64,000 bases of DNA from Haematomicrobium sanguinis DSM 21259 (GTDB lineage: Bacteria; Actinomycetota; Actinomycetes; Actinomycetales; Micrococcaceae): the NCBI RefSeq assembly GCF_000688395.1, contig NZ_JIAG01000015.1:1-64000 (forward strand). Direction: 5' to 3'. The position numbers and the translations under genes are program-made. Below, piece after piece: positions 1-64,000 of the stretch. Positions within the stretch are counted from its first letter, which is position 1. Each line of letters starts with the position of its first letter. The notes beneath the pieces were generated by a model. It was not told where the DNA came from. It saw only the letters and a program-made list of their open reading frames with translations, and searched no databases.

Positions 1-319
1 GTCCACGAATGCGATCACCTGGGACCAAGGCCAAGAAATGGCTCACCACGCACAATTCACCATCGATACCGGTTGCAAAGTGTACTTCTGCGACCCGCAC
101 TCGCCCTGGCAGCGCCCGAGCAACGAGAACACGAACGGGCTCATCCGCGACTTCTACCCCAAAGGCACCAACTTCAACAACATTAGCGACGAGGACATCG
201 CGAACACGGAACACCTCATCAACATCCGACCCCGCCGAATGCACGATTACCTCAGCGCAACCGTCAAACTGGAACAACAAATACAAGCAAACCGTGTTGC
301 ACTAGCCCCTTGAAACCGC
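1..319 (+). mobile_element. Right end of an IS30-family insertion sequence
   Basis: The first 310 bases encode the C-terminal part of an IS30-type transposase. The sequence around 290-319, which contains the stop codon (GTGTTGCACTAGCCCC), looks like the terminal inverted repeat. The left end lies outside the window, so neither the repeat pair nor the target duplication can be verified. The element ends about 80 bp beyond the holA stop codon, on the opposite strand. Confidence 0.7.
2..313 (+). CDS. IS30-family transposase, C-terminal fragment (cut by window edge)
   Basis: This is an open reading frame without a start in the window; its 5' part lies upstream of base 1. The visible ~103 residues carry the end of the DDE catalytic domain. 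They include the HSPWQRPSNENTNGLIRDF motif, whose Glu in NENTNG is the third acidic residue of the IS30 catalytic triad, followed by the FYPKGT and NIRPRR segments typical of the family. IS30 transposases cut and join the element ends through the terminal repeats. The usual tail motif NNRPRK is here NIRPRRMHDYLSA, a modest divergence. Whether the complete transposase is intact cannot be judged. Confidence 0.85.
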   Translation, partial: STNAITWDQGQEMAHHAQFTIDTGCKVYFCDPHSPWQRPSNENTNGLIRDFYPKGTNFNNISDEDIANTEHLINIRPRRMHDYLSATVKLEQQIQANRVALAP

Positions 320-397
320 CTCGGGGAAAGGCGTCAAACGTGGCAAATCGCAATATGAGTTCGCATGCTTTATGTGGAATCTGGAACCGGCGGGCGC

Positions 398-1453
398 TTA
401 GTCGCGCGCTGACACGGTGAGAATGGCGTGTTCGACCGCGTAGATCGGGTCCTTGGCGCCGCCTTTGACCTCGAAGTCTGCTTGAGCGATTGCTTGGATG
501 GAGCGTTTGATACCGGGAGCGGTGAAGCGGCGGGCGTCGCGCTTTGCCTGGTCGACTTGCCATGGTGCCATACCGAGTTGTTTCGCAAGCGCAGCGCTGG
601 GGCCGTGAAAGTCGAAGACGGAGGCGATTTGGCGCATGCGAATAGCCAAGGCCGCGACGATGGGGACGATATCCACCCCCGTGTCGATCGCGTGGCGCAG
701 GTTTGACATTGCTACTGCACGTTGGCCGGTAACCGCGGCGTCTGCGACTTTGAATGCTGTGGCTTCTTGGCGGCCGCCGTAATAGTTGTCGACATGTGCT
801 TTTGTGACGGTGTCGCTGACGTCGGAGAGTAGTTGCTGCACCGCAGCTGCGAGATCTGGGAGTGAAGCACCAACCGCTTGGACCAACGCGAAACCGGCTT
901 CTTGTTCCATGCGGCGGTTCTGGGCCGCGACTTCGAGCCGCACGAATTCGAGTTTCTCGGCGTCTTTTTTGAGCGGTGTTGCGTCAATGACGGGATGGGT
1001 CGATTTCTTGATGGAGTCAAGCAGTTTCTTCCCGCGCATACCGCCTCCGTGGCGGATGACCAACACGACACCCTCTTCAGGTTGATCGAGATAGCTTAGT
1101 GCGTCCGTGAGGAAATCATCACTCATGCTGGCAGCGTTATCGGCGATGATGAGTTTGTCTGAGGAAAATAGCGAAGGGCTCGTCGCCAGAGAAAGATCGC
1201 CTGCCGCGTAGTTAGCAGCGTCAATATTGTGTTCCTCGACGTCGGGAGCACTTGTGCGGACTGCATTGCGTATTTGGGAGATCGCTCGCGAAGCGAGGAA
1301 GTCTTCGGTTCCGCTCACGAGCACTATCGGAGCCGGGCCGGCGTCGCGCCATGAGACGCCAGCGCTGACGGTTTTGCCTGCCGACGCGCCACGCTTGGAA
1401 GACCCACTCTTTTGTGCCACTACTCTCCTCGGTCGCTTGACGCCAGTACTCAT
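398..1453 (-). CDS. holA: DNA polymerase III delta subunit
   Basis: HolA is the delta subunit of the clamp loader and opens the beta sliding clamp during replication. The protein has about 351 residues, with the usual N-terminal AAA+-like segment (PAPIVLVSGTEDFLASRAI), the central LEFVRLEVAAQNRRM region and the C-terminal collar domain (LAKQLGMAPWQVDQAKRDA). The family lacks a functional Walker A site, and none is seen here. The ATG at 1453 is preferred; a GTG at 1483 would add ten residues, and neither has a strong Shine-Dalgarno sequence. In related genomes holA follows comEC directly. Here a DUF222-HNH gene separates the two, leaving only a few tens of bases before holA. Confidence 0.9.
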   Translation of the reverse strand: MSTGVKRPRRVVAQKSGSSKRGASAGKTVSAGVSWRDAGPAPIVLVSGTEDFLASRAISQIRNAVRTSAPDVEEHNIDAANYAAGDLSLATSPSLFSSDKLIIADNAASMSDDFLTDALSYLDQPEEGVVLVIRHGGGMRGKKLLDSIKKSTHPVIDATPLKKDAEKLEFVRLEVAAQNRRMEQEAGFALVQAVGASLPDLAAAVQQLLSDVSDTVTKAHVDNYYGGRQEATAFKVADAAVTGQRAVAMSNLRHAIDTGVDIVPIVAALAIRMRQIASVFDFHGPSAALAKQLGMAPWQVDQAKRDARRFTAPGIKRSIQAIAQADFEVKGGAKDPIYAVEHAILTVSARD

Positions 1454-1491
1454 TGGCTTCTGGAGACACCGATGCGACGCCACGGCCCTGC

Positions 1492-3433
1492 TTATCGTGT
1501 CGCATCGGTATTACCTAGCAAGTCTAAGTGAGCGAATCCGGTTCGAGGTCGCGCCGTGTTTATTGGCGTGGTGTGGGTGTGGGCGGTGGTGGGGTTGTGG
1601 TGGAGTTGGTTGCGGACGGGGTGTTGGGCGGGGTCGGTCCAGGGTGGCGGGATGAGCCAGGGTGTGTGGTTAGTGATGATGATTTTCCAGTGTTCCCGGT
1701 GGATCAGATGATGGTGATAGGAGCACAGGAGTACCCCGTTGTCCAGGTTCGTGGTCCCGCCTCGGGACCAGGGGTTCAGGTGGTGTGCTTCGCACAGGCT
1801 CATGGGTGTGGTGCAGTTCGGGAAGATGCAGCCCCGGTCCCTGGCGTAAAGGCCGGCGCGTTGGGCGGGGGTGAAAAGCCGTTTCGCCCGCCCGACATCC
1901 AGGGGTTGCCCGTTGCCGCCCATCACGACGGGGATGATGTTCGCCTCGCACGCCATTTTCCGTAACCGGCTGGCCGGGATCGGTCCGGTCCGCTCCAAGA
2001 ACCCGACCCCGTGAGCGGACTCGAGTGCGCCGGTCAGGTCGTTCTGATCAATGATCGCGATCAGGGTTTGCTGAGAACGCACCATCACCCGAGAATCCAG
2101 GCCACCATCGCCACTAACCGACCCGGGCTCCGGCCCCGGACCTGCAGAAACATCGGCGGCCGCATCTGCGGTAGCGGGGCGCGGTGGCGCTGCTGGTTCG
2201 GGTTTGTGGGCCCCGGCCGGGTGCGCGAGCGCCCCGCCGTCCAACGCATCAGGCGCCGATTCTCCATGTTCGGCCGCGGCCGGGCCAATGCCGCCCTTCT
2301 TGCTGCTGGGCGAAGTGTTGGTACGGGGTGTGGTGGGTGGGTCGGTGAGCGCGAGTGCGCCGTGCCGGGCCGTGGCGATGAGGATGTCGAGGAGTTTTTG
2401 CGGGTAGGTCGCTTCCCACCCCTGCCTGGAGCGCTCGACCTGCCCACCGGTAGGTTCCACGCCGAGCATCGCCAACACCTGACCCACAGGCGTGTCCACA
2501 CCCACACCAGCACCCGCGCTAGCACCAGCACCCGTGCCGGTACTAGCGCCCGTGCCGACGCAAGAACTCGGGCCCGAACCCGGAGGCAAGCTCACATAAA
2601 TGTTGCTCCGCGGCCACCGCAAACTCATCCACATCCACACCCGATGACTCACCCTCAAACGCGGAACCCATCGATCTATGGGACCGGATACTTTTCACCG
2701 CCTCGTGGATCACCACCGCACCATCGATCCCGACCTCACCAGCGGCCACCAGTTTGGCCAACTCCGGTTCTTTCGCGTCCCGAGGCGACCCGTCCATATG
2801 CACCCGCGGCGCGGTCACCTCCGCCAACGCCAACCGGTTCGCCGCGTCCCGGCCCCGAATATGCAACGTGTTGACCATCAAGTCCTTCGTGGACTTATAT
2901 TCCGGACGTAACGGCTCATCCTCCCACCCATACGATCCGCCCCGCGGACTGGAGGCCACATGCTCGCTCTCCAACAACCCGGCCAACCGCACCTGCACCG
3001 AACCCAGCACACGGGATAACGCTTCAACCTCTAGCGCGGCATCCAAAATATCCCGCCGCGGCGCCCCCACCCCCACCACACCCAACTCATCCACCAGACC
3101 CCGCAACACCGCGGACACGTCCGCCAACCCCGCCACACCCGAAAACACACTCGCCACCCCAACACCAGCCACAGCATCAGCATCGGCATCGGGGGCCGCT
3201 ATGGGATCGACACCAGCAGGCTCCGGGGCGGCATTGTGGCCGGAAACTGGATGTCGGTGCCGGCTGTTAACGTCGGGACCATGAGCAGAAGAACCGTTAC
3301 CCGAGGACACTCCCGTCGCCTCGCGCGCACCGTTGCCCGCAGCAACCGGACCGGTGACAGTCGGGGTGTCATCCCCACGAGTGTCACCGGCTTTCCGGTC
3401 CGGGCGTTGCGCCCCGAGATTCAGGTCTTCCAT
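1492..3433 (-). pseudogene. DUF222/HNH endonuclease-domain protein (13E12 repeat family), frameshifted
   Basis: Two overlapping minus-strand frames together make one DUF222-HNH protein of the type called the 13E12 repeat family in mycobacteria. The 5' frame (3433 down to a TAG at 2543-2545) has a disordered Ala/Gly/Pro-rich N-terminus and DUF222. The 3' frame (readable from about 2600 to 1492) continues with a low-complexity linker and an intact HNH motif (AHHLNPWSRGGTTNLDNGV, then LCSYHHHLIH) preceded by CIFPNC. The frames differ by one base (a one-base insertion or two-base deletion on the coding strand) near 2540-2560, inside 18-bp repeats. A sequencing error cannot be excluded. The start chosen is the ATG at 3433, behind a leaderless promoter. 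The function of these proteins is not established. Confidence 0.8.
2505..2558. repeat. Three imperfect 18-bp tandem repeats in the DUF222-HNH linker
   Basis: Units at 2505-2522, 2523-2540 and 2541-2558 (plus-strand forms CACCAGCACCCGCGCTAG, CACCAGCACCCGTGCCGG and TACTAGCGCCCGTGCCGA). On the coding strand they encode Gly/Thr/Ala/Ser-rich linker. Unit slippage of 18 bp would be in frame, so it does not by itself explain the frameshift that falls in or beside unit three. Confidence 0.7.
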
Positions 3434-3440
3434 ACCACTA

Positions 3441-3469
3441 ATACTACTCTCATGTGAGGCACGCCACAA
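3441..3469 (-). promoter_or_regulatory. Putative leaderless promoter of the DUF222-HNH gene
   Basis: On the minus strand a TTGTGG hexamer (3469-3464), a 17-bp spacer and a TAGTAT hexamer (3446-3441) stand exactly seven bases before the ATG at 3433. Transcription would start at or next to the start codon, giving a leaderless mRNA. This fits the lack of a Shine-Dalgarno sequence. Confidence 0.5.
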
Positions 3470-3832
3470 CTTATTTCGAATAATTCAACACCATTCTTCA
3501 ACCACCCGTTTAAGGTTATCCATATTGACCTTTTACGTAATTCATGCTGTGCGCTTATTGGGAATTCCTGCAGTAAACTTGTGCCCTGACAAAGTGACGT
3601 CCAAGAAGCCGCTCGGCAGCGATCCGAACCCAGCAGCAGATACGCACCCCGGCGAATCTTCGCACCACTAGCGTGCTCAGCTACCGAAACACGCAACAAC
3701 TCACGGCTCAAACTAAGCTCACAACACCATCGCCCGCAATACCTAGAATTTCGTCCAAACCTTGCCCGGTCGCCGTCGACTCTAGGTAGCTCCTCCGCGC
3801 TCACGTCCAGCATTAGATTCAGCATTACCGAG
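3470..3832. other. Intergenic region, AT-richer than its surroundings
   Basis: 363 bp between the comEC stop and the DUF222-HNH promoter. An open frame crosses it (3421-3933, minus) but has no domain, no clear ribosome binding site, and overlaps both neighbours, so I do not call it a gene. The lower GC content around 3460-3560 suggests sequence that arrived with the DUF222-HNH gene. No repeat pair marking its borders was found by eye. Confidence 0.5.
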
Positions 3833-6451
3833 CTATTTCCAGTTAACCAATTGAGATCCGCCCTGATCGGTCCGCAAAATTCGTGCACCAACCCTTTCAA
3901 GCGCAGATAATATTTCCGGGCGCGGATGGCCATAGTCGTTGTTGAGCCCCGCGGAAATCAAAGCGATTCTCGGGCGAATCGCCTCGATCATTTCAGTTCC
4001 CGACCCGGCCGACCCGTGATGCGCCACTTTCAACACCTGGATGGTTGTCCAGAAACCCGGACTTTGACTTCGTAGCAACGGCGCCGCAGCCTCCGCTTCT
4101 ATGTCGCCTGTAAACAGCGCGGACGTGACGCTACCCGGTGGCACTCCAGATACATCGACCCGGACAACTAGCGAAGAATTGTTCTCCACCGAGCCTTCCG
4201 GAGACGACCCTCCACCGGACGCGTTTGACGGCAACGCCCGCAGCGGCCAGAGCACGCGCCACGCAATGGCGGCATCTGCCTCACTTCTCCCCTGCATCCC
4301 GGCCAAACCTTGCTCCACCGGAATGCCTCGCAACCGCGCCACATTCACGACAGCTTGCAACACCGACTCCGACCCCGAGAACACGACCCGACCCACAGTG
4401 AAATTTTCCAGCACGCTCTTCGCGCCACCGATATGATCTGCATGGGCATGCGTCAGAAATAGCACCTCGACCCTCGATACCCCCGCCCGTCGCAAGCACG
4501 ACGTCATCGTCTCCGGTTCCACTCCCGCATCGAAAACCAGCGCTGAATCATCGCCCGTGCGCACAAAAGCCCCGTCGCCCTGGCCCACATCGCACGCGAC
4601 GACGTCCGCAGACCGCAGTCCTCCCGGCAGTAATGGAACCAGCGGGGCCAACAACCAGGTGAGCGCAAACGCCCCCAGTGCGGCGATCACAGCGACGCGG
4701 GGCCGTGCGAGCCCACTTCGCGCCGTCCGACGAACCCCAATAGATCCCTTGCCAGAGACGCCCCCGCGATGCTTCGCTCCCCGACCCCGCCACGTCCAGC
4801 GACTCGTCAGCCGCACAGAAAAATCCCGCGCGAAGCGTGCAAGGTGCGGCCACAGCCCAAATGCCCACACCACAACGGCAGTCACCCCGAGCAGCGCCAA
4901 CGCAATTCCGCCCCAGCCTTCAATCCATGGAATCTTTGCCAGCGGCCAATCGGCAATCTGACGTGCGACGGCGAAAATCACCTCGGTGCCCCAACCCGCC
5001 GGAATAGCAATCACCTGGGCGAACCAACTTGCAGCGCCCTCGGCTTGCGGCACACCGATGGCCGCTAACGCAACGCCAGCTTGCGCCGTCACCATGGCCA
5101 ATATCCCCAGCACTGTAATACCCGGGACGAATATCCCGACTAACAGATTCGCCACGACGGCGTAGGCACCGACATAGTTCTGCAACCCGAGAAGAATCGG
5201 TGTGCACGCGATCTGAGCGGACAGCGGCACCGAGATCGCGACGGCCAACCACCCCGGCATCCACGCACTCAGTCGCCGCGCCAACGCGGGAGCTAGCACA
5301 ATCAATCCCAGAGTTGCCGCCACCGAGAGCGCGAATCCATACTGTATGGCTAGCCACGGGTCGATCATGAGGAGGACAACCACCGACATGACTAGCGCGT
5401 TGAACGCCACTCTCCCCCGGCCATTCATGATGGCCAGTGCCCCCAACGCTCCCATGACCGCCGCCCTCACCACTGAAGGCTCAGGACGCACCAACACCAC
5501 GAACCCGGCCAGGGCAAGAATCCCAAGCACACTCGCAAGAAATCGCGGTGCCCTCATCAACCGCAGACACAGCCAGACGAAAGCCAAAATATAGGTACAG
5601 TTGGCGCCGCTCACCGTCAGCAAATGCGTCAGCCCAGCAATTTTCATGTCCTCGGACAACGCTGGGGAGAGGTCGCGCGTGTCTCCGACCACCATCCCCG
5701 GCAGCAATTGACGTGCGCCGCCCCCTAATTTTCCGGCGATGTCTCGCAGCGAATTTCGCCAACCAACCGTCGCCTCCATAAGGGCGTCCGTGTTTGCCAC
5801 GACCGGCGGCGCCCGCACCCCTACGGAAAACAACGAGCGACTGGGCTGTTCCTGCACCCGAAACACGCCAAAACCCGAAACACGTGTGCCTGGCGCCAAC
5901 TCACTCCACGTCGGCGGCGTAAACAGTGATACTCGTTCGCGAACAGGCATCTCCCCGACCCGCACCAGCGAGGCTTGAATGACGTACCCGCGAGGAGCCA
6001 CCGATCCGGGCGCACCACCGCCTGAACCGCCCGAACCATCGCTACCAGCGCCAGCGGGTGCCCCAAACTGCGAGATGGACAGCGCCACGGGATCGCCCTC
6101 GATGACCGCAGAAAAGCGGGCCCCGCTGCCCGCTGCCTCCAGCACAGAAGCAGCCACCGCCGCTCGCTGAGCCCCCATAGATCCCAGCGCAATTGCTTGC
6201 ACGCCCACTAGCAGCGCAGCCACAATGACATGCATCCCGACCGTCCGCATCCACGGCCAACGCGGCACCAAGACACCCGATAGACCGAGCAGCCCGGCGC
6301 CCACGACGACCCAGCCAAGCACCCACGCGAACGAATACAGCGCCACGATTGTGGACACCCAAAGCGCCAGCGCTAGTGGAACAAGTCGAAGGTCGCGGAT
6401 TCGTGTCAGCTCAGAAGAACCTGATGCCACAGCACTATTCCGCGAACCCAT
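3833..6451 (-). CDS. comEC: ComEC/Rec2-family DNA internalization channel
   Basis: ComEC forms the inner-membrane channel through which single-stranded DNA enters during natural transformation. The 872 residues show the full architecture. There is an N-terminal membrane and DUF4131-type region (about 20-230), then a multi-helix Competence domain (about 240-520, e.g. MKIAGLTHLLTVSGANCTYI). A C-terminal metallo-beta-lactamase domain (about 600-870) has an intact metal site FLTHAHADHIGG near residue 668 and VAHHGSAGS later. It begins six bases after comEA ends, so the two are co-transcribed. No frameshift is seen. An intact comEA-comEC pair does not prove competence, as pilus and ComEB-like genes are outside the window. 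Confidence 0.93.
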   Translation of the reverse strand: MGSRNSAVASGSSELTRIRDLRLVPLALALWVSTIVALYSFAWVLGWVVVGAGLLGLSGVLVPRWPWMRTVGMHVIVAALLVGVQAIALGSMGAQRAAVAASVLEAAGSGARFSAVIEGDPVALSISQFGAPAGAGSDGSGGSGGGAPGSVAPRGYVIQASLVRVGEMPVRERVSLFTPPTWSELAPGTRVSGFGVFRVQEQPSRSLFSVGVRAPPVVANTDALMEATVGWRNSLRDIAGKLGGGARQLLPGMVVGDTRDLSPALSEDMKIAGLTHLLTVSGANCTYILAFVWLCLRLMRAPRFLASVLGILALAGFVVLVRPEPSVVRAAVMGALGALAIMNGRGRVAFNALVMSVVVLLMIDPWLAIQYGFALSVAATLGLIVLAPALARRLSAWMPGWLAVAISVPLSAQIACTPILLGLQNYVGAYAVVANLLVGIFVPGITVLGILAMVTAQAGVALAAIGVPQAEGAASWFAQVIAIPAGWGTEVIFAVARQIADWPLAKIPWIEGWGGIALALLGVTAVVVWAFGLWPHLARFARDFSVRLTSRWTWRGRGAKHRGGVSGKGSIGVRRTARSGLARPRVAVIAALGAFALTWLLAPLVPLLPGGLRSADVVACDVGQGDGAFVRTGDDSALVFDAGVEPETMTSCLRRAGVSRVEVLFLTHAHADHIGGAKSVLENFTVGRVVFSGSESVLQAVVNVARLRGIPVEQGLAGMQGRSEADAAIAWRVLWPLRALPSNASGGGSSPEGSVENNSSLVVRVDVSGVPPGSVTSALFTGDIEAEAAAPLLRSQSPGFWTTIQVLKVAHHGSAGSGTEMIEAIRPRIALISAGLNNDYGHPRPEILSALERVGARILRTDQGGSQLVNWK

Positions 6452-6456
6452 CGTCC

Positions 6457-7164
6457 TCAGACACTCACCCGATCACGAAGCCGCCCCATCAACGCGGGCC
6501 CGATCCCAGAGACGTTGTCCAGTTCCTCCACACTGCGAAACCCGCCATTCTCGTCGCGCCACTGCACGATACGTTCGGCCAGCGCGGGCCCGATCCCGGG
6601 CAATTCCTGCAAATCGTCACTGGAGGCGCTATTGAGATTCACTACACCGCCGGACCCGCCGGAACTACTACCGCTAGCAGCCCCGGGTCCTGCCGCAATT
6701 CCGGGCGGCACATCCTCCCCCACCTGCGGCACGTAAATCTGCTGCCCATCGCTCAGCTTGCTCGCCAGGTTCACTTTGAGCGCGTCGGCCTCCTCGGTAA
6801 GCCCACCGGCCGCCTCAACCGCATCCTCTACCCGTGAATCGGAACCCAGCGCATACACACCCGGAGAGGCAACCGCACCCGTCACATACACCTTGATCGC
6901 GGATGCAGTACCGGCACTCTCGGATGCGCTGGGACGTGGCAGGGGCGAGCCCGTCGACATTGGCTGCGCGCTCTCGGAACTCACCACGTCACCGAGCGCA
7001 ACAGGCTCGGCGGCACTCGCCCCCAACCACACGTTCCTAAAAACGAGGGCCAACGCAATCGCTGCCAACACAGCCGCAGCAATGATGAGCGCCGGCTTGA
7101 ATTTCCAGCGCACGCCCGGCGAGCGAACCCGTTGACGCTCGCGCTCACGAATGTGTTCAATCAT
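6457..7164 (-). CDS. comEA: ComEA-family DNA-binding protein
   Basis: ComEA is the membrane-anchored receptor that binds incoming double-stranded DNA in competent Gram-positive bacteria. The 235 residues contain a basic cytosolic N-terminus, one transmembrane helix (about 27-47) and a Ser/Ala/Pro linker. These are followed by an SLBB domain (about 90-150, VYVTGAVASPGVY) and a C-terminal double helix-hairpin-helix (LQELPGIGPALAERIV and SGIGPALMGRLRD). The ATG lacks a well-spaced Shine-Dalgarno; a TAGCCT hexamer six bases before it suggests a leaderless transcript. comEC follows after five bases. Confidence 0.93.
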   Translation of the reverse strand: MIEHIRERERQRVRSPGVRWKFKPALIIAAAVLAAIALALVFRNVWLGASAAEPVALGDVVSSESAQPMSTGSPLPRPSASESAGTASAIKVYVTGAVASPGVYALGSDSRVEDAVEAAGGLTEEADALKVNLASKLSDGQQIYVPQVGEDVPPGIAAGPGAASGSSSGGSGGVVNLNSASSDDLQELPGIGPALAERIVQWRDENGGFRSVEELDNVSGIGPALMGRLRDRVSV

Positions 7165-7167
7165 CCC

Positions 7168-7187
7168 TTGAGGCTAAAAGACCTCAA
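7168..7187. promoter_or_regulatory. Inverted repeat over the comEA promoter
   Basis: TTGAGG (7168-7173) and CCTCAA (7182-7187) flank an 8-bp AT-rich centre directly before the comEA start codon, overlapping the proposed -10 box. A second pair, CAATTGCG/CGCAATTG, lies just upstream (around 7185-7220). These could be operator sites for comEA-comEC. No regulator is identified. Confidence 0.3.
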
Positions 7188-7263
7188 TTGCGCACAGCAC
7201 CCTAAAACATCGCAATTGTGGACAACCCAGTAAAAAACCGTGCCTGTGTAGGAGCATGCCTCG

Positions 7264-8235
7264 CTAAGACAACGCAGCGCCCCTCTTGGACACCACCACG
7301 GCAATCACTCCCGGCCCTGCGTGGGCAGCGAGCACCGCGGGCATCGGCACAAAGCGCACGTCCATGCCGCCGGTGCTCGCCAGCGTCATGCCCAGTTGCC
7401 GGGCTTGCTCGGTAGGTTCGCCCGCCTTGCCGAAATAATGTACGACGGCGATGCCGCCTTCCGCGACGTCCTCGCCTAAGGCGAGGGTCGCCAAACGGTT
7501 CATCGCCTTACTATTAGAGCGCACCTTTTCGATCGGCACGATATGCCCCTCGACGAGTTTCAACAGCGGTTTGACGTCGAGTAGCTGACCAAAGAATCCG
7601 GCGGCAACGCTGATACGGCCGCCCTTGCGCAAGTAATCGAGGCTAGGCACCAGAAACAGAAGCGTCGAATCCGCCGCCACGGTCCGCGCCACCTGGGCCA
7701 CTTCGGCCGCGCTCTTGCCGCTGTCCGCCGCTTTGAGCGCGGCCAGCACAGCCAAACCCGCACCGGAAGCCACCGAGCGCGTATCAATAATCGTGACTGG
7801 CACGGGAGCGGCCTGGGCGGCAAGTTTCGCCGAGTCCACCGTCCCGGAGAGGTCAGAGGATAAATGGATCGACACAATGTCGGTATATCCGGCCTTGGCG
7901 AGCTCCCGGTAAGTGCGTTCAAAGGCACCGGGCGAGGGCCGCGACGTTTTGACCGCCCCGCCCTCGGCAAAGGCCATCGCGAGCGGCTCAAGAACATCGT
8001 CCTTACCCTCGTCAAAGATGTGTTCGCCAATCATGACCGGCGTCGCGACAACCCGCAGACCCTCGTGGCCAAGAACCCCCGGTTCCAACTCGTCCGAGAG
8101 CGCCACAGTACTGTCGGTGACGATCGCCACCTTGGACGCGGCGGCCTCGGTACCGGAATCCTTGACCCGCCCGCGCCCCAGCCACCCGGCCGGGCGCGGC
8201 AACCATCGAGAAGTGCGGGGCTGCTTCGCGCTCAT
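7264..8235 (-). CDS. DegV family fatty-acid-binding protein
   Basis: DegV-family proteins bind a fatty acid and, in bacteria with the FakA/FakB system, present it for phosphorylation. The 323-residue protein begins with a basic extension of about 32 residues. It then shows the family fold: KVAIVTDSTVALSDE (about 36-50), the ligand-contact segment TSRPSPGAFERTYREL (about 94-110) and IHLSSDLSGTVDSAKLAA (about 120-138). The C-terminal domain (VEGHIVPIEKVRSNSKAM) is complete. The gene sits between comEA and leuS on the same strand. No FakA kinase gene is in the window, so the partner is unknown. Confidence 0.9.
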   Translation of the reverse strand: MSAKQPRTSRWLPRPAGWLGRGRVKDSGTEAAASKVAIVTDSTVALSDELEPGVLGHEGLRVVATPVMIGEHIFDEGKDDVLEPLAMAFAEGGAVKTSRPSPGAFERTYRELAKAGYTDIVSIHLSSDLSGTVDSAKLAAQAAPVPVTIIDTRSVASGAGLAVLAALKAADSGKSAAEVAQVARTVAADSTLLFLVPSLDYLRKGGRISVAAGFFGQLLDVKPLLKLVEGHIVPIEKVRSNSKAMNRLATLALGEDVAEGGIAVVHYFGKAGEPTEQARQLGMTLASTGGMDVRFVPMPAVLAAHAGPGVIAVVVSKRGAALS

Positions 8236-8272
8236 GCTGAAATCCTACCGACCCTCTCCGAACGTCATCTCC

Positions 8273-10783
8273 CTATTCCGGGACAATATTGACGAGTTTG
8301 GGTTCGCGCACAATGACCTTGCGGATCCCACGTCCGTCCAGGAATCGCTTAACGCCATCCGAGGCTAGCGCGAGCGCCTCCAACTCGGACGCACTAATCT
8401 CAGGGGACACCTCCAGGCGCTCACGCACCTTGCCCTGAATCTGCACCACCGCGGTAATCGTGTCCTCGACCAGCAGGCTCTCATCCACCTCGGGCCACGG
8501 CGCACGGGCAATCGAGGGCTCATGCCCCAACAGCTCCCACATATCCTCGGCGGTGTACGGCGCAAAGAGGCTCAACAGAATCGCAATCGCCTCGGCCGCT
8601 TCCTGCGCGGCGGGGTCTGATGCGTTGCCGTCATCAATAAACTTGCGGGCGACATTCACCAGTTCCATGGCGCGGGCAATCACCACATTGAACTTGCCGG
8701 ACTCGACCAACTGCGCCGCATCATGCACGGCCTTATGCGTGGCCGAACGCATCGCACGGTTACCCTCGCCGGCATCCGCCTCGGTAGCCTCGACGTCACG
8801 CGCCACACGCCAGGCGCGCGCCAAGAACTTGCCCATGGCCGCGGGCGAGACGTCCGCCCAGTCCACATCATCGGCAGGCGGCGAGGCAAAAACCATCGCC
8901 ATGCGCACAGAATCGACGCCAAAACGGTCCAATTCTTCGCTCAAATCCACGCCGTTGCCGAGCGACTTGCTCATGGCCTTCCCCTGGTTCAGCACCTGGC
9001 CCTGGTTCAGCAACGCCTTGAACGGCTCGGTGAAGTTCACCATGCCCATATCGAAAAGCACCTTGGTGAAGAAGCGCGCATACAGCAAGTGCAAGATCGC
9101 GTGCTCCACGCCGCCCACATACTGATCCACCGGCAGCCACTTATTCACTTGGTCCTCGGCGAAGGGCTCCTTGTCATCGCGCGGGGACGCGTACCGCAGG
9201 AAGTACCAACTGGAGTCCACAAACGTGTCCATCGTGTCGGTATCCCGTCGGGCTGGGCCACCGCAGATCGGGCAGGTGACATTGACCCAGTCGGTTGCCG
9301 ACGCCAACGGCGACTCGCCCTTGGGCGCCAACTGCTCGCCGCGCAAATTTGTCGGCAACTCCACCGGCAACTGGTTATCCGGCACCGGAACTTCTCCGTC
9401 GATTTCGCAGTGAATGATCGGGATCGGCGCCCCCCAGAACCGCTGCCGGGAGAGCAGCCAGTCGCGCAGGCGGTAATTGACGGTCGCCTCCCCGGTTCCG
9501 CGGGATTCCACCAACTCGGTGGCGGCGGCAATGGCATCCTGCTTATTCAGTCCATCCAAAGGACCCGAATTCACCATGACGCCGTCACCAGTGGTCGCCA
9601 CACCGGACACGGCAGGGTCTTCCTCTCCGGTATCCACCACCATGCGAATCGGCAGGTCAAAGGCGCGCGCAAAGTCCAGGTCGCGCTGATCGTGCGCGGG
9701 AACGGACATGATGGCGCCGGTTCCGTAATCGGCCAACACGTAATCCGAGGCCCAGACCGGGATCTCCTCGCCGGATACCGGGTTGATCGCAACCCGCCCC
9801 AACGGCACGCCGGTCTTTTCCCGGTCCGAGGACTGCCGGTCAATATCGGAGAGCGTCTTAATGGACTCGCGGTACTCCTCCAGCGCCGCCCGCTGCGAAG
9901 GCGCAACCAAATCCATGGCAACCTCCGAGTCTGCGGCCACCACCATAAATGTGGCGCCAAACAACGTGTCCGGGCGAGTTGTAAACACGGTGACGGACGC
10001 TTCTGGGCGAGCATCGCCGTCGTTCATCTCACCCACGGCCGGGATCTGGAAGGTCACGTGCGCGCCAACGCTGCGCCCAATCCAGTTCCGCTGCATCAAG
10101 AGCACCCGCTCGGGCCACTGACCCTCCAACTGGTCCATGTCATCAAGCAGGCGGTCGGCGTAATCGGTGATCTTGAAGTACCACTGATTCAGGTTCTTTT
10201 TGGTGACCATGGTGCCGCAGCGCTCGCACGCGCCATTGACCACTTGCTCGTTGGCGAGCACGGTCTGATCCTTGGGGCACCAGTTGACCGGCGAGTTCTT
10301 GCGGTAGGCCAAACCGCGCTCATAAAAACGCTTGAACAGCCACTGTGTCCAACGGTAATACTCGGGGTCCGAAGTTTGCAGGCGGCGGGACCAATCCAGC
10401 GAGAGCGCGTAGCGGCGGAAACTCTTCGCCTGAGTCTCAATGTTCGCGTACGTCCATTCACTGGGGTGCGCGTTGCGCTTGATCGCGGCGTTCTCGGCGG
10501 GCAGCCCAAAAGAATCCCACCCCACCGGGTGCAACACGTTCTTACCGCGGTGCATCCAGTACCGCGCCACGACGTCCCCCATCGCGTAGGCCTCGGCGTG
10601 GCCCATGTGCAGGTCGCCAGATGGGTAGGGGAACATGTCGACCACGGTGAAGCGCTCGCGCTCGGTGTCCTCGTTGTCCGCCACGTACACGTTGAGCGCG
10701 TCCCAGACCGCGGGCCATTTCGCTTCCATGCGCGCGGTGTCATATTCGCGGACGTCGGTCTCCGTGTTCAACTCTGTGCTCAT
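8273..10783 (-). CDS. leuS: Leucyl-tRNA synthetase
   Basis: Charges tRNA-Leu with leucine. At about 836 residues the class I signatures are intact: HIGH-type [19 protein letters not shown] near residue 55, zinc-binding cysteines around 165-185 and 500-520, the CP1 editing domain (about 225-420, [16 protein letters not shown]), and KMSKS-type [10 protein letters not shown] near 610. The ATG at 10783 is preferred over the GTG three bases upstream, because AAAGGG lies at good spacing. Within the editing-domain region an apparent insertion [11 protein letters not shown] matches a motif found in five other genes here (see repeats). Expression is probably controlled by the leucine attenuator at 10861-10968. 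Confidence 0.97.
10011..10029 (-). repeat. Dispersed in-frame motif, copy in leuS
   Basis: GCATCGCCGTCGTTCATCT (plus strand); read on the coding strand it gives EMNDGDA. This 19-bp stretch is identical to part of the pyrR copy at 45727-45753. Confidence 0.75.
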
Positions 10784-10860
10784 CACTGCCCTTTATAAAC
10801 CGTGGGTGTTCCATCTTCTTCATGCCCCGTGCGCGGTGCCTGGACTCGTGCGCCCGGCAA

Positions 10861-10899
10861 GCCCTTTTGGGCAAACAAAAACCCCTTGCGCACAAGGGG
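10861..10899 (-). terminator. Intrinsic terminator of the leuS attenuator
   Basis: On the minus strand CCCCTTG, loop TGCG, CAAGGGG (10899-10882) is followed by five U residues (10881-10877): a 7-bp perfect stem with a U-tract. A further small hairpin, GCCC-AAAA-GGGC (10872-10861), follows. It lies between the leader peptide stop and the leuS start, in the right place to end transcription when leucine is plentiful. A competing stem can form between GCCGCG just after the leader stop codon and CGCGGC just before the terminator. Confidence 0.8.
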
Positions 10900-10928
10900 C
10901 GGCCGCGTCACTCGATAGAGCGCCGCGG

Positions 10929-10955
10929 CTAGCTAAGAAGAAGCAAGAAATGCAT
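10929..10955 (-). CDS. Leucine attenuator leader peptide upstream of leuS
   Basis: An eight-codon reading frame, MHFLLLLS, with four leucine codons in a row (TTG CTT CTT CTT) and a TAG stop, lies about 150 bases upstream of leuS. An intrinsic terminator sits between them. The known logic of ribosome-mediated attenuation is that scarce charged Leu-tRNA stalls the ribosome on the Leu run, changes the fold of the downstream RNA and prevents termination. Here that would raise the synthetase level. The ATG has no Shine-Dalgarno sequence; TATAGT lies seven bases before it, suggesting that it starts a leaderless transcript. Confidence 0.75.
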   Translation of the reverse strand: MHFLLLLS

Positions 10956-10962
10956 GGGAATA

Positions 10963-10968
10963 ACTATA
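10963..10968 (-). promoter_or_regulatory. Putative -10 box for the leader peptide and leuS
   Basis: TATAGT on the minus strand, seven bases upstream of the leader peptide ATG at 10955. No good -35 hexamer is visible 16-18 bp further upstream, as is common in actinobacterial promoters. Confidence 0.5.
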
Positions 10969-11130
10969 GCTCACCCCCAAGTTTGCATCGGTGAAATCTA
11001 GCGATATTCTCCTATTGGCAAACCCGTGTCCGCGCCGGAGAATGCCGCGCCGAGGAGGAGTGCTCCCACGGCCGATTCACCCTCATCCAAGCAGAGCGAG
11101 AGGGTCCGTCATTCTGGTAGGTAAACCGTT

Positions 11131-14100
11131 ATGACTACGTTTGATGCAATGGAGCCACGCCCACAAGATTTGGGCGAGCAAACCGTAGATTTGGTCCGTA
11201 AATGGCTAGGGATTGCGCCCTATTCCGCTGCGGACCGCCCCAAAGTCAAGGCGTCCAAGTCCGCCGAACTTCTTGCCGAAGTTCTTAAAGATCCCGTGGG
11301 TCTGGACTTCACGCTCGGGTTTGTGGACCGGGTCATTCGGCCCGAAGACACCCGGGTGGCCGCGCGCGAACTCGCGCTACTGGCGAAGAAGGCACCGACC
11401 TTCCTGCCCTGGTACATGAAACTCGGTGTGAAGCTCGGCGGAGTGCTAGCACCTATCCTTCCTGGAATTGTGGTGCCGATCGCCCGCGCCGTGCTGCGCC
11501 AAATGGTGGCGCACCTGATTGTGGATGCGCGCCCCAAACAGCTGGGCAAATCGATCGCGAAGCTGCGCGATGAGTCCAGCCGCCTGAATATCAACCTGCT
11601 GGGCGAAGCCGTTCTTGGCAACCAGGAAGCGGATGCCCGCCTGCGCGGCACCCGTGAACTCCTGGAACGCCCCGACGTGGATTACGTATCCATCAAGGTG
11701 TCCTCGGTAGTGTCCAAGCTGAACATGTGGGCCTTCGACGAGACGGTGGACAAGGTCGCCGAGCGCCTCACCCCGCTCTATGAGTACGCCGCTCGCGAGG
11801 TCGCCGCCGGCCGCCCCAAGTTCATCAACCTGGACATGGAGGAATACCACGACCTCGACCTCACCGTCGCGGTCTTCAAGAAGATCCTGTCCAACCCCGC
11901 CCTGTCTGGGCTAGAAGCCGGAATCGTGTTGCAGGCCTACCTGCCCGACGCGCTTGGTGCACTCCAGGATTTGACCGCCTTCGCGACCGAACGCCAAGCT
12001 GCCGGCGGCGCCGGAATCAAGGTGCGCGTGGTCAAGGGCGCCAACCTTGCCATGGAAAACGTCGACGCGAAACTGCACGGCTGGGAGCTGGCACCGGTTG
12101 CCTCCAAGCAGGACGCCGACACCAACTACAAGCGGGTCTTGGACTGGGCGCTGCGCCCCGACCATGCCGCGGCGGTGCGCATTGGCGTGGCCGGGCACAA
12201 CCTCTTCGATATTGCATTCGCGCACATTTTGGCCGAGGCCCGCGGGGTCTCGGACCGGGTCGAGTTCGAGATGTTGCTTGGCATGGCCGAGGAACAGGCG
12301 CAGGAAATCCGCCGCGATGTGGGAGCCGTGCTGCTCTACACCCCGGTGGTGCGCCCCCAGCAGTTCGACGTCGCCATCAGCTACCTGATTCGCCGCCTGG
12401 AGGAGAACGCCAGCCAGGAAAACTTCATGTCCGCGGTCTTCGAGCTGGAGAAAAACCCGACGCTCTTTGATCGGGAGCGCGACCGGTTCTTGAAGTCTTT
12501 GGCGGCCCTTGACCTGAGCGTGCCTGGGCCGAACCGCCATCAGGAACCCGTGCGCATGGAGCGTGACGCCTCCGGCCGCTTCGCCAACCAGGAGGATTCC
12601 GATCCGTCCTTGCCCGGCGTCCGCGCCTGGGGTGCCGAGATTCTCGGCCGTGTCCCGGGCTCGCAATTGGGCGTGCAGTTGGTTGCCGATTCTCGCCTGG
12701 ATTCAAAGAACGACGTCGATGCCGCCATCCAGCGCGCCCTTGCCGCCCAGCCGGGCTGGGCAGAATTGGGCGGGGCGGGACGCGCGTCGGTGCTTCGCGC
12801 GGCTGCCGAGAAATTGGCCGCTCGACGCGCCGATTTGGTGGAGGTGTCCGCGTCGGAAACCGGCAAGACGATTGCCGAGTCCGATCCGGAAATCTCCGAA
12901 GCCATCGACTTTGCCAACTACTACGCGGACCTCGCCGAGGAACTGGATGCGGTTGAAGGCGCACGCTTTGTGCCGTCCAAGCTGACGGTAGCCACTCCCC
13001 CGTGGAACTTCCCGGTTGCCATTGCCGCCGGTTCCATGTTGGCGCCGCTGGCCGCTGGCAGCTCTGTGATTGTGAAGCCAGCCCCCCAGGCTAAGCGCTC
13101 GGGTGCCGTGGTGGTTGAGGCGCTCTGGGAAGCCGGAATACCGCGCGATGTGTTGCAGTTTGTGGACGTGGAAGAAGGTCCGATCGGCCAGCACCTGATC
13201 GCCAATGAGGCGGTTGACTTGGTGATTCTCACCGGTGCGTATGACACGGCCAAACTTTTCAAGTCGTGGCGAGCCGATTTGCCGTTGTTGGCAGAAACGA
13301 GCGGCAAGAACGCGATTGTGGTGACCCCGAGCACCGACCTGGACCTCGCCGCAGCCGATGTGGTGAAGTCCGCCTTTGGGCACGCCGGACAGAAGTGCTC
13401 GGCCGCGTCCTTAGCGATTCTGGTGGGTTCGGCCGCGTCCTCCGATCGCTTCCGCACCCAACTGGTGGATGCCGCGTCCTCTCTGGTGGTTGCCTACCCC
13501 GAGGATGCGACGAGCGAGATGGGGCCGATCATTGAACCGGCCGCCGGCAAGCTCAAGGACGCGTTGACGACCCTTGGCGAGGGCGAATCCTGGCTCGTGG
13601 AACCGCGTCAGCTGGATGACACCGGCCGCCTGTGGTCACCTGGCGTGCGCACTGGCGTCAAGCCGGGCAGCTACTTCCATCTGACCGAGTTCTTCGGTCC
13701 GGTTCTTGGCATCATGGAAGCGAAAGACCTGGATGAAGCGATTTCCTTCCAGAATGCGACGGATTACGGTCTGACCGCCGGAATCCACACAATGGACTCG
13801 AGCGAGCTGGCGACCTGGTTGGAGAAGGTTCAGGCCGGAAACCTGTACGTGAACCGCGGGATCACCGGCGCGATTGTGCGCCGTCAGCCCTTTGGCGGCT
13901 GGAAGCGCTCAGCCATTGGCCCGGGCGCCAAGGCCGGTGGCCCTAACTATCTTGTGCACCTGGGTTCCTGGGAACGCGAAGAAATTGCCACCGATCCGGT
14001 GGACGTGGCGTTGTCTGCCCCGGTTCGCGGGTTGGTTGATGCGGCGGCAGCTGACCTGTCCGAGTCCGAAGTGGCGTTCTTGGAGCGTTCGGCCGCTAAC

Positions 14101-14595
14101 GATCAGCGCCAGTGGTCAACTCGCTTTGGCATCAACGCGGACGTGTCCGGGCTGGGCGTGGAGCGCAACGAGTTTCGGTATGTGCCGGTTCCGGTGACCC
14201 TGCGGCTCAACGCTGCCGGGTCGGTGTCGGACCTGGTCCGAATCGTGGCCGCCGCAATCCGCTCCGGCGCCCACTTTTCGGTGAGCAGCGCGCATGAGGT
14301 GGGCAACGCCGTCGTACGTGTGATCGAGGAGGCCGGCGGTTCGGTGACTATCGAGACCGACGATGCCTTTGCCACCCGTGTTGCGGCGGAGAAGCCGTCC
14401 CGGGTGCGGGTCATCGGCGGCGGGTACACGGAGCTGTCCGAAGCGGTCAACGGGTCGCCGGATGTGGCGATTTATGCGGGCCCGGTGACCGAGGCGGGAC
14501 GGATTGAGATGCTGCCGTTCTTCCACGAGCAGGCGATTTCCATCACCGCGCACCGGTTCGGAAACCCGGATAGCATTTCGGATAAGGTGCTCTAG
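11131..14595 (+). CDS. putA: Bifunctional proline dehydrogenase / L-glutamate gamma-semialdehyde dehydrogenase
   Basis: Oxidizes proline to glutamate in two steps, using FAD and then NAD+. The 1154 residues hold an N-terminal PRODH domain (about 70-455: VRVVKGANLAMENV, FEMLLGMAEEQ, YLIRRLEENASQENF) and an ALDH domain (about 520-985). The ALDH domain contains PPWNFPVAIAAG, the general base Glu in LAETSGKNA (near 721) and the catalytic Cys in GHAGQKCSA (near 756). A C-terminal ALDH-like tail of about 165 residues follows. No ribbon-helix-helix DNA-binding domain is present, so this PutA should not act as its own repressor. It is a single gene, divergent from leuS, ending at a strong shared terminator. 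Confidence 0.96.
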   Translation: MTTFDAMEPRPQDLGEQTVDLVRKWLGIAPYSAADRPKVKASKSAELLAEVLKDPVGLDFTLGFVDRVIRPEDTRVAARELALLAKKAPTFLPWYMKLGVKLGGVLAPILPGIVVPIARAVLRQMVAHLIVDARPKQLGKSIAKLRDESSRLNINLLGEAVLGNQEADARLRGTRELLERPDVDYVSIKVSSVVSKLNMWAFDETVDKVAERLTPLYEYAAREVAAGRPKFINLDMEEYHDLDLTVAVFKKILSNPALSGLEAGIVLQAYLPDALGALQDLTAFATERQAAGGAGIKVRVVKGANLAMENVDAKLHGWELAPVASKQDADTNYKRVLDWALRPDHAAAVRIGVAGHNLFDIAFAHILAEARGVSDRVEFEMLLGMAEEQAQEIRRDVGAVLLYTPVVRPQQFDVAISYLIRRLEENASQENFMSAVFELEKNPTLFDRERDRFLKSLAALDLSVPGPNRHQEPVRMERDASGRFANQEDSDPSLPGVRAWGAEILGRVPGSQLGVQLVADSRLDSKNDVDAAIQRALAAQPGWAELGGAGRASVLRAAAEKLAARRADLVEVSASETGKTIAESDPEISEAIDFANYYADLAEELDAVEGARFVPSKLTVATPPWNFPVAIAAGSMLAPLAAGSSVIVKPAPQAKRSGAVVVEALWEAGIPRDVLQFVDVEEGPIGQHLIANEAVDLVILTGAYDTAKLFKSWRADLPLLAETSGKNAIVVTPSTDLDLAAADVVKSAFGHAGQKCSAASLAILVGSAASSDRFRTQLVDAASSLVVAYPEDATSEMGPIIEPAAGKLKDALTTLGEGESWLVEPRQLDDTGRLWSPGVRTGVKPGSYFHLTEFFGPVLGIMEAKDLDEAISFQNATDYGLTAGIHTMDSSELATWLEKVQAGNLYVNRGITGAIVRRQPFGGWKRSAIGPGAKAGGPNYLVHLGSWEREEIATDPVDVALSAPVRGLVDAAAADLSESEVAFLERSAANDQRQWSTRFGINADVSGLGVERNEFRYVPVPVTLRLNAAGSVSDLVRIVAAAIRSGAHFSVSSAHEVGNAVVRVIEEAGGSVTIETDDAFATRVAAEKPSRVRVIGGGYTELSEAVNGSPDVAIYAGPVTEAGRIEMLPFFHEQAISITAHRFGNPDSISDKVL

Positions 14596-14608
14596 CCGCA
14601 GAACATGA

Positions 14609-14647
14609 AGAGGGGCGGTGCCGATCAGGGATCGGTACCGCCCCTCT
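14609..14647. terminator. Bidirectional terminator between putA and the ABC importer operon
   Basis: Arms of 17 bp (14609-14625 and 14631-14647; AGAGGGGCGGTGCCGAT with one G-U pair) enclose a 5-base loop. A T-run follows on the plus strand, and an A-richer flank serves the minus strand. It can end both putA and the convergent ABC transporter operon. Confidence 0.9.
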
Positions 14648-14697
14648 TTTGTGTGGGGATTTCTGCGGATAAGACTGATTGCGCCTGCTAGCCGGTG

Positions 14698-16443
14698 TTA
14701 GCTGCCTGCGGGCTTGAGCTTGCTGATCGCAAGGGCGGCGTTGGAATAATCGTCGACCGCCTTGTAGTCGACGTCGCTGCTCCCGTATTCGGGGAAGCCA
14801 ACCCAATTCTTAGTGCTCAGGAGGAGCTGGGCACCGCCGGAGAAGAATGGGATGGTTGCGGCATCGTCGGCGTAGAACTTCGCGATGATGCCCATTTGCT
14901 TCTTGATGCCCTCAACGTCCGAGGGATCAAGTTCCTTGAGGTCCTTCAACGCCTTGTCGCCCTCGACACCGATGTCCCAGTAGCCCTGGTTACCGATGCC
15001 GGGAACACCCCGCATGTTGCGGAAGTATGCCTGGTAAGCGTTGTACGGGGAGCCGCCGAAGTTGGTATTGCGAATGGCAAGGTCAAAGTCGCCACCCACC
15101 GGATCGGCCTTCTCGCCTTCCTTAGGCTGTGGAGAGACTCGGGTTTCAAAGACCTTGTCATTGAGTTGGGAATTCTTCACCTTGACGCCAAGGACGTTGC
15201 TCCACTGTTCTACAAGCATGGGAGCCATGACTTGTTGAGTGGGATCCGAAACGACACTGAGAATTTCGAGAGGGTACTCCTTGCCATCTTTCTCCAAGTT
15301 TCCCGATGCGTTGACGGTGAAGCCCGACTTCGCGAGGGAGTCCTTCGCGGACGCCGTGTCCTGAGTCAGTTCCTTGTTGTACGGGTCCGGGGCGAACTCC
15401 TGGTAGAGGCTCAGGGTCAACCCGCTAGCCGTAGGAATCTCATATCCGGTCGCTACCGAATCTCGAATCACCTTTGGATCAACCGCATCGCGGAAGGCGC
15501 GGCGTAAATCTGCGTTGTCGAAGGGTGCCCGGTTGCACTTGAAAAGCACCCCGTTTGCCGAACCGTCCGGCAGGAACTGGAACTGGTTCTCCTTGGCCAT
15601 GGGGACGAAGGACTTTTCAATTCCTGGACCGCCGCCGAGGTGCCAATCAACGTCGCCCTTGGTCATGACGGCCTGGACATTGGCGACAGTGCCTTGTGGC
15701 ACCACCTCGATTTGCTTGAGGTCGCCAAAGTCGCCGCCCCAGTAGTCGTCCCGGATTTCAAACACGACGCGCTGCGGATCAAAACTCTTGAGCTTGACGG
15801 GACCGGTGCCAATCGCGTCCTTCTCCAGGAAGGTTTTGCGGCCCTCGCTGTACAGCGGGAACTGCCCGTAAATGTGTTCGGGAAGAATCGGGTAGTACAG
15901 GGCGAGGTTGGTGTCCTGCTGAGTGTTCGGGTAGTTGTACTCGCACACCACCGTGTAATCATCTGTCTTGTAGACCGGCTTGGCCAGGAAGTCGCTCTTG
16001 AAGATGTCTTCCTTGTTCTGCGGACCCGGTTTTCCAAAGACTTCGTTGTAACTGTAAATCACGTCATCGGCATTGAATTTCTCACCATCATTCCAGGTGA
16101 CGTCCTGACGCAATTTGTAGGTCGCGGTTTGACCGCCGTTGGAGTACTCGACGCTTTCGGCCAGGCACGGCTTCAAAAGGCTCCTGTCGGTGGAAATCCG
16201 CATGAGGGGCTGGAGCACCAGCCCGAGCATGGGTGCCGCACTGACACCTTCCGAGTTGTTGTAAATGTTCCAGTTCTGGAAAAACTGGTTCGAAGCATTG
16301 ACGCCGGCTGAGAAGGTGAGAATGCCGTTTTTTGCCTTCTCAGTTCCGCTTTGGCCCACGATATTGCCGCAACCGGCCAGGCCCACGGCGCCAATGGCTG
16401 CCGTGAACGCCAGAAAGTTCCGGCGAGACACTTGACTCTTCAT
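14698..16443 (-). CDS. ABC importer substrate-binding lipoprotein, family 5
   Basis: A 581-residue extracellular solute-binding protein of the peptide/nickel/oligosaccharide family (SBP_bac_5). The N-terminus has a twin-arginine motif (SRRNFLAF) and a lipobox (LAGC, Cys near residue 25), so it is probably exported folded and anchored as a lipoprotein. Family segments include YKLRQDVTWNDGEKFNADDV and IYSYNEV near 115-140. It is the last gene of an operon behind two permeases and two ATPases. Family 5 proteins bind peptides in most cases but cello- or manno-oligosaccharides in others. Because a secreted GH18 glycosidase is transcribed from the same intergenic region, I favour an oligosaccharide ligand, as inference. 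Confidence 0.9.
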   Translation of the reverse strand: MKSQVSRRNFLAFTAAIGAVGLAGCGNIVGQSGTEKAKNGILTFSAGVNASNQFFQNWNIYNNSEGVSAAPMLGLVLQPLMRISTDRSLLKPCLAESVEYSNGGQTATYKLRQDVTWNDGEKFNADDVIYSYNEVFGKPGPQNKEDIFKSDFLAKPVYKTDDYTVVCEYNYPNTQQDTNLALYYPILPEHIYGQFPLYSEGRKTFLEKDAIGTGPVKLKSFDPQRVVFEIRDDYWGGDFGDLKQIEVVPQGTVANVQAVMTKGDVDWHLGGGPGIEKSFVPMAKENQFQFLPDGSANGVLFKCNRAPFDNADLRRAFRDAVDPKVIRDSVATGYEIPTASGLTLSLYQEFAPDPYNKELTQDTASAKDSLAKSGFTVNASGNLEKDGKEYPLEILSVVSDPTQQVMAPMLVEQWSNVLGVKVKNSQLNDKVFETRVSPQPKEGEKADPVGGDFDLAIRNTNFGGSPYNAYQAYFRNMRGVPGIGNQGYWDIGVEGDKALKDLKELDPSDVEGIKKQMGIIAKFYADDAATIPFFSGGAQLLLSTKNWVGFPEYGSSDVDYKAVDDYSNAALAISKLKPAGS

Positions 16444-16471
16444 TCTTTCTCCATTTCAGGTGGCTCATCCG

Positions 16472-17338
16472 TCAGTGATGAGTTGGTGATGCAAAGGTGC
16501 TTTCTTTTTCCCTGTCAGAACCTTTGTAATGCGCCGGGTTTGGCGCCGCGGATATGAGTTGTTTGGTGTATTCGTGTTGGGGGCTGCCAATGATGCGGTC
16601 CGTTGGGCCCTCTTCCACCACTTCGCCCTTGTACATGACGACAATGCGGTCTGAAATGTAGCGGGCGCTGGCGATATCGTGGGTGATATAGAGGAGACCC
16701 ACGCTCTCGTCTTTTCTCATTCGCATGAGAAGATTCAAAATTTCCAAGCGGATGGACGCATCGAGCATGGACGTCGGTTCGTCGGCGATGAGCACCCGGG
16801 GCCGCACTGCCAGCGACTTTGCGATCGCGACGCGCTGCCGTTGACCACCAGAAAGGTCGGAGGGAAACCGTTCCAAGAACGATGCAGCTGGTAGCAAATT
16901 GACCTTGGTGAGGAGGTCTTCTTGCTGCGCTCGAATGTCTTTGCGGCTTTTGGCTATGCCGTGAATCTGCAACGGACGCGCAAGGATGTGGCTGATGCGC
17001 TTGAGTGAATTCAGCGAGTTAAATGGGTCCTGAAAAATCATCTGCACATCTGCGTAGTACGATTTTGGAATTTTTCCCTTATTCGGTACAGATTCTCCGC
17101 GGAAGAGGAACTCGCCCTCGGTTGGTTGGTAAATTCTGGAGAAGACTCTGGCGAGCGTTGACTTGCCGGATCCGCTTTCTCCCACGAGAGCCACAATTTC
17201 ACCTTGGTGAATCGCAACATTGACCTTGTTGAGTGCGCGGACGGGCTCGGTACTGCCAAAGCGGCCCGGAAACTCCAAGGTGAGTTCTTTAGCCTCAAGG
17301 ACGGGGACTTTAGCGGTCGCGGTAGTATTCTCGATCAC
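16472..17338 (-). CDS. ABC importer ATPase (OppF/DppF-like)
   Basis: One of the two nucleotide-binding subunits of the importer. The 288 residues carry Walker A GESGSGKS (about 54-61), Q-loop QMIFQDPFNSLNSLK, signature LSGGQRQRVAIAKSL (about 165-180), Walker B VLIADEP and the H-loop ITHD. The gene starts at a GTG whose last bases overlap the stop of the upstream ATPase gene (GTGA overlap), so translation is coupled. The C-terminal extension is short compared with the partner ATPase and lacks the cysteine cluster. Confidence 0.92.
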   Translation of the reverse strand: MIENTTATAKVPVLEAKELTLEFPGRFGSTEPVRALNKVNVAIHQGEIVALVGESGSGKSTLARVFSRIYQPTEGEFLFRGESVPNKGKIPKSYYADVQMIFQDPFNSLNSLKRISHILARPLQIHGIAKSRKDIRAQQEDLLTKVNLLPAASFLERFPSDLSGGQRQRVAIAKSLAVRPRVLIADEPTSMLDASIRLEILNLLMRMRKDESVGLLYITHDIASARYISDRIVVMYKGEVVEEGPTDRIIGSPQHEYTKQLISAAPNPAHYKGSDREKESTFASPTHH

Positions 17339-18390
17339 GACGCGGCCTCCCTTTCTTCGAAGTTCATGGCAGCGGATTCTTCAGCGAAGTGACACGCCAC
17401 GAGTTCGCGGTTCTTGAGTTCAAGTTCTGGAGTGATACGAACGCAAATCTCCTGGGCGAGCGGGCACCGCGGAGCAAAAGCGCAACCCGGCGGCAAATTG
17501 GCGAGGTCCGGCGTTGTGCCTTCGATCGATTTCAACGCGTGAACGGGTTCGCTTAGCGCCGGGAAAGCGTCGCGTAGTCCCCGTGTGTAAGGATGTTGCG
17601 CCCGCTCGTAGAGCGTCTTGGGGGTACCAACTTCCACAATTTTTCCCGCGTACATGATGGCAATACGGTCCGAAATTTCCATCAGCAGTGAAAGGTCATG
17701 CGTCACGAAAACAATGGCGAAACCGTATTCCCGCTGCAACTCGAGGATTTGGTTCAAGATGCGCCGTTGCAGAATAACGTCGACCGCGGTGGTCGGCTCA
17801 TCCATCAGAATCAGCGACGGGCGACATGCCATAGACAGAGCAATCAAGGCGCGTTGTTGCATTCCGCCGGAGAACTCGTGCGGATATCCGTTCAGACGCG
17901 CGGGGTCGATTCCCACCAGTTCCATGAGACGGCGCGCTTCGGTGAGCGCCTCATCCTTAGACAGTTCCGAATTGTGTTTTTGCAGAACATCAATGAACTG
18001 ATCCTTGACCCGCATGACCGGGTTGAGACTCGCCATGGCGCTTTGCATGACAATGGATATTTCGTCCCAGCGGTATTTTTCTAGCTGCTTTTCGTTGAGC
18101 GCCGCCAGATCAACCGAGTCAGCATCTCTGTTGCGCGAGCGAAAAAGTATCTGTCCACCCGAAGTCACGGCCGGCGGTCTTTGTAGGCGACCGAGAGCAT
18201 TGAGCAATGTCGACTTTCCGCTACCCGACTCACCCGCAACACCCACAATCTCGCCGGGATAGATGTCTAGGTTGATGTCTTGGCAACTTGGCACAGTGCG
18301 GCCGTCTCGTAAAACGTAATCCACGTAGAGATTGCGCACACTCATGATTGGTTCGCTACCTGTTTCGTGGTTTAGAGGATAGAGGCTCAT
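17335..18390 (-). CDS. ABC importer ATPase (OppD/DppD-like)
   Basis: Second ATPase of the importer, about 351 residues from the ATG at 18390, which overlaps the permease stop codon (ATGA). Walker A GESGSGKS, signature FSGGMQQRALIALSM, Walker B LILMDEP and H-loop VTHD are intact. The C-terminal oligopeptide-transporter extension has the cysteine motif CAFAPRCPLAQEIC, which in related proteins holds an iron-sulfur cluster or zinc. A longer reading frame exists upstream to 18468, but it overlaps the permease gene by 80 bases and was not chosen. Confidence 0.92.
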   Translation of the reverse strand: MSLYPLNHETGSEPIMSVRNLYVDYVLRDGRTVPSCQDINLDIYPGEIVGVAGESGSGKSTLLNALGRLQRPPAVTSGGQILFRSRNRDADSVDLAALNEKQLEKYRWDEISIVMQSAMASLNPVMRVKDQFIDVLQKHNSELSKDEALTEARRLMELVGIDPARLNGYPHEFSGGMQQRALIALSMACRPSLILMDEPTTAVDVILQRRILNQILELQREYGFAIVFVTHDLSLLMEISDRIAIMYAGKIVEVGTPKTLYERAQHPYTRGLRDAFPALSEPVHALKSIEGTTPDLANLPPGCAFAPRCPLAQEICVRITPELELKNRELVACHFAEESAAMNFEEREAAS

Positions 18391-19322
18391 GTACCCACCT
18401 TCACTTCCTGCGCGCGCTTCTCCGGTGTCACCGGATCGTGTTCGACTTTGCGCGAGTATTTGCGCCACAAACGCAGACGCTTGGAATCAAGTTGCGGGTT
18501 CACCACTTCATCGATACCGAAGTTGATCAACACGGTTGCGAACCCAATGATTGCAATGCACAAACCAGGAGGAAAGAACCACCACCATGCACCGATAAAG
18601 AGAGCGTTTTGAGCCATCGCATAATTCATCATGAGCCCCCAGCTTGCATCTTCGGCACTGCCCATACCTAGAAAAGCAAGGGCGGCTTGCGTCCCGATAC
18701 CCGCAGCGAAGAGCAACATCAAGTAGGGCGTGAGCACGCCGAAGAGGTGTGGGAACGTCTCGGCGAAAACGATTCGGGCCTTGCTTTCGCCGATGGTAGT
18801 CAATGCCGTATTAAAATCGCGGTTGCGCAGCGAAAGGGTTTGCCCGCGAATCACACGTGCCCCGGGAGCCCACTCAAAAATGCCGATGACGATAGCCACA
18901 ATGAAGATATTCGCGTTTTGAAAGATCGCCGCCAAGATCACAATGATGGGGAACGAGGGTATTGTGCCTACGAGAAGGATGAAGCCGTTAATAACTTGGC
19001 CCCACCACCCCTTTGCGTAGCCCGCCAGCATTCCAAAGAGCACCGACAGTCCGAGGCCTATCAGCATGGACACCACGCCTACTGTCATAGAGATTCGGGT
19101 GCCCGTAACGAGCCAGGCGAGGACATCTTGACCGCTCGTCGTGGTGCCCAGCCAGTGTTCTGCACTTGGCGGCTGGCCAATCGCATTTCGGTCGACATCA
19201 AACGGACCGTAGCCAAATACGGCTCGAACAATCCATTCGCCAAAAATGGCGACGAGGGTGAAGAAGACAAGGATGCCGACGCCAATTTGAACATTTCCTA
19301 TGGAGAGGAATTTTTTGAACAT
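18387..19322 (-). CDS. ABC importer permease (OppC/DppC-like)
   Basis: Integral membrane subunit of the importer, about 311 residues from the ATG at 19322 (MFKKFLSI), one base after the upstream permease stop codon. It has an N-terminal membrane helix, a periplasmic loop with the family segment HWLGTTTSGQDVLAWLVTGTR, and five further helices. The coupling segment EWAPGARVIRGQTLSLRNRDF (about 170-190) contacts the ATPase. The C-terminus, QLDSKRLRLWRK, is basic and cytosolic. Confidence 0.92.
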   Translation of the reverse strand: MFKKFLSIGNVQIGVGILVFFTLVAIFGEWIVRAVFGYGPFDVDRNAIGQPPSAEHWLGTTTSGQDVLAWLVTGTRISMTVGVVSMLIGLGLSVLFGMLAGYAKGWWGQVINGFILLVGTIPSFPIIVILAAIFQNANIFIVAIVIGIFEWAPGARVIRGQTLSLRNRDFNTALTTIGESKARIVFAETFPHLFGVLTPYLMLLFAAGIGTQAALAFLGMGSAEDASWGLMMNYAMAQNALFIGAWWWFFPPGLCIAIIGFATVLINFGIDEVVNPQLDSKRLRLWRKYSRKVEHDPVTPEKRAQEVKVGT

Positions 19323-19323
19323 A

Positions 19324-20415
19324 TCAGCTCTCCCTGATCCGGGGGTCGAGTAGGCCGTACACCGAGTCCATGATGAACGCGAAGACAAGCGTAAAGATCG
19401 TTGTCACCAGCAGAATGCCTTGTAGTAGCGGGTAGTCTCGATTAGCTTCGGCAACGCCAAGAACCTGACCTACACCGGGATAGGCAAAGACACCTTCGGC
19501 GAGCACGACCGCGAAGAGGATTCCTCCCATCGATCCTGCGAGTGCTGTGATACTCGGCAGAATCGCGTTACGAGCTGCGTAGCTGTTTCGGACTCGTTTA
19601 GCACTGAGTCCCTTTGCCCGGGCTAGTTGTACGTAATCTTCGTTGATGGTGGTGATCATCATGTTTCGCATGCTGAACATGGTCTGGGCAAATCCCACCA
19701 GGACCAGCGTGAACAGCGGGAGAATGCTATAGACCAGCACGCTCAGCAAGAAGATTGGGTCGAGGAAGTTTACTGTCAGAGCAGTGTTGTAGGCGCCTTG
19801 CCCAGGGAACCATTGAAGGGTGTATGAAAACACCACAACAATAAGAATGGCTAACCAGAACGGCGTAATGCGACCGATAAACATGGCAATCGGCGTCAAA
19901 ATCGCGTCGAACTTGCCACCAGGCTTCCAGCCAACCTTGATACCTAGATAGGTTCCGACTATCCAGCCGATCAGCGTAGAGGCTAGCCCAAGGTAAATGG
20001 TCCAGGGCATGGCTCTAAAGATAACTTCGACGACCGGTTGCGGATAGAAATAGGTAGAGAGCCCCCAGTCCCCTGAAAACAGCTTTCCGACGTACTTAAA
20101 GAAGGACACGAAGATGTTTTCATTGGGATCGCCGTAACGATCGAGAATGGACTGTACTTCTAGCGGTCCCGGGGGTCGGCCCAGCTTTTGCGTGAGAGCG
20201 AAGATTTGCTGTTGAGCCGGATCTCCCGGAATCAGCCTAGGAAGGATGAAATTGAGAACAACCGTCGCAATGAAGAGCCCGATGTACATGCCGCCCCTGC
20301 GCAAGAAAAAAGTCAGGCTTTGATTCCGCGTGCCCTTCTTTTTACGTCGGCGTTTGGCAGTCGCGAGCGTCTCGGCATTCTCTTCCTCAGGCAGCTCAGT
20401 ACCGGCCTCAATCAT
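19324..20415 (-). CDS. ABC importer permease (OppB/DppB-like)
   Basis: First gene of the five-gene importer operon; 363 residues. A charged N-terminus (RRRKKKG) of about 35 residues precedes the first helix and the family segment LPRLIPGDPAQQ. The EAA-like coupling loop DYVQLARAKGLSAKRVRNSYAARNA (about 253-277) is clear. The start is fixed by GGAAGGAG seven bases before the ATG at 20415. A CRP/GlxR-type box lies 74 bp upstream. Operon order is permease, permease, ATPase, ATPase, binding protein, with overlaps or gaps of a few bases except 28 bases before the binding protein. Confidence 0.92.
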   Translation of the reverse strand: MIEAGTELPEEENAETLATAKRRRKKKGTRNQSLTFFLRRGGMYIGLFIATVVLNFILPRLIPGDPAQQQIFALTQKLGRPPGPLEVQSILDRYGDPNENIFVSFFKYVGKLFSGDWGLSTYFYPQPVVEVIFRAMPWTIYLGLASTLIGWIVGTYLGIKVGWKPGGKFDAILTPIAMFIGRITPFWLAILIVVVFSYTLQWFPGQGAYNTALTVNFLDPIFLLSVLVYSILPLFTLVLVGFAQTMFSMRNMMITTINEDYVQLARAKGLSAKRVRNSYAARNAILPSITALAGSMGGILFAVVLAEGVFAYPGVGQVLGVAEANRDYPLLQGILLVTTIFTLVFAFIMDSVYGLLDPRIRES

Positions 20416-20488
20416 CCAAAATCTCCTTCCTCAACCGCATCGACGAGTTAGATTTGCGCGGCCAATTGCTCCGACCATTCGTCTCGTA

Positions 20489-20504
20489 AGTGAGTTAGCT
20501 CACA
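20489..20504. promoter_or_regulatory. CRP/GlxR-type (cAMP receptor) binding site
   Basis: AGTGAGTTAGCTCACA matches the CRP/GlxR consensus TGTGANNTANNTCACA at all but the first base; on the minus strand it reads TGTGAGCTAACTCACT. It lies 74 bp before the ABC operon start and 220 bp before the glycosidase start. On the minus strand it overlaps a TTGTGA hexamer that could be a -35 box. It suggests global carbon-source control of this divergent pair. The regulator gene is not in the window. Confidence 0.6.
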
Positions 20505-20627
20505 ACTTATCCGGTTTAGTTCGACTCCGCAAGTTCTTTCGGCACGTGTTGCCTCTAGAGCGGCAGTTCTGGCGAGCCCGATCAAACCACGCGCCTCAAT
20601 TCATTGCCATACTTTGGATCGAACGTC

Positions 20628-20706
20628 TTGCCAGGTCGCATGAACCGGTTTAGCCTTGCTTTCACGGCGCCCCCGAGGGCTACTAAAGCCCACGCGCCGG
20701 TTCATG
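20628..20706 (+). promoter_or_regulatory. Promoter and paired operator-like repeats before the GH18 gene
   Basis: TTGCCA (20628-20633), a 17-bp spacer and TAGCCT (20651-20656) form a good promoter. The spacer contains CATGAACCGG (20639-20648), itself part of the palindrome AACCGGTT. The exact inverted copy CCGGTTCATG lies at 20697-20706, just before the AAGGAAG ribosome binding site. One arm in the promoter and one in the leader suggests a repressor site, or a hairpin in the 5' UTR. Confidence 0.5.
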
Positions 20707-20723
20707 GAACAAGGAAGTGACAC

Positions 20724-21677
20724 ATGAAAACTGTCATTCGAAAAAGTGCGGCGCTCCTCGCGGCGCTCGCTCTGACGATTCCCGCATCCTCATCATTTGC
20801 CGCCGCCGAGGCCACCTCTACCCAAGAAGAGGCCGCTAGTGGTCAGATCTTTGGCGGCTACTACCGCACCTGGGCGGACAAAACAGTCGACGCCTCGTCC
20901 AATGTCACCATGGATGAAATACCGGCGAGCGTGGGTCTGGCCATGGTGTTTCCCGATTACACTCCCCCGGGTAGCCCCTATTGGACGGCACTCAAAAACA
21001 CCTATGTACCAAAATTGCATGCCCAAGGCACAAAAGTGGTACTCACCAAAGGCTGGACGCAACTCGTTGACACGAGCCAGCCAAACACGCAGGCCGGTTA
21101 TGACGCCGTTGCGCAACGCATCCTTGACAACGACATCAACCCCTATGGACTCGATGGCCTAGACGTCGACTTCGAAACCAGGAGCGTCACTACCGAACAG
21201 GTACAGCGCGTCGTCGGCGTCATGAAAGCGGTCAAAGCGAAAATGCGCAGCGACCAACTCCTCATCCTGGACACCAACCTTACTGGGTCTACCGGGGTCT
21301 TCCGCGGCGTCGCAAGCAGCATCGACTATCTGCTCCTGCAGGCATATGGTCGTGATCCGGGCTCGCTCCAAGGAACCTGGGACACCTTCAAAGACGCGAT
21401 TCCGCCCAGCAAGTTTATGATCGGCGTCTCCCTCCCGGAGGGTGCACCGAACCCTTCGCCGTGGTATGACGCCACTGCGCCGTTCGATAGCAGTCGCGCC
21501 GCCGCCTATGCCCGCTGGCAACCGGCGGAAGGCACCAAAGCTGGGATGTTCGTGTACGCGCTTGACCGCGACGCTTTCAAAATCAATGGCGACATGAGCA
21601 AGGTGAACTTCCCTTGGTCTACTAACCTCAAGGCCATCATGGACGGTACCTACGTGCCGGGAAGTTTCGCAGGCTAG
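20724..21677 (+). CDS. Secreted GH18 endo-beta-N-acetylglucosaminidase-like enzyme
   Basis: A 317-residue secreted glycosidase. Residues 1-27 are a Sec signal peptide (basic start, then a hydrophobic run ending in SSSFA-AAEA). The mature protein is a GH18 TIM barrel: YYRTWADK opens the first strand, and GLDGLDVDFE (about 141-150) is the DxxDxDxE catalytic motif, with the acid Glu present. YLLLQAYGR (about 206-214) lies in a later strand. The size and the YYRTW start resemble endo-beta-N-acetylglucosaminidases, which cut the chitobiose core of N-glycans, rather than chitinases. No carbohydrate-binding module, sortase signal or membrane anchor is visible. The divergent ABC importer may take up the released oligosaccharide (inference). 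Confidence 0.82.
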   Translation: MKTVIRKSAALLAALALTIPASSSFAAAEATSTQEEAASGQIFGGYYRTWADKTVDASSNVTMDEIPASVGLAMVFPDYTPPGSPYWTALKNTYVPKLHAQGTKVVLTKGWTQLVDTSQPNTQAGYDAVAQRILDNDINPYGLDGLDVDFETRSVTTEQVQRVVGVMKAVKAKMRSDQLLILDTNLTGSTGVFRGVASSIDYLLLQAYGRDPGSLQGTWDTFKDAIPPSKFMIGVSLPEGAPNPSPWYDATAPFDSSRAAAYARWQPAEGTKAGMFVYALDRDAFKINGDMSKVNFPWSTNLKAIMDGTYVPGSFAG

Positions 21678-21699
21678 CCAGCGAAGCCCTGCACACTCG

Positions 21700-21765
21700 A
21701 AATCGACTGTGCAGATAATGCACGTTTTAACGGCGTGTCGCGTGCGTGTTTTGCACAGTCGATTT
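21700..21765. terminator. Inverted repeat downstream of the GH18 gene
   Basis: AAATCGACTGTGCA (21700-21713) and its exact complement TGCACAGTCGATTT (21752-21765) enclose 38 bases that contain a further GCACG/CGTGC pair. On the plus strand the right arm ends in a short T-run, so it may end GH18 transcription. Confidence 0.55.
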
Positions 21766-21774
21766 TAAGCGCGA

Positions 21775-21817
21775 CGGCGGGTGGTCGCCTTTCATTGCGA
21801 AAGGCGACCACCCGCCG
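21775..21817. terminator. Long perfect hairpin between the GH18 gene and glpK
   Basis: Arms of 19 bp (21775-21793 and 21799-21817) with a 5-base loop and no U-tract on either strand. The position 46 bases beyond the convergent glpK stop suggests a shared terminator of the hairpin-only type. Confidence 0.65.
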
Positions 21818-21863
21818 GGCTACTTGGGGTGACCGACAACTCATGTCAGCCGATCACAATTGA

Positions 21864-23378
21864 CTACTTGACGTCTTCGTCCACCCAGTCGAAGGTCTTG
21901 GACACGGCCTTCTTCCACAAACGCATCTGACGTTCGCGCTCGGCCTCATCCATCTGCGGCTCCCAGCGCTTATCTTCTTGCCAGTTCGCCTCCAGCTCAC
22001 CCAAGTCAGACCAGAAATCGACTGCGAGACCGGCGGCATAGGCCGCGCCCAGTGCAGTCGTCTCGGTGACTTTGGGCCGGACCACCGGCACGCCCAACAG
22101 ATCCGCCTGGAATTGCATGAGCGCATCGTTGGCGACCATGCCGCCATCCACCTTGAGTTCGGTGAGCGGGACTCCCGAATCGGCGTTGACCGCATCCAGC
22201 ACTTCGCGGGTCTGGAAGGCGGTAGCCTCCAATGCCGCACGGGCAATGTGGTTCTTGTTCACGTAGCGAGTCAGGCCCACAATGGCACCGCGAGCATCCG
22301 AGCGCCAGTACGGCGCAAACAGACCAGAGAACGCCGGCACAATATACACGCCGCCGTTGTCCTCCACCGAAGCGGCCAGCTTCTCGACCTCCGGCGCGCT
22401 GGAGATGATGCCCAACTGATCGCGCAGCCACTGAATGAGCGAACCGGCAACCGCGATCGAGCCTTCGAGCGCATAGACGGTGTCCTGATCGCCAAGCTTG
22501 TACCCGACGGTCGTCAACAGCCCATTTTCCGACTTCACGATCTCTTCGCCGGTGTTGAAGATCAGGAAGCAGCCGGTGCCGTAGGTATTCTTCGCGTCTC
22601 CGCGCTTGAACGCCGCCTGGCCGAAGGTCGCCGCCTGCTGGTCTCCCAAGATGCCGGAGACCGGGGTCTCCCGCAACAGCTGGGAGGTGTGTACGGTGCC
22701 GTACACCTCGGAGGAAGACTTGATTTCCGGCATCATTGACGCCGGGACACCAAACGCGTCCAAGATCGATTGGTCCCACTCCAAGGTCTTCAGGTCCATG
22801 AACATGGTCCGCGAGGCGTTGGTGACGTCGGTGATGTGCACGCCGCCGTCGGGGCCGCCAGTCAGGTTCCAGACAACCCAGGAGTCGGTGTTGCCGAAGA
22901 TCAGATCCCCGGCTTCCGCCTTTTCCCGGGCCCCGTCCACGTTATCCAGGATCCACTTGATCTTGGTGCCGGAGAAGTAGGTCGCAAGAGGCAAACCGAC
23001 GGTGTCCTTGAACCGCTCGACTCCCCCGTCCTGAGCCAGTTCATCGACAATGTCCTGGGTGCGGGTGTCCTGCCAGACAATCGCGTTGTAGACGGGTTCG
23101 CCGGTGTTCTTGTCCCACACCACCGCGGTTTCGCGCTGGTTTGTGATGCCGACGGCGGCAATGTCATGGCGGGTCAGATTTGCCTTGGAAAGCGCGGTGC
23201 CGATGACCTCGCGGGTGTTATCCCAAATCTCGACCGGATTGTGCTCAACCCAACCGGCCTTCGGCATGATCTGCTCGTGTTCCTTTTGGCCCACGGAGAC
23301 GATGTTTCCCTGCTTATCAAAAATGATGGCGCGGGAGGACGTTGTTCCTTGGTCGATCGCAATGACGTATTTACTCAT
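21864..23378 (-). CDS. glpK: Glycerol kinase
   Basis: Phosphorylates glycerol to glycerol-3-phosphate, trapping it after entry through GlpF. The 504 residues match the usual length. They show the ATP-binding start [18 protein letters not shown], substrate contacts ([23 protein letters not shown]), [12 protein letters not shown] and the adenine-loop region [22 protein letters not shown]. The start is the ATG at 23378, nine bases after AGGAG; a TTG six bases upstream is rejected. It is the last gene of the glpD-glpF-glpK operon, 43 bases after glpF. Confidence 0.96.
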
Positions 23379-23421
23379 AGTCAAAAACTCCTTTGTTCTT
23401 CTCGATTGAATTCAACGCAGA

Positions 23422-24174
23422 TTAGCCGACTGCAACGGCGACAACGGGAGCGAGCAAACCGGCCAGGATGCCGCCGATGACCGGTCCCACTACCGGCACC
23501 CAGGCGTAGCTCCAGTCGCTCGAGCCCTTGCCCTTGATCGGCAAGAGTGCGTGTGCGATGCGCGGCCCCAAGTCACGTGCCGGGTTGATCGCGTAACCGG
23601 TCGGGCCGCCAAGGGATGCACCGATACCGACAACCAACAGCGCCACGGCCAAAGGTCCGAGCCCCGAGGGCGTCCCGGCGAAAAGCAGCACCACGAACAC
23701 GAGCACGAAGGTTGCGATGACCTCGGTGACCACGTTCCAGCCATAGGAACGCACGGCAGGACCGGTCGAAAACACGGCCAGCTTCGCTTCCGGGTTCTCG
23801 GTGGCGTCAAACTGCTTTTTGTAGGCGAGCCAGGCGAGGGTCGCCCCGATGAATGCGCCAAGGAATTGCCCGGCGAAATAGACCATCATCGACACAAAGT
23901 CGATCGGTATTCCGGGCACAAACTCCGTTCCGCCGGTGACTCCGGCGTTGACTGCAATACCAATGGTGACTGCGGGGTTCAGGTGCGCACCCGAATTGAC
24001 CGCCACATAAACACCGGCGAAAACGCCAAGACCCCAGCCAAAGTTGATCAGGAGCCAGCCTCCGTCAAACCCTTTGCTCGTGACGAGTAGCACATTGGCC
24101 ACCACGCCGGCTCCGAGCAGAATCAGCATCGCTGTGCCGAACGTCTCGGAGACGAAAATATCCCAGAGTGTCAT
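23422..24174 (-). CDS. glpF: Glycerol uptake facilitator (aquaglyceroporin)
   Basis: A 250-residue MIP-family channel for glycerol diffusion across the membrane. Six membrane helices and two half-helices are visible. The two pore motifs are intact: SGAHLNPAVT (about 61-70) and GYAINPARDLGPR (about 191-203). The Asp after the second NPAR is typical of glycerol-conducting members rather than strict water channels. AAGGAAG lies immediately before the ATG. It sits between glpD (92 bases upstream) and glpK. Confidence 0.94.
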   Translation of the reverse strand: MTLWDIFVSETFGTAMLILLGAGVVANVLLVTSKGFDGGWLLINFGWGLGVFAGVYVAVNSGAHLNPAVTIGIAVNAGVTGGTEFVPGIPIDFVSMMVYFAGQFLGAFIGATLAWLAYKKQFDATENPEAKLAVFSTGPAVRSYGWNVVTEVIATFVLVFVVLLFAGTPSGLGPLAVALLVVGIGASLGGPTGYAINPARDLGPRIAHALLPIKGKGSSDWSYAWVPVVGPVIGGILAGLLAPVVAVAVG

Positions 24175-24266
24175 CTTCCTTGATTCCTCTTTCTTTATAG
24201 GTGCGCCTCAATGCGCTGTGTGGTGGAGAAGGTGCCCCAGTCCCGGTTTCCCAGCACCGATCCGCG

Positions 24267-26072
24267 TTAGCTTGCGATCAGGCTCGGTACCCGGACCTGG
24301 TGCCCTTCCTCCAAAACGGTGAGGGTGCGAACGATCTCCCTCTCTTGTTCATCCTTGTCCCAGCCGAGCTCTCCGGCAAGGATTTCGGCAATTTCACTGA
24401 CGAGTTCTTGGGAGACAAGTCCGCGGAACGCCAGCGAGGTGCGCCGAATGAGAACATCTTCAATGTGTGCCACCTGCTCGCGCGCCACCAGGTAGCTCAA
24501 CTCCGCCGTGCTCAACTCATGGGTCGAGGAAAGCAGACGGTCCTCGTGACTGCTCAGCCACGCGATGACCTCATCGGCCCGCGTGCCGTAGCGCTTGAGC
24601 AAGCCGGCAACCCGTGCCTCGCTCAGGGTGCCGGTACTACGCGAGGCGACCCATTCTTTCTGCTCGACCGGGGTGGCAGGGAAGCCGCGCCCGCCCCCGA
24701 TAGCCACGCCACTCGTCGTCGTACTTCTGTTGAGCCCGAGCGCCGCAAGCGCCTCATTGGCCACATGCTCGCTGAGCGCGCGGAAGGTGGTCCACTTGCC
24801 GCCGACCAGGGACATCACGGTTTGGCCGGCGCTTTCGCGCTTTTCAATCCGGTAATCGCGCGAGACGAAGCCCGGTTGCGTGTCGTCGTGACGCGGCAGC
24901 GGGCGGACGCCGGAGAAACGGTAGACGATGTCCTCGCGGGTGACGCGGATCGCTGGGAAGACGTGGTGGATCAGGTCGAAGAAGTAGTCGACTTCCTCCT
25001 CGGTGCACACCGCCGGGGTGTCCATGTCCGCGTCAATGTCCGTGGTGCCGACCAGGATGCGATCGCCCATCGGGTAAATCAGCACGATGCGCCCGTCGGA
25101 ATGCTCAAAGAAAATTTCGCGGCCGCGCGTTGCGGCGAGCAGTTCGGGGTGATCAAGCACAATGTGGCTGCCCTTGGTACCGCCCATGAAGCGGCTCGCC
25201 GAACCCATCGCGCCGTTGGTCTGATCGACCCACGCGCCGGTCATGTTGATCACCACGGGCGCCTCGAAGTCGAACACATCGCCGGTCACCTCATCCCGCA
25301 GGATCACCTTGGTGCCCTGATGTCCGACGGCGCTCACATAGTTGGACGCGCGGGCTGCGGTATGTGCCGCGAGCCCGTCCTTCAAAACATCCAGGGTGAG
25401 GCGTTCGGGATCGTGGACCGAGGCGTCGAAGTAGGTGGCGACGTATTTGACGTCCTCGCGCAGCTGCGGGAATTGCGCTTTGGCCTTCTTGGCGCCCATG
25501 AACTGGTGGCGCGGGACAGTCTTGCCGCCGCGGGAGAAGAAGTCGTAAATGGTGAGGCCGGCCTTGATCAGGAAGGCGCCGCGTTCGGTGGGTTTTCCGC
25601 TCTTGTGGGTCAGGAAACGCAACGGGGCGGAGAGGATGCCGGAGAACGTGGAGAAGATGGGGATGCTGGTTTGCAACGGCTTGACGTAGTGCGGAGCGAT
25701 TTTGAGCAGACCGTTGCGCTCTTCGACCGATTCCTTGACGAGGCGGAATTCGCCGTTTTCCAGATAGCGGATGCCGCCGTGGATCATGTGCGAGGACGCG
25801 CCGGATGCGCCTTGGCAGTAATCGCCGCGCTCCACGAGGGCAACATTCACGCCCTGCATCGCGAGGTCGCGGAAGGTCCCGACGCCGTTAATGCCGCCGC
25901 CGATAATGAGCACGTCCGCCTTCGGGTTGGCCTTGAGTGCGGCGACTTCGGAGCGGGGTTGTTCGCTGCGGGTGGGCGCGGCGGCGTTGGCGGTGCCGTG
26001 CGTGGCGGTGCCTGATGCAGCGGAGCTGGCGGCGTTGGCGGTGCTGGTGGCGTCTTTGCGTGCGGCGGTCAC
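24267..26072 (-). CDS. glpD: Glycerol-3-phosphate dehydrogenase, FAD-dependent
   Basis: Oxidizes glycerol-3-phosphate to dihydroxyacetone phosphate at the membrane, passing electrons to quinone. From the GTG at 26072, which has AAGGA at good spacing, the protein has about 601 residues. An Ala/Ser-rich N-terminal extension of about 50 residues leads into the dinucleotide-binding fold ADVLIIGGGINGVGTFRDLA and the family motif GASGASSHMIHGGIRYLE. GGKWTTFRALSEHVANEAL and a C-terminal cap domain (about 470-600) complete it. A longer frame could start at a TTG at 26138, but it lacks a suitable ribosome binding site. It is the first gene of the glp operon. Confidence 0.94.
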   Translation of the reverse strand: MTAARKDATSTANAASSAASGTATHGTANAAAPTRSEQPRSEVAALKANPKADVLIIGGGINGVGTFRDLAMQGVNVALVERGDYCQGASGASSHMIHGGIRYLENGEFRLVKESVEERNGLLKIAPHYVKPLQTSIPIFSTFSGILSAPLRFLTHKSGKPTERGAFLIKAGLTIYDFFSRGGKTVPRHQFMGAKKAKAQFPQLREDVKYVATYFDASVHDPERLTLDVLKDGLAAHTAARASNYVSAVGHQGTKVILRDEVTGDVFDFEAPVVINMTGAWVDQTNGAMGSASRFMGGTKGSHIVLDHPELLAATRGREIFFEHSDGRIVLIYPMGDRILVGTTDIDADMDTPAVCTEEEVDYFFDLIHHVFPAIRVTREDIVYRFSGVRPLPRHDDTQPGFVSRDYRIEKRESAGQTVMSLVGGKWTTFRALSEHVANEALAALGLNRSTTTSGVAIGGGRGFPATPVEQKEWVASRSTGTLSEARVAGLLKRYGTRADEVIAWLSSHEDRLLSSTHELSTAELSYLVAREQVAHIEDVLIRRTSLAFRGLVSQELVSEIAEILAGELGWDKDEQEREIVRTLTVLEEGHQVRVPSLIAS

Positions 26073-26179
26073 GGGTACATCCTTGTTGCTCTCGGGTATC
26101 GAGTTGTCGGGATGCCCATCGCTGGATCGGGCTCCCAAGGACTATTCTGGTGAGAGTTGAGAAATACCGTCAATGCTCA

Positions 26180-26193
26180 TGCACATATGTGCA
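26180..26193. promoter_or_regulatory. 14-bp palindrome between glpD and the SorC-type regulator
   Basis: TGCACATATGTGCA is a perfect palindrome in the divergent intergenic region, 18 bp before the regulator start and about 108 bp before glpD. On the minus strand a TTGACG hexamer follows within 15 bp. Position and symmetry fit an operator through which the adjacent SorC-family protein controls glpDFK and itself. Confidence 0.55.
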
Positions 26194-26210
26194 GAAATGG
26201 GGTCGGAAAG

Positions 26211-27224
26211 ATGCCAAAAGAGGCATATTTGGCCGGGTCGGGCTCGGATTTTGCACAGATGTCGCAGGATCGACGCACGCACAATGCCTTGCGGGCGGCG
26301 CAAATGTACTACCTGCAGGACATGACGATGAATGCGATTGCGCGGGAGTTGCGGGTGTCGCGATCCAGCGTGTCGAGGTTGTTGTCGCTGGCCCGCGGCA
26401 CCGGCCTGGTGGAAATCCGCGTCAATAATCCCTTAGAGCGGGCGCCGTTGCTGGAGCAGCGCATCAACGAAATTTTCGGTGTGGACGCGCACGTGGTGCC
26501 GATTGCGGCGACGGCCAATCCCACCGAGGTGCTTGAAAGCGTGGCGATTCAGGCTGCCCGCACCATTGGGCCCTTGATCAGTTCCGATTCGGTGATCGGT
26601 GTGGCCTGGGGCTCCACGATCCACGCGGTGAGCCGGCACTTGAATCGGAAGCCCACTCAGGGGTGTACCGTGGTGCAGCTCAATGGCGCCGGAAACACGC
26701 AGACGAGCGGCATTTCCTACGCCACCGACATTTTGCACCGGTTTTCCGAGGCATACGGGGCGCGTGCAGAGCAATTTCCCGTACCTGCGTTCTTCGACAA
26801 CCCGGAAACCAAGACCGCGATGTGGAAGGAACGGAGCGTGCGGCGCATTTTGGATCTGCAGGACAATATGTCGATCGCCATCTTCGGGGTTGGATCGACG
26901 GACTCACGGGTGCCCTCACATGTGTATGCCGGCGGATATCTGGAAGAAAAGGATTTGGCGGTCCTGAACCGGGAAGGGGCCGTCGGCGATGTGGCGACGA
27001 AATTCTTCCGGGCCGACGGCTCCAGTGACGGAATCTCAATCAATGACCGCTCGACCGGCCCCAATGCGAAACGGTTACAGCGCGTGCCGCAACGCGTGTG
27101 CGTGGTTTCCGGCGACACCAAGGTGCCTGGCTTGCGCGGTGCTCTGGCCGGGGGCATGGTGACCGATCTCATTCTGGATGAGGTCACGGCGGCGCAACTC
27201 ATTGGCGGGGCGGCTCACGCCTAG
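26211..27224 (+). CDS. SorC-family transcriptional regulator, probable glp regulator
   Basis: A 337-residue regulator with an N-terminal winged helix-turn-helix (about 18-65: AAQMYYLQDMTMNAIARELR, then VSRSSVSRLLSLAR). A SorC/DeoR-like sugar-phosphate-binding domain fills the rest (GVAWGSTIHAVSRHL near 125, a phosphate-site-like SIAIFGVGSTDS near 225, and C-terminal GALAGGMVTDLILDE). Such proteins are released from DNA by a phosphorylated sugar or polyol. It is divergent from glpD, so glycerol-3-phosphate or dihydroxyacetone phosphate are plausible effectors (inference). The start is uncertain: ATG 26211 is chosen, while 26157 would add 18 residues and run through the palindrome. Confidence 0.85.
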   Translation: MPKEAYLAGSGSDFAQMSQDRRTHNALRAAQMYYLQDMTMNAIARELRVSRSSVSRLLSLARGTGLVEIRVNNPLERAPLLEQRINEIFGVDAHVVPIAATANPTEVLESVAIQAARTIGPLISSDSVIGVAWGSTIHAVSRHLNRKPTQGCTVVQLNGAGNTQTSGISYATDILHRFSEAYGARAEQFPVPAFFDNPETKTAMWKERSVRRILDLQDNMSIAIFGVGSTDSRVPSHVYAGGYLEEKDLAVLNREGAVGDVATKFFRADGSSDGISINDRSTGPNAKRLQRVPQRVCVVSGDTKVPGLRGALAGGMVTDLILDEVTAAQLIGGAAHA

Positions 27225-27245
27225 TTCCTCGATAGACTGAATCTC

Positions 27246-28208
27246 ATGTATCCCGAACGCACTCCCGACCGTGTCCTGACGCTCCGCTTCCGCGACACAT
27301 CGCAACGGATGTGGGAATTCCTGCCGGTCGAGGGCGAGCGAGGAATCATTGGCGGGGCGCTGGAGTCAGACGCGCCCGAAGCCGAGGAGCCCCGCACAAT
27401 CTTCGTGGTGCACGGTTTCCGTGGCAACCATCACGGACTGGACCGGCTCATCGCAGCGCTCCCTCAGTACCGAATACTGATCCCGGATCTGCCCGGCTTT
27501 GGCGAGTCCGAGCCGTTTGACGGCCCGCATGACGTGCAGTCCTATGTCGACTTTGTGCTCTGGTGCGCAGACAACCTCGATCTCGGAGCGAACCCGGTCT
27601 TGCTCGGGCACTCGTTCGGTTCCATTGTGGCTGCCCACGCGATTGCCCGCGGCGATGAACACCCCTTTTCGGCATTGGTGCTTCTGAACCCGATCAGCGA
27701 GCCACCGTTGCGCAGCCGCAACGCGGTGGGTGCGCGCGCCGCGCAACTGTATTACTGGCTGGGCGCCAAACTACCGGAATCCGCGGGCATGTCGCTGCTG
27801 AGCAATCCGGGCATCGTGCGAATCATGAGCATCATGATGGCCAAGACCCGGAACCCCGATTTGCGCCGCTACATTCATGGGCAGCATGCGCAATATTTTT
27901 CTGACTTCGCCAACCGACAGGTGGTACTGGAATCTTTTAACGCGTCGGTCAGTCATGACGTCAGCGAGGTTGCCGGCGAGCTCAACATCCCCACTCTCCT
28001 CATTGCCGGTGATAAGGATGATCTCGGCTCGGTGGAGACCCAAAAGGCGCTCGCTGGCAACATCGCCGAATCAACGCTTCGCATCATTTCCGGCGCCGGC
28101 CACTTGGTGCATTACGAAACGCCCATGCTCGCCGCCGTGATGATCGATGAGTTCCTGGACGCTCCGCAACAGGGCGCAACCCACATGGAGGGCCACGCCA
28201 CCCGATGA
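27246..28208 (+). CDS. Alpha/beta hydrolase
   Basis: A 320-residue alpha/beta-hydrolase-fold protein, cytosolic (no signal peptide). It has the oxyanion-hole region VHGFRGNHHGLDRL (about 58-71), LIPDLPGFGESEPF, the nucleophile elbow LLGHSFGSIVAAH (about 117-130) with Ser, the acid in IAGDKDD and the catalytic His in GAGHLVHYE (near 286). All three triad residues are therefore present. It overlaps the next gene, a glycosyltransferase, by four bases (ATGA), so the two are translationally coupled. The substrate cannot be told from sequence; a role with the glycosyltransferase in lipid or cell-envelope metabolism is a guess. Confidence 0.85.
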   Translation: MYPERTPDRVLTLRFRDTSQRMWEFLPVEGERGIIGGALESDAPEAEEPRTIFVVHGFRGNHHGLDRLIAALPQYRILIPDLPGFGESEPFDGPHDVQSYVDFVLWCADNLDLGANPVLLGHSFGSIVAAHAIARGDEHPFSALVLLNPISEPPLRSRNAVGARAAQLYYWLGAKLPESAGMSLLSNPGIVRIMSIMMAKTRNPDLRRYIHGQHAQYFSDFANRQVVLESFNASVSHDVSEVAGELNIPTLLIAGDKDDLGSVETQKALAGNIAESTLRIISGAGHLVHYETPMLAAVMIDEFLDAPQQGATHMEGHATR

Positions 28209-29299
28209 AAATCGTCTACGATGCGCGCTTCACCCGTTTCGATTTCCCAGACGGCCTGACCCGCTATGGCGCCAGCATCATGGCCGAGCTCGCCAAAATC
28301 GCCGACGTCACGATGCTCATTAACGACGAGCGGCAACTCGATCTCCTCCCCGATCGACCCTGGGTCAAGGTGAATGCGCCCACCTCCATCTCTGAGCTAT
28401 GGGTTGCCCGGAAGATCAATGAGCTCACGCCGGATGTGGTGGTGTCCCCGCTGCAAACGATGGGTTCCTGGGGCCGCGACTACGCCCTGATCCTGACATG
28501 CCAAGACCTGACCTATTACCAGTTCCCACAGGCCCCCGGTTTCTTGCCGAAGCCGGTCCAGTGGCTCTGGTTTTTGTACCACCAGATGTATTGGCCACAG
28601 CGCATCCTGCTGAACCGGCCGGAGATTGTCGCGACGATTTCCCGTACCACGGAACGGCTGATGCGCAAGCACCGCTTCACGAAGAAACCCATCCGTTTGG
28701 TGTCCAACGCGCCGCAACCGGCGAAGCCGCGCGATTCGGACGCGGGTCATGATATGAGCCTCGTGTACATGGGCTCGTTTATGCCCTACAAGAATGCGGA
28801 AACCATTATGCGCGCCGCTTCCCTGCTCCCCGAGTTCACGATTCACCTGCTCTCCGGGATACGCCCGGAACGCGAAGCCGAATTGCGGGCATTAGCGCCG
28901 GAGGCAACGAATGTGGTCTTCCACCGCGGAGTGACAGATCAGGAATATGACACCTTGCTCCGCCGCGCCACCGCGCTCGTCACGCTTTCTAAGTCTGAAG
29001 GTTTCGGCTTGCCCCTCATTGAAGCGATGCAGGTGGGCACCCCGGTGATCGCTTCAGACATCGAGATATTCCGCGAGGTCGGCGCTGACGCGGTGCGCTT
29101 TGTTCCGGCCGAGGATCATGAGGCTTTTGCCCGCGCGGCGAAGGAATTGAAGAACGACGGCGAGTGGCTGGCTTCCAGCCAGCGCGGACTTGTGCGGGCC
29201 AAGGCATATTCCTGGCGCGATTCGGCGGCAGCGTTGCGCAGTGCGGCTGGCGAGGCGCTCGCACTGCGCTCTCAGCGCAGAGCGGCCAAAAGAAGGTGA
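28205..29299 (+). CDS. Glycosyltransferase family 4 (GT-B fold)
   Basis: A 364-residue retaining-type glycosyltransferase. The C-terminal nucleotide-sugar domain is clear: LVYMGSFMPYKNAETIMRAA (about 180-200), LSGIRPERE, and the EX7E-like SKSEGFGLPLIEAMQVGTPV (about 261-280), followed by IASDIEIFREVGADAV. The N-terminal acceptor domain begins KIVYDARFTRFDFPDGLTRYG. No membrane helix. It is translated from an ATG within the hydrolase stop (ATGA). The basic tail (RSQRRAAKRR) may touch the membrane. Donor and acceptor are unknown; mannosyltransferases of envelope glycolipids are one possibility. Confidence 0.86.
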   Translation: MKIVYDARFTRFDFPDGLTRYGASIMAELAKIADVTMLINDERQLDLLPDRPWVKVNAPTSISELWVARKINELTPDVVVSPLQTMGSWGRDYALILTCQDLTYYQFPQAPGFLPKPVQWLWFLYHQMYWPQRILLNRPEIVATISRTTERLMRKHRFTKKPIRLVSNAPQPAKPRDSDAGHDMSLVYMGSFMPYKNAETIMRAASLLPEFTIHLLSGIRPEREAELRALAPEATNVVFHRGVTDQEYDTLLRRATALVTLSKSEGFGLPLIEAMQVGTPVIASDIEIFREVGADAVRFVPAEDHEAFARAAKELKNDGEWLASSQRGLVRAKAYSWRDSAAALRSAAGEALALRSQRRAAKRR

Positions 29300-29305
29300 C
29301 CTAGC

Positions 29306-29566
29306 TCAGTTCCGGGTGACGAGCGCTACCCACTCTTCCGAGGGGATGGGCAGTTCAAGGTCGTCTGGCAGTTCTTTCAGCGGTGCATCGTAGGTGGCAA
29401 TCGTGATGATCTCATCCGCAGTGAACGGACCGTCCACCGGCGCCGCTGAAAGAGTTTCTTGCAACTTGACGAGGTCGCTTGCCTTGATGATTTCTGCCTG
29501 CTCCCCAGTGAACGGCTCGTCAACAGGCAAGCCAAAAGTTTCGTCCGAGTTGTGATCAACTGCCAT
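29306..29566 (-). CDS. Unknown 86-residue acidic protein with an internal repeat
   Basis: A small acidic protein I do not recognise. The ATG at 29566 has AAAGG six bases upstream; an upstream in-frame start at 29611 would add 15 residues without a good site. No signal peptide, membrane helix or cysteine. Two related segments, PVDEPFTGEQAEIIKAS (about 14-30) and PVDGPFTADEIITIATY (about 43-59), repeat the pattern P-V-D-x-P-F-T. The gene is convergent with the glycosyltransferase (6 bases apart) and upstream of priA on the same strand, separated by about 106 bases with a GTGCCC/GGGCAC hairpin (29591-29611). Confidence 0.65.
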   Translation of the reverse strand: MAVDHNSDETFGLPVDEPFTGEQAEIIKASDLVKLQETLSAAPVDGPFTADEIITIATYDAPLKELPDDLELPIPSEEWVALVTRN

Positions 29567-29672
29567 TTTATGCCTTTCAGATCCGTGCCGGTGCCCACAT
29601 CTGCGGGGCACTTCTCAAAACCTTAGTGTGAACTCCGCCGGCACGCTAGATCCTCAATAAATGACACGGGAG

Positions 29673-31664
29673 TCACAGGCCGTCGGTACTGTCCATGACG
29701 ATCTTGACGCGATCTTCCGCGTCGCGTGCCGTGGGCGCCAGGTCAATGCGCCGCTGGCGCAGTGCGTGCGCAACGTCAGCGGCTATCCCATAGGAGTAAA
29801 GAACGACGGCCCGGTGATTTCCGCCACCCGCGTGTGGTTCAGCGGCGCTGGTCACGAACACCTGGGCGGATTCGGGGAGTTGCAAACCGTTCATGAATGC
29901 CGACACGGACTTTTGGGTGCCGGTCACAGTGGCGACCCTGCGGATCGGCGGCATACCGACTTCGCGAGCCTCCTCGAGTTCGCGTTCTGCCGCGCCGACC
30001 GGGGCCCATCGCACCAGGAAGCTTGCCGGGTGTTGGTGGCTCGACACCACAACGGCTTCTCCCCCGTCGTGCTGTGGTCTCGCGCGGATTGCGGCGTTGA
30101 ACCAGTTCCGGACAACTTGTGCTTGCGCGTCCAGCGCGGTCCGTGAAAGAGACTTGTCGCCGTCGAGAAGCACTACCGCCGCGTAACCGGCCTCGCACTC
30201 CGGTTCGGCGCCCGGGGTCGCAATAACAATCGCCGGATCATCGCCAACCGCATCGATAATGTGTGTGCCTGCGGACTCCAGCACTCGCGCCTCGGGGAAG
30301 GACCGTGCGAGCTCTTGCGCCGTACGCGCAGACCCGACGGTGGTCAGGCGCACCGTATCATTGCCGCACTCGGGGCAATCGAACGGATCGGCAACCCAAC
30401 CGCACGCCGGGCACTCGGGCTTGAGACCTTCGCCGCGGAGCACCAACGAGGTTCCGCACTTTTCACAGAGAGCCGCGCTGCGGCAACGTGTGCACGCCAA
30501 CGCGGGGGCATAACCGCGACGCGCCACCTGAACCAGTACCGGCCCTCGCTCTAGCCCGTTCTTGATGGCAAGCCAGGCGCGGTGCGGTAGTCGCGACAAA
30601 CGTGCCAGCGGATCGCGTTCCTGCTCAAAGTCATCCGCCGTCGAGACGACTTGGGGCGTGCCAGCACGGATTTCCTCTCGCGACGGCGCGAGCTCGCGCA
30701 ACCACCCGTTGTCCACGAGCCGTTGCACTTGAACAGAGCGGCTCGGCCCCGTGAAGAGCAGGTCGGTATCGTCAAGTTGGGAGCGTAAGAGCGCGACTTC
30801 GCGCGCATGAAAATAGGGCGCCCTCGGGTCCGTGAAGGAGGGGTCTTCGTCATCAAAAACGCCAATGAACGCGACATTTCGGCACGGCGCGAACAGTGCC
30901 GAGCGGGTCCCCAAAATAACCCTGGCCTCGCCGTGCAACACCCGCAAGAACTCGCGGTAGCGCAGGGTGGGGCCGTCGTCACTGGAAAGCACCGCAATGT
31001 CCGCAGGGTCTAGCCCTCGCTCGGCGGCGAGCTCCGCCGCCCGTTCCTTGAGGACATCCAGATCGCGCGCGTCCGGAACCACAACAATCGCGGCACCCTT
31101 GGCGCCAACGGCATCGAGAGCCCGGACCAAAAGCTGATCAAACCGCAGCCGCGAGTTCCCCGTCGGGTTCAGCGTAATCGTCGCGCCGCGCTGCGGTGAC
31201 CGCGCCGTCGGCGCATCCAGTTCCGGAACATCCAGAAATTCCTGATCGACCCGGGCAACCCGCGGCACCACTGCGCTGCGCAACACATCGGAGAGCACCC
31301 CCACGTACCGGTCCGCGACGGCGCGCGCGAGCCGATACACCTCTGGGGTCAACACCGGCTGGGGCGAGACGACCTTGCGAATGTCCTGAACCTTCACACC
31401 GGGCTCGGGCGATGCTACCCGCTCGATAATGTAGCCAAACATCGCACGTCCGCCGAAGACCACTTTCACCCGGACGCCAGGTTGCGCCTCGGCATCCAGG
31501 TCATCTGGAACGGAGTAGTCGTAGAGCTTGTCCAGCGCCGGGACGGGAGTGTCGAGGGCAACGCGCGCGATCGGTAACGACGCACTACTCACGGAAGGAG
31601 GCTCACTCGGTGTCTCTTGAGGTGCCTGATCGAAGAGCGCGTCTCCCCCGCCGTTCATGGGCAC
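29673..31664 (-). CDS. priA: Primosomal protein N' (PriA), helicase-degenerate actinobacterial form
   Basis: PriA recognises stalled forks and restarts replication. This 663-residue copy keeps the N-terminal fork-binding domain (VALDTPVPALDKLYDYSVP) and the paired zinc-binding cysteines (CTRCRSAALCEKCG and CPACGWVADPFDCPECG, about 395-440). The helicase core is degenerate: no GxGKT Walker A is present (the region reads VRALDAVGAKGAAIVVVP), and the DEAH box is replaced by FDDEDPSF. This loss is usual for actinobacterial PriA, which is thought not to act as a helicase. It follows metK by three bases. GTG at 31664 or ATG at 31658 may be the start. Confidence 0.9.
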   Translation of the reverse strand: MPMNGGGDALFDQAPQETPSEPPSVSSASLPIARVALDTPVPALDKLYDYSVPDDLDAEAQPGVRVKVVFGGRAMFGYIIERVASPEPGVKVQDIRKVVSPQPVLTPEVYRLARAVADRYVGVLSDVLRSAVVPRVARVDQEFLDVPELDAPTARSPQRGATITLNPTGNSRLRFDQLLVRALDAVGAKGAAIVVVPDARDLDVLKERAAELAAERGLDPADIAVLSSDDGPTLRYREFLRVLHGEARVILGTRSALFAPCRNVAFIGVFDDEDPSFTDPRAPYFHAREVALLRSQLDDTDLLFTGPSRSVQVQRLVDNGWLRELAPSREEIRAGTPQVVSTADDFEQERDPLARLSRLPHRAWLAIKNGLERGPVLVQVARRGYAPALACTRCRSAALCEKCGTSLVLRGEGLKPECPACGWVADPFDCPECGNDTVRLTTVGSARTAQELARSFPEARVLESAGTHIIDAVGDDPAIVIATPGAEPECEAGYAAVVLLDGDKSLSRTALDAQAQVVRNWFNAAIRARPQHDGGEAVVVSSHQHPASFLVRWAPVGAAERELEEAREVGMPPIRRVATVTGTQKSVSAFMNGLQLPESAQVFVTSAAEPHAGGGNHRAVVLYSYGIAADVAHALRQRRIDLAPTARDAEDRVKIVMDSTDGL

Positions 31665-31667
31665 ACG

Positions 31668-32879
31668 CTACGCGCCGAAGTATGCGCGCAGTTCATCCAC
31701 CTTGTTGGTCTGTTCCCAGGTAAAGGTGTCGCCCTCGCGGCCAAAGTGCCCATGCGCCGCCGTCTTCTGATAGATCGGCCGCTTCAAATCCAGGGCGTTA
31801 ATGATGCCGAGGGGCCGCAAGTCGAAGACCGCCTCGACGGCTTCGCTAATCTTGGCCGGATCCACGGTATGCGTGCCGAAGGTCTCCACATAAATCCCGA
31901 CCGGGCGAGCCACACCGATCGCGTAGGCGACCTGAATTTCGGCGCGCTTCGCTAATCCTGCGGCGACCACATTCTTCGCGACCCAGCGCATCGCGTACGC
32001 GGCCGAGCGGTCCACCTTCGACGGGTCTTTCCCGCTAAAGGCGCCGCCGCCGTGCCGGGCCATACCGCCATAGGTATCGACAATGATCTTCCGTCCGGTC
32101 AATCCCGCATCACCCACCGGGCCGCCAATAATGAACGCACCCCCGGGGTTCAAAATGTGCTTCATGCCGGAGGTGTCCAGTCCCGACTTCTCCATCACCG
32201 GTGCCACGACCTGTTCTGCCAGGTCGGAGCGCAACTCCTCCAGGTCTACACCTGCCATGTGTTGGGAGGACACCACCACGGTGTCCACCGACACCGGGAC
32301 GTCGCCGTCATATCCGACGGTGACCTGTGTCTTTCCATCGGGCAAGAGGTAGGGCAAGGTCCCGTTTTGCCGCACCTCGGTCAGCCGCTCGGAGAGCCTG
32401 TGCGCCAAGAAGATCGGGGTCGGCATGAGCGAGGGCGTCTCATCGCTGGCGTAGCCAAACATGATGCCTTGATCGCCCGCGCCCTGCGCGTCATACGGGT
32501 CGACGTTGCGACCTTCGCGCACTTCCAGCGAATTGAACACACCGTCAAAAATTTCCGGGCTCTGCTGGCCGATGGACACCGAGACGCCGCAACGTGCCCC
32601 GTCAAAACCGTTGGCCGAGGAGTCATAGCCGATATCCAAAATGGTTTGCCGCACTATCTGCGGAATCTCGACGTAGCCTTCTGTCGTCACCTCGCCGGCG
32701 ACATGGACCAGTCCAGTCGTGGTGAGGGTTTCGACGGCGACCCGGGATTCCGGATCCGCCTCAAGCATCGCGTCCAGAATGGCATCGCTGATTTGGTCGC
32801 AAATCTTGTCGGGGTGGCCCTCGGTCACGGACTCGGAGGTGAATTTGCGCAAGTGTGAATTAGTGGGGTTTTCGGTCAC
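31668..32879 (-). CDS. metK: S-adenosylmethionine synthetase
   Basis: Makes S-adenosylmethionine from methionine and ATP. The 403-residue protein has all signatures: [24 protein letters not shown] (about 12-35), the hexapeptide [11 protein letters not shown] (about 125-135), and the phosphate-binding loop [16 protein letters not shown] (about 276-291). Length is normal for the family. It lies in the conserved order coaBC-metK-priA. The 63-base upstream spacer holds no room for a SAM riboswitch, and none was seen. Confidence 0.97.
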
Positions 32880-32942
32880 CGTCTCACTCTATAACTTCGC
32901 TAGGACATTGACCGAAGCCATGTTGCGCTAGGTTCCCGTGAT

Positions 32943-34211
32943 TTATCTCTCGCGCCCCGAGACGGCTTCGGCGACCCGAGCGAGTACCGCCCGCGCCACG
33001 TCCGTCTTGCTACCGGAGACCGCCTCCGGTTCGGCGTCCTTGCTCAACAGCAGCACGGCGTTGGCGTCCTCGCCGAACACCTTCCCGTGGTCAACCTCGT
33101 TCAGCACCATCAAGTCGGCGCCTTTTGCCTCGAGCTTCGCCTGCCCATACTCAAGCGCAGAGCCGCGATCGTCACCGGTTTCGGCGGCAAAGCCGACAAT
33201 GTACTGTCCTTCTCCGCCCGGGCGCGTCGCCCCCAGCTCGGCGAGAATGTCGGGGTTGCGCACCAGGGTGATGACCGGGTCCGCCTCATCGCCGCGTTTC
33301 TTCATTTTTGTGGCGGCGACCTCTTGCGGCCGGTAGTCGGCGACGGCCGCGGCCATAATAACGACGTCGGAGCTCGCCGCTTGCTCGAGGGTCACCTCGC
33401 GCATTCCCAGCGCAGATTCCACCTGGATCACTTCGACGCCGGTGGGTGCCGGGACATCCAAATGCGCGGCCACGAGGGTTACCTGGGCGCCCAGGTCGCG
33501 GGCGGCAGCCGCCAACGCCACCCCTTGTTTCCCCGAAGAACGGTTCCCTAAAAATCGCACCGGATCCAACGGCTCGCGCGTCCCTCCGGCGGTGACCAGC
33601 ACGGATTTTCCGCTCAAGGCGAGCGGATGCGAAGGCGAGCTTTCTGCGCTTGAGGAGGCATCGCCGTCGTGCATTTGTGATAGCTGGAAGGCGGGAAGTT
33701 CACGGATAAATGCGTAGATGTCGCCCGGCTCGGGGAGGCGACCCGCGCCCGTGTCGGTGCCGGTGAGTCGGCCCACTGCTGGGTCCATCACGGCGACTCC
33801 GCGCTCACGCAACACGGCGACGTTGTCCTGGGTGGCCGGGTGCTCCCACATTTCGGTGTGCATGGCCGGGATCATCACGAGCTTGTCTGCCGCCATCAAC
33901 ATGGTGGCGCCGAGCAGATCGCTAGCCAGGCCCAGACGGGCTTTGGCGAGCAGGTCGGCGGTCGCGGGCGCGACGATCACGAGGTCGGCCTCGTGCCCGA
34001 GGCGCACATGGGCCACCTCATCCACGTCATCGAAGACGGAGGAGGTGACCTTGTGGTGGCTGAGCGCCTCCCAGGTGGCCGCCCCGACAAATTCCAGCGA
34101 GGCGCTCGTCGGGATGACGCGCACGTCATGGCCATCCTCGGTGAGAAGGCGAAGCAGGGAGGCAACCTTGTAGGCGGCGATCCCGGCGCCCACCCCGAGG
34201 ATGATGTTCAT
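32943..34211 (-). CDS. coaBC: Bifunctional phosphopantothenoylcysteine decarboxylase/synthetase
   Basis: Carries out two steps of coenzyme A synthesis: joining of cysteine to 4'-phosphopantothenate (CoaB) and decarboxylation of the product (CoaC). The 422 residues show the flavoprotein N-half (GVGAGIAAYKVASLLRLL, catalytic His in LSHHKVTSSVF, VIVAPATADLLAKARLGLASDLL, MIPAMHTEMWEHPATQDN). The C-half contains LVTAGGTREPLDPVRFLGNRS and YIVGFAAETGD. The linker between the halves (about 180-200) carries the QMHDGDASSS copy of the dispersed motif. Confidence 0.95.
   Translation of the reverse strand: MNIILGVGAGIAAYKVASLLRLLTEDGHDVRVIPTSASLEFVGAATWEALSHHKVTSSVFDDVDEVAHVRLGHEADLVIVAPATADLLAKARLGLASDLLGATMLMAADKLVMIPAMHTEMWEHPATQDNVAVLRERGVAVMDPAVGRLTGTDTGAGRLPEPGDIYAFIRELPAFQLSQMHDGDASSSAESSPSHPLALSGKSVLVTAGGTREPLDPVRFLGNRSSGKQGVALAAAARDLGAQVTLVAAHLDVPAPTGVEVIQVESALGMREVTLEQAASSDVVIMAAAVADYRPQEVAATKMKKRGDEADPVITLVRNPDILAELGATRPGGEGQYIVGFAAETGDDRGSALEYGQAKLEAKGADLMVLNEVDHGKVFGEDANAVLLLSKDAEPEAVSGSKTDVARAVLARVAEAVSGRER
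33652..33674 (-). repeat. Dispersed in-frame motif, copy in coaBC
   Basis: Begins GAGGAGGCATCGCCGTCG on the plus strand; these 18 bases are identical to the aroE copy at 50541. The coding strand reads QMHDGDASS, in the linker between the CoaC and CoaB domains. Confidence 0.75.
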
Positions 34212-34223
34212 GGTTGGGTGCTG

Positions 34224-34502
34224 TTACTCGGCGGCGCTCAGCTGCGGTTCCGGCTTGCTCGGGGTGCAGGTGAGCATACCTTCGTTGATTTCGCGTAGCG
34301 CGATCGAGAGCGCCTTTTCATTCAGGCGGGTGTCCACGAGCGGGCCGACGTACTCGAAAAGGCCCTCGTGCAGTTGCGCGTAGTAGGCGTTGATCTGACG
34401 GGCGCGCTTGGCGCTGTAAATGACCAGGGCGTACTTGGAATCGGTTTCCTTCAACAGGGAATCGATCGGCGGATTGATGATGCCTTCAAGCTGTACGGAC
34501 AC
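34224..34502 (-). CDS. rpoZ: RNA polymerase omega subunit
   Basis: Small RNA polymerase subunit that helps the beta' subunit fold and assemble. The 92 residues contain the family core [30 protein letters not shown] (about 11-40) and [13 protein letters not shown] (about 65-77), with a short acidic tail. The GTG start overlaps the gmk stop by one base (TAGTG), and coaBC follows after 12 bases, so gmk-rpoZ-coaBC form a tightly packed unit. Confidence 0.95.
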
Positions 34503-35104
34503 TAATTCTCCAAAGTTGTGCGGGCGTTCGGTGCCGCAACGGGGTGCGGGGTGATGCCCATGATTGAAACAAGCTCGGCCGAGGCGCGTTCAACGGTGTC
34601 ATTGATGACGGTGAAATCGAACTCCGATTCGGCAGCGAGTTCTATTTTAGCGGTTTCTAGCCGTCTTTGCTGTTCCTCGGCGCTTTCTGTGCCGCGTCCC
34701 ACAAGCCGGTGCACCAATTCTTCCCAGCTGGGCGGTGCGAGAAACACAAAATGCGCTTCCGGCATGGCCTCTTTCACTTGGCGTGCGCCCTGCAAGTCGA
34801 TTTCCAGGAGCACCTTTTTGCCCTCCTGGAGGGCTCGCTCCACGGTGGCCCGAATGGTGCCGTACCGGTTGCGACCGTGCACCACGGCCCACTCCAGCAT
34901 TTGTCCGCTCGCGACGAGTTCGTCGAAGCGTTCGGGACCGACAAAATAGTAGTGCACGCCGTCGATTTCGCCCGGGCGCGGGTCGCGGGTGGTGGCCGAG
35001 ACGCTCAGCCACACCTCCGGGTAGTTATCCCTGATGAACGTGGAAACTGTGCCTTTGCCGACCGCTGTGGGGCCGGCCAAAACCGTCAGTTTCGTGTCGC
35101 TCAC
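34502..35104 (-). CDS. gmk: Guanylate kinase
   Basis: Phosphorylates GMP to GDP. The 200-residue protein has the P-loop [12 protein letters not shown] (about 9-20; slightly unusual in having T-A-V rather than S-G-V) and the GMP-binding region [22 protein letters not shown] (about 35-57). [24 protein letters not shown] and the lid region [20 protein letters not shown] follow. Length is normal. It lies 10 bases after mihF, the usual actinobacterial arrangement. Confidence 0.95.
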
Positions 35105-35113
35105 GCGTGGACC

Positions 35114-35446
35114 TCATTCTTTGCGTTTGGGGGATGAATGCCGATCCACATAATCTACCAAAGCGCGCTTTTGGTTGACGCCGAGCCCGCGGATCCTGCG
35201 GGTGGGTGCGATCTTGATTTCTTCCATGATGCCCAGGGCGCGCTTTTCGCCAATGCCGGGCAGGCAGCGGAGCAGATCCATGACCTTGAGGCGGCCGATG
35301 GACTCGCGTTCGGCGTCTTCATTGACAATCCTCGCGATGCTGAGAGTGCCGGCTCGCAACTGTTCCTTCACCTCGGCTCTCTCAGCACGAGCAATCGCTG
35401 CCTTGGCTCTGGCCGCTTTTCGTTGATCTTCTGTTAGCGGTTTCAC
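35114..35446 (-). CDS. mihF: Actinobacterial integration host factor (mIHF)
   Basis: A DNA-binding nucleoid protein essential in several actinobacteria and named for its role in phage L5 integration. About 110 residues: a basic Lys/Ala-rich N-terminal helix (RKAARAKAAIARAERAEVK), then an S13-like helix-two-turn-helix core with MDLLRCLPGIGEKRALGIMEE (about 55-75) and RIRGLGVNQKRALVDYV. The GTG at 35446, preceded by AGAGG at seven bases, is preferred over starts upstream to 35482. In related genomes it directly follows pyrF; here an unrelated islet of about 1.4 kb separates them. Confidence 0.92.
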   Translation of the reverse strand: MKPLTEDQRKAARAKAAIARAERAEVKEQLRAGTLSIARIVNEDAERESIGRLKVMDLLRCLPGIGEKRALGIMEEIKIAPTRRIRGLGVNQKRALVDYVDRHSSPKRKE

Positions 35447-35650
35447 ACGCACGGGCCTCTTCCTATGGTGCAGGCACCACAAGTGGGGGAATCGCTTAAC
35501 CTACCCTGAACCTACTACTTAGGCCGGATAATTATCAATGATCAATGTGTTGTTGCGGCGCTCTTGGGCCTTCCCTTTTCTTATTCTTGTGGCACATGGA
35601 GTCGTCAGAGTCTTCATTGTGCCCAGATACTGACGGAAGTAGACGGCGGG
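35447..35650. other. Intergenic region between mihF and the accessory islet
   Basis: About 200 bp, AT-richer than the flanking housekeeping genes. It must hold the mihF promoter on the minus strand. No convincing promoter hexamers, hairpins or repeats were picked out by eye. Confidence 0.4.
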
Positions 35651-36124
35651 TTAGAGCTCAAGCTTGGCCGCTAGCTGATCTGAAATGAGAACCTGACAGG
35701 GTAGTTGGCTTATTTGGTCTGCGTTAATTGCGATCCTCCGCAGCCGTGCCGTTTGGGCATACTCTTCCCATGGAAAATCGGCGGGATCCGGCGCGTCTGC
35801 CTTAACGATCGTCAAGACTTCAGCGACGAAATCCGGAGTCGACTGTTTCCACGACACGGGGCGCTGGTACCCATGCTTGAAAAAAGACAGACCGCGGTCC
35901 ATGTCGAGTCGGATAAGGGAGCGGTCAGCGAGGCGTAGGTATTGCGTAATCTTGATGTTCATTGATGGCCTGCGTGCATGACGGACGGGGTCATCAAGGT
36001 CGCACTCAATGACCAGACCCGTCACAGCTAAGTCACCAACAGTAAAAGGCAATCGCTCCACCTGCTCAGCGTGCAAAGACGCACCGCCGAGTGGAACGTA
36101 ATCAACTTCGCTTTCACCAATCAT
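35651..36124 (-). CDS. Unknown 157-residue protein, coupled to a secreted protein gene
   Basis: A cytosolic protein I do not recognise: no signal peptide, membrane helix, cysteine cluster or known motif. It is mildly acidic with several Trp and Arg residues (e.g. SFFKHGYQRPVSWKQSTPDF near 79-98, DFPWEEYAQTARLRRIAI near 115-132). Its ATG lies inside the stop codon of the upstream secreted-protein gene (ATGA overlap), so its translation depends on that gene. Small cytosolic partners coupled to secreted proteins are often immunity or chaperone-like proteins; this is a guess from arrangement only. With the upstream gene it forms an accessory islet between pyrF and mihF. Confidence 0.7.
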   Translation of the reverse strand: MIGESEVDYVPLGGASLHAEQVERLPFTVGDLAVTGLVIECDLDDPVRHARRPSMNIKITQYLRLADRSLIRLDMDRGLSFFKHGYQRPVSWKQSTPDFVAEVLTIVKADAPDPADFPWEEYAQTARLRRIAINADQISQLPCQVLISDQLAAKLEL

Positions 36125-36750
36125 GTTGGCGAACAGTACAGATCTTTTTGGGGTCCATCGTCCCAGCCAAATGGGTCATAAAAATCGGTCAATGCGGTGT
36201 CAACTCTACCCCGCCAGCCGACCATCCTTGAACTCGCGCATGTCTTGTGCGGTGTTGCCCAACGCCCCGTGCCCGAGCCTGGATATACACCTTTCACAGT
36301 ACGAGTATCTTGAGTTATCCAAACACATCCTAAACTGCCGCACCCGAGAGCTTGCAGTTCCACAGTCACTGTTCCAGTTGCAGGGCAGTTGCCTCCGTCT
36401 CGTACCCAATAACCGTGAACGGATGCTTCCCCATTAGTCACGTGCGGATAGTCAGCGACGCCTCGCCAGTCGCAGCCCCACCACGACCACAGCGGAGTTA
36501 AGGATGGGGTCGAATTCTGGTCGGAAGCGCTGACATTTTCAGCCTCGTATCCGAAACTGCTCTTCGCCTCGGATACCGAAACATAACGGAAATCTGGACT
36601 ATTCGCGACCCTGCCTGAAACCAACTGCGGTTCCATGTCTGCCGTCGGAGCCACATTTTCTGGACTCGCCGAAGCTACCCCTGGAAAGACGGTGAGTCCC
36701 GAGAAGAGTAAGAAAGCTAGCCCCGCCCTCTACGCCATTGTTGCGCGCAT
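36121..36750 (-). pseudogene. Secreted Cys-rich protein with a nonsense codon in its signal peptide
   Basis: The reading frame from ATG 36750, with a strong ribosome binding site (GGAAGGA, 7 bases before), encodes MRATMA, a TAG stop at 36730-36732, then RAGLAFLLFSGLTVFPGVASA. That is a typical signal peptide interrupted at codon 7. After it the frame is open for about 195 codons. The mature part has about 9 Cys and many Trp/Gly residues, with segments WSWWGCDWRGVADYPHVTNG and CASSRMVGWRGRVDTALTDF. I do not recognise the family. Translation from an internal GTG at 36654 would give a protein without a signal peptide. The stop could be a recent mutation (AAG or CAG to TAG), a sequencing error or readthrough. 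Confidence 0.7.
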
Positions 36751-36905
36751 AATTTCGTCCTTCCGTGAGGGAACTTACCCATTGTGGTGTCACAGTTGCA
36801 CGGATCGCAATATCTGACAAGACACTTCAAAGCACTTTAAGGTCCGTGAGTCACTTTCAAGGGAACTTTTACTCGAGTTGTACTTCGGTACCACGGGGCA
36901 GGAAA

Positions 36906-37787
36906 TCAGTCTGTGACAGCGACATCGGCGGTAGTTTGGGCATGTCGGGCGGCGCGCTCGAGGGCGGCGGCGTCCGGGCCGGCGCGCAAAATGTCGCGGC
37001 TGGAGGAGACCAGCACGCGGTCCGCGTTGGCGCCGAACACCTGCTTGATGCTCGCCATGTCCGCACCCTGCGCCCCAAAACCGGGTGCCAAAATGATCCC
37101 GTTGAAACGCGTCAGGTCAATGTTCAGATCCGTGAGTGCAGTGCCAATGGTCGCGCCAATAACGACGCCGATGCTCCCCACCCGGGGGATGTCACCGTGC
37201 GTGGTGGTTGGCTGGGCGAGGAATTTCTCGTTCGCCTCGCTCACCTCATCCATCACGCGTGCGGCTACGGAGCGGGGCGCGCCAACGTGTTGGACGCTCT
37301 GGCCCTCCGGATTGGAGGTCAGCGCGAGCACAAACACCCCGCGCCGTGTTTCTTCGGCGAGGGCAATCGCGGGGCCCAGCGCACCGACGCCGAGGTAGGT
37401 GGACAGGGTGACCGAGTCGGCGGCGAGCGGCGAATCGTCGCTCAGCCACGCGGCGGCGTAGCCCTCCATGGTGGAGCCGATGTCCCCGCGCTTGGCGTCC
37501 GCGATCGTGAGCACATCCCGTTCCCGAGCTTCTTTCAGGAGCTCTTCCAAGACCGCGAAGCCGCGCGAACCGAAACGCTCATAGAGCGCGACCTGCGGTT
37601 TGATCGCAGCGCACACCGGGCCAACAGCCTCCAATACGCGCAGACTGAACTCGCGGGCGCCCTCGGCGGTGTCCGGCAGGCCCCACTGATCCAACAGGTT
37701 CGCGTGCGGGTCGATCCCGACGCACAGCGGACCGCGCTCCTCCATGCGTTGCAGAAGCCGTTCGCCAAACGGCGGGAAATTCGTCAC
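36906..37787 (-). CDS. pyrF: Orotidine 5'-phosphate decarboxylase (type 2)
   Basis: Last step of UMP synthesis, decarboxylating OMP. The 293 residues fit the longer type 2 form found in actinobacteria: RGPLCVGIDPHANLLDQWG (about 19-37), the catalytic segment LTIADAKRGDIGSTMEGYA (about 92-110) with the D-x-K-x-x-D array, and a C-terminal APGFGAQGADMASIKQVF. It follows carB by 16 bases and ends the pyrimidine operon, just before the accessory islet. Confidence 0.95.
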   Translation of the reverse strand: MTNFPPFGERLLQRMEERGPLCVGIDPHANLLDQWGLPDTAEGAREFSLRVLEAVGPVCAAIKPQVALYERFGSRGFAVLEELLKEARERDVLTIADAKRGDIGSTMEGYAAAWLSDDSPLAADSVTLSTYLGVGALGPAIALAEETRRGVFVLALTSNPEGQSVQHVGAPRSVAARVMDEVSEANEKFLAQPTTTHGDIPRVGSIGVVIGATIGTALTDLNIDLTRFNGIILAPGFGAQGADMASIKQVFGANADRVLVSSSRDILRAGPDAAALERAARHAQTTADVAVTD

Positions 37788-37803
37788 CTGAAGTACCTCC
37801 GGG

Positions 37804-41150
<3,347 letters not shown>

Positions 41151-41151
<1 letters not shown>

Positions 41152-42347
41152 TACTTTGTGGTCCCCTCTTGGGTGCGTGCGGTGTTCATGAGGTCGATGA
41201 ACCGATCGAAAAGGTAGGCGGAATCGTGGGGTCCGGCCGCCGCTTCGGGGTGGTATTGCACCGAAAAAGCGGGCAGGTCCAGGCACTCGAGTCCTTCCAC
41301 CACCTCATCGTTGAGGCTGACGTGGGAGACGCGGGCTCGGCCGTAACGCTCTTCGGGTGCTTGCAAAATCTCGCCGATCGGCGCGTTGACCGCGAAGCCG
41401 TGGTTTTGCGAGGTGATTTCCACCTTCCCGGTGTTTTTGTCCATCACCGGCTGGTTGATGCCGCGGTGGCCAAAGCGCAGTTTGTAGGTACCGAAACCGA
41501 GGGCGCGGCCCAACAGCTGGTTGCCGAAGCAGATGCCAAAGAACGGAATCTTTTTGTCGAGTACTTGGCGCAGTAGGGCAACCTGCTCGCGTGCCGCGAT
41601 GGGGTCGCCGGGGCCGTTGGAGAAAAATACGCCGTCCACGTTGAGGTTTTCAATGTCCTCCAGGGTGGATGAGGCGGGGATCACGTGGACGCGCACCCCG
41701 CGCGCGGCGAACATTTTCGGTGTCATCGCCTTGATGCCAAGGTCCAGTGCGGCGATCGTGTGGGAGGGCTCGCCCTCGAAACCGTTCTCGGCCGGCTCCA
41801 CCGTGTAGGTTTCGGTGGTGCTGACAACGTCGGAGAGGTTTGCGCCCTCCATACCGGGTTGGTTTGTGACCTTTTCCAGCAGCTCCGCAGGACTTGATTG
41901 CAGCGCTTCGCCAGAAAAGATGCCGCCGCGCATGGCGCCGCGTTCACGCAGGTGTCGGGTGAGGGCCCTCGTGTCGATGCCCTGAATACCGATGACGCCC
42001 TGATTGACGAGGGCATCATCAAGGGTGCCGGTGGAGCGCCAGTTGGATGGGCGCCGCGCGGGGTCGCGGACAATGTAGCCGGACACCCAAATGTTTTTCG
42101 ACTCGTTGTCTTCCTCGTTGACCCCGGTGTTGCCAATGTGGGGCGCGGTTTGTACCAGGATTTGGCGGGCGTAGGAGGGATCGGTGATGGTCTCTTGGTA
42201 TCCGGTCATAGCGGTGGCAAAGACAACTTCGCCGAGCGTTTCCCCGCGGGCTCCATAGGCCTTACCCCACAGGGTGGTGCCATCTTCTAAGATGAGGACC
42301 GCGGCGCTGTCAGTGTCAGGCTGTGCGGCGATGGTGGGCAGGCTCAT
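41151..42347 (-). CDS. carA: Carbamoyl-phosphate synthase small subunit
   Basis: Glutamine amidotransferase subunit that supplies ammonia to CarB. The 398 residues have the N-terminal CarA domain ([42 protein letters not shown]) and the class I GATase domain with [10 protein letters not shown] (about 241-250). The nucleophile Cys is in [15 protein letters not shown] (near 273), and the His-Glu pair in [12 protein letters not shown]. The usual GICLGHQ is here GICFGNQ, a conservative change near but not at the nucleophile. It overlaps its upstream neighbour by four bases. Confidence 0.96.
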
Positions 42348-42859
42348 GCGGATTCTTCTTCCATAGTGTCATTGGGGATGGGGTTCAGTAATGTCAGTGC
42401 GTGCTTCTTGTCGGCGTCCTTGCGGAACCGGAATGCGGTGTCGACTTCCCGCTCGCCGTAAGTCCACGAAATCACGAGCAGCCCTTCACGTTCCACGAAT
42501 TTTCCAGCGGCACCGCTCGTGAGCTCCACCTCTGTGATGGCGTTGCGGTCAATGAAGATTTCCGGTGCTCCGGTGCGGGTAATGAGCACGCCCTCGGCGC
42601 CGATTCGCAGGATGGACTTGGATTTGAAGGCGAGTGAATGCACAACGATCCGGTCCAACCAGTCGCCGTGGCTCGTCGTGCTGACATATTCGCCCGGTGA
42701 TTCCAGTTGCAACCCTGTGAGGGTGTCCGGGCCCTCAGGGAGCACGGGATAGTCCGATTGGCGGCGTCGCTTGCGGGTCCAGGAGAAGATCATCCCGCCC
42801 AGGAGCAGGGTCACCAGTACGACCCCGAAGGCGATCACAAGGGGCGCTTGTTCCATCAC
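42344..42859 (-). CDS. Membrane-anchored PH-like domain protein of the pyr operon
   Basis: A 171-residue protein with one N-terminal membrane helix (about 6-26), a basic stop-transfer stretch (RKRRRQ) and a cytosolic beta-rich domain of the bacterial PH-like type ([20 protein letters not shown] near 84-103, [18 protein letters not shown]). Genes of this kind occur between pyrC and carA in many actinobacterial pyrimidine operons; their function is unknown. It overlaps pyrC and carA by four bases each, so it is firmly part of the operon. Confidence 0.8.
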
Positions 42860-44175
42860 GGCCTCCCCGCCGGGGTGGCCAGTTCGGAGTTTGCCACGAC
42901 GCGGTGGCCGCGGTAAAACGTGTGCACGAGGCGAGCGGGTAGTTCCATTTGGGCAAACGGTGAGTTGTTGCCTTGGGTGCTCATGGCGGCAGGGTCCGCG
43001 ATCCAGCGTGCCTCGGGGTCAATCAGAATGATATTAGCCTCGGCGCCGACCTCGAAGTTGTGTCCTTGGTTCCCCAGACCGGTCAGCCGTGCCGGGGTGC
43101 GAGAGGTGATCTCGGCAAAACGGCGCCAGCCGATCATGCCGGTTTCGATCAGAGCCTTCGCGACGACCGAAAGGGCGGTCTCTAATCCGGTCATGCCCAT
43201 GGCGGCCGCCATCCATTCGCATTCTTTCGACTCGTCCGGGTGCGGGGCGTGGTCGGTACCGATGACGTCGATGACCCCGTCGGCGACGGCTTGGCGGAGT
43301 GCCTGCATGTCTTCCTCGGTGCGCAGCGGCGGGTTCACCTTGTATACCGGGTTGTAGCTGCGGACCAACTCGTCGGTGAGGAGCAGGTGATGCGGGGTGA
43401 CTTCCGCACTGACGCGGATTCCGCGTTCCTTCGCGGCGCGGATGATCTCAACGCTCCCGGCGGTCGACACGTGGCACACGTGGAGGCGAGAGTTGGTGTG
43501 TTCAGCCAAGAGCACGTCGCGGGCGATGATGGCTTCTTCGGCCACCGCGGGCCAGCCGACCATGCCAAGTTCCGCGGAGACGACGCCCTCATTCATTTGC
43601 GCCTTCTCGGTCAGACGCGGCTCCTGCGCGTGTTGCGCGATAAATCCGTCAAAGGCCTTGACGTATTCGAGGGCGCGGCGCATCAATTGTGCATCCCACA
43701 CGCACATACCGTCATCGCTGAACATGCGAACCTCGGCGCGGGAGGCGGCCATCCCGCCAATGTCGGAGAGGCGTTCTCCGCCCAGTCCTACGGTGACGGC
43801 GCCCACCGGACGCACCTGGGTCCACCCGGCCTCGCGGCCGAGCCGATCGACCAGTTCGACGACGGCCGCGGTGTCGGCGACCGGAGCCGTGTTAGCCATG
43901 GCGTGCACGGCGGTGAACCCGCCGCGGGCAGCCGCTTGGGAGCCGGTCAGCACGGTTTCGGCGTCCTCGCGGCCGGGTTCACGCAAATGGGTATGCATGT
44001 CCACCATGCCCGGCAGCGCAACGAGTCCCGTGGCGTCAATGGTCTCGAGGTCGCTCACGTCCGTGGCCCTTGCGGCGGCATCGGCGCCGACCGCGGCAAT
44101 GGCACCCTCGACCACCAGGATGTCTTGCGGGTCTTCGCCAAAGAGCGTTGCGCCAGTGATCAGATAATTGCTCAT
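42856..44175 (-). CDS. pyrC: Dihydroorotase
   Basis: Third step of pyrimidine synthesis, closing carbamoyl aspartate to dihydroorotate. The 439-residue protein is a class I amidohydrolase: metal site [19 protein letters not shown] (about 57-75) and a bridging region [16 protein letters not shown]. Later metal ligands lie in [15 protein letters not shown] (about 231-245) and the catalytic Asp in VIGTDHAPH (about 303-311). It overlaps pyrB upstream and the PH-like gene downstream by four bases. Confidence 0.95.
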
Positions 44176-45167
44176 ACGGGGACCTCGGTCTTTGCGTTAG
44201 GGGTCACGGGTGCATCCAACAGCAGCGTGTACAGGGCCGCCATGCGCACCGAAATGCCATTGGTGACTTGATTCAAAATCAGCGAGCGCGCCGAATCGGC
44301 CGCGAGGGAGCCAATTTCTAATCCGCGGTTCATGGGACCGGGGTGCATGATCACACTGTCCGGGGCGCTCGCATCCACCCAGGAACGGTACCGCGCGTCG
44401 TCCAGACCCCACTGCCGGGAGTACTCGGCCGCCGAGGGGAAGTACGCGGCGTGCATGCGCTCGGACTGCACGCGCAACATCATCACCACATCGGGTGCCT
44501 CACCCAGCGCGGCATCCAGGTTATAGGTAACCTCCGCCGGCCAGGAGTCCGCGCGTTGCGGCAGCAGGGTTGGAGGCGCGCACAAGGTGACGTCCGCACC
44601 CAAATTGTTGAGAAGCCACAGGTTGGAGCGGGCGACGCGCGAGTGCAAGACGTCCCCGACAATGAGAACCCTGAGCCCGTCGAGTGCGCTTCCGTGGCCG
44701 AAGCCGTCGCGGTGGCCGGCGAAGTGGCGGCGCATCGTGAAGGCGTCAAGCAGCGCTTGGGTGGGGTGCTCATGAGTGCCGTCCCCGGCGTTCAGCACGG
44801 CGGCGTCAATCCAGCCGGAGTGTGCAAGTTGTTCTGCCGCACCGGAAGAGGGGTGCCTGATGACCACAGCATCGGCTCCCATCGCCTGCAGGGTTTGCGC
44901 GGTGTCTTTCAGGCTTTCGCCCTTGGACACCGAGGAGCCCTTCGCGGAGAAGTTGATGACATCCGCGGACAACCGCTTTGCCGCGAGTTCGAAGGAGGTG
45001 CGGGTGCGTGTTGAGTCTTCAAAGAACAGATTGACCACCGTCTTGCCGCGCAACGCCGGGGTTTTCTTCTGCTCCCGCTCCCCCACCTGGGCCATCACGT
45101 CGGCGGTATCCAGGAGCGCGATCGCGTCCTCGCGGGACAGGCTCCGTGTCGAGGTGAGGTGCCTCAT
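44172..45167 (-). CDS. pyrB: Aspartate carbamoyltransferase catalytic subunit
   Basis: Second step of pyrimidine synthesis. The 331 residues show the carbamoyl-phosphate site [19 protein letters not shown] (about 49-67), [14 protein letters not shown], the [15 protein letters not shown] segment, and the aspartate-binding region in the C-half ([11 protein letters not shown] near 229; [13 protein letters not shown] near 274). No PyrI regulatory subunit gene is in the window, as usual for actinobacteria. It overlaps pyrR upstream (4 bases). Confidence 0.96.
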
Positions 45168-45796
45168 GACGGATCACCCCCGGCAATCACAACCCGGTCC
45201 TCGCCGTCCACGCCGTCAATGTCGCTCAGCCGGACCTTGACCACTTCGGAAGAGGACGTCGGGAGGTTCTTTCCCACGTGATCGGCACGGATCGGCAGTT
45301 CGCGGTGGCCGCGATCAACCAGCACGGCGAGCCGCACCGCGCGCGGGCGGCCATACTCGGTCAGCGCATCCAAAGCGGCGCGAATGGTGCGTCCGGAGTA
45401 CAGTACATCGTCAACCAGCACGACGACCTTGTCATCGATCCCGCCTTCGGGGATCACGGTGTCCTGAACGGCTCGGGTGGGTTGGCGTTGCAGGTCGTCG
45501 CGGAACATCGTGACATCCAGTTGTCCCACAATGTCGGAGAGTCCCACCTCGGGGTGCACCTTCACAATGTTCTGGGCAATCTGGCGCGCCAGCGGAACCC
45601 CGCGCGAGGGAATGCCTAAGAGGACCACATCCGAGGCACCCTTGTTGGCTTCCAGGATTTCAAAGGAGATGCGCGTGAGGGCGCGGGAAATATCTGCACC
45701 GGAGAGCACGGTGCGTTCGGCGCCCAAGGAGGCATCGCCGTCGTTCATCTGCTGTGCGGAAGAATTCCGCTCATGTGGGCGCGCGTGAGCGCTCAT
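45164..45796 (-). CDS. pyrR: Pyrimidine operon RNA-binding regulator / uracil phosphoribosyltransferase
   Basis: PyrR binds the operon leader RNA when UMP is high and reduces expression; many also have weak uracil phosphoribosyltransferase activity. The 210 residues include the PRPP-binding loop [19 protein letters not shown] (about 121-139), [14 protein letters not shown] (about 59-72) and the RNA-binding basic patch. A non-conserved N-terminal extension (about 1-28) holds the [11 protein letters not shown] motif copy. It is the first gene of pyrR-pyrB-pyrC-PH-carA-carB-pyrF, and its own ribosome binding site is part of a PyrR target hairpin. Confidence 0.95.
45727..45753 (-). repeat. Dispersed in-frame motif, copy in pyrR
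   Basis: Contains GGCATCGCCGTCGTTCATCT on the plus strand; the coding strand reads QQMNDGDAS in the variable N-terminal extension of PyrR. It shares 19 bases exactly with leuS. Confidence 0.75.
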
Positions 45797-45804
45797 GCCC
45801 GCTC

Positions 45805-45827
45805 CTTCCCCGCCTCTCTGGACGGAA
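45805..45827 (-). promoter_or_regulatory. PyrR-binding RNA hairpin over the pyrR ribosome binding site
   Basis: The minus-strand leader contains CCGTCCAGAGAGGCGG, matching the conserved PyrR-binding loop (UCCAGAGAGGC). Outer arms TTCC/GGAA close the hairpin, and its 3' arm runs into the Shine-Dalgarno GGAAGGAG, nine bases before the ATG at 45796. PyrR bound here should block ribosome access, the translational repression known for actinobacterial pyr operons. No intrinsic terminator lies in the 95-base leader, which speaks against transcription attenuation. Confidence 0.8.
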
Positions 45828-45891
45828 TTTAAAGGGTTGTGGCTTCAATTCACGGTATCACAGGAGTACACCGTGCCGGGACGCGTCGCAG

Positions 45892-46362
45892 CTAACCCAT
45901 CAGCGTGGGCTTGAGCTTTTCGATCCGCCCCAAAAGGCCGTTCACGAAGGTCGGCGACTCGTCGGTGGAGAGCTCTCGGACCATCGCCACGGCTTCGGAG
46001 AGCGCGACCTTGTCCGGGGTGTCATCGTTGTAGAGGAGTTCCCAGACCCCAATGCGCAGGACGTTGCGGTCAACCGAGGGCATGCGCTCCAGCGTCCAGC
46101 CCTGCGCGTAGGTTGCGAGGTATTCGTCGATTTCCTCGCGGTGCGCGTCGACGCCGTTCAGGATTTCCACCGTGTACGGGTTGACCGGGTGGTCGCTGTT
46201 GGCGCGGTGCAGGGCCAGAATCTCCGCCGTGGGGACCTCGCGCTGCTCGGATTCGAAGAGCATGTCCAGGGCGCGGCGGCGGGCCTTGGTACGCGAGGGG
46301 GTGCCTTCACGCTTAGGCTTGGCGCCTGCGCCCTGGGGGTTGTGTGGACGTTCTGCGGCCAC
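45892..46362 (-). CDS. nusB: Transcription antitermination protein NusB
   Basis: Forms a complex with NusE (S10) on boxA RNA and supports rRNA transcription. The 156 residues have a basic disordered N-terminus (about 1-22), then the NusB fold: TKARRRALDMLFESEQRE (about 24-41), WTLERMPSVDRNVLRIGVWELLY (about 88-110) and the conserved LSEAVAMVRELSTDESPTFVNGLLGRI (about 121-147). The GTG start overlaps the efp stop by one base (TAGTG). Confidence 0.95.
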   Translation of the reverse strand: MAAERPHNPQGAGAKPKREGTPSRTKARRRALDMLFESEQREVPTAEILALHRANSDHPVNPYTVEILNGVDAHREEIDEYLATYAQGWTLERMPSVDRNVLRIGVWELLYNDDTPDKVALSEAVAMVRELSTDESPTFVNGLLGRIEKLKPTLMG

Positions 46363-46922
46363 TAGCTAACGCGCCCGAGGTAATCACCGGAGCGGGTGTC
46401 GACCTTGACCTTGACGCCCTGCTCGAGGAAGAGCGGCACCTGGATTTCGTAGCCGGTTTCCACGGTGGCGGGTTTGGTGCCGGCCGAGGAGCGGTCGCCT
46501 TGCAGGCCGGGCTCGGTGTAGGTGATCTCCAGCACGACGCTCGCCGGGAGTTCAAGGTAGAGCGGGTTTCCTTCGTTCATGGCGACGGTGGCCTGCTGGC
46601 CCTCGAGCATGAAGTTCGCGGCGTTGCCGACAATCGGGCCAGGGATGGTGATCTGGTCATAGGTGTCATTGTCCATGAAGACGAAATCTTCGCCGTCCTT
46701 GTACAGGTACTGGTAGTCGCGGCGGTCGACGGTCGCGGTCTCCACCTTGGCGCCGGCGTTGAAGGTCTTGTCGACGACCTTGCCCGAGAGCACATTGCGC
46801 AGCTTGGTTCGCACAAACGCGCCGCCCTTGCCTGGCTTGACGTGCTGGAACTCGATGACGTTCCAGAGGTTGCCGTCCAACTTGAGGACGGTGCCGTTCT
46901 TAATGTCGTTAGTGGATGCCAC
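46362..46922 (-). CDS. efp: Translation elongation factor P
   Basis: Relieves ribosome stalling at proline runs. The 186-residue protein has three beta-barrel domains of normal length. The tip loop [17 protein letters not shown] (about 27-43) carries the Lys that contacts the peptidyl-transferase centre, in the KPGKGGA context. The GTG start at 46922 has only a weak purine-rich site. aroB lies upstream on the same strand, but a 29-bp-arm hairpin between them suggests that efp-nusB have their own promoter. Confidence 0.96.
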
Positions 46923-46984
46923 GGTGTCGCTTTCTTTTGTGCGCTATGAGGGTGTCAGGATCAAGACCAGCCTATATCTTAGCG

Positions 46985-47052
46985 AATTTAAGCGTCGTTC
47001 TGGGTTTTCAGCGCCGTATATGCCGCTGAAAACCCAGAACGGCGCTTAAATT
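46985..47052. terminator. 29-bp-arm hairpin between aroB and efp
   Basis: Arms 46985-47013 and 47024-47052 are complementary over 29 bp with one G-U pair and a 10-base loop. It begins 13 bases after the aroB stop. There is no U-tract; the arm ends are AT-rich. It probably ends the shikimate operon. Confidence 0.7.
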
Positions 47053-47065
47053 TGCCGGGGGCGGG

Positions 47066-48160
47066 TTAGTCGGCGACCTCTTGGAAGGCGGCGAACAAGA
47101 GGGACGTGTCGGGGACCTCGAGGATCGTGGGTGAGCCGATCTTATCCAGCACCACAAACCGCAACAGATCCCCGCGCGACTTCTTATCCCGGCGCATCCC
47201 TTCCAGGAGGGTTTTCCACCGGTCCGCCCGATACGTGGTGGGCAGCCCGTACGCCTCCAGGATCCGTTTATGCCGGTCCGCGCTCTCGTCGTCGAGTTTG
47301 CCCACCAGCCGCCCCAGTTCGGCCGCGAACACCAGCCCCACCGAGACGGCCGCGCCGTGACGCCACTGGTACCGCTCCGCCAGTTCAATCGCGTGCCCCA
47401 GAGTGTGCCCGTAGTTCAAATACTCGCGGCGCCCGCCTTCGCGCAAATCCGCGGAGACAATGTCCACCTTGACCTTGATGGCCCGCTCAATCAGTTCCCG
47501 CAACAGAGGCGAGCGCGGATCCTTGGCGGCATCCGGCGAGGCTTCCATCAGGTCCAAAATTTCCGGGTCGGCAATGAACCCGCACTTGATGACCTCGGCA
47601 AGGCCGTTCACCAATTCGTTGGCCGGGAGCGTGTCGAGGGCAGCCAAATCCACCAGCACCGCCGCCGGGGTGTGGAAGGAACCCACCAGGTTCTTCCCCT
47701 CGGCGGTATTGATCCCGGTCTTGCCGCCAACCGCGGCATCCACCATCCCGAGCACGGTGGTCGGAATGTGGATGACCTTGACCCCGCGCAGCCAGGTCGC
47801 CGCGACGAAGCCGGCAAGGTCGCTCACCGCGCCGCCGCCAACACTGATGATCGCGTCCGACCGCGTGAAATCGTTCTGTCCCAGCACTTGCCAGCAGAAC
47901 GCGGCCACCTGGATGTGTTTGCCCTCCTCGGCGTCCGGGATTTCCGCGGTCAGCGCGGTAAAGCCTTGGGAGTCTAGTTGTTCCCGGACCAGATCCCCCG
48001 TTGCGCGCAGCGCCCGCGGATGAATCACCAGCACTCGTTTGACCCGCTCGCCAAGAAGCCCGGGCAATTCGCCGAGCAAATCCCGGCCAGTCAGGATCGG
48101 GTAGCTGGTCTCTGGGGTGCCTTCTACTGTGACGTCCAGTGTCTTCAGGTCTTCGCTCAC
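47066..48160 (-). CDS. aroB: 3-dehydroquinate synthase
   Basis: Second step of the shikimate pathway, converting DAHP to 3-dehydroquinate with NAD+ and a metal ion. The 364 residues show the NAD site [22 protein letters not shown] (about 105-126) and [21 protein letters not shown] (about 131-151). The metal and substrate segments are [27 protein letters not shown] and [11 protein letters not shown] (His metal ligands near 251-255). It overlaps aroK by four bases and closes the aroE-aroC-aroK-aroB group. Confidence 0.96.
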
Positions 48161-48720
48161 GCTTTCGGGTTCTCCGTTTTCGTTATCGTCTCGTCCCGGG
48201 CATCGCCACCCAGGACCACATCCTCAATGCGATCCACAATCGCTTCCAAGTCCAGTCCGCGGGTGTCCACCCGATGGGTCATAGTCTGCTCGTAGAGCGG
48301 GCGGCGTCGATCGGCGAGCCGCTGCCAGTTCTCGGCCGCGTTCTGCGCCAAGAGCGGGCGCACCCGATCGCGTTCGATCCGCGGCAAAATGTGCTCCAGA
48401 TCGGTGTCTAAGAAAATCACCGTCCGGGAGCGAAGCAACTGTTGCGTCCCCTCATCGAGCACGGCTCCACCGCCGAGCGCCAACACCAGAGGCTCCTTTG
48501 CCCGCTCAAATATCCGGGCGATTGTCGCAGCCTCAAGCTGCCGGAAATGCCGTTCCCCGTAAGCGCGGAACAGGTCTGCAATCGGCCCGTGCTTCTTGAC
48601 CAGTTCCTGGTCGGCATCCACAAACGGCACCCGCCACCGGGCCCCCAGGGCGCGGGCCACGGTCGTTTTCCCGACGGCCATGAACCCGATCAACACCACA
48701 TCGGATTCCAGTGCGCTCAT
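48157..48720 (-). CDS. aroK: Shikimate kinase
   Basis: Phosphorylates shikimate. The 187-residue protein has Walker [16 protein letters not shown] (about 12-26), the shikimate-binding Asp in [13 protein letters not shown] (about 33-45) and LALGGGAVL (about 80-88) with the substrate-contacting Gly-Gly-Gly. The lid region [25 protein letters not shown] (about 122-146) completes it. It overlaps aroC upstream and aroB downstream by four bases each. Confidence 0.95.
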
Positions 48721-49919
48721 GAAACGCCTTGTGAATCCAGCGCCTCGGGGATGTTCGCCAGGTAGCTTTCCAGATTGCGTTTCGTTTCGGCCACACTGTC
48801 GCCGCCGAACTTTTCTAGGACCGCGTTCGCGATTACTAGGGCCACCATTGCTTCTGCGACCACACCGGCCGCCGGCACCGCGGCCACATCGGAGCGCTGG
48901 TGGTGCGCCGTGGCGTCCTCCCCAGTGGCGACATCCACGGTTCGCAACGCTTTGGGCACGGTCGCGATCGGCTTCATGGCGGCGCGCACACGGACCACAT
49001 CGCCAATACTCATTCCGCCCTCAATACCCCCGGCCCGGTTGCTCGCGCGCACGATCCTCCCGGACTCGTCCCGCACAATCTCGTCATGCGCTTGTGAGCC
49101 GCGGCGCGAGGCGGTCAGGAAACCGTCGCCCACCTCGACACCCTTAATTGCCTGAATACCCATGAGCGCCCCCGCCAGCCGCGCATCCAACCGGCGATCC
49201 CAGTGCACGTAGCTCCCCAGGCCCGGCGGCAGCCCGTACACGAGCACCTCCACCACACCGCCCAAGGTTTCCCCGTCCTTCTTTGCCGCATCAATCTCGG
49301 CGACCATCGCGTCCGAGGTCTCCCGGTCAAAGCACCGCAGCGGGTTCTGGTCCAAAGCCAAGACGTCATCCGGTCCGGGCAGAGGCGAGCCCTCTGGCAC
49401 CGAAACCGTCGCTATCGAGACGGTGTGCGAGACCACCTGAATCCCCAATTGCGCCAAAAACCGCGCCGCCACGGCACCAAGCGCCACCCGTTCGGCGGTT
49501 TCCCGCGCCGAGGCGCGCTCCAGCACCGGACGCGCATCGTCAAAACCGTACTTTTGCATCCCGGTGAAATCGGCGTGCCCGGGTCGCGGCCGGGTCAGCG
49601 GGGCATTGCGCCCAAGGCCTTCAATCGCTGCCTCATCCACCGGGTCGGCGGACATGATCTGTTCCCATTTAGGCCATTCGGTGTTGCCCACCTCGATCGC
49701 GACCGGCCCGCCCTGGGTCACCCCGTGCCGCACGCCGCCCAAAAAGCGCACCTGGTCCTGCTCGAATTTCATCCGCGCGCCACGGCCGTACCCGAGACGG
49801 CGCCGCGCCAGAGCCTCCTGAATGTCCGCGCTGGTCACCTCAACCCCGGCAGGGACGCCTTCAACAATTCCAACGAGGGCCGGTCCATGGGATTCACCGG
49901 CGGTCAACCAACGCAACAT
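48717..49919 (-). CDS. aroC: Chorismate synthase
   Basis: Last common step to the aromatic amino acids; needs reduced FMN. The 400-residue protein starts [21 protein letters not shown], the family's usual first residues, so the ATG at 49919 is preferred over one nine bases upstream. Other signatures are [12 protein letters not shown] (about 40-51), [16 protein letters not shown], and the C-terminal [19 protein letters not shown]. Downstream aroK overlaps by four bases; aroE lies 26 bases upstream. Confidence 0.96.
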
Positions 49920-49945
49920 AGCTTCCATCTTATGGGCGAGCGGCC

Positions 49946-50845
49946 TTAACCCTCACGCCGGGGGATGCCGATCGCGTCACACATCGCATTAATCGCGGAC
50001 GCCGGCACCGCCCCATCCAGCCGCCCGAACACCCTGACCTGTTCGATCGCTTGGTAGAGCAGCATCTCCTTGCCGGACACCACGCTCCCCCCCGCCTGAG
50101 CGAAGGCACGCGCCAGTTCACTGGGCCACGGGTCGTAGGCGACATCCAACAGAACCCCGGGGAGTTCCGGGACATGGTGGGATAGCGGGTCGGCGGCGCG
50201 GGCAGGCAGGGTGGAAAGTACGACGGCGTGTCCCCCACTTTTCGGCCCCGGCTCACCGCGGCTGTGGGTTGCCAAAATGTCCGGTGTGAGCGGCGAAACC
50301 GTGAGGCTGGTTCCAAGTCGGGCCGCAAGGTCCGTGAGCTCCGTGGCCTTGGCAACATCCCGGAGCGCCAGCTCGATCGAACTCGCGCCCAGGCGGTGCG
50401 CGGCGGCCAGCGCTGCCAGTGCGGTCCCGCCTCCGCCAAGGATGAGGCAGGAGTCGACCTTTTTCACGCCCACATGCTCCAAGGAACGCACGATGCCGTG
50501 AATATCAAAGTTGTGCGCGCGAATGGTGCCCGCATTCGGGGAGGAGGCATCGCCGTCGAACATCAGGGTATTTGCCACCCCGATCAGGCGAGTGTTCTCA
50601 TCGAGCCAATCCGCCCGCTGGGCGGCGACGCGCTTGAGCGGCATGGTGACCGAGAGCCCCAGCCAGCGACGCTCGCGGTCGGTGCGGAGCGACTCGAGGA
50701 AGGCTCCGAACGCGCTTTCCGTCACCTCGATGGCGGTATAGTCCGCGTTAATGCCGAGGTGGGAATAGGCGGCCCGGTGCAGGGCCGGTGAGAGCGAGTG
50801 CGCGATCGGGCTGCCAATGACGGCGGCCCGGGCGGGCGCGCTCAC
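49946..50845 (-). CDS. aroE: Shikimate dehydrogenase
   Basis: Reduces 3-dehydroshikimate with NADPH. The 299 residues have [22 protein letters not shown] (about 10-31), the catalytic Lys and Asp region VTMPLKRV and [15 protein letters not shown] (about 80-92), and [20 protein letters not shown] (about 135-154) as the NADPH loop. [15 protein letters not shown] and [12 protein letters not shown] lie near the end. After ANTL a loop [12 protein letters not shown] carries one copy of the dispersed motif. It starts directly at the mltG stop and precedes aroC. Confidence 0.94.
50541..50563 (-). repeat. Dispersed in-frame motif, copy in aroE
   Basis: Begins GAGGAGGCATCGCCGTCG on the plus strand, identical over these 18 bases to the coaBC copy. 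The coding strand reads MFDGDASSP in a loop after residue 92 of AroE. Confidence 0.75.
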
Positions 50846-52294
50846 CTACTCGCACCGTCCGGCGTTGGCCGCGCACCACTGCTGGTACTTGTCGACATTG
50901 GCAAGGTGTTCCTGGTAGGTGCGGGCGAAGAGGGTCTCGCCGGTGTCTAGGTTGACGGTCACCCAGTAGTAGTAATCGTTTTGTTCCGGGTTGATCGCGG
51001 CCTTGAGCGCGTCCAGGCCCGGCGTGTCAATCGGGCCGACGGGCAGTCCGGTCATGGCAAAGGTGTTGTACGGGTTGCTCGTGTCCGCCTTCTCCTCGGC
51101 GGTGACGTTCAGCGAACGGCGATCAAGCCCGTAAATGACGGTCGCGTCCGATTCGATGCGTCCGCTGGTTTCCGGGTTGTCGCCCTTGAGCCGGTTCGTC
51201 AGCGCGCCGGCAATGCGGGCGTAGTCGGTCTGATTGCCCTCGGCCTGCACAATGCTCGCAAAGGTCAACGTCCGGTACTGTTCGGCCGGGTCTGTCACTC
51301 CCAGCTTGGTCAATTCTTCCTTGGTCTTGTCCACCAGGGTCTGGATGATGTCCTTGGCCGAGGTGCCCTCATCGAAGCGGTATTCGCCGGGCCAGAGATA
51401 TCCTTCCAGGCTCTTGGCCTGGGCCGGGAGACCGAACTGTTGCGGGTCCTTATTCAGGGCCTCGAGTTCGGAAATGTCCACGTGCGCGCCGTCGGCAATC
51501 CGCTGCAGCGACTCGCCCACGCGCAATCCCGCGTCCAGCGGAATATAGGTGACGCGTGCGGCCTCGCTCAGGAGCGCCTCGACAGCGCCGGCGTTGCTCA
51601 TTTCCTTGCGCATTTCGAAGTCGCCGGGCTGGATGGCGCGGCCGTTGGCGGTTTCGTCCAGGGTTTTCAAGAAGGCGTCCGAGTTCGCGACAATGCCCTG
51701 CTGCTGCAGGTTGTTGGCGATGGATCGGCTGGCTTCGCCTTCCTTGATCGAGAAGGTCACCGTTTCGGTGCCGGGGCCGGGAAAGTCGGTGGGTTTGCCG
51801 AGGCCGAACATGTCCATCACGCGCGGGGCGAAAAGGAAAATGCCGGTGACAAAGAGGACCAGGACGATTCCGAATACGATCGCTTGATTGCGTTTGCGGT
51901 GCTTGTGGCGAGGCGTGGTGGGGACTTCTTCGAAGACGCCGGGGCGCTCGTCGTGGGCCGCCACGGGCTGTGGGAGCATGCCGGTGGCTGGTTCGGCAGG
52001 AGTAGGCGAGGGTGCGGCCGGGGAAGGTTGCGGCTGCGACTCTGGCTGTGGCTTTGGCTCTGGTTGGGGCTGTGGCTGGGCCTGGTCTTGCTCCGGGCGC
52101 TGGGCCTGTGATTGCGGCTGCCGTGTCTGCTGTGTGGGCTCTGCATTGCGCGGCTCGCGGGCCGGCGCATCTTGTGCCTGCGCGCCTTCCTCGGCTTGCT
52201 GCCCCGGCGCGTTCTGGTCAAAGAATCCGCGGGCGCGCAAATCACGGCGGCGTACGGGCACATGCTCGGAATTCTGATCGTTGCGTTCAGTCAT
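50846..52294 (-). CDS. mltG: Endolytic murein transglycosylase MltG (YceG-like)
   Basis: Cuts nascent peptidoglycan strands at the membrane and sets glycan length. The 482 residues begin with a disordered cytosolic region of about 130 residues rich in Gln, Pro and Ala (alternating QPQPQP-type pairs). One membrane helix (about 138-158) follows, then a LysM-like subdomain and the YceG catalytic domain with SLEGYLWPGEYRF (about 293-305) and LTFASIVQAEGNQTDYARIAGALTNRLK (about 344-371), whose Glu is the expected catalytic residue. The C-terminus YYYWVTVNLDTGETLFARTYQEHLAN is typical. It sits between ruvX (4-base overlap) and aroE. Confidence 0.93.
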   Translation of the reverse strand: MTERNDQNSEHVPVRRRDLRARGFFDQNAPGQQAEEGAQAQDAPAREPRNAEPTQQTRQPQSQAQRPEQDQAQPQPQPEPKPQPESQPQPSPAAPSPTPAEPATGMLPQPVAAHDERPGVFEEVPTTPRHKHRKRNQAIVFGIVLVLFVTGIFLFAPRVMDMFGLGKPTDFPGPGTETVTFSIKEGEASRSIANNLQQQGIVANSDAFLKTLDETANGRAIQPGDFEMRKEMSNAGAVEALLSEAARVTYIPLDAGLRVGESLQRIADGAHVDISELEALNKDPQQFGLPAQAKSLEGYLWPGEYRFDEGTSAKDIIQTLVDKTKEELTKLGVTDPAEQYRTLTFASIVQAEGNQTDYARIAGALTNRLKGDNPETSGRIESDATVIYGLDRRSLNVTAEEKADTSNPYNTFAMTGLPVGPIDTPGLDALKAAINPEQNDYYYWVTVNLDTGETLFARTYQEHLANVDKYQQWCAANAGRCE

Positions 52295-52887
52295 TCGGAT
52301 GCCCGCCCGGAAGTAGCGTGAGCTTCGTCATCTGAACCGTCCTTTTGTTGCTGGGGGTTATCAACAGCACCCGCGGCGAGAACTATGGGGGTTCCAGCTG
52401 GCCGGTGGTGTCGCTTTTGGAAGTCTAGGGCTTGTTGCAGTATCTCAGTAGCCGCTAACTGATCGATGGATTTTTTGAAGTCTTTTGCGCTCACTCCGGC
52501 TTCGGCGAGGTTTCTGCGGGCCGTTGCCGAGGTGAGGCGCTCATCGATGAGACGCACTTCACACCCCGTGTCGCCGTGTTGCAGGTGAGCGGCCAATGTG
52601 TGGGCGTAGTCGCGCGCCATCGCCGTGGATGCGGACTCGCCACCGTTCATGGTCAACGGCAAACCGACATAGGCCACGACCGCACCGCGCTCTCGAACTT
52701 CGTGGCCGAGTTGGCGCACATCGAAGTTCTTTTTGAGGTCGCGCTTGAGGGTGCGCAAGGGAATGGCCGTCCGGGCACCAGGGTCTGAGACGGCCACCCC
52801 GACGCGGGCGTTGCCCACGTCGATGCCAAGAGCCACACCGCGAAGCGGGCTCTTAGCACCGGCACCGTGAATGTCGGGGTCGCTCAC
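52291..52887 (-). CDS. ruvX: RuvX/YqgF-family nuclease
   Basis: RNase H-fold protein linked to 16S rRNA 5'-end processing and also called a putative Holliday junction resolvase. The 198 residues show GIDVGNARVGVAVSDPGART (about 22-41) with the first catalytic Asp, AYVGLPLTMNGGES (about 72-85), LIDERLTSATARRNLAEAG (about 112-130) and the final acidic LAATEILQQAL (about 143-153). It overlaps both alaS and mltG by four bases. Confidence 0.93.
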   Translation of the reverse strand: MSDPDIHGAGAKSPLRGVALGIDVGNARVGVAVSDPGARTAIPLRTLKRDLKKNFDVRQLGHEVRERGAVVAYVGLPLTMNGGESASTAMARDYAHTLAAHLQHGDTGCEVRLIDERLTSATARRNLAEAGVSAKDFKKSIDQLAATEILQQALDFQKRHHRPAGTPIVLAAGAVDNPQQQKDGSDDEAHATSGRASE

Positions 52888-55571
52888 GCAACCACCTTGA
52901 GAATTTCTTGGCGTACGGCTTCCAATGCCTCGTCAATCTTCGAGGCGTCCTGGCCGCCGCCTTGGGCGAGATCGTCCTTGCCGCCGCCACCGCCGCCGAG
53001 GACGCCGGTTGCGGTCTTGACCAGGCTTCCGGCCTTCAATCCTTTTTCGCGGGCGCCCTCATTGGTCGCGGCAAGAACCATGGGCTTCCCGTTCACGGTT
53101 GCGACAAGGGTGATGACCGCGGGCGTTGAACCAAATCGGGAACGTATGTCGGTGACGAGCTGGCGCAAGGCATCGGCGCCGTCCAGAACGCCAATGCTGG
53201 CAATCAGAATCTTGACGCCACTCGACTCCTGAGCCTTCTCGGCGAGCGAACTCGCTTGTGCCAAGACTTGTTGCTTGCGCAAGGCGGCAAGTTCCTTTTC
53301 GGTGCTGCGCAGCTTCTCCAGAGTGCTGGAGATACGCTCCGCGAGTTGGTCGCTTGGGACCTTCAGCATGCCGGTGAGCTGGTTGACCAGCGCGCGTTCT
53401 GCGGCGAGGTGGCGGAAAGCGTCCAGGCCAACAAACGCCTCGACACGGCGGTTTCCCGATCCCACCGACTGCTCGCCAAAGAGGCTCAGCGTCCCCACTT
53501 GTGCGGTGGAGTTCACGTGTGTACCACCGCAGAGCTCCCGGGACCAGGCACCGTTGATCTCCACCACGCGCACTTCGTTGCCGTAGTTTTCGCCAAAGAG
53601 CGCCATGGCGCCCAGCGCCTTGGCCTCGTCCAGGGCCATGACCTTGGTGGTGACCTCGAAGTTGTCGCGGATGGCGACGTTGCTCACTTCTTCGATTTCG
53701 CTCTTGGTGCTTTCGCTGAGCGCTTCGCCCCAGCCAAAATCGAAGCGCAAATACCCGGCCTTGTTGAAGGAACCGCGCTGGGTCGCTTCGGGTCCCAGGA
53801 TTTGGCGTAGGGCGGCGTGTACCAGGTGCGTTGCCGAGTGCGCCTGCTCTCCGGCGTGGCGGCGCTGCTGATCCACCGCTGCCACCACGGCGGCCTCGGC
53901 GCTCACCTCGCCTTCCCGTACGCGCGCCTTGTGGACGTTGAGTCCGCGGATTGGGCTTTGGACATCCAACACTTCAAGAACAAAGCCGTCGCCGGTGATC
54001 AACCCGGTGTCGGCGGCCTGACCGCCGGACTCGGCGTAGAACGGGGTTTGATCGAGAACCAGCTCGATCTCCTGGCCGACACCGGCGCTGGGCACGAGTA
54101 GCCCGCCGGAGAGAATCCCCTTGACGCGAGCGTCGCTGGTGAGCTCGTCATAACCGGTGAAGACGGTTTTGCCGTTCGCGCCCAATTCCTTGTAGACGCT
54201 GACATCGGAGCCGCCGAGCTTCTTTTGGCGGGCGTCCGCCTTGGCGCGCTGACGCTGTTCCTCCATGAGGGAACGGAAGCCCGGCTCGTCCACGGCCACA
54301 CCGGCCTCTTCGGCCATTTCCAAAGTGAGGTCGATCGGGAAGCCGTAGGTGTCGTGCAACATGAACGCGTCCTGGCCGCTCAACGGCGTTCCGGCGGCCT
54401 TTGACGCGCTCACGGCTTCATCCAGGCGCTCGGTGCCGGAAGCGATGGTTCGCAGGAACGAGTTTTCTTCGGCATACGCGATCCGGCTGATGCGCTCGAA
54501 GTCCTCGGCAACCGCCGGGTAGAAACCCTTCATCGCGTCCCGGGACACCGGCAGCAGTTGCGGCAGCGAGGGCCCCTCAACACCGAGCAAGCGCATGGCG
54601 CGGATGGCACGGCGCAAAAGGCGTCGCAGCACATAGCCGCGCCCCTCATTGGACGGGGACACACCGTCCGCGATGAGCATTAACGACGCGCGAACATGAT
54701 CTGCCACCACGCGCAAACGCACGTCGTCGGCGAACTCGGGGTCCTCCGGATTTTCGGAATGAGTGTATTTCTTCCCCGACAGGCGTGCGGCCTCTTCGAT
54801 GACGGCGAACAATTGGTCCGTCTCATAAATGTTGTCCACGCCCTGAAGCAGCATGGCCAGACGTTCCAAGCCCATACCGGTGTCGATGTTCTTCTTGGGT
54901 AGCTCGCCCACGATCTCGTAGTCGTTCTTGCCAATGCCGGCGCCGCGTTCGAACTCCATGAACACGAGGTTCCAGATTTCCATGTAGCGGTCGTCATTGA
55001 CCGCCGGTCCCCCGGCTTCGCCGTATTCGGGTCCGCGATCATAGAAAATTTCAGAATCAGGCCCTGCAGGTCCCCCGGCCTGGCCGGTATCCCAGAAGTT
55101 CTCTTCCTTGCCCATGCGCTGAATGCGCTCCGCCGGGAAGCCCACAACCTCGGTCCAGATCCGGAAGGACTCTTCATCATCCCGGTAAATGGTCACCCAC
55201 AGCCGATCCGGATCCAGCCCATAACCGCCTTCCTCTTGAGAGGTTGTCAACAGCTCCCAGGCGTAGGGAATTGCCTTTTCCTTGAAGTAGTCGCCAAAGG
55301 AAAAGTTGCCCATCATTTGGAAGAAGGTCCCGTGCCGAGCCGTCTTGCCGACCTCGTCGATGTCGGGTGTCCGAATGCACTTTTGTACACTGACCGCGCG
55401 CTCAAAGGGCGCAGGTTGAGCACCGGTGAAGTAGGGCACAAAGGGGATCATCCCGGCAATGACAAACAGCACCGAGGGATCCGGTGACACGAGGGACGTT
55501 GATGGCACCGCGACGTGATTCTTCTTGACGAAGAAGTCAATCCAACGCTGTGCGATCTCGTGGGTCTTCAT
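52884..55571 (-). CDS. alaS: Alanyl-tRNA synthetase
   Basis: Charges tRNA-Ala and clears mischarged serine or glycine. The 895 residues have the class II catalytic domain (HARHGTFFQMMGNFSFGDYF near 80, NLVFMEFERGA near 210), the editing domain with zinc ligands HSATHLVHAALRQILG (about 580-595) and RELCGGTHVNSTAQVG (about 681-696). The C-terminal domain ends with a Gly-rich GVLGGGGGGKDDLAQGGG segment. The ATG at 55571 has no strong Shine-Dalgarno sequence. Arrangement alaS-ruvX-mltG is typical for actinobacteria. Confidence 0.97.
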   Translation of the reverse strand: MKTHEIAQRWIDFFVKKNHVAVPSTSLVSPDPSVLFVIAGMIPFVPYFTGAQPAPFERAVSVQKCIRTPDIDEVGKTARHGTFFQMMGNFSFGDYFKEKAIPYAWELLTTSQEEGGYGLDPDRLWVTIYRDDEESFRIWTEVVGFPAERIQRMGKEENFWDTGQAGGPAGPDSEIFYDRGPEYGEAGGPAVNDDRYMEIWNLVFMEFERGAGIGKNDYEIVGELPKKNIDTGMGLERLAMLLQGVDNIYETDQLFAVIEEAARLSGKKYTHSENPEDPEFADDVRLRVVADHVRASLMLIADGVSPSNEGRGYVLRRLLRRAIRAMRLLGVEGPSLPQLLPVSRDAMKGFYPAVAEDFERISRIAYAEENSFLRTIASGTERLDEAVSASKAAGTPLSGQDAFMLHDTYGFPIDLTLEMAEEAGVAVDEPGFRSLMEEQRQRAKADARQKKLGGSDVSVYKELGANGKTVFTGYDELTSDARVKGILSGGLLVPSAGVGQEIELVLDQTPFYAESGGQAADTGLITGDGFVLEVLDVQSPIRGLNVHKARVREGEVSAEAAVVAAVDQQRRHAGEQAHSATHLVHAALRQILGPEATQRGSFNKAGYLRFDFGWGEALSESTKSEIEEVSNVAIRDNFEVTTKVMALDEAKALGAMALFGENYGNEVRVVEINGAWSRELCGGTHVNSTAQVGTLSLFGEQSVGSGNRRVEAFVGLDAFRHLAAERALVNQLTGMLKVPSDQLAERISSTLEKLRSTEKELAALRKQQVLAQASSLAEKAQESSGVKILIASIGVLDGADALRQLVTDIRSRFGSTPAVITLVATVNGKPMVLAATNEGAREKGLKAGSLVKTATGVLGGGGGGKDDLAQGGGQDASKIDEALEAVRQEILKVVA

Positions 55572-55645
55572 GGAGGTTTCTTGCTCTTCTCTTCACGTGT
55601 AAATGGTTGGCGTGCCGGGGTCGGCTTGAGGCGCTGCGCCCAGGT

Positions 55646-55870
55646 TTAGGCAGCGGGGTCCTTAAGCCCCAGCTGTTCGCGCAGTTGCGTTTCGCGCTCG
55701 CGCATGGAGGCGGAGAGCGTGTCGAGGAATCCGCCGACGCGGTCCTGCACTTGCCCCACCGCGCGATTGATGTTGGTGGGTTGAACGTTGTCGCGGGCCT
55801 GGTTGATCTTGATGGTGATCATGACGCCGAGGCTCACACCGACGCCGACCCAAAAGATTCGTTTCATCAT
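55646..55870 (-). CDS. Small membrane protein upstream of alaS (DUF6167-like)
   Basis: A 74-residue protein with one N-terminal membrane helix (about 4-22, IFWVGVGVSLGVMITIKI) and an amphipathic, charged helical tail (FLDTLSASMRERETQLREQL). Small proteins of this layout occur between rpsD and alaS in many actinobacteria (DUF6167); the function is unknown. It begins 7 bases after the DUF948 gene, so the two are co-transcribed and perhaps act together at the membrane. Confidence 0.75.
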   Translation of the reverse strand: MMKRIFWVGVGVSLGVMITIKINQARDNVQPTNINRAVGQVQDRVGGFLDTLSASMRERETQLREQLGLKDPAA

Positions 55871-55877
55871 GGGCGCC

Positions 55878-56252
55878 TCACCTGCTGTGCTTTCCGGAGG
55901 CCGAGCGTCCGCGTTCTGCGATGGCGCGGCGCACCCCGTAGGTGAACGCGGACACCTTGATCAAGGGTTGGCCGAGCGTCGAGGCCATCAGCGAGGAGAG
56001 CGCGGAGAGATTGGCGCTGGCGTCCGAGACATTGTTGGAGACCACGTCGACCTTTTTGATCTGGTCATTGGTCAGTGTGACGGTTTGAGTGACTTCCTCG
56101 ACCAAGGGGGTGGCCCCGTTAGCCAGATCGCCCATGCCCCGGCGCATTTCGTCAATAAATCGACCGAGTTTCACAATGGGAATCGCCGCGAGAAGGACAA
56201 AGAGAATAAATCCTCCCGCCCAGATGAGAGCGGCAATGTCACCGGGGGTCAT
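55878..56252 (-). CDS. DUF948 family membrane protein
   Basis: A 124-residue protein with one N-terminal membrane helix (about 4-24, IAALIWAGGFILFVLLAAIPI) followed by a predicted coiled-coil-like region (LGRFIDEMRRGMGDLANGATPLVEEVTQTVTLTNDQIKKVD, about 30-70) and a basic tail. This matches DUF948, related to general stress and chemotaxis-coil-like proteins, of unknown function. The gene is found in this place, between rpsD and alaS, in other actinobacteria. Confidence 0.82.
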   Translation of the reverse strand: MTPGDIAALIWAGGFILFVLLAAIPIVKLGRFIDEMRRGMGDLANGATPLVEEVTQTVTLTNDQIKKVDVVSNNVSDASANLSALSSLMASTLGQPLIKVSAFTYGVRRAIAERGRSASGKHSR

Positions 56253-56418
56253 ATCTGCTCCTCTTCACAGCATTAGCTAGCCGACGTTAAACCGGTCAAG
56301 GCGGTTGCGTTATCAAAAAGCAACCTTACCGAATATTCCTGGCCGTCGTGGCGATCAGCCTTCCACTGCGCGCCGAGCTTAAGCGACGCGCCGCAATGGA
56401 TCGGCATAGCGCGCTGGG

Positions 56419-56466
56419 TTGGCCTGAACCCTAGTTGGCCCGAACCTTAGTTTGCCTGAACCCTAA
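56419..56466. repeat. Three tandem 16-bp repeats
   Basis: TTGGCCTGAACCCTAG (56419-56434), TTGGCCCGAACCTTAG (56435-56450) and TTTGCCTGAACCCTAA (56451-56466), each differing from the first at two positions. They lie just beyond the rpsD terminator hairpin. Confidence 0.85.
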
Positions 56467-56470
56467 TTGT

Positions 56471-56540
56471 GACTTGACTCGTGAAACAGCACAGCCCGCG
56501 GCGCAGGGGCCGCGGGCTGTGCGTGTTGCAAAGTCGAGTC
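56471..56540. terminator. rpsD terminator hairpin with extended stem
   Basis: Inner arms GCACAGCCCGCGGC (56489-56502) and GCCGCGGGCTGTGC (56509-56522) pair perfectly over 14 bp with a 6-base loop. Outer segments GACTTGACT (56471-56479) and AGTCGAGTC (56532-56540) can pair too, with one G-U. No U-tract. It begins 24 bases after the rpsD stop. Confidence 0.75.
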
Positions 56541-56563
56541 GAGGGACGCGTAGTCCCGCTCAC

Positions 56564-57190
56564 TTAGCGTGCGTAGTATTCCACCACGAGCTGCTCTTCA
56601 CAGGTCACCGGAACCTCGGCGCGCTTCGGGCGGCGAACCAGGCGAGCCTGCAGCTTCTCCAACTGCACATCCAGGTAGCCCGGGACGTCGGGAAGGACGT
56701 CGCGGTGCGCGCCGGCGGCGGCAACCTGGAACGGGGTCATGGTTTCGCTGCGCTGGTGCACGTGGATCAACTGGCCCTCCTTCACACGGAAGGAAGGACG
56801 GTCCACACGCTGGCCGTCAACAAGGATGTGACGGTGCACCACGAGCTGACGCGCCTGGGCGATGGTGCGGGCAAAGCCGGCACGCAAGACCAGAGCGTCA
56901 AGACGCATTTCCAGAAGTTCAATGAGGTTTTCACCGGTCAGGCCCTCGGTGCGGCGAGCTTCCTCGAAGACACGGGTCATTTGTGCTTCGCGGATACCGT
57001 ACTGGGCGCGCAGACGCTGCTTCTCGCGCAGACGAACCGCGTAGTCGCTGTCCTGCTTGCGCTTGTTGCGGCCGTGCTGACCCGGTGCGTAGGGGCGGCG
57101 CTCAAGATACTTGGCGGCCTTGGGTGTCAAAGCAATACCAAGGGCACGCGACATGCGTGCGGTATTGCGGGTACGTGCTCGAGTTCCCAC
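56564..57190 (-). CDS. rpsD: 30S ribosomal protein S4
   Basis: Primary 16S rRNA-binding protein that nucleates small-subunit assembly. The 208 residues have the N-terminal domain without zinc cysteines (the C-minus form; SRALGIALTPKAAKYLERRPYAPGQHGR) and the S4 RNA-binding domain MRLDALVLRAGFARTIAQARQLVVHRHI (about 95-122). The C-terminal VTCEEQLVVEYYAR is typical. The GTG at 57190 has AAAGGG at four bases. As in many actinobacteria it is a single gene apart from the alpha operon. A structured leader precedes it (57225-57295). Confidence 0.96.
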   Translation of the reverse strand: MGTRARTRNTARMSRALGIALTPKAAKYLERRPYAPGQHGRNKRKQDSDYAVRLREKQRLRAQYGIREAQMTRVFEEARRTEGLTGENLIELLEMRLDALVLRAGFARTIAQARQLVVHRHILVDGQRVDRPSFRVKEGQLIHVHQRSETMTPFQVAAAGAHRDVLPDVPGYLDVQLEKLQARLVRRPKRAEVPVTCEEQLVVEYYAR

Positions 57191-57224
57191 GTTTCCCTTT
57201 CGATTTTCGGCGCGTTTTTACTGG

Positions 57225-57295
57225 CCTCCAGGAGGGAGAGTTGGGATTGCCGGAATCCTTGTACTACAGCGCACCGGTGCCGAATAGGAATTCGG
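57225..57295 (-). promoter_or_regulatory. Structured rpsD leader, candidate S4 autoregulatory element
   Basis: Between a TAAGAT box near 57325 and the rpsD start, the minus-strand RNA can form four consecutive small hairpins. They are CCGAAT-TCCT-ATTCGG (57295-57280), GCACCGGTGC (57280-57271), a GGATT/AATCC stem (57258-57244) and CCTCC-T-GGAGG (57235-57225). S4 is known to repress its own operon by binding leader RNA in other bacteria; that this leader does so is inference. Confidence 0.4.
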
Positions 57296-57338
57296 GCCCC
57301 AGGTGGCTTGCCAGCCAGCTAACTATCTTAGCAGAAAA

Positions 57339-58721
57339 TCAGCCTTTTCCGGTGCCCGCACCCTTGCCGCGCACAATAGAGCGTATGGTTTCCAGGCGTT
57401 CGGCGATGGCCCGTTCGGCGCCGATGTTTTTGGGTTCGTAATAGTCCACCCCAACCAGATCATCCGGGGCGTATTGTTGGGTCGCGATCGCGTGCGGTTG
57501 ATCGTGCGAATACACATACCCTTTCCCGTGCCCGAGCTTTTGCGCGCCGGGATAGTGCGCATCCCGCAAGTGCGAAGGCACCCCTTTCCCTTTACCCGCC
57601 CGCACATCGGCTACGGCGCGGTTGATGGCGTTATAGCTCGCATTGGATTTGGGCGCCGTCGCCAAATGCGTCACGGCCTCGGCCAGAATAATGCGGCCCT
57701 CCGGCATGCCGATGAGCTGCACCGCTTGCGCGGCCGCGACCGCAGTTTGCAGTGCTGTCGGGTCCGCCATACCAATGTCCTCGGAAGCGCTGATCATCAG
57801 ACGCCGTGCGATAAACCGCGGGTCCTCCCCCGCCTCCAGCATTTTGGCAAGGTAATGCATGGCCGCGTCCACATCGGACCCTCGAATGGACTTGATAAAC
57901 GCGCTTATCACGTCATAGTGCATGTCGCCCTGGCGATCATAGCGTTGCGGGGCGATATCGATCGCGAGTTCGGCGTCGTCAAGCGTGATGTCGATGGGGT
58001 GCGCGTCCCCCTCACCGGCATTCGTAGCACGCGAGAGCGCCACGGTGGCCGCGGCCTCCAATGACGTCAAGGTTCGGCGTGCATCCTGCCCGGCCACCTT
58101 GACCAGGTGCGTTTTCGCTTCCTCGCTCAGCGTGAATTTGCCGCCGAGTCCGCGCTCATCGGTGAGAGCCCGGTCCACCAACGTCACCAAATCCTGCTCG
58201 TCCAGGGGCTGCAGCGTCAACAGCAGCGAACGGGAAAGCAACGGGGACACCACCGAAAACGACGGGTTCTCCGTGGTCGCGGCCACCAAAATGACCCACC
58301 CGTTCTCCACACCGGGCAAGAGCGCGTCCTGCTGCGCCTTATTGAAACGGTGAATCTCATCCAGAAACAGCACCGTAGTGCGCTGGTACAGATCGCGCTC
58401 ATGAAGGGCATCTTCCATGACTTTGCGCACGTCCTTGACACCCGCGGTGATCGCGGAGAGCTCCACAAATTTACGGTTCGGCCCCTTGGCGATCACGTGC
58501 GCGAGCGTGGTCTTTCCGGTTCCCGGCGGCCCCCACAGAATGACCGAGTTGCCCGCCCCGACGCTCGTCCCCTCGGCTAGGGCGCGCAGCGGCGATCCAG
58601 GAGTGAGTAGCGACTGCTGCCCCACCACCTCATCGATCGATTGCGGGCGCATCCGCACCGCGAGCGGCGCGCGCAGCGATTCGTTGTTCTGCCGCGTCTC
58701 ATCGGCCGAGAAAAGATCCAC
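57339..58721 (-). CDS. rarA: Replication-associated recombination protein A (RarA/MgsA AAA+ ATPase)
   Basis: A clamp-loader-like ATPase that acts at stalled forks. The 460 residues include Walker [14 protein letters not shown] (about 65-77), Walker [19 protein letters not shown] (about 117-134) and sensor 1 [20 protein letters not shown] (about 149-168). The C-terminal tetramerization domain has [21 protein letters not shown] and LPEG-like [18 protein letters not shown]. Length is normal. It is divergent from the acVLRF1 gene, with a short shared promoter region. Confidence 0.95.
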
Positions 58722-58809
58722 TCATCCAGGCTATCTGCCCGCACCGACATTGCGCCGGGCATTTCCTCGACGGGCGTATTTTCACGCGCACGGTACTGTG
58801 CGCTCACCA

Positions 58810-58835
58810 AGCAGATGAACGACGGCGTTGCCCTC
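58810..58835 (+). repeat. Dispersed motif, copy at the 5' end of the acVLRF1 gene
   Basis: CAGATGAACGACGGCG on the plus strand, the sense form of the motif, followed by TTGCC instead of ATGCC. If translation begins at the ATG it contains (58815), it encodes MNDGVA; if it begins at 58854, the copy lies in the promoter or leader. Confidence 0.6.
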
Positions 58836-58853
58836 ACCGGATACTCTGGGCAC

Positions 58854-59561
58854 GTGCCACGAACACTCACTATTGATCGAAACCGCCTACCCGGGTGGTT
58901 TGAACGGTTTGAAGACCGGCAGGGCGCACTCGAACTTCTGGGCTCCACACCGGAAAGCTCTCTCGCAACCGAGGCCTCCGCCTGGACGTTTCGAGCCCCG
59001 TCGGGTCACCTGGTCGCGGTGGACGGCGCCGCCATCGCCACGCTAGACCAGCGCGAACTGGGCCCAGAATTCGGCACAGTCACGCCTCCGGTGACCTGGC
59101 AAACCCTGTTGGAGCGGGCGCAGTGGGACCGACACGTCGGCATCATTCTGCTACGCCGCGGTGGTTACAGCGTGGGCATCGCCACCGGCGGGCGGCTGGT
59201 TTCGAGCAAGTCCGACACAAAATATGTCCAGGGGCGCACAGCGGCCGGTGGGTGGTCCCAGCAACGCTACCAACGCCGTCGTACTGGGCAAACCGCGAAC
59301 CTGCTGAAGTCCGCGACGCACGCCGCCACGCACCTGCTCTCGACTGAAGGCGGAACTGGCGCTCCCAAGACCGTAGACGTGCTGGCGACCGGCGGCGACC
59401 GCCCCTTGCTGGAGGCGCTATTGGCGGAACCGCCGCTGTCGCCGTGGGCGCGCCTGCCCCGGGTGCACGTGGCGGTACACGGCGAGCCACGCCAGCGCGA
59501 CGCGGCACAGGTGGCACGCGAGACTCAGGCGCTCAAAGTCACGATTACCGATCCTGACTGA
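58854..59561 (+). CDS. acVLRF1-type peptidyl-tRNA hydrolase (Vms1-like release factor)
   Basis: Actinobacterial member of the Vms1-like release factor (VLRF1) family, related to eRF1 and proposed to cleave peptidyl-tRNA on stalled ribosomes. The 235 residues contain the catalytic-loop motif VQGRTAAGGWSQQRYQRRR (about 126-144), with the Gly-Gly-x-Ser-Gln-Gln core and the Gln expected for catalysis. GGDRPLLEALLAEPPL follows in the C-half (about 181-196). The GTG at 58854 (MPRTLTIDRNRLPGW) fits the family start; an ATG at 58815 would add 13 residues beginning with the dispersed motif. It is divergent from rarA and convergent with aspS. Confidence 0.8.
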   Translation: MPRTLTIDRNRLPGWFERFEDRQGALELLGSTPESSLATEASAWTFRAPSGHLVAVDGAAIATLDQRELGPEFGTVTPPVTWQTLLERAQWDRHVGIILLRRGGYSVGIATGGRLVSSKSDTKYVQGRTAAGGWSQQRYQRRRTGQTANLLKSATHAATHLLSTEGGTGAPKTVDVLATGGDRPLLEALLAEPPLSPWARLPRVHVAVHGEPRQRDAAQVARETQALKVTITDPD

Positions 59562-59579
59562 ACCGTGCGCGGGTCGAGA

Positions 59580-59628
59580 ACGGCCCCGGGGTGGACCCAT
59601 AACAGTTATGGGTCCACCCCGGGGCCGT
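59580..59628. terminator. 24-bp-arm perfect palindrome between acVLRF1 and aspS
   Basis: Arms 59580-59603 and 59605-59628 are perfectly complementary around a single central base. The middle, CCCATAAC-A-GTTATGGG, is AT-richer than the rest. There is no U-tract on either side. It lies between two convergent genes (19 and 24 bases away) and should end both. Confidence 0.8.
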
Positions 59629-59651
59629 CTGAGTCACCGGTGAAGCGCGGG

Positions 59652-61442
59652 TTAGGCCTTCTTGGGCTCGGCCTTTGTGTTCTCTGGCTTGACGTAATCG
59701 ACGCCGGCTTCCTTGCGCTGTTTCGCGGTGATCTCGCCGGGGGCTCCGGTGAGCGGGTCGTAGCCGTTGCCGGACTTCGGGAAGGCGATAACCTCGCGGA
59801 TGGAGTCGACGCCGGCCAAGAGTGCCACCGTGCGGTCCCACCCGAAGGCAAATCCGCCGTGCGGCGGGGCGCCGTAGCGGAAACCGTCGAGGAGGAAGCC
59901 GAACTTTTCCTGTGCGGTCGCCTCGTCCAGGCCCATGACCTTGAAGACGCGCTCTTGCACGTCCCGTTCGTGAATACGGATGGAGCCGCCGCCGATTTCG
60001 TTGCCGTTGCACACCAGGTCATAGGCGTAGGCGAGCGCCGAACCGGGATCGGTGTCGAAGCTGTCCTTGAATTCGGACTTGGGCGAGGTGAAGGCGTGGT
60101 GCACCGCGGTCCAGGCGCCTTCGCCGACGGCCACGTCACCGCTGGCGACGGCGTCCGCGGCCGGTTCGAACATTGGCGCGTCCACGACCCACAGGAGCGA
60201 CCACGCCGACTCGTCAATGAGACCCACACGCTTGCCGATTTCCACGCGGGCGGCACCGAGGAGCGCACGCGAGGGTCCGGGTTCGCCGGCGGCGAAAAAG
60301 ACGCAGTCGCCGGGGTTCGCGCCCACGGCGTCGGCGAGGCCCGCGCGCTCCTGATCGGTCAAGTTCTTGGCGACAGGTCCGCCCAGTTCGCCGTCCTCGG
60401 AAATGAGCACGTACGCGAGGCCCTTGGCGCCGCGTTGCTTGGCCCATTCCTGCCAGGCGTCCAGGGTTCGGCGCGGTTGCGAGGCGCCGCCGGGCATCAC
60501 CACGGCACCGACATAGGGCGCCTGGAACACGCGGAAAGTGGTGTCCTTGAAGAACTCGGTGAGCTCGGTGAGCTCCAGGTCGAAGCGCATATCCGGTTTA
60601 TCCGAGCCGAAGCGCGCCATCGCGTCCTGGTAGGTGATACGCGGCAGCGGCAGTGTCACCTCATATCCGACGAGTTCGCTCCAGAGCGCTGCGGTGACCT
60701 TTTCTACCAGGGCAATGATGTCTTCTTGGTCCACAAAGCTCGCTTCGATGTCGAGCTGGGTGAATTCCGGTTGCCGGTCGGCACGGAAGTCTTCGTCGCG
60801 GTAGGCGCGGGCCAGGTAGTAGAACTTCTCAAAGCCGGCCACTTGCAAGAGCTGCTTGAACAACTGGGCGCTCTGCGGCAGGGCGTACCAGTTGCCGGGT
60901 ACTAGGCGTGCCGGGACCAGGAAGTCGCGGGCGCCTTCAGGGGTGGAACGGGTCAGCGTCGGGGTTTCGACCTCGACGTAGCCTTCATCGTGCAGAATGT
61001 TGCGTGCAATACGGTTGGCTTCGCTGCGCAACAACAAGTTTTTGCGCGGGCCCGGGCGGCGCAGATCCAAGTACCGGTGCTTGAGGCGCACCTCTTCGCC
61101 GACCTCGACGTGCTCATCAATCTGGAAGGGCAGTGCTTCTGCGGTGTTGAGCACCGTGACGGTGTCCGCCATGATCTCAATTTCACCGGATGCCAAGGCC
61201 GGGTTTTCATTGCCTTCGGGGCGCCGTTCCACGGTGCCGGTCACTTGGATAACGTACTCGTTGCGCAAGTGATCAAAGTCGTCCTCATTACGCACCACCA
61301 CCTGTGCGACACCGCTCGCATCGCGCAAATCCAGGAACGCCACTCCGCCGTGATCTCGGCGCCGGGCAACCCAGCCGGCGACGGTGACTTCCTGTCCGAT
61401 CTGCTCAGCGCTCAAGCGTCCGAGCTCGTGAGTACGTAGCAC
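59652..61442 (-). CDS. aspS: Aspartyl-tRNA synthetase
   Basis: Charges tRNA-Asp; forms lacking discrimination also charge tRNA-Asn, and the sequence alone does not settle which this is. About 596 residues from the GTG at 61442, preceded by GGAAGGA. A longer frame to 61793 would run through the divergent promoter and permease gene and is rejected. Domains: OB-fold anticodon-binding (about 15-105, [23 protein letters not shown]), class II catalytic core with bacterial insertion ([38 protein letters not shown] near 190-227), and the C-terminal motif 3 [15 protein letters not shown]. Confidence 0.96.
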
Positions 61443-61587
61443 GAATGTCCTTCCACAAAAGGGGTGTGTGAGTGTCGCCGCGGCGTGACATGATGAAAAT
61501 GCGCCACGGCTAGAGATGAGTTTACCGCCCCGCCACGCCGGTATCGACGTGGCAAGCCACCCCGCCGAGCCGGCACCAGGAGAGAAA

Positions 61588-62847
61588 ATGAGCCCCGAAC
61601 CTCGACTGCAGCGACGGCTAGGCGGCTTCGACGCCACCACAGTCGGTGTGGGGTCAATGCTCGGTGCCGGGGTCTTTGTGGTTTTTGCGCCGGCCACTGC
61701 TCGCGCGGGAAGTTGGACGTTGCTGGCCCTCGGTGTGGCGGCCGTCATCGCGTTCGCCAACGCTTCGGCCACCGCCATGCTCGCCCGCGCCATCCCGCGC
61801 GCCGGCGGAACCTACGAATACGCCTTGCGCACTCTGGGCCGACCCTTCGCCCGCATCGCCGGGTTTTCTTTTTTGCTCGGCAAGGTCGCCTCCTGCGCGG
61901 CGATGGGGTACACGATTGGCGTCTACACACTGCCGGCCAATCCGCAATTGGTTGCGCTCATCGCCTTGGCCGCACTGACTGTCATCAATCTTTTTGGCAT
62001 CACGCGCACCGCGACGGCGACCCGCATCATTGTCGCCATTGTCTTCGCGGTTCTGGTATTTGTGGCGATTATCACAAATATTGCCGGGTCTCCGGCACGC
62101 TCAGCGCCGCTCCCGAATACCGATGTATGGGGTGTGCTCGGCGGCGCCGGAATCCTGTTTTTCGCCTTCGCCGGCTATGCCCGCATTGCCACCATGGGTG
62201 AAGAAGTCATTCATCCGGCGCGCAATATCCCGCGCGCCATTTTTGGCGCCTTCGCCGTGGTGCTCGCTCTCTACGTCGCCCTGCTTCTGGGCCTCACCCG
62301 TGTTCTGGGTGCGGATTTGCCTGCGGCGGCGGCCCCGGTCGGCGAGGCCCTCGGCCGACTGACCGAAAACCCCGTCTTTATGCCGTTGGTTTCCGGTGCC
62401 GCCGTACTGGCCGCCGCGGGCGCGCTGCTCGCGCTCCTGGCTGGAATGTCCCGCACGGCGTTCGCCATGGCCCGTGAGGGCGACCTGCCGAGCGTGTTCT
62501 CCCGCCTGAATCGGCACCGCTCCCCCATGATTGCCGAGCTGGTGCTGGTGGCACTGGTGGCGCTTGGCATCCTGTTCGGCTCGCTCCCCTGGCTCATTGC
62601 CCTCTCCAGTTGCGCGGTGCTGACCTATTACGCGGTGACCAACCTCGCCGCCCTGCGCGTCCGGCCCGAATGGCACGAGACCGTGAGGCGCCCCTGGTAC
62701 TCCCCGCGACTGCTCAACGCGCTTGGCCTCCTGGGGTGTGTGGCGCTTTCGGTGACGGTCAACCCGTGGGGCTGGATCGCGATCCTGGCCATCATCGCCG
62801 CAAGCGTCCTAACGTCTCGGCGAGAGGGGCGGGGGCGAAGGACGTGA
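61588..62847 (+). CDS. APC-superfamily amino acid permease
   Basis: A membrane transporter of about 419 residues with twelve predicted helices. The first carries [22 protein letters not shown] (about 20-41), the G-S/A-x-I/L-G-A-G-V-F substrate-binding stretch typical of the APC (amino acid-polyamine-organocation) superfamily. [25 protein letters not shown] (about 73-97) and [30 protein letters not shown] (about 192-221) follow. The ATG at 61588 with AGGAG nearby is preferred over an upstream frame start at 61516. It is divergent from aspS. The substrate cannot be told; the short C-terminus is normal for basic or branched amino acid carriers. Confidence 0.88.
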
Positions 62848-62870
62848 GCGCGGGTGCGCTTTGGTGAGCA

Positions 62871-62915
62871 ACGACGGCGGTGACTCGCCTTCTTAAGGCG
62901 AGTCACCGCCGTCGT
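62871..62915. terminator. 21-bp-arm perfect hairpin after the APC permease
   Basis: Arms 62871-62891 and 62895-62915 pair perfectly with a 3-base loop (CTT). It lies 24 bases after the permease stop. No U-tract. The arm contains ACGACGGCGGTGAC, which partly resembles the dispersed coding motif. Confidence 0.75.
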
Positions 62916-62925
62916 ACCTCCCCGT

Positions 62926-62981
62926 CTATGTAGCGCGAAATACGCGAAAATCGCGAAAAACCGGTAATTGGCGCTACATAG
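62926..62981. terminator. Inverted repeat downstream of hisS
   Basis: CTATGTAGCGC (62926-62936) and GCGCTACATAG (62971-62981) enclose 34 AT-richer bases with an internal CGCG-AAAAT-CGCG pair. It lies 9 bases after the hisS stop codon and probably belongs to the hisS terminator. Confidence 0.6.
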
Positions 62982-62989
62982 ATGCGGGG

Positions 62990-64000
62990 TCAGGAGGTGA
63001 TGCGCGGGTTCCGGTCGGCCTGCGGTGGCTCCCACGTTGCCGGGTCCGCCGACACCTGTTCGCCGCTGCGAATGTCCTTGACCTCGCTCGTGCCGTCCTC
63101 GCCGATAAACCAGACGAACGGGATGCCGCGATTGTCCGCGTATTTGATTTGCTTGCCGAATTTGGAGGCGGTTGCGCCGACTTCCACCGCAATGTCACGG
63201 GCGCGCAATTGCGCGGCGATGTCCTGCGCTCGCCCCCACTGCTCATCATTCGCGAGTGCCACGTACACCGCCGTCGGCACCGAGCGGGAAGCCTTGGCAA
63301 GGTTTTGCGCTAGAACACGGGCCATGATCCGTGAGACACCGATCGAGAGCCCCACACCGGGGAACGTGCGGTTGCCCTTGCGCGCCAGGGATTCATACCG
63401 GCCGCCCGAGCACACCGAGCCGAGTTCCTCGTGCCCGACGAGCTGGGTCTCGTAAACGGTCCCGGTGTAATAGTCCAGGCCGCGTGCGATCGAGAGGTCC
63501 GCGACGACCTTGCCCGGTGCCGCTTGGACTGCGGCCGCAATGACCTGCTCGAGCTCGGCGAGTCCTTCCTCGAGCTTTTCGTTGGTGACGCCAAGGGCGC
63601 GTACCTTGTCCACGAAACTCGTGTCCTCGGTTTCGATGCTCGCCAGCGCCAAGGCGGCGTCTGCTTGTTCCGCGGAGGCGCCCAGTTCGGTCTCGAGTGC
63701 TTCCTTCACCTTTTCCGGGCCGATCTTTTCCAGTTTGTCGATCACCCGGAGCACACCTTCGGAGTCGGCAAGCCCAATCCCCTCGTAATATCCCTGCGCG
63801 AGTTTGCGGTTGTTCACGCGTAGTTTGACCGGCGGCAAGGGCAATTTGCCGAACGCTTCCAGGACGATGAGCGCAAGTTCGACATCGTGGATAAAGGGCA
63901 GCGTGCCCTCGCCGATAATGTCGATGTCGGCCTGCAAAAATTCCCGTTCGCGACCCTCTTGGGGACGCTCGCCGCGCCACGCTTTCTGAATCTGAAAACG
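62990..64000 (-). CDS. hisS: Histidyl-tRNA synthetase, 3' part (cut by window edge)
   Basis: The C-terminal 336 residues or so of HisRS; the gene continues beyond base 64000. The visible part begins in class II motif 2 (QKAWRGERPQEGREREFLQADIDIIG). It includes the histidine-specific LSIARGLDYYTGTVYE and motif 3 (FPGVGLSIGVSRIMARVL), and ends with the anticodon-binding domain (VYVALANDEQWGRAQDIAAQLRARDIAVEVG). The C-terminal tail is slightly extended after the usual end. No frameshift is seen. It shares the downstream hairpin region with the convergent permease gene. Confidence 0.95.
   Translation of the reverse strand, partial: RFQIQKAWRGERPQEGREREFLQADIDIIGEGTLPFIHDVELALIVLEAFGKLPLPPVKLRVNNRKLAQGYYEGIGLADSEGVLRVIDKLEKIGPEKVKEALETELGASAEQADAALALASIETEDTSFVDKVRALGVTNEKLEEGLAELEQVIAAAVQAAPGKVVADLSIARGLDYYTGTVYETQLVGHEELGSVCSGGRYESLARKGNRTFPGVGLSIGVSRIMARVLAQNLAKASRSVPTAVYVALANDEQWGRAQDIAAQLRARDIAVEVGATASKFGKQIKYADNRGIPFVWFIGEDGTSEVKDIRSGEQVSADPATWEPPQADRNPRITS

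Follow-up and report, generated by a model that had tools for sequence, protein, structure and literature searches.

The window, that is, the whole stretch of 64,000 nucleotides that was analysed, comes from a genome that is placed in or near the Micrococcaceae; the level of LeuS identity to Sinomonas, Specibacter and Arthrobacter sequences is about 72%. The leucyl-tRNA synthetase encoded in it scores 943.7 bits against its NCBIfam model (cut-off 548.4). The start codon of leuS is most likely the ATG at 10783 rather than the GTG at 10786, since relatives have GTGAGCACAGAG where the window has ATGAGCACAGAG (e.g., L147). The upstream neighbour of leuS occupies 11131–14595 on the opposite (+) strand; judged by eye from its translation, this divergent gene resembles a bifunctional proline dehydrogenase/aldehyde dehydrogenase (PutA-like). 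Between the two genes lie a promoter-like box, a short leader ORF, a first hairpin and an intrinsic terminator (Table 1).

Table 1. Features of the leuS upstream region in the window.
Feature	Position	Strand	Remark
-10 box TATAGT	10963..10968	-	spaced 7 nt from the leader ATG
Leader ORF ATGCATTTCTTGCTTCTTCTTAGCTAG, MHFLLLLS-stop	10929..10955	-	without Shine-Dalgarno sequence
First hairpin, stem GCCGCG/CGCGGC	10902..10929	-	folding and covariation
Intrinsic terminator hairpin GCCCCTTG-TGCG-CAAGGGGT	10881..10900	-	1 nt past the first hairpin
Terminator U-tract TTTTTGTTTG	10872..10881	-	
leuS, leucyl-tRNA synthetase, regulated gene	8273..10783	-	NCBIfam TIGR00396

The preliminary description of this DNA had listed a peptide with four Leu codons in a row and a stop codon, a TATAGT box seven bases ahead of its ATG, a competing GCCGCG/CGCGGC stem, and a U-tract terminator upstream of leuS on the leuS strand. 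All of these elements are present (10955–10929 for the leader, 10968–10963 for the box, 10900–10872 for the terminator with its U-tract), but competition by base pairing is not shown, as the stem has no overlap with the terminator. The leader codons are ATG CAT TTC TTG CTT CTT CTT AGC TAG, with TTG CTT CTT CTT as the consecutive Leu codons and the last CTT (10937–10935) as the sensing codon; the first hairpin begins 5 nt past it. The arms of this hairpin are GCCGCG (10929–10924) and CGCGGC (10907–10902), an inner stem lies within CGCTCTATCGAGTG, and the folding energy including the inner pairs is -18.6 kcal/mol. None of 200 dinucleotide shuffles of the leader region folds as well as the native sequence (z -3.58). 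A promoter-like box followed by a short ORF with at least three Leu codons running occurs once in the window and in none of 60 shuffled 64-kb windows.

The terminator hairpin has an energy of -12.5 kcal/mol and is directly followed by TTTTGTTTG; the same terminator was recovered by an independent terminator scan. Placed after the leader and ahead of leuS, and with the next gene upstream read from the opposite strand, it can serve leuS alone. It can also be noted that 3′ of the terminator, Micrococcaceae retain TTTTGTGTGTC and not a pure U-tract (positions 10872–10881 of the window and relatives), with which the freed strand of the first hairpin could pair.

Upstream regions of leuS were drawn from 80 public contigs and about 90 genomes of the family. 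A combined filter for promoter, leader and terminator was passed by 121 of 168 regions, giving 113 distinct leaders, which are not independent events, since the relatives share ancestry. The leader is eight codons long in 87 of the 113, and in 85 of these 87 the last Leu codon stands two codons ahead of the stop. Examples are MRAILLLS, MHTFLLLS, MQRFLLLG and MNVALLLT; several reduced leaders, such as MHFQRDLV and MYSQRDLA, keep a single Leu at position 7. The stop codon is TAG in 91 distinct leaders. The last Leu codon is CTT in 87, CTA in 19, CTC in 6 and CTG in 1. Among the Leu codons of 33 long ORFs in the window, CTG and CTC are the most frequent (64% together), and CTT accounts for 10%. 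Leu attenuators are expected to choose rare or selectively uncharged codons (PMC1183508). The alignment of relatives proposed as a check thus gave conserved Leu runs and a conserved terminator over many genera, together with a covarying stem. These searches found no such leader in Kocuria, Micrococcus, Nesterenkonia, Yaniella and other Micrococcaceae genera; the switch is therefore not essential for leuS.

Several deviating leaders were observed. In Pseudarthrobacter sp. GA104 (L050:2243-2351), the leader stop is lost (TAG to CAG), so that the leader has 17 codons, while the rest is retained; the Nocardioides-type leaders likewise extend beyond the stop position of the window leader. The first hairpin has been lost in three genomes that belong to one genus (L092, L098, L212); their leader is MAYFLG, with a single Leu codon. 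In these three, the terminator itself begins at the stop codon, 4–5 nt past that Leu codon.

The preliminary description had also suggested that the ribosome loads on a leaderless RNA. No Shine-Dalgarno sequence stands directly 5′ of the leader ATG in the window. To avoid the use of the promoter as a criterion, 68 distinct leaders were chosen by Leu run, length and terminator alone; in 67 of them, TAnnnT is located 6–7 nt before the start codon, against a background of 0.8% at random positions of the same regions. This conserved spacing argues for a leaderless start, as does the homologue of Streptomyces lividans, leuL2, whose leader MRAVRLLLSEPR was found in 2021 to be leaderless by RNA-seq and to be followed by a Rho-independent terminator (PMC8079986). 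Transcription is predicted to start at or beside 10955, and the leader transcript of the window is probably leaderless.

For the distances between the parts, the 101 leaders with both hairpins in their fold were used. In 88 of them, the first hairpin begins 4–5 nt past the last Leu codon, and the gap between this hairpin and the terminator is 0–1 nt in 92 and 0–3 nt overall. No base is common to the two hairpins in any of these leaders. The offset of 4–5 nt and the gap of 0–1 nt occur jointly in 81% of the leaders versus 6% of the shuffles. The gap by itself is found in 91% versus 56%; since it is so common in shuffles, the abutting of the hairpins carries weight chiefly when taken with the fixed offset and the covariation. 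First hairpins are 15 to 62 nt long. The ilvB leader of the same genome, MSNLLVVLISWRVA, which is an independent sequence, has an offset of 5 from its last Ile codon, ATT, and a gap of 0. This leader (L214, G000:C7:82687-84384, minus strand) has TAAAGG shortly before its ATG. The leuA leader of the same genome (L213, G000:C9:133213-134913, minus strand) starts with GTG followed by HYGSLLLLSSRGEEPSGK, which contains a Leu run; it has no obvious intrinsic terminator and resembles the published LEU element.

In a structural alignment of 47 diverse leaders, standard pairs occupy 92.5% of the cells across both hairpins, and the terminator pairs are retained in all 47. Cells with double changes number 87, versus 28 after shuffling and 4–23 in slid controls, and by this measure the first hairpin covaries strongly. 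In a more distant set, drawn from the matches of the covariance model described below, double-change cells number 69 versus 18, with the reservation that this alignment was fitted to the model and leans towards it.

A covariance model (R1) was built from the alignment of 47 leaders, those of the window and its relatives; its matches use no gene information. In the source genome it gives one significant site (E 5e-18), the window being among the training sequences, and two further matches have E >1. Across the phylum, 31 of 296 genomes are matched. Among the 26 loci examined in detail, 14 (L184–L197) carry leuS by tblastn, and others precede leuA (L198, L199, L200, L204) or ilvB (L201, L205, L209), as confirmed by NCBIfam. 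The leaders found by the model at L198–L209, from other actinomycete classes, end in LLLT, LVLIT or LVLM. In one Streptomyces-like genus, model R1 matches eight genomes (E 8e-9 to 3e-12), where the leaders are MRAVRLLLSEPR or MRAVRLLLSGPR. Two low matches in the phylum, L210 and L211, are without a leader and look like chance. An Rfam search at the gathering score returned no family for the element (an unrelated chance match has E 9.2) and no T-box riboswitch match at the leader; a search of a plasmid collection gave no match. The covariance model is a search model absent from Rfam 15.

As in known attenuators, a leader ORF with Leu codons precedes leuS, and an intrinsic terminator lies between the leader and the gene. 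Attenuation of leuS through these codons, in response to leucine, is very probable; here the original proposal is strengthened by the Leu runs, the terminator and the covarying stem of the relatives. The explanation as a whole is probable as well: leuS would be governed by ribosome-mediated transcription attenuation in which charged tRNA-Leu is sensed. Transcription would begin at the leader ATG, and since the RNA would start there, a 70S ribosome could load on the 5′ end of the leaderless RNA. At leucine shortage, the ribosome would stall at the Leu codons, particularly at the rare last CTT.

The edge of the ribosome lies at +11 nt from the P site, and this figure was used to step a ribosome along the window RNA. 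The first hairpin remained whole with any Leu codon, including codon 7, in the A site, whereas all six basal pairs were removed with the stop codon in the A site. According to this ribosome-stepped fold, the first hairpin would be folded in starvation and open when leucine suffices. If the sign of regulation is that expected for a synthetase gene, the first hairpin must then act as an antiterminator. We tentatively suggest that it does so sterically, a step to which we would give somewhat less than an even chance. With its front edge, the stalled ribosome would just touch the base of the first hairpin; this hairpin would remain folded and abuts the terminator, so that zero free RNA would be left from the stalled ribosome to the terminator base. 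The terminator would be prevented from full closure beside the polymerase, and leuS would be transcribed. With ample leucine, the ribosome would reach the stop codon and melt the first hairpin; slack would be freed and the terminator would form. Of the ways to read the fixed distances, this one is the simplest: the ribosome, hairpin and terminator would lie end to end without slack. No direct precedent for the steric step was found.

The first hairpin could instead exclude the terminator through base pairing and so be an antiterminator of the kind known from trp and C. glutamicum ilvBNC. The gene and its function fit such a classical attenuator; the antiterminator and terminator of C. glutamicum ilvBNC are adjacent, overlapping at GCC (PMC11857589), and the leuS attenuators of Streptomyces were termed classical by Seliverstov et al. 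(2005) (PMC1262725). This explanation is nevertheless rather unlikely: the hairpins of the 101 folded leaders share no base at their spacing of 0–3 nt, and at the anchored positions, alternative pairing with the terminator arms is limited to runs of 3–4 pairs. In the anchored alignments, no other conserved base-paired antiterminator was found. Two pairings were considered and rejected. Pairing of AGCC with GGCU, the stop codon with the terminator 3′ arm, comprises four pairs and is available in 96% of the sequences, but it is short, its invariant bases also serve both hairpins, and it is absent where the hairpin base differs, e.g., in L153. Pairing of the Leu codons with the terminator GAGGGG would give 4–5 pairs with a long loop, lying under the ribosome. 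Since there are no shared bases and no other conserved antiterminator, the element is not filed as a textbook attenuator of the trp type; it lies outside the overlapping-stem form and yet should work like an attenuator.

Alternatively, the first hairpin may mainly serve to pause the polymerase and bring it into step with the ribosome, with the dwell of the ribosome near the terminator deciding the outcome. Its position puts a hairpin-stabilised pause within the terminator region, and the three genomes without the first hairpin retain the leader and terminator. A pause alone leaves the failure of the terminator on starvation unexplained, and it does not require a strict distance to the last Leu codon, so we consider this unlikely, if a little less so than exclusion by base pairing. 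Another pairing emerges from the ribosome-stepped fold of the window RNA: once the first hairpin is open, its 3′ strand (GCGG) would anneal to the U-tract (UUGU), which lengthens the terminator. The conservation of TTTTGTGTGTC past the terminator in many Micrococcaceae would suit such a strand switch; the pairing is weak and mostly G-U, the G of the U-tract is missing in Streptomyces and Nocardioides relatives, and this explanation is improbable. It is highly improbable that the leader ORF arose by chance or plays no regulatory part and that the terminator merely lowers leuS transcription constitutively: many genera conserve the places of the Leu codon and the stop, the promoter spacing and the hairpin, and several leaders with a single Leu still keep it at position 7.

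The probable leucine attenuator of leuS resembles the enterobacterial trp and leu attenuators in its proposed logic, where a ribosome stalled at codons for the regulated amino acid determines whether transcription terminates. In the enterobacterial systems, the leader is preceded by a Shine-Dalgarno sequence and the stems 1:2, 2:3 and 3:4 overlap. With C. glutamicum ilvBNC, the element shares a leader peptide, the adjacency of an antiterminator hairpin (putative here) to the terminator hairpin, and, as predicted here, control by branched-chain amino acids (PMC11857589, PMC10272879); there, however, three bases belong to both hairpins and a third hairpin is present, and neither is the case in the window. 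The leader of the actinobacterial LEU element of leuA also contains a Leu run (PMC1262725), but this element is described as having a pseudoknot and as lacking an obvious intrinsic terminator, whereas the leuS element has a canonical one.

The closest system is the leuS attenuator of Streptomyces, with the same gene, a short Leu-rich leader, a start that here is probably leaderless too, and a hairpin followed by an intrinsic terminator. As with leuL2, the window element stands before leuS with Leu codons, a hairpin and a terminator, and model R1 finds the sequence and structure of the two homologous. The Streptomyces leader has 12 codons (MRAVRLLLSEPR) and the 5′ arm of the hairpin lies inside the ORF, whereas the window leader has eight codons and its stop is at the hairpin base. 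The preliminary description was right that attenuation of a synthetase by its own amino acid codons is established elsewhere; for actinobacterial leuS itself, Leu attenuators were predicted in 2005 in two Streptomyces species (Seliverstov et al., 2005, PMC1262725), and the kind of element found in the window is therefore already known.

The new aspect may be the fixed-distance design rule. For the leucine attenuator of leuS, described until now in Streptomyces, the range now takes in much of the Micrococcaceae and further actinomycete families, although an earlier listing for Arthrobacter is possible. The window leader is unusually short, with eight codons and a predicted leaderless start. It is conceivable, at rather less than even odds, that the leuS, leuA and ilvB attenuators of actinobacteria share a design without a base-paired antiterminator. 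If the steric reading is true, a hairpin of any length would tie the stalled ribosome to the terminator base, and the short distances alone (4–5 nt and 0–1 nt) would matter; the hairpin would be a remover of slack, and the stalled ribosome itself the antiterminator. The fixed distances turn the description of a leader, a hairpin and a terminator into a testable mechanism of a stalled ribosome against an abutting terminator.
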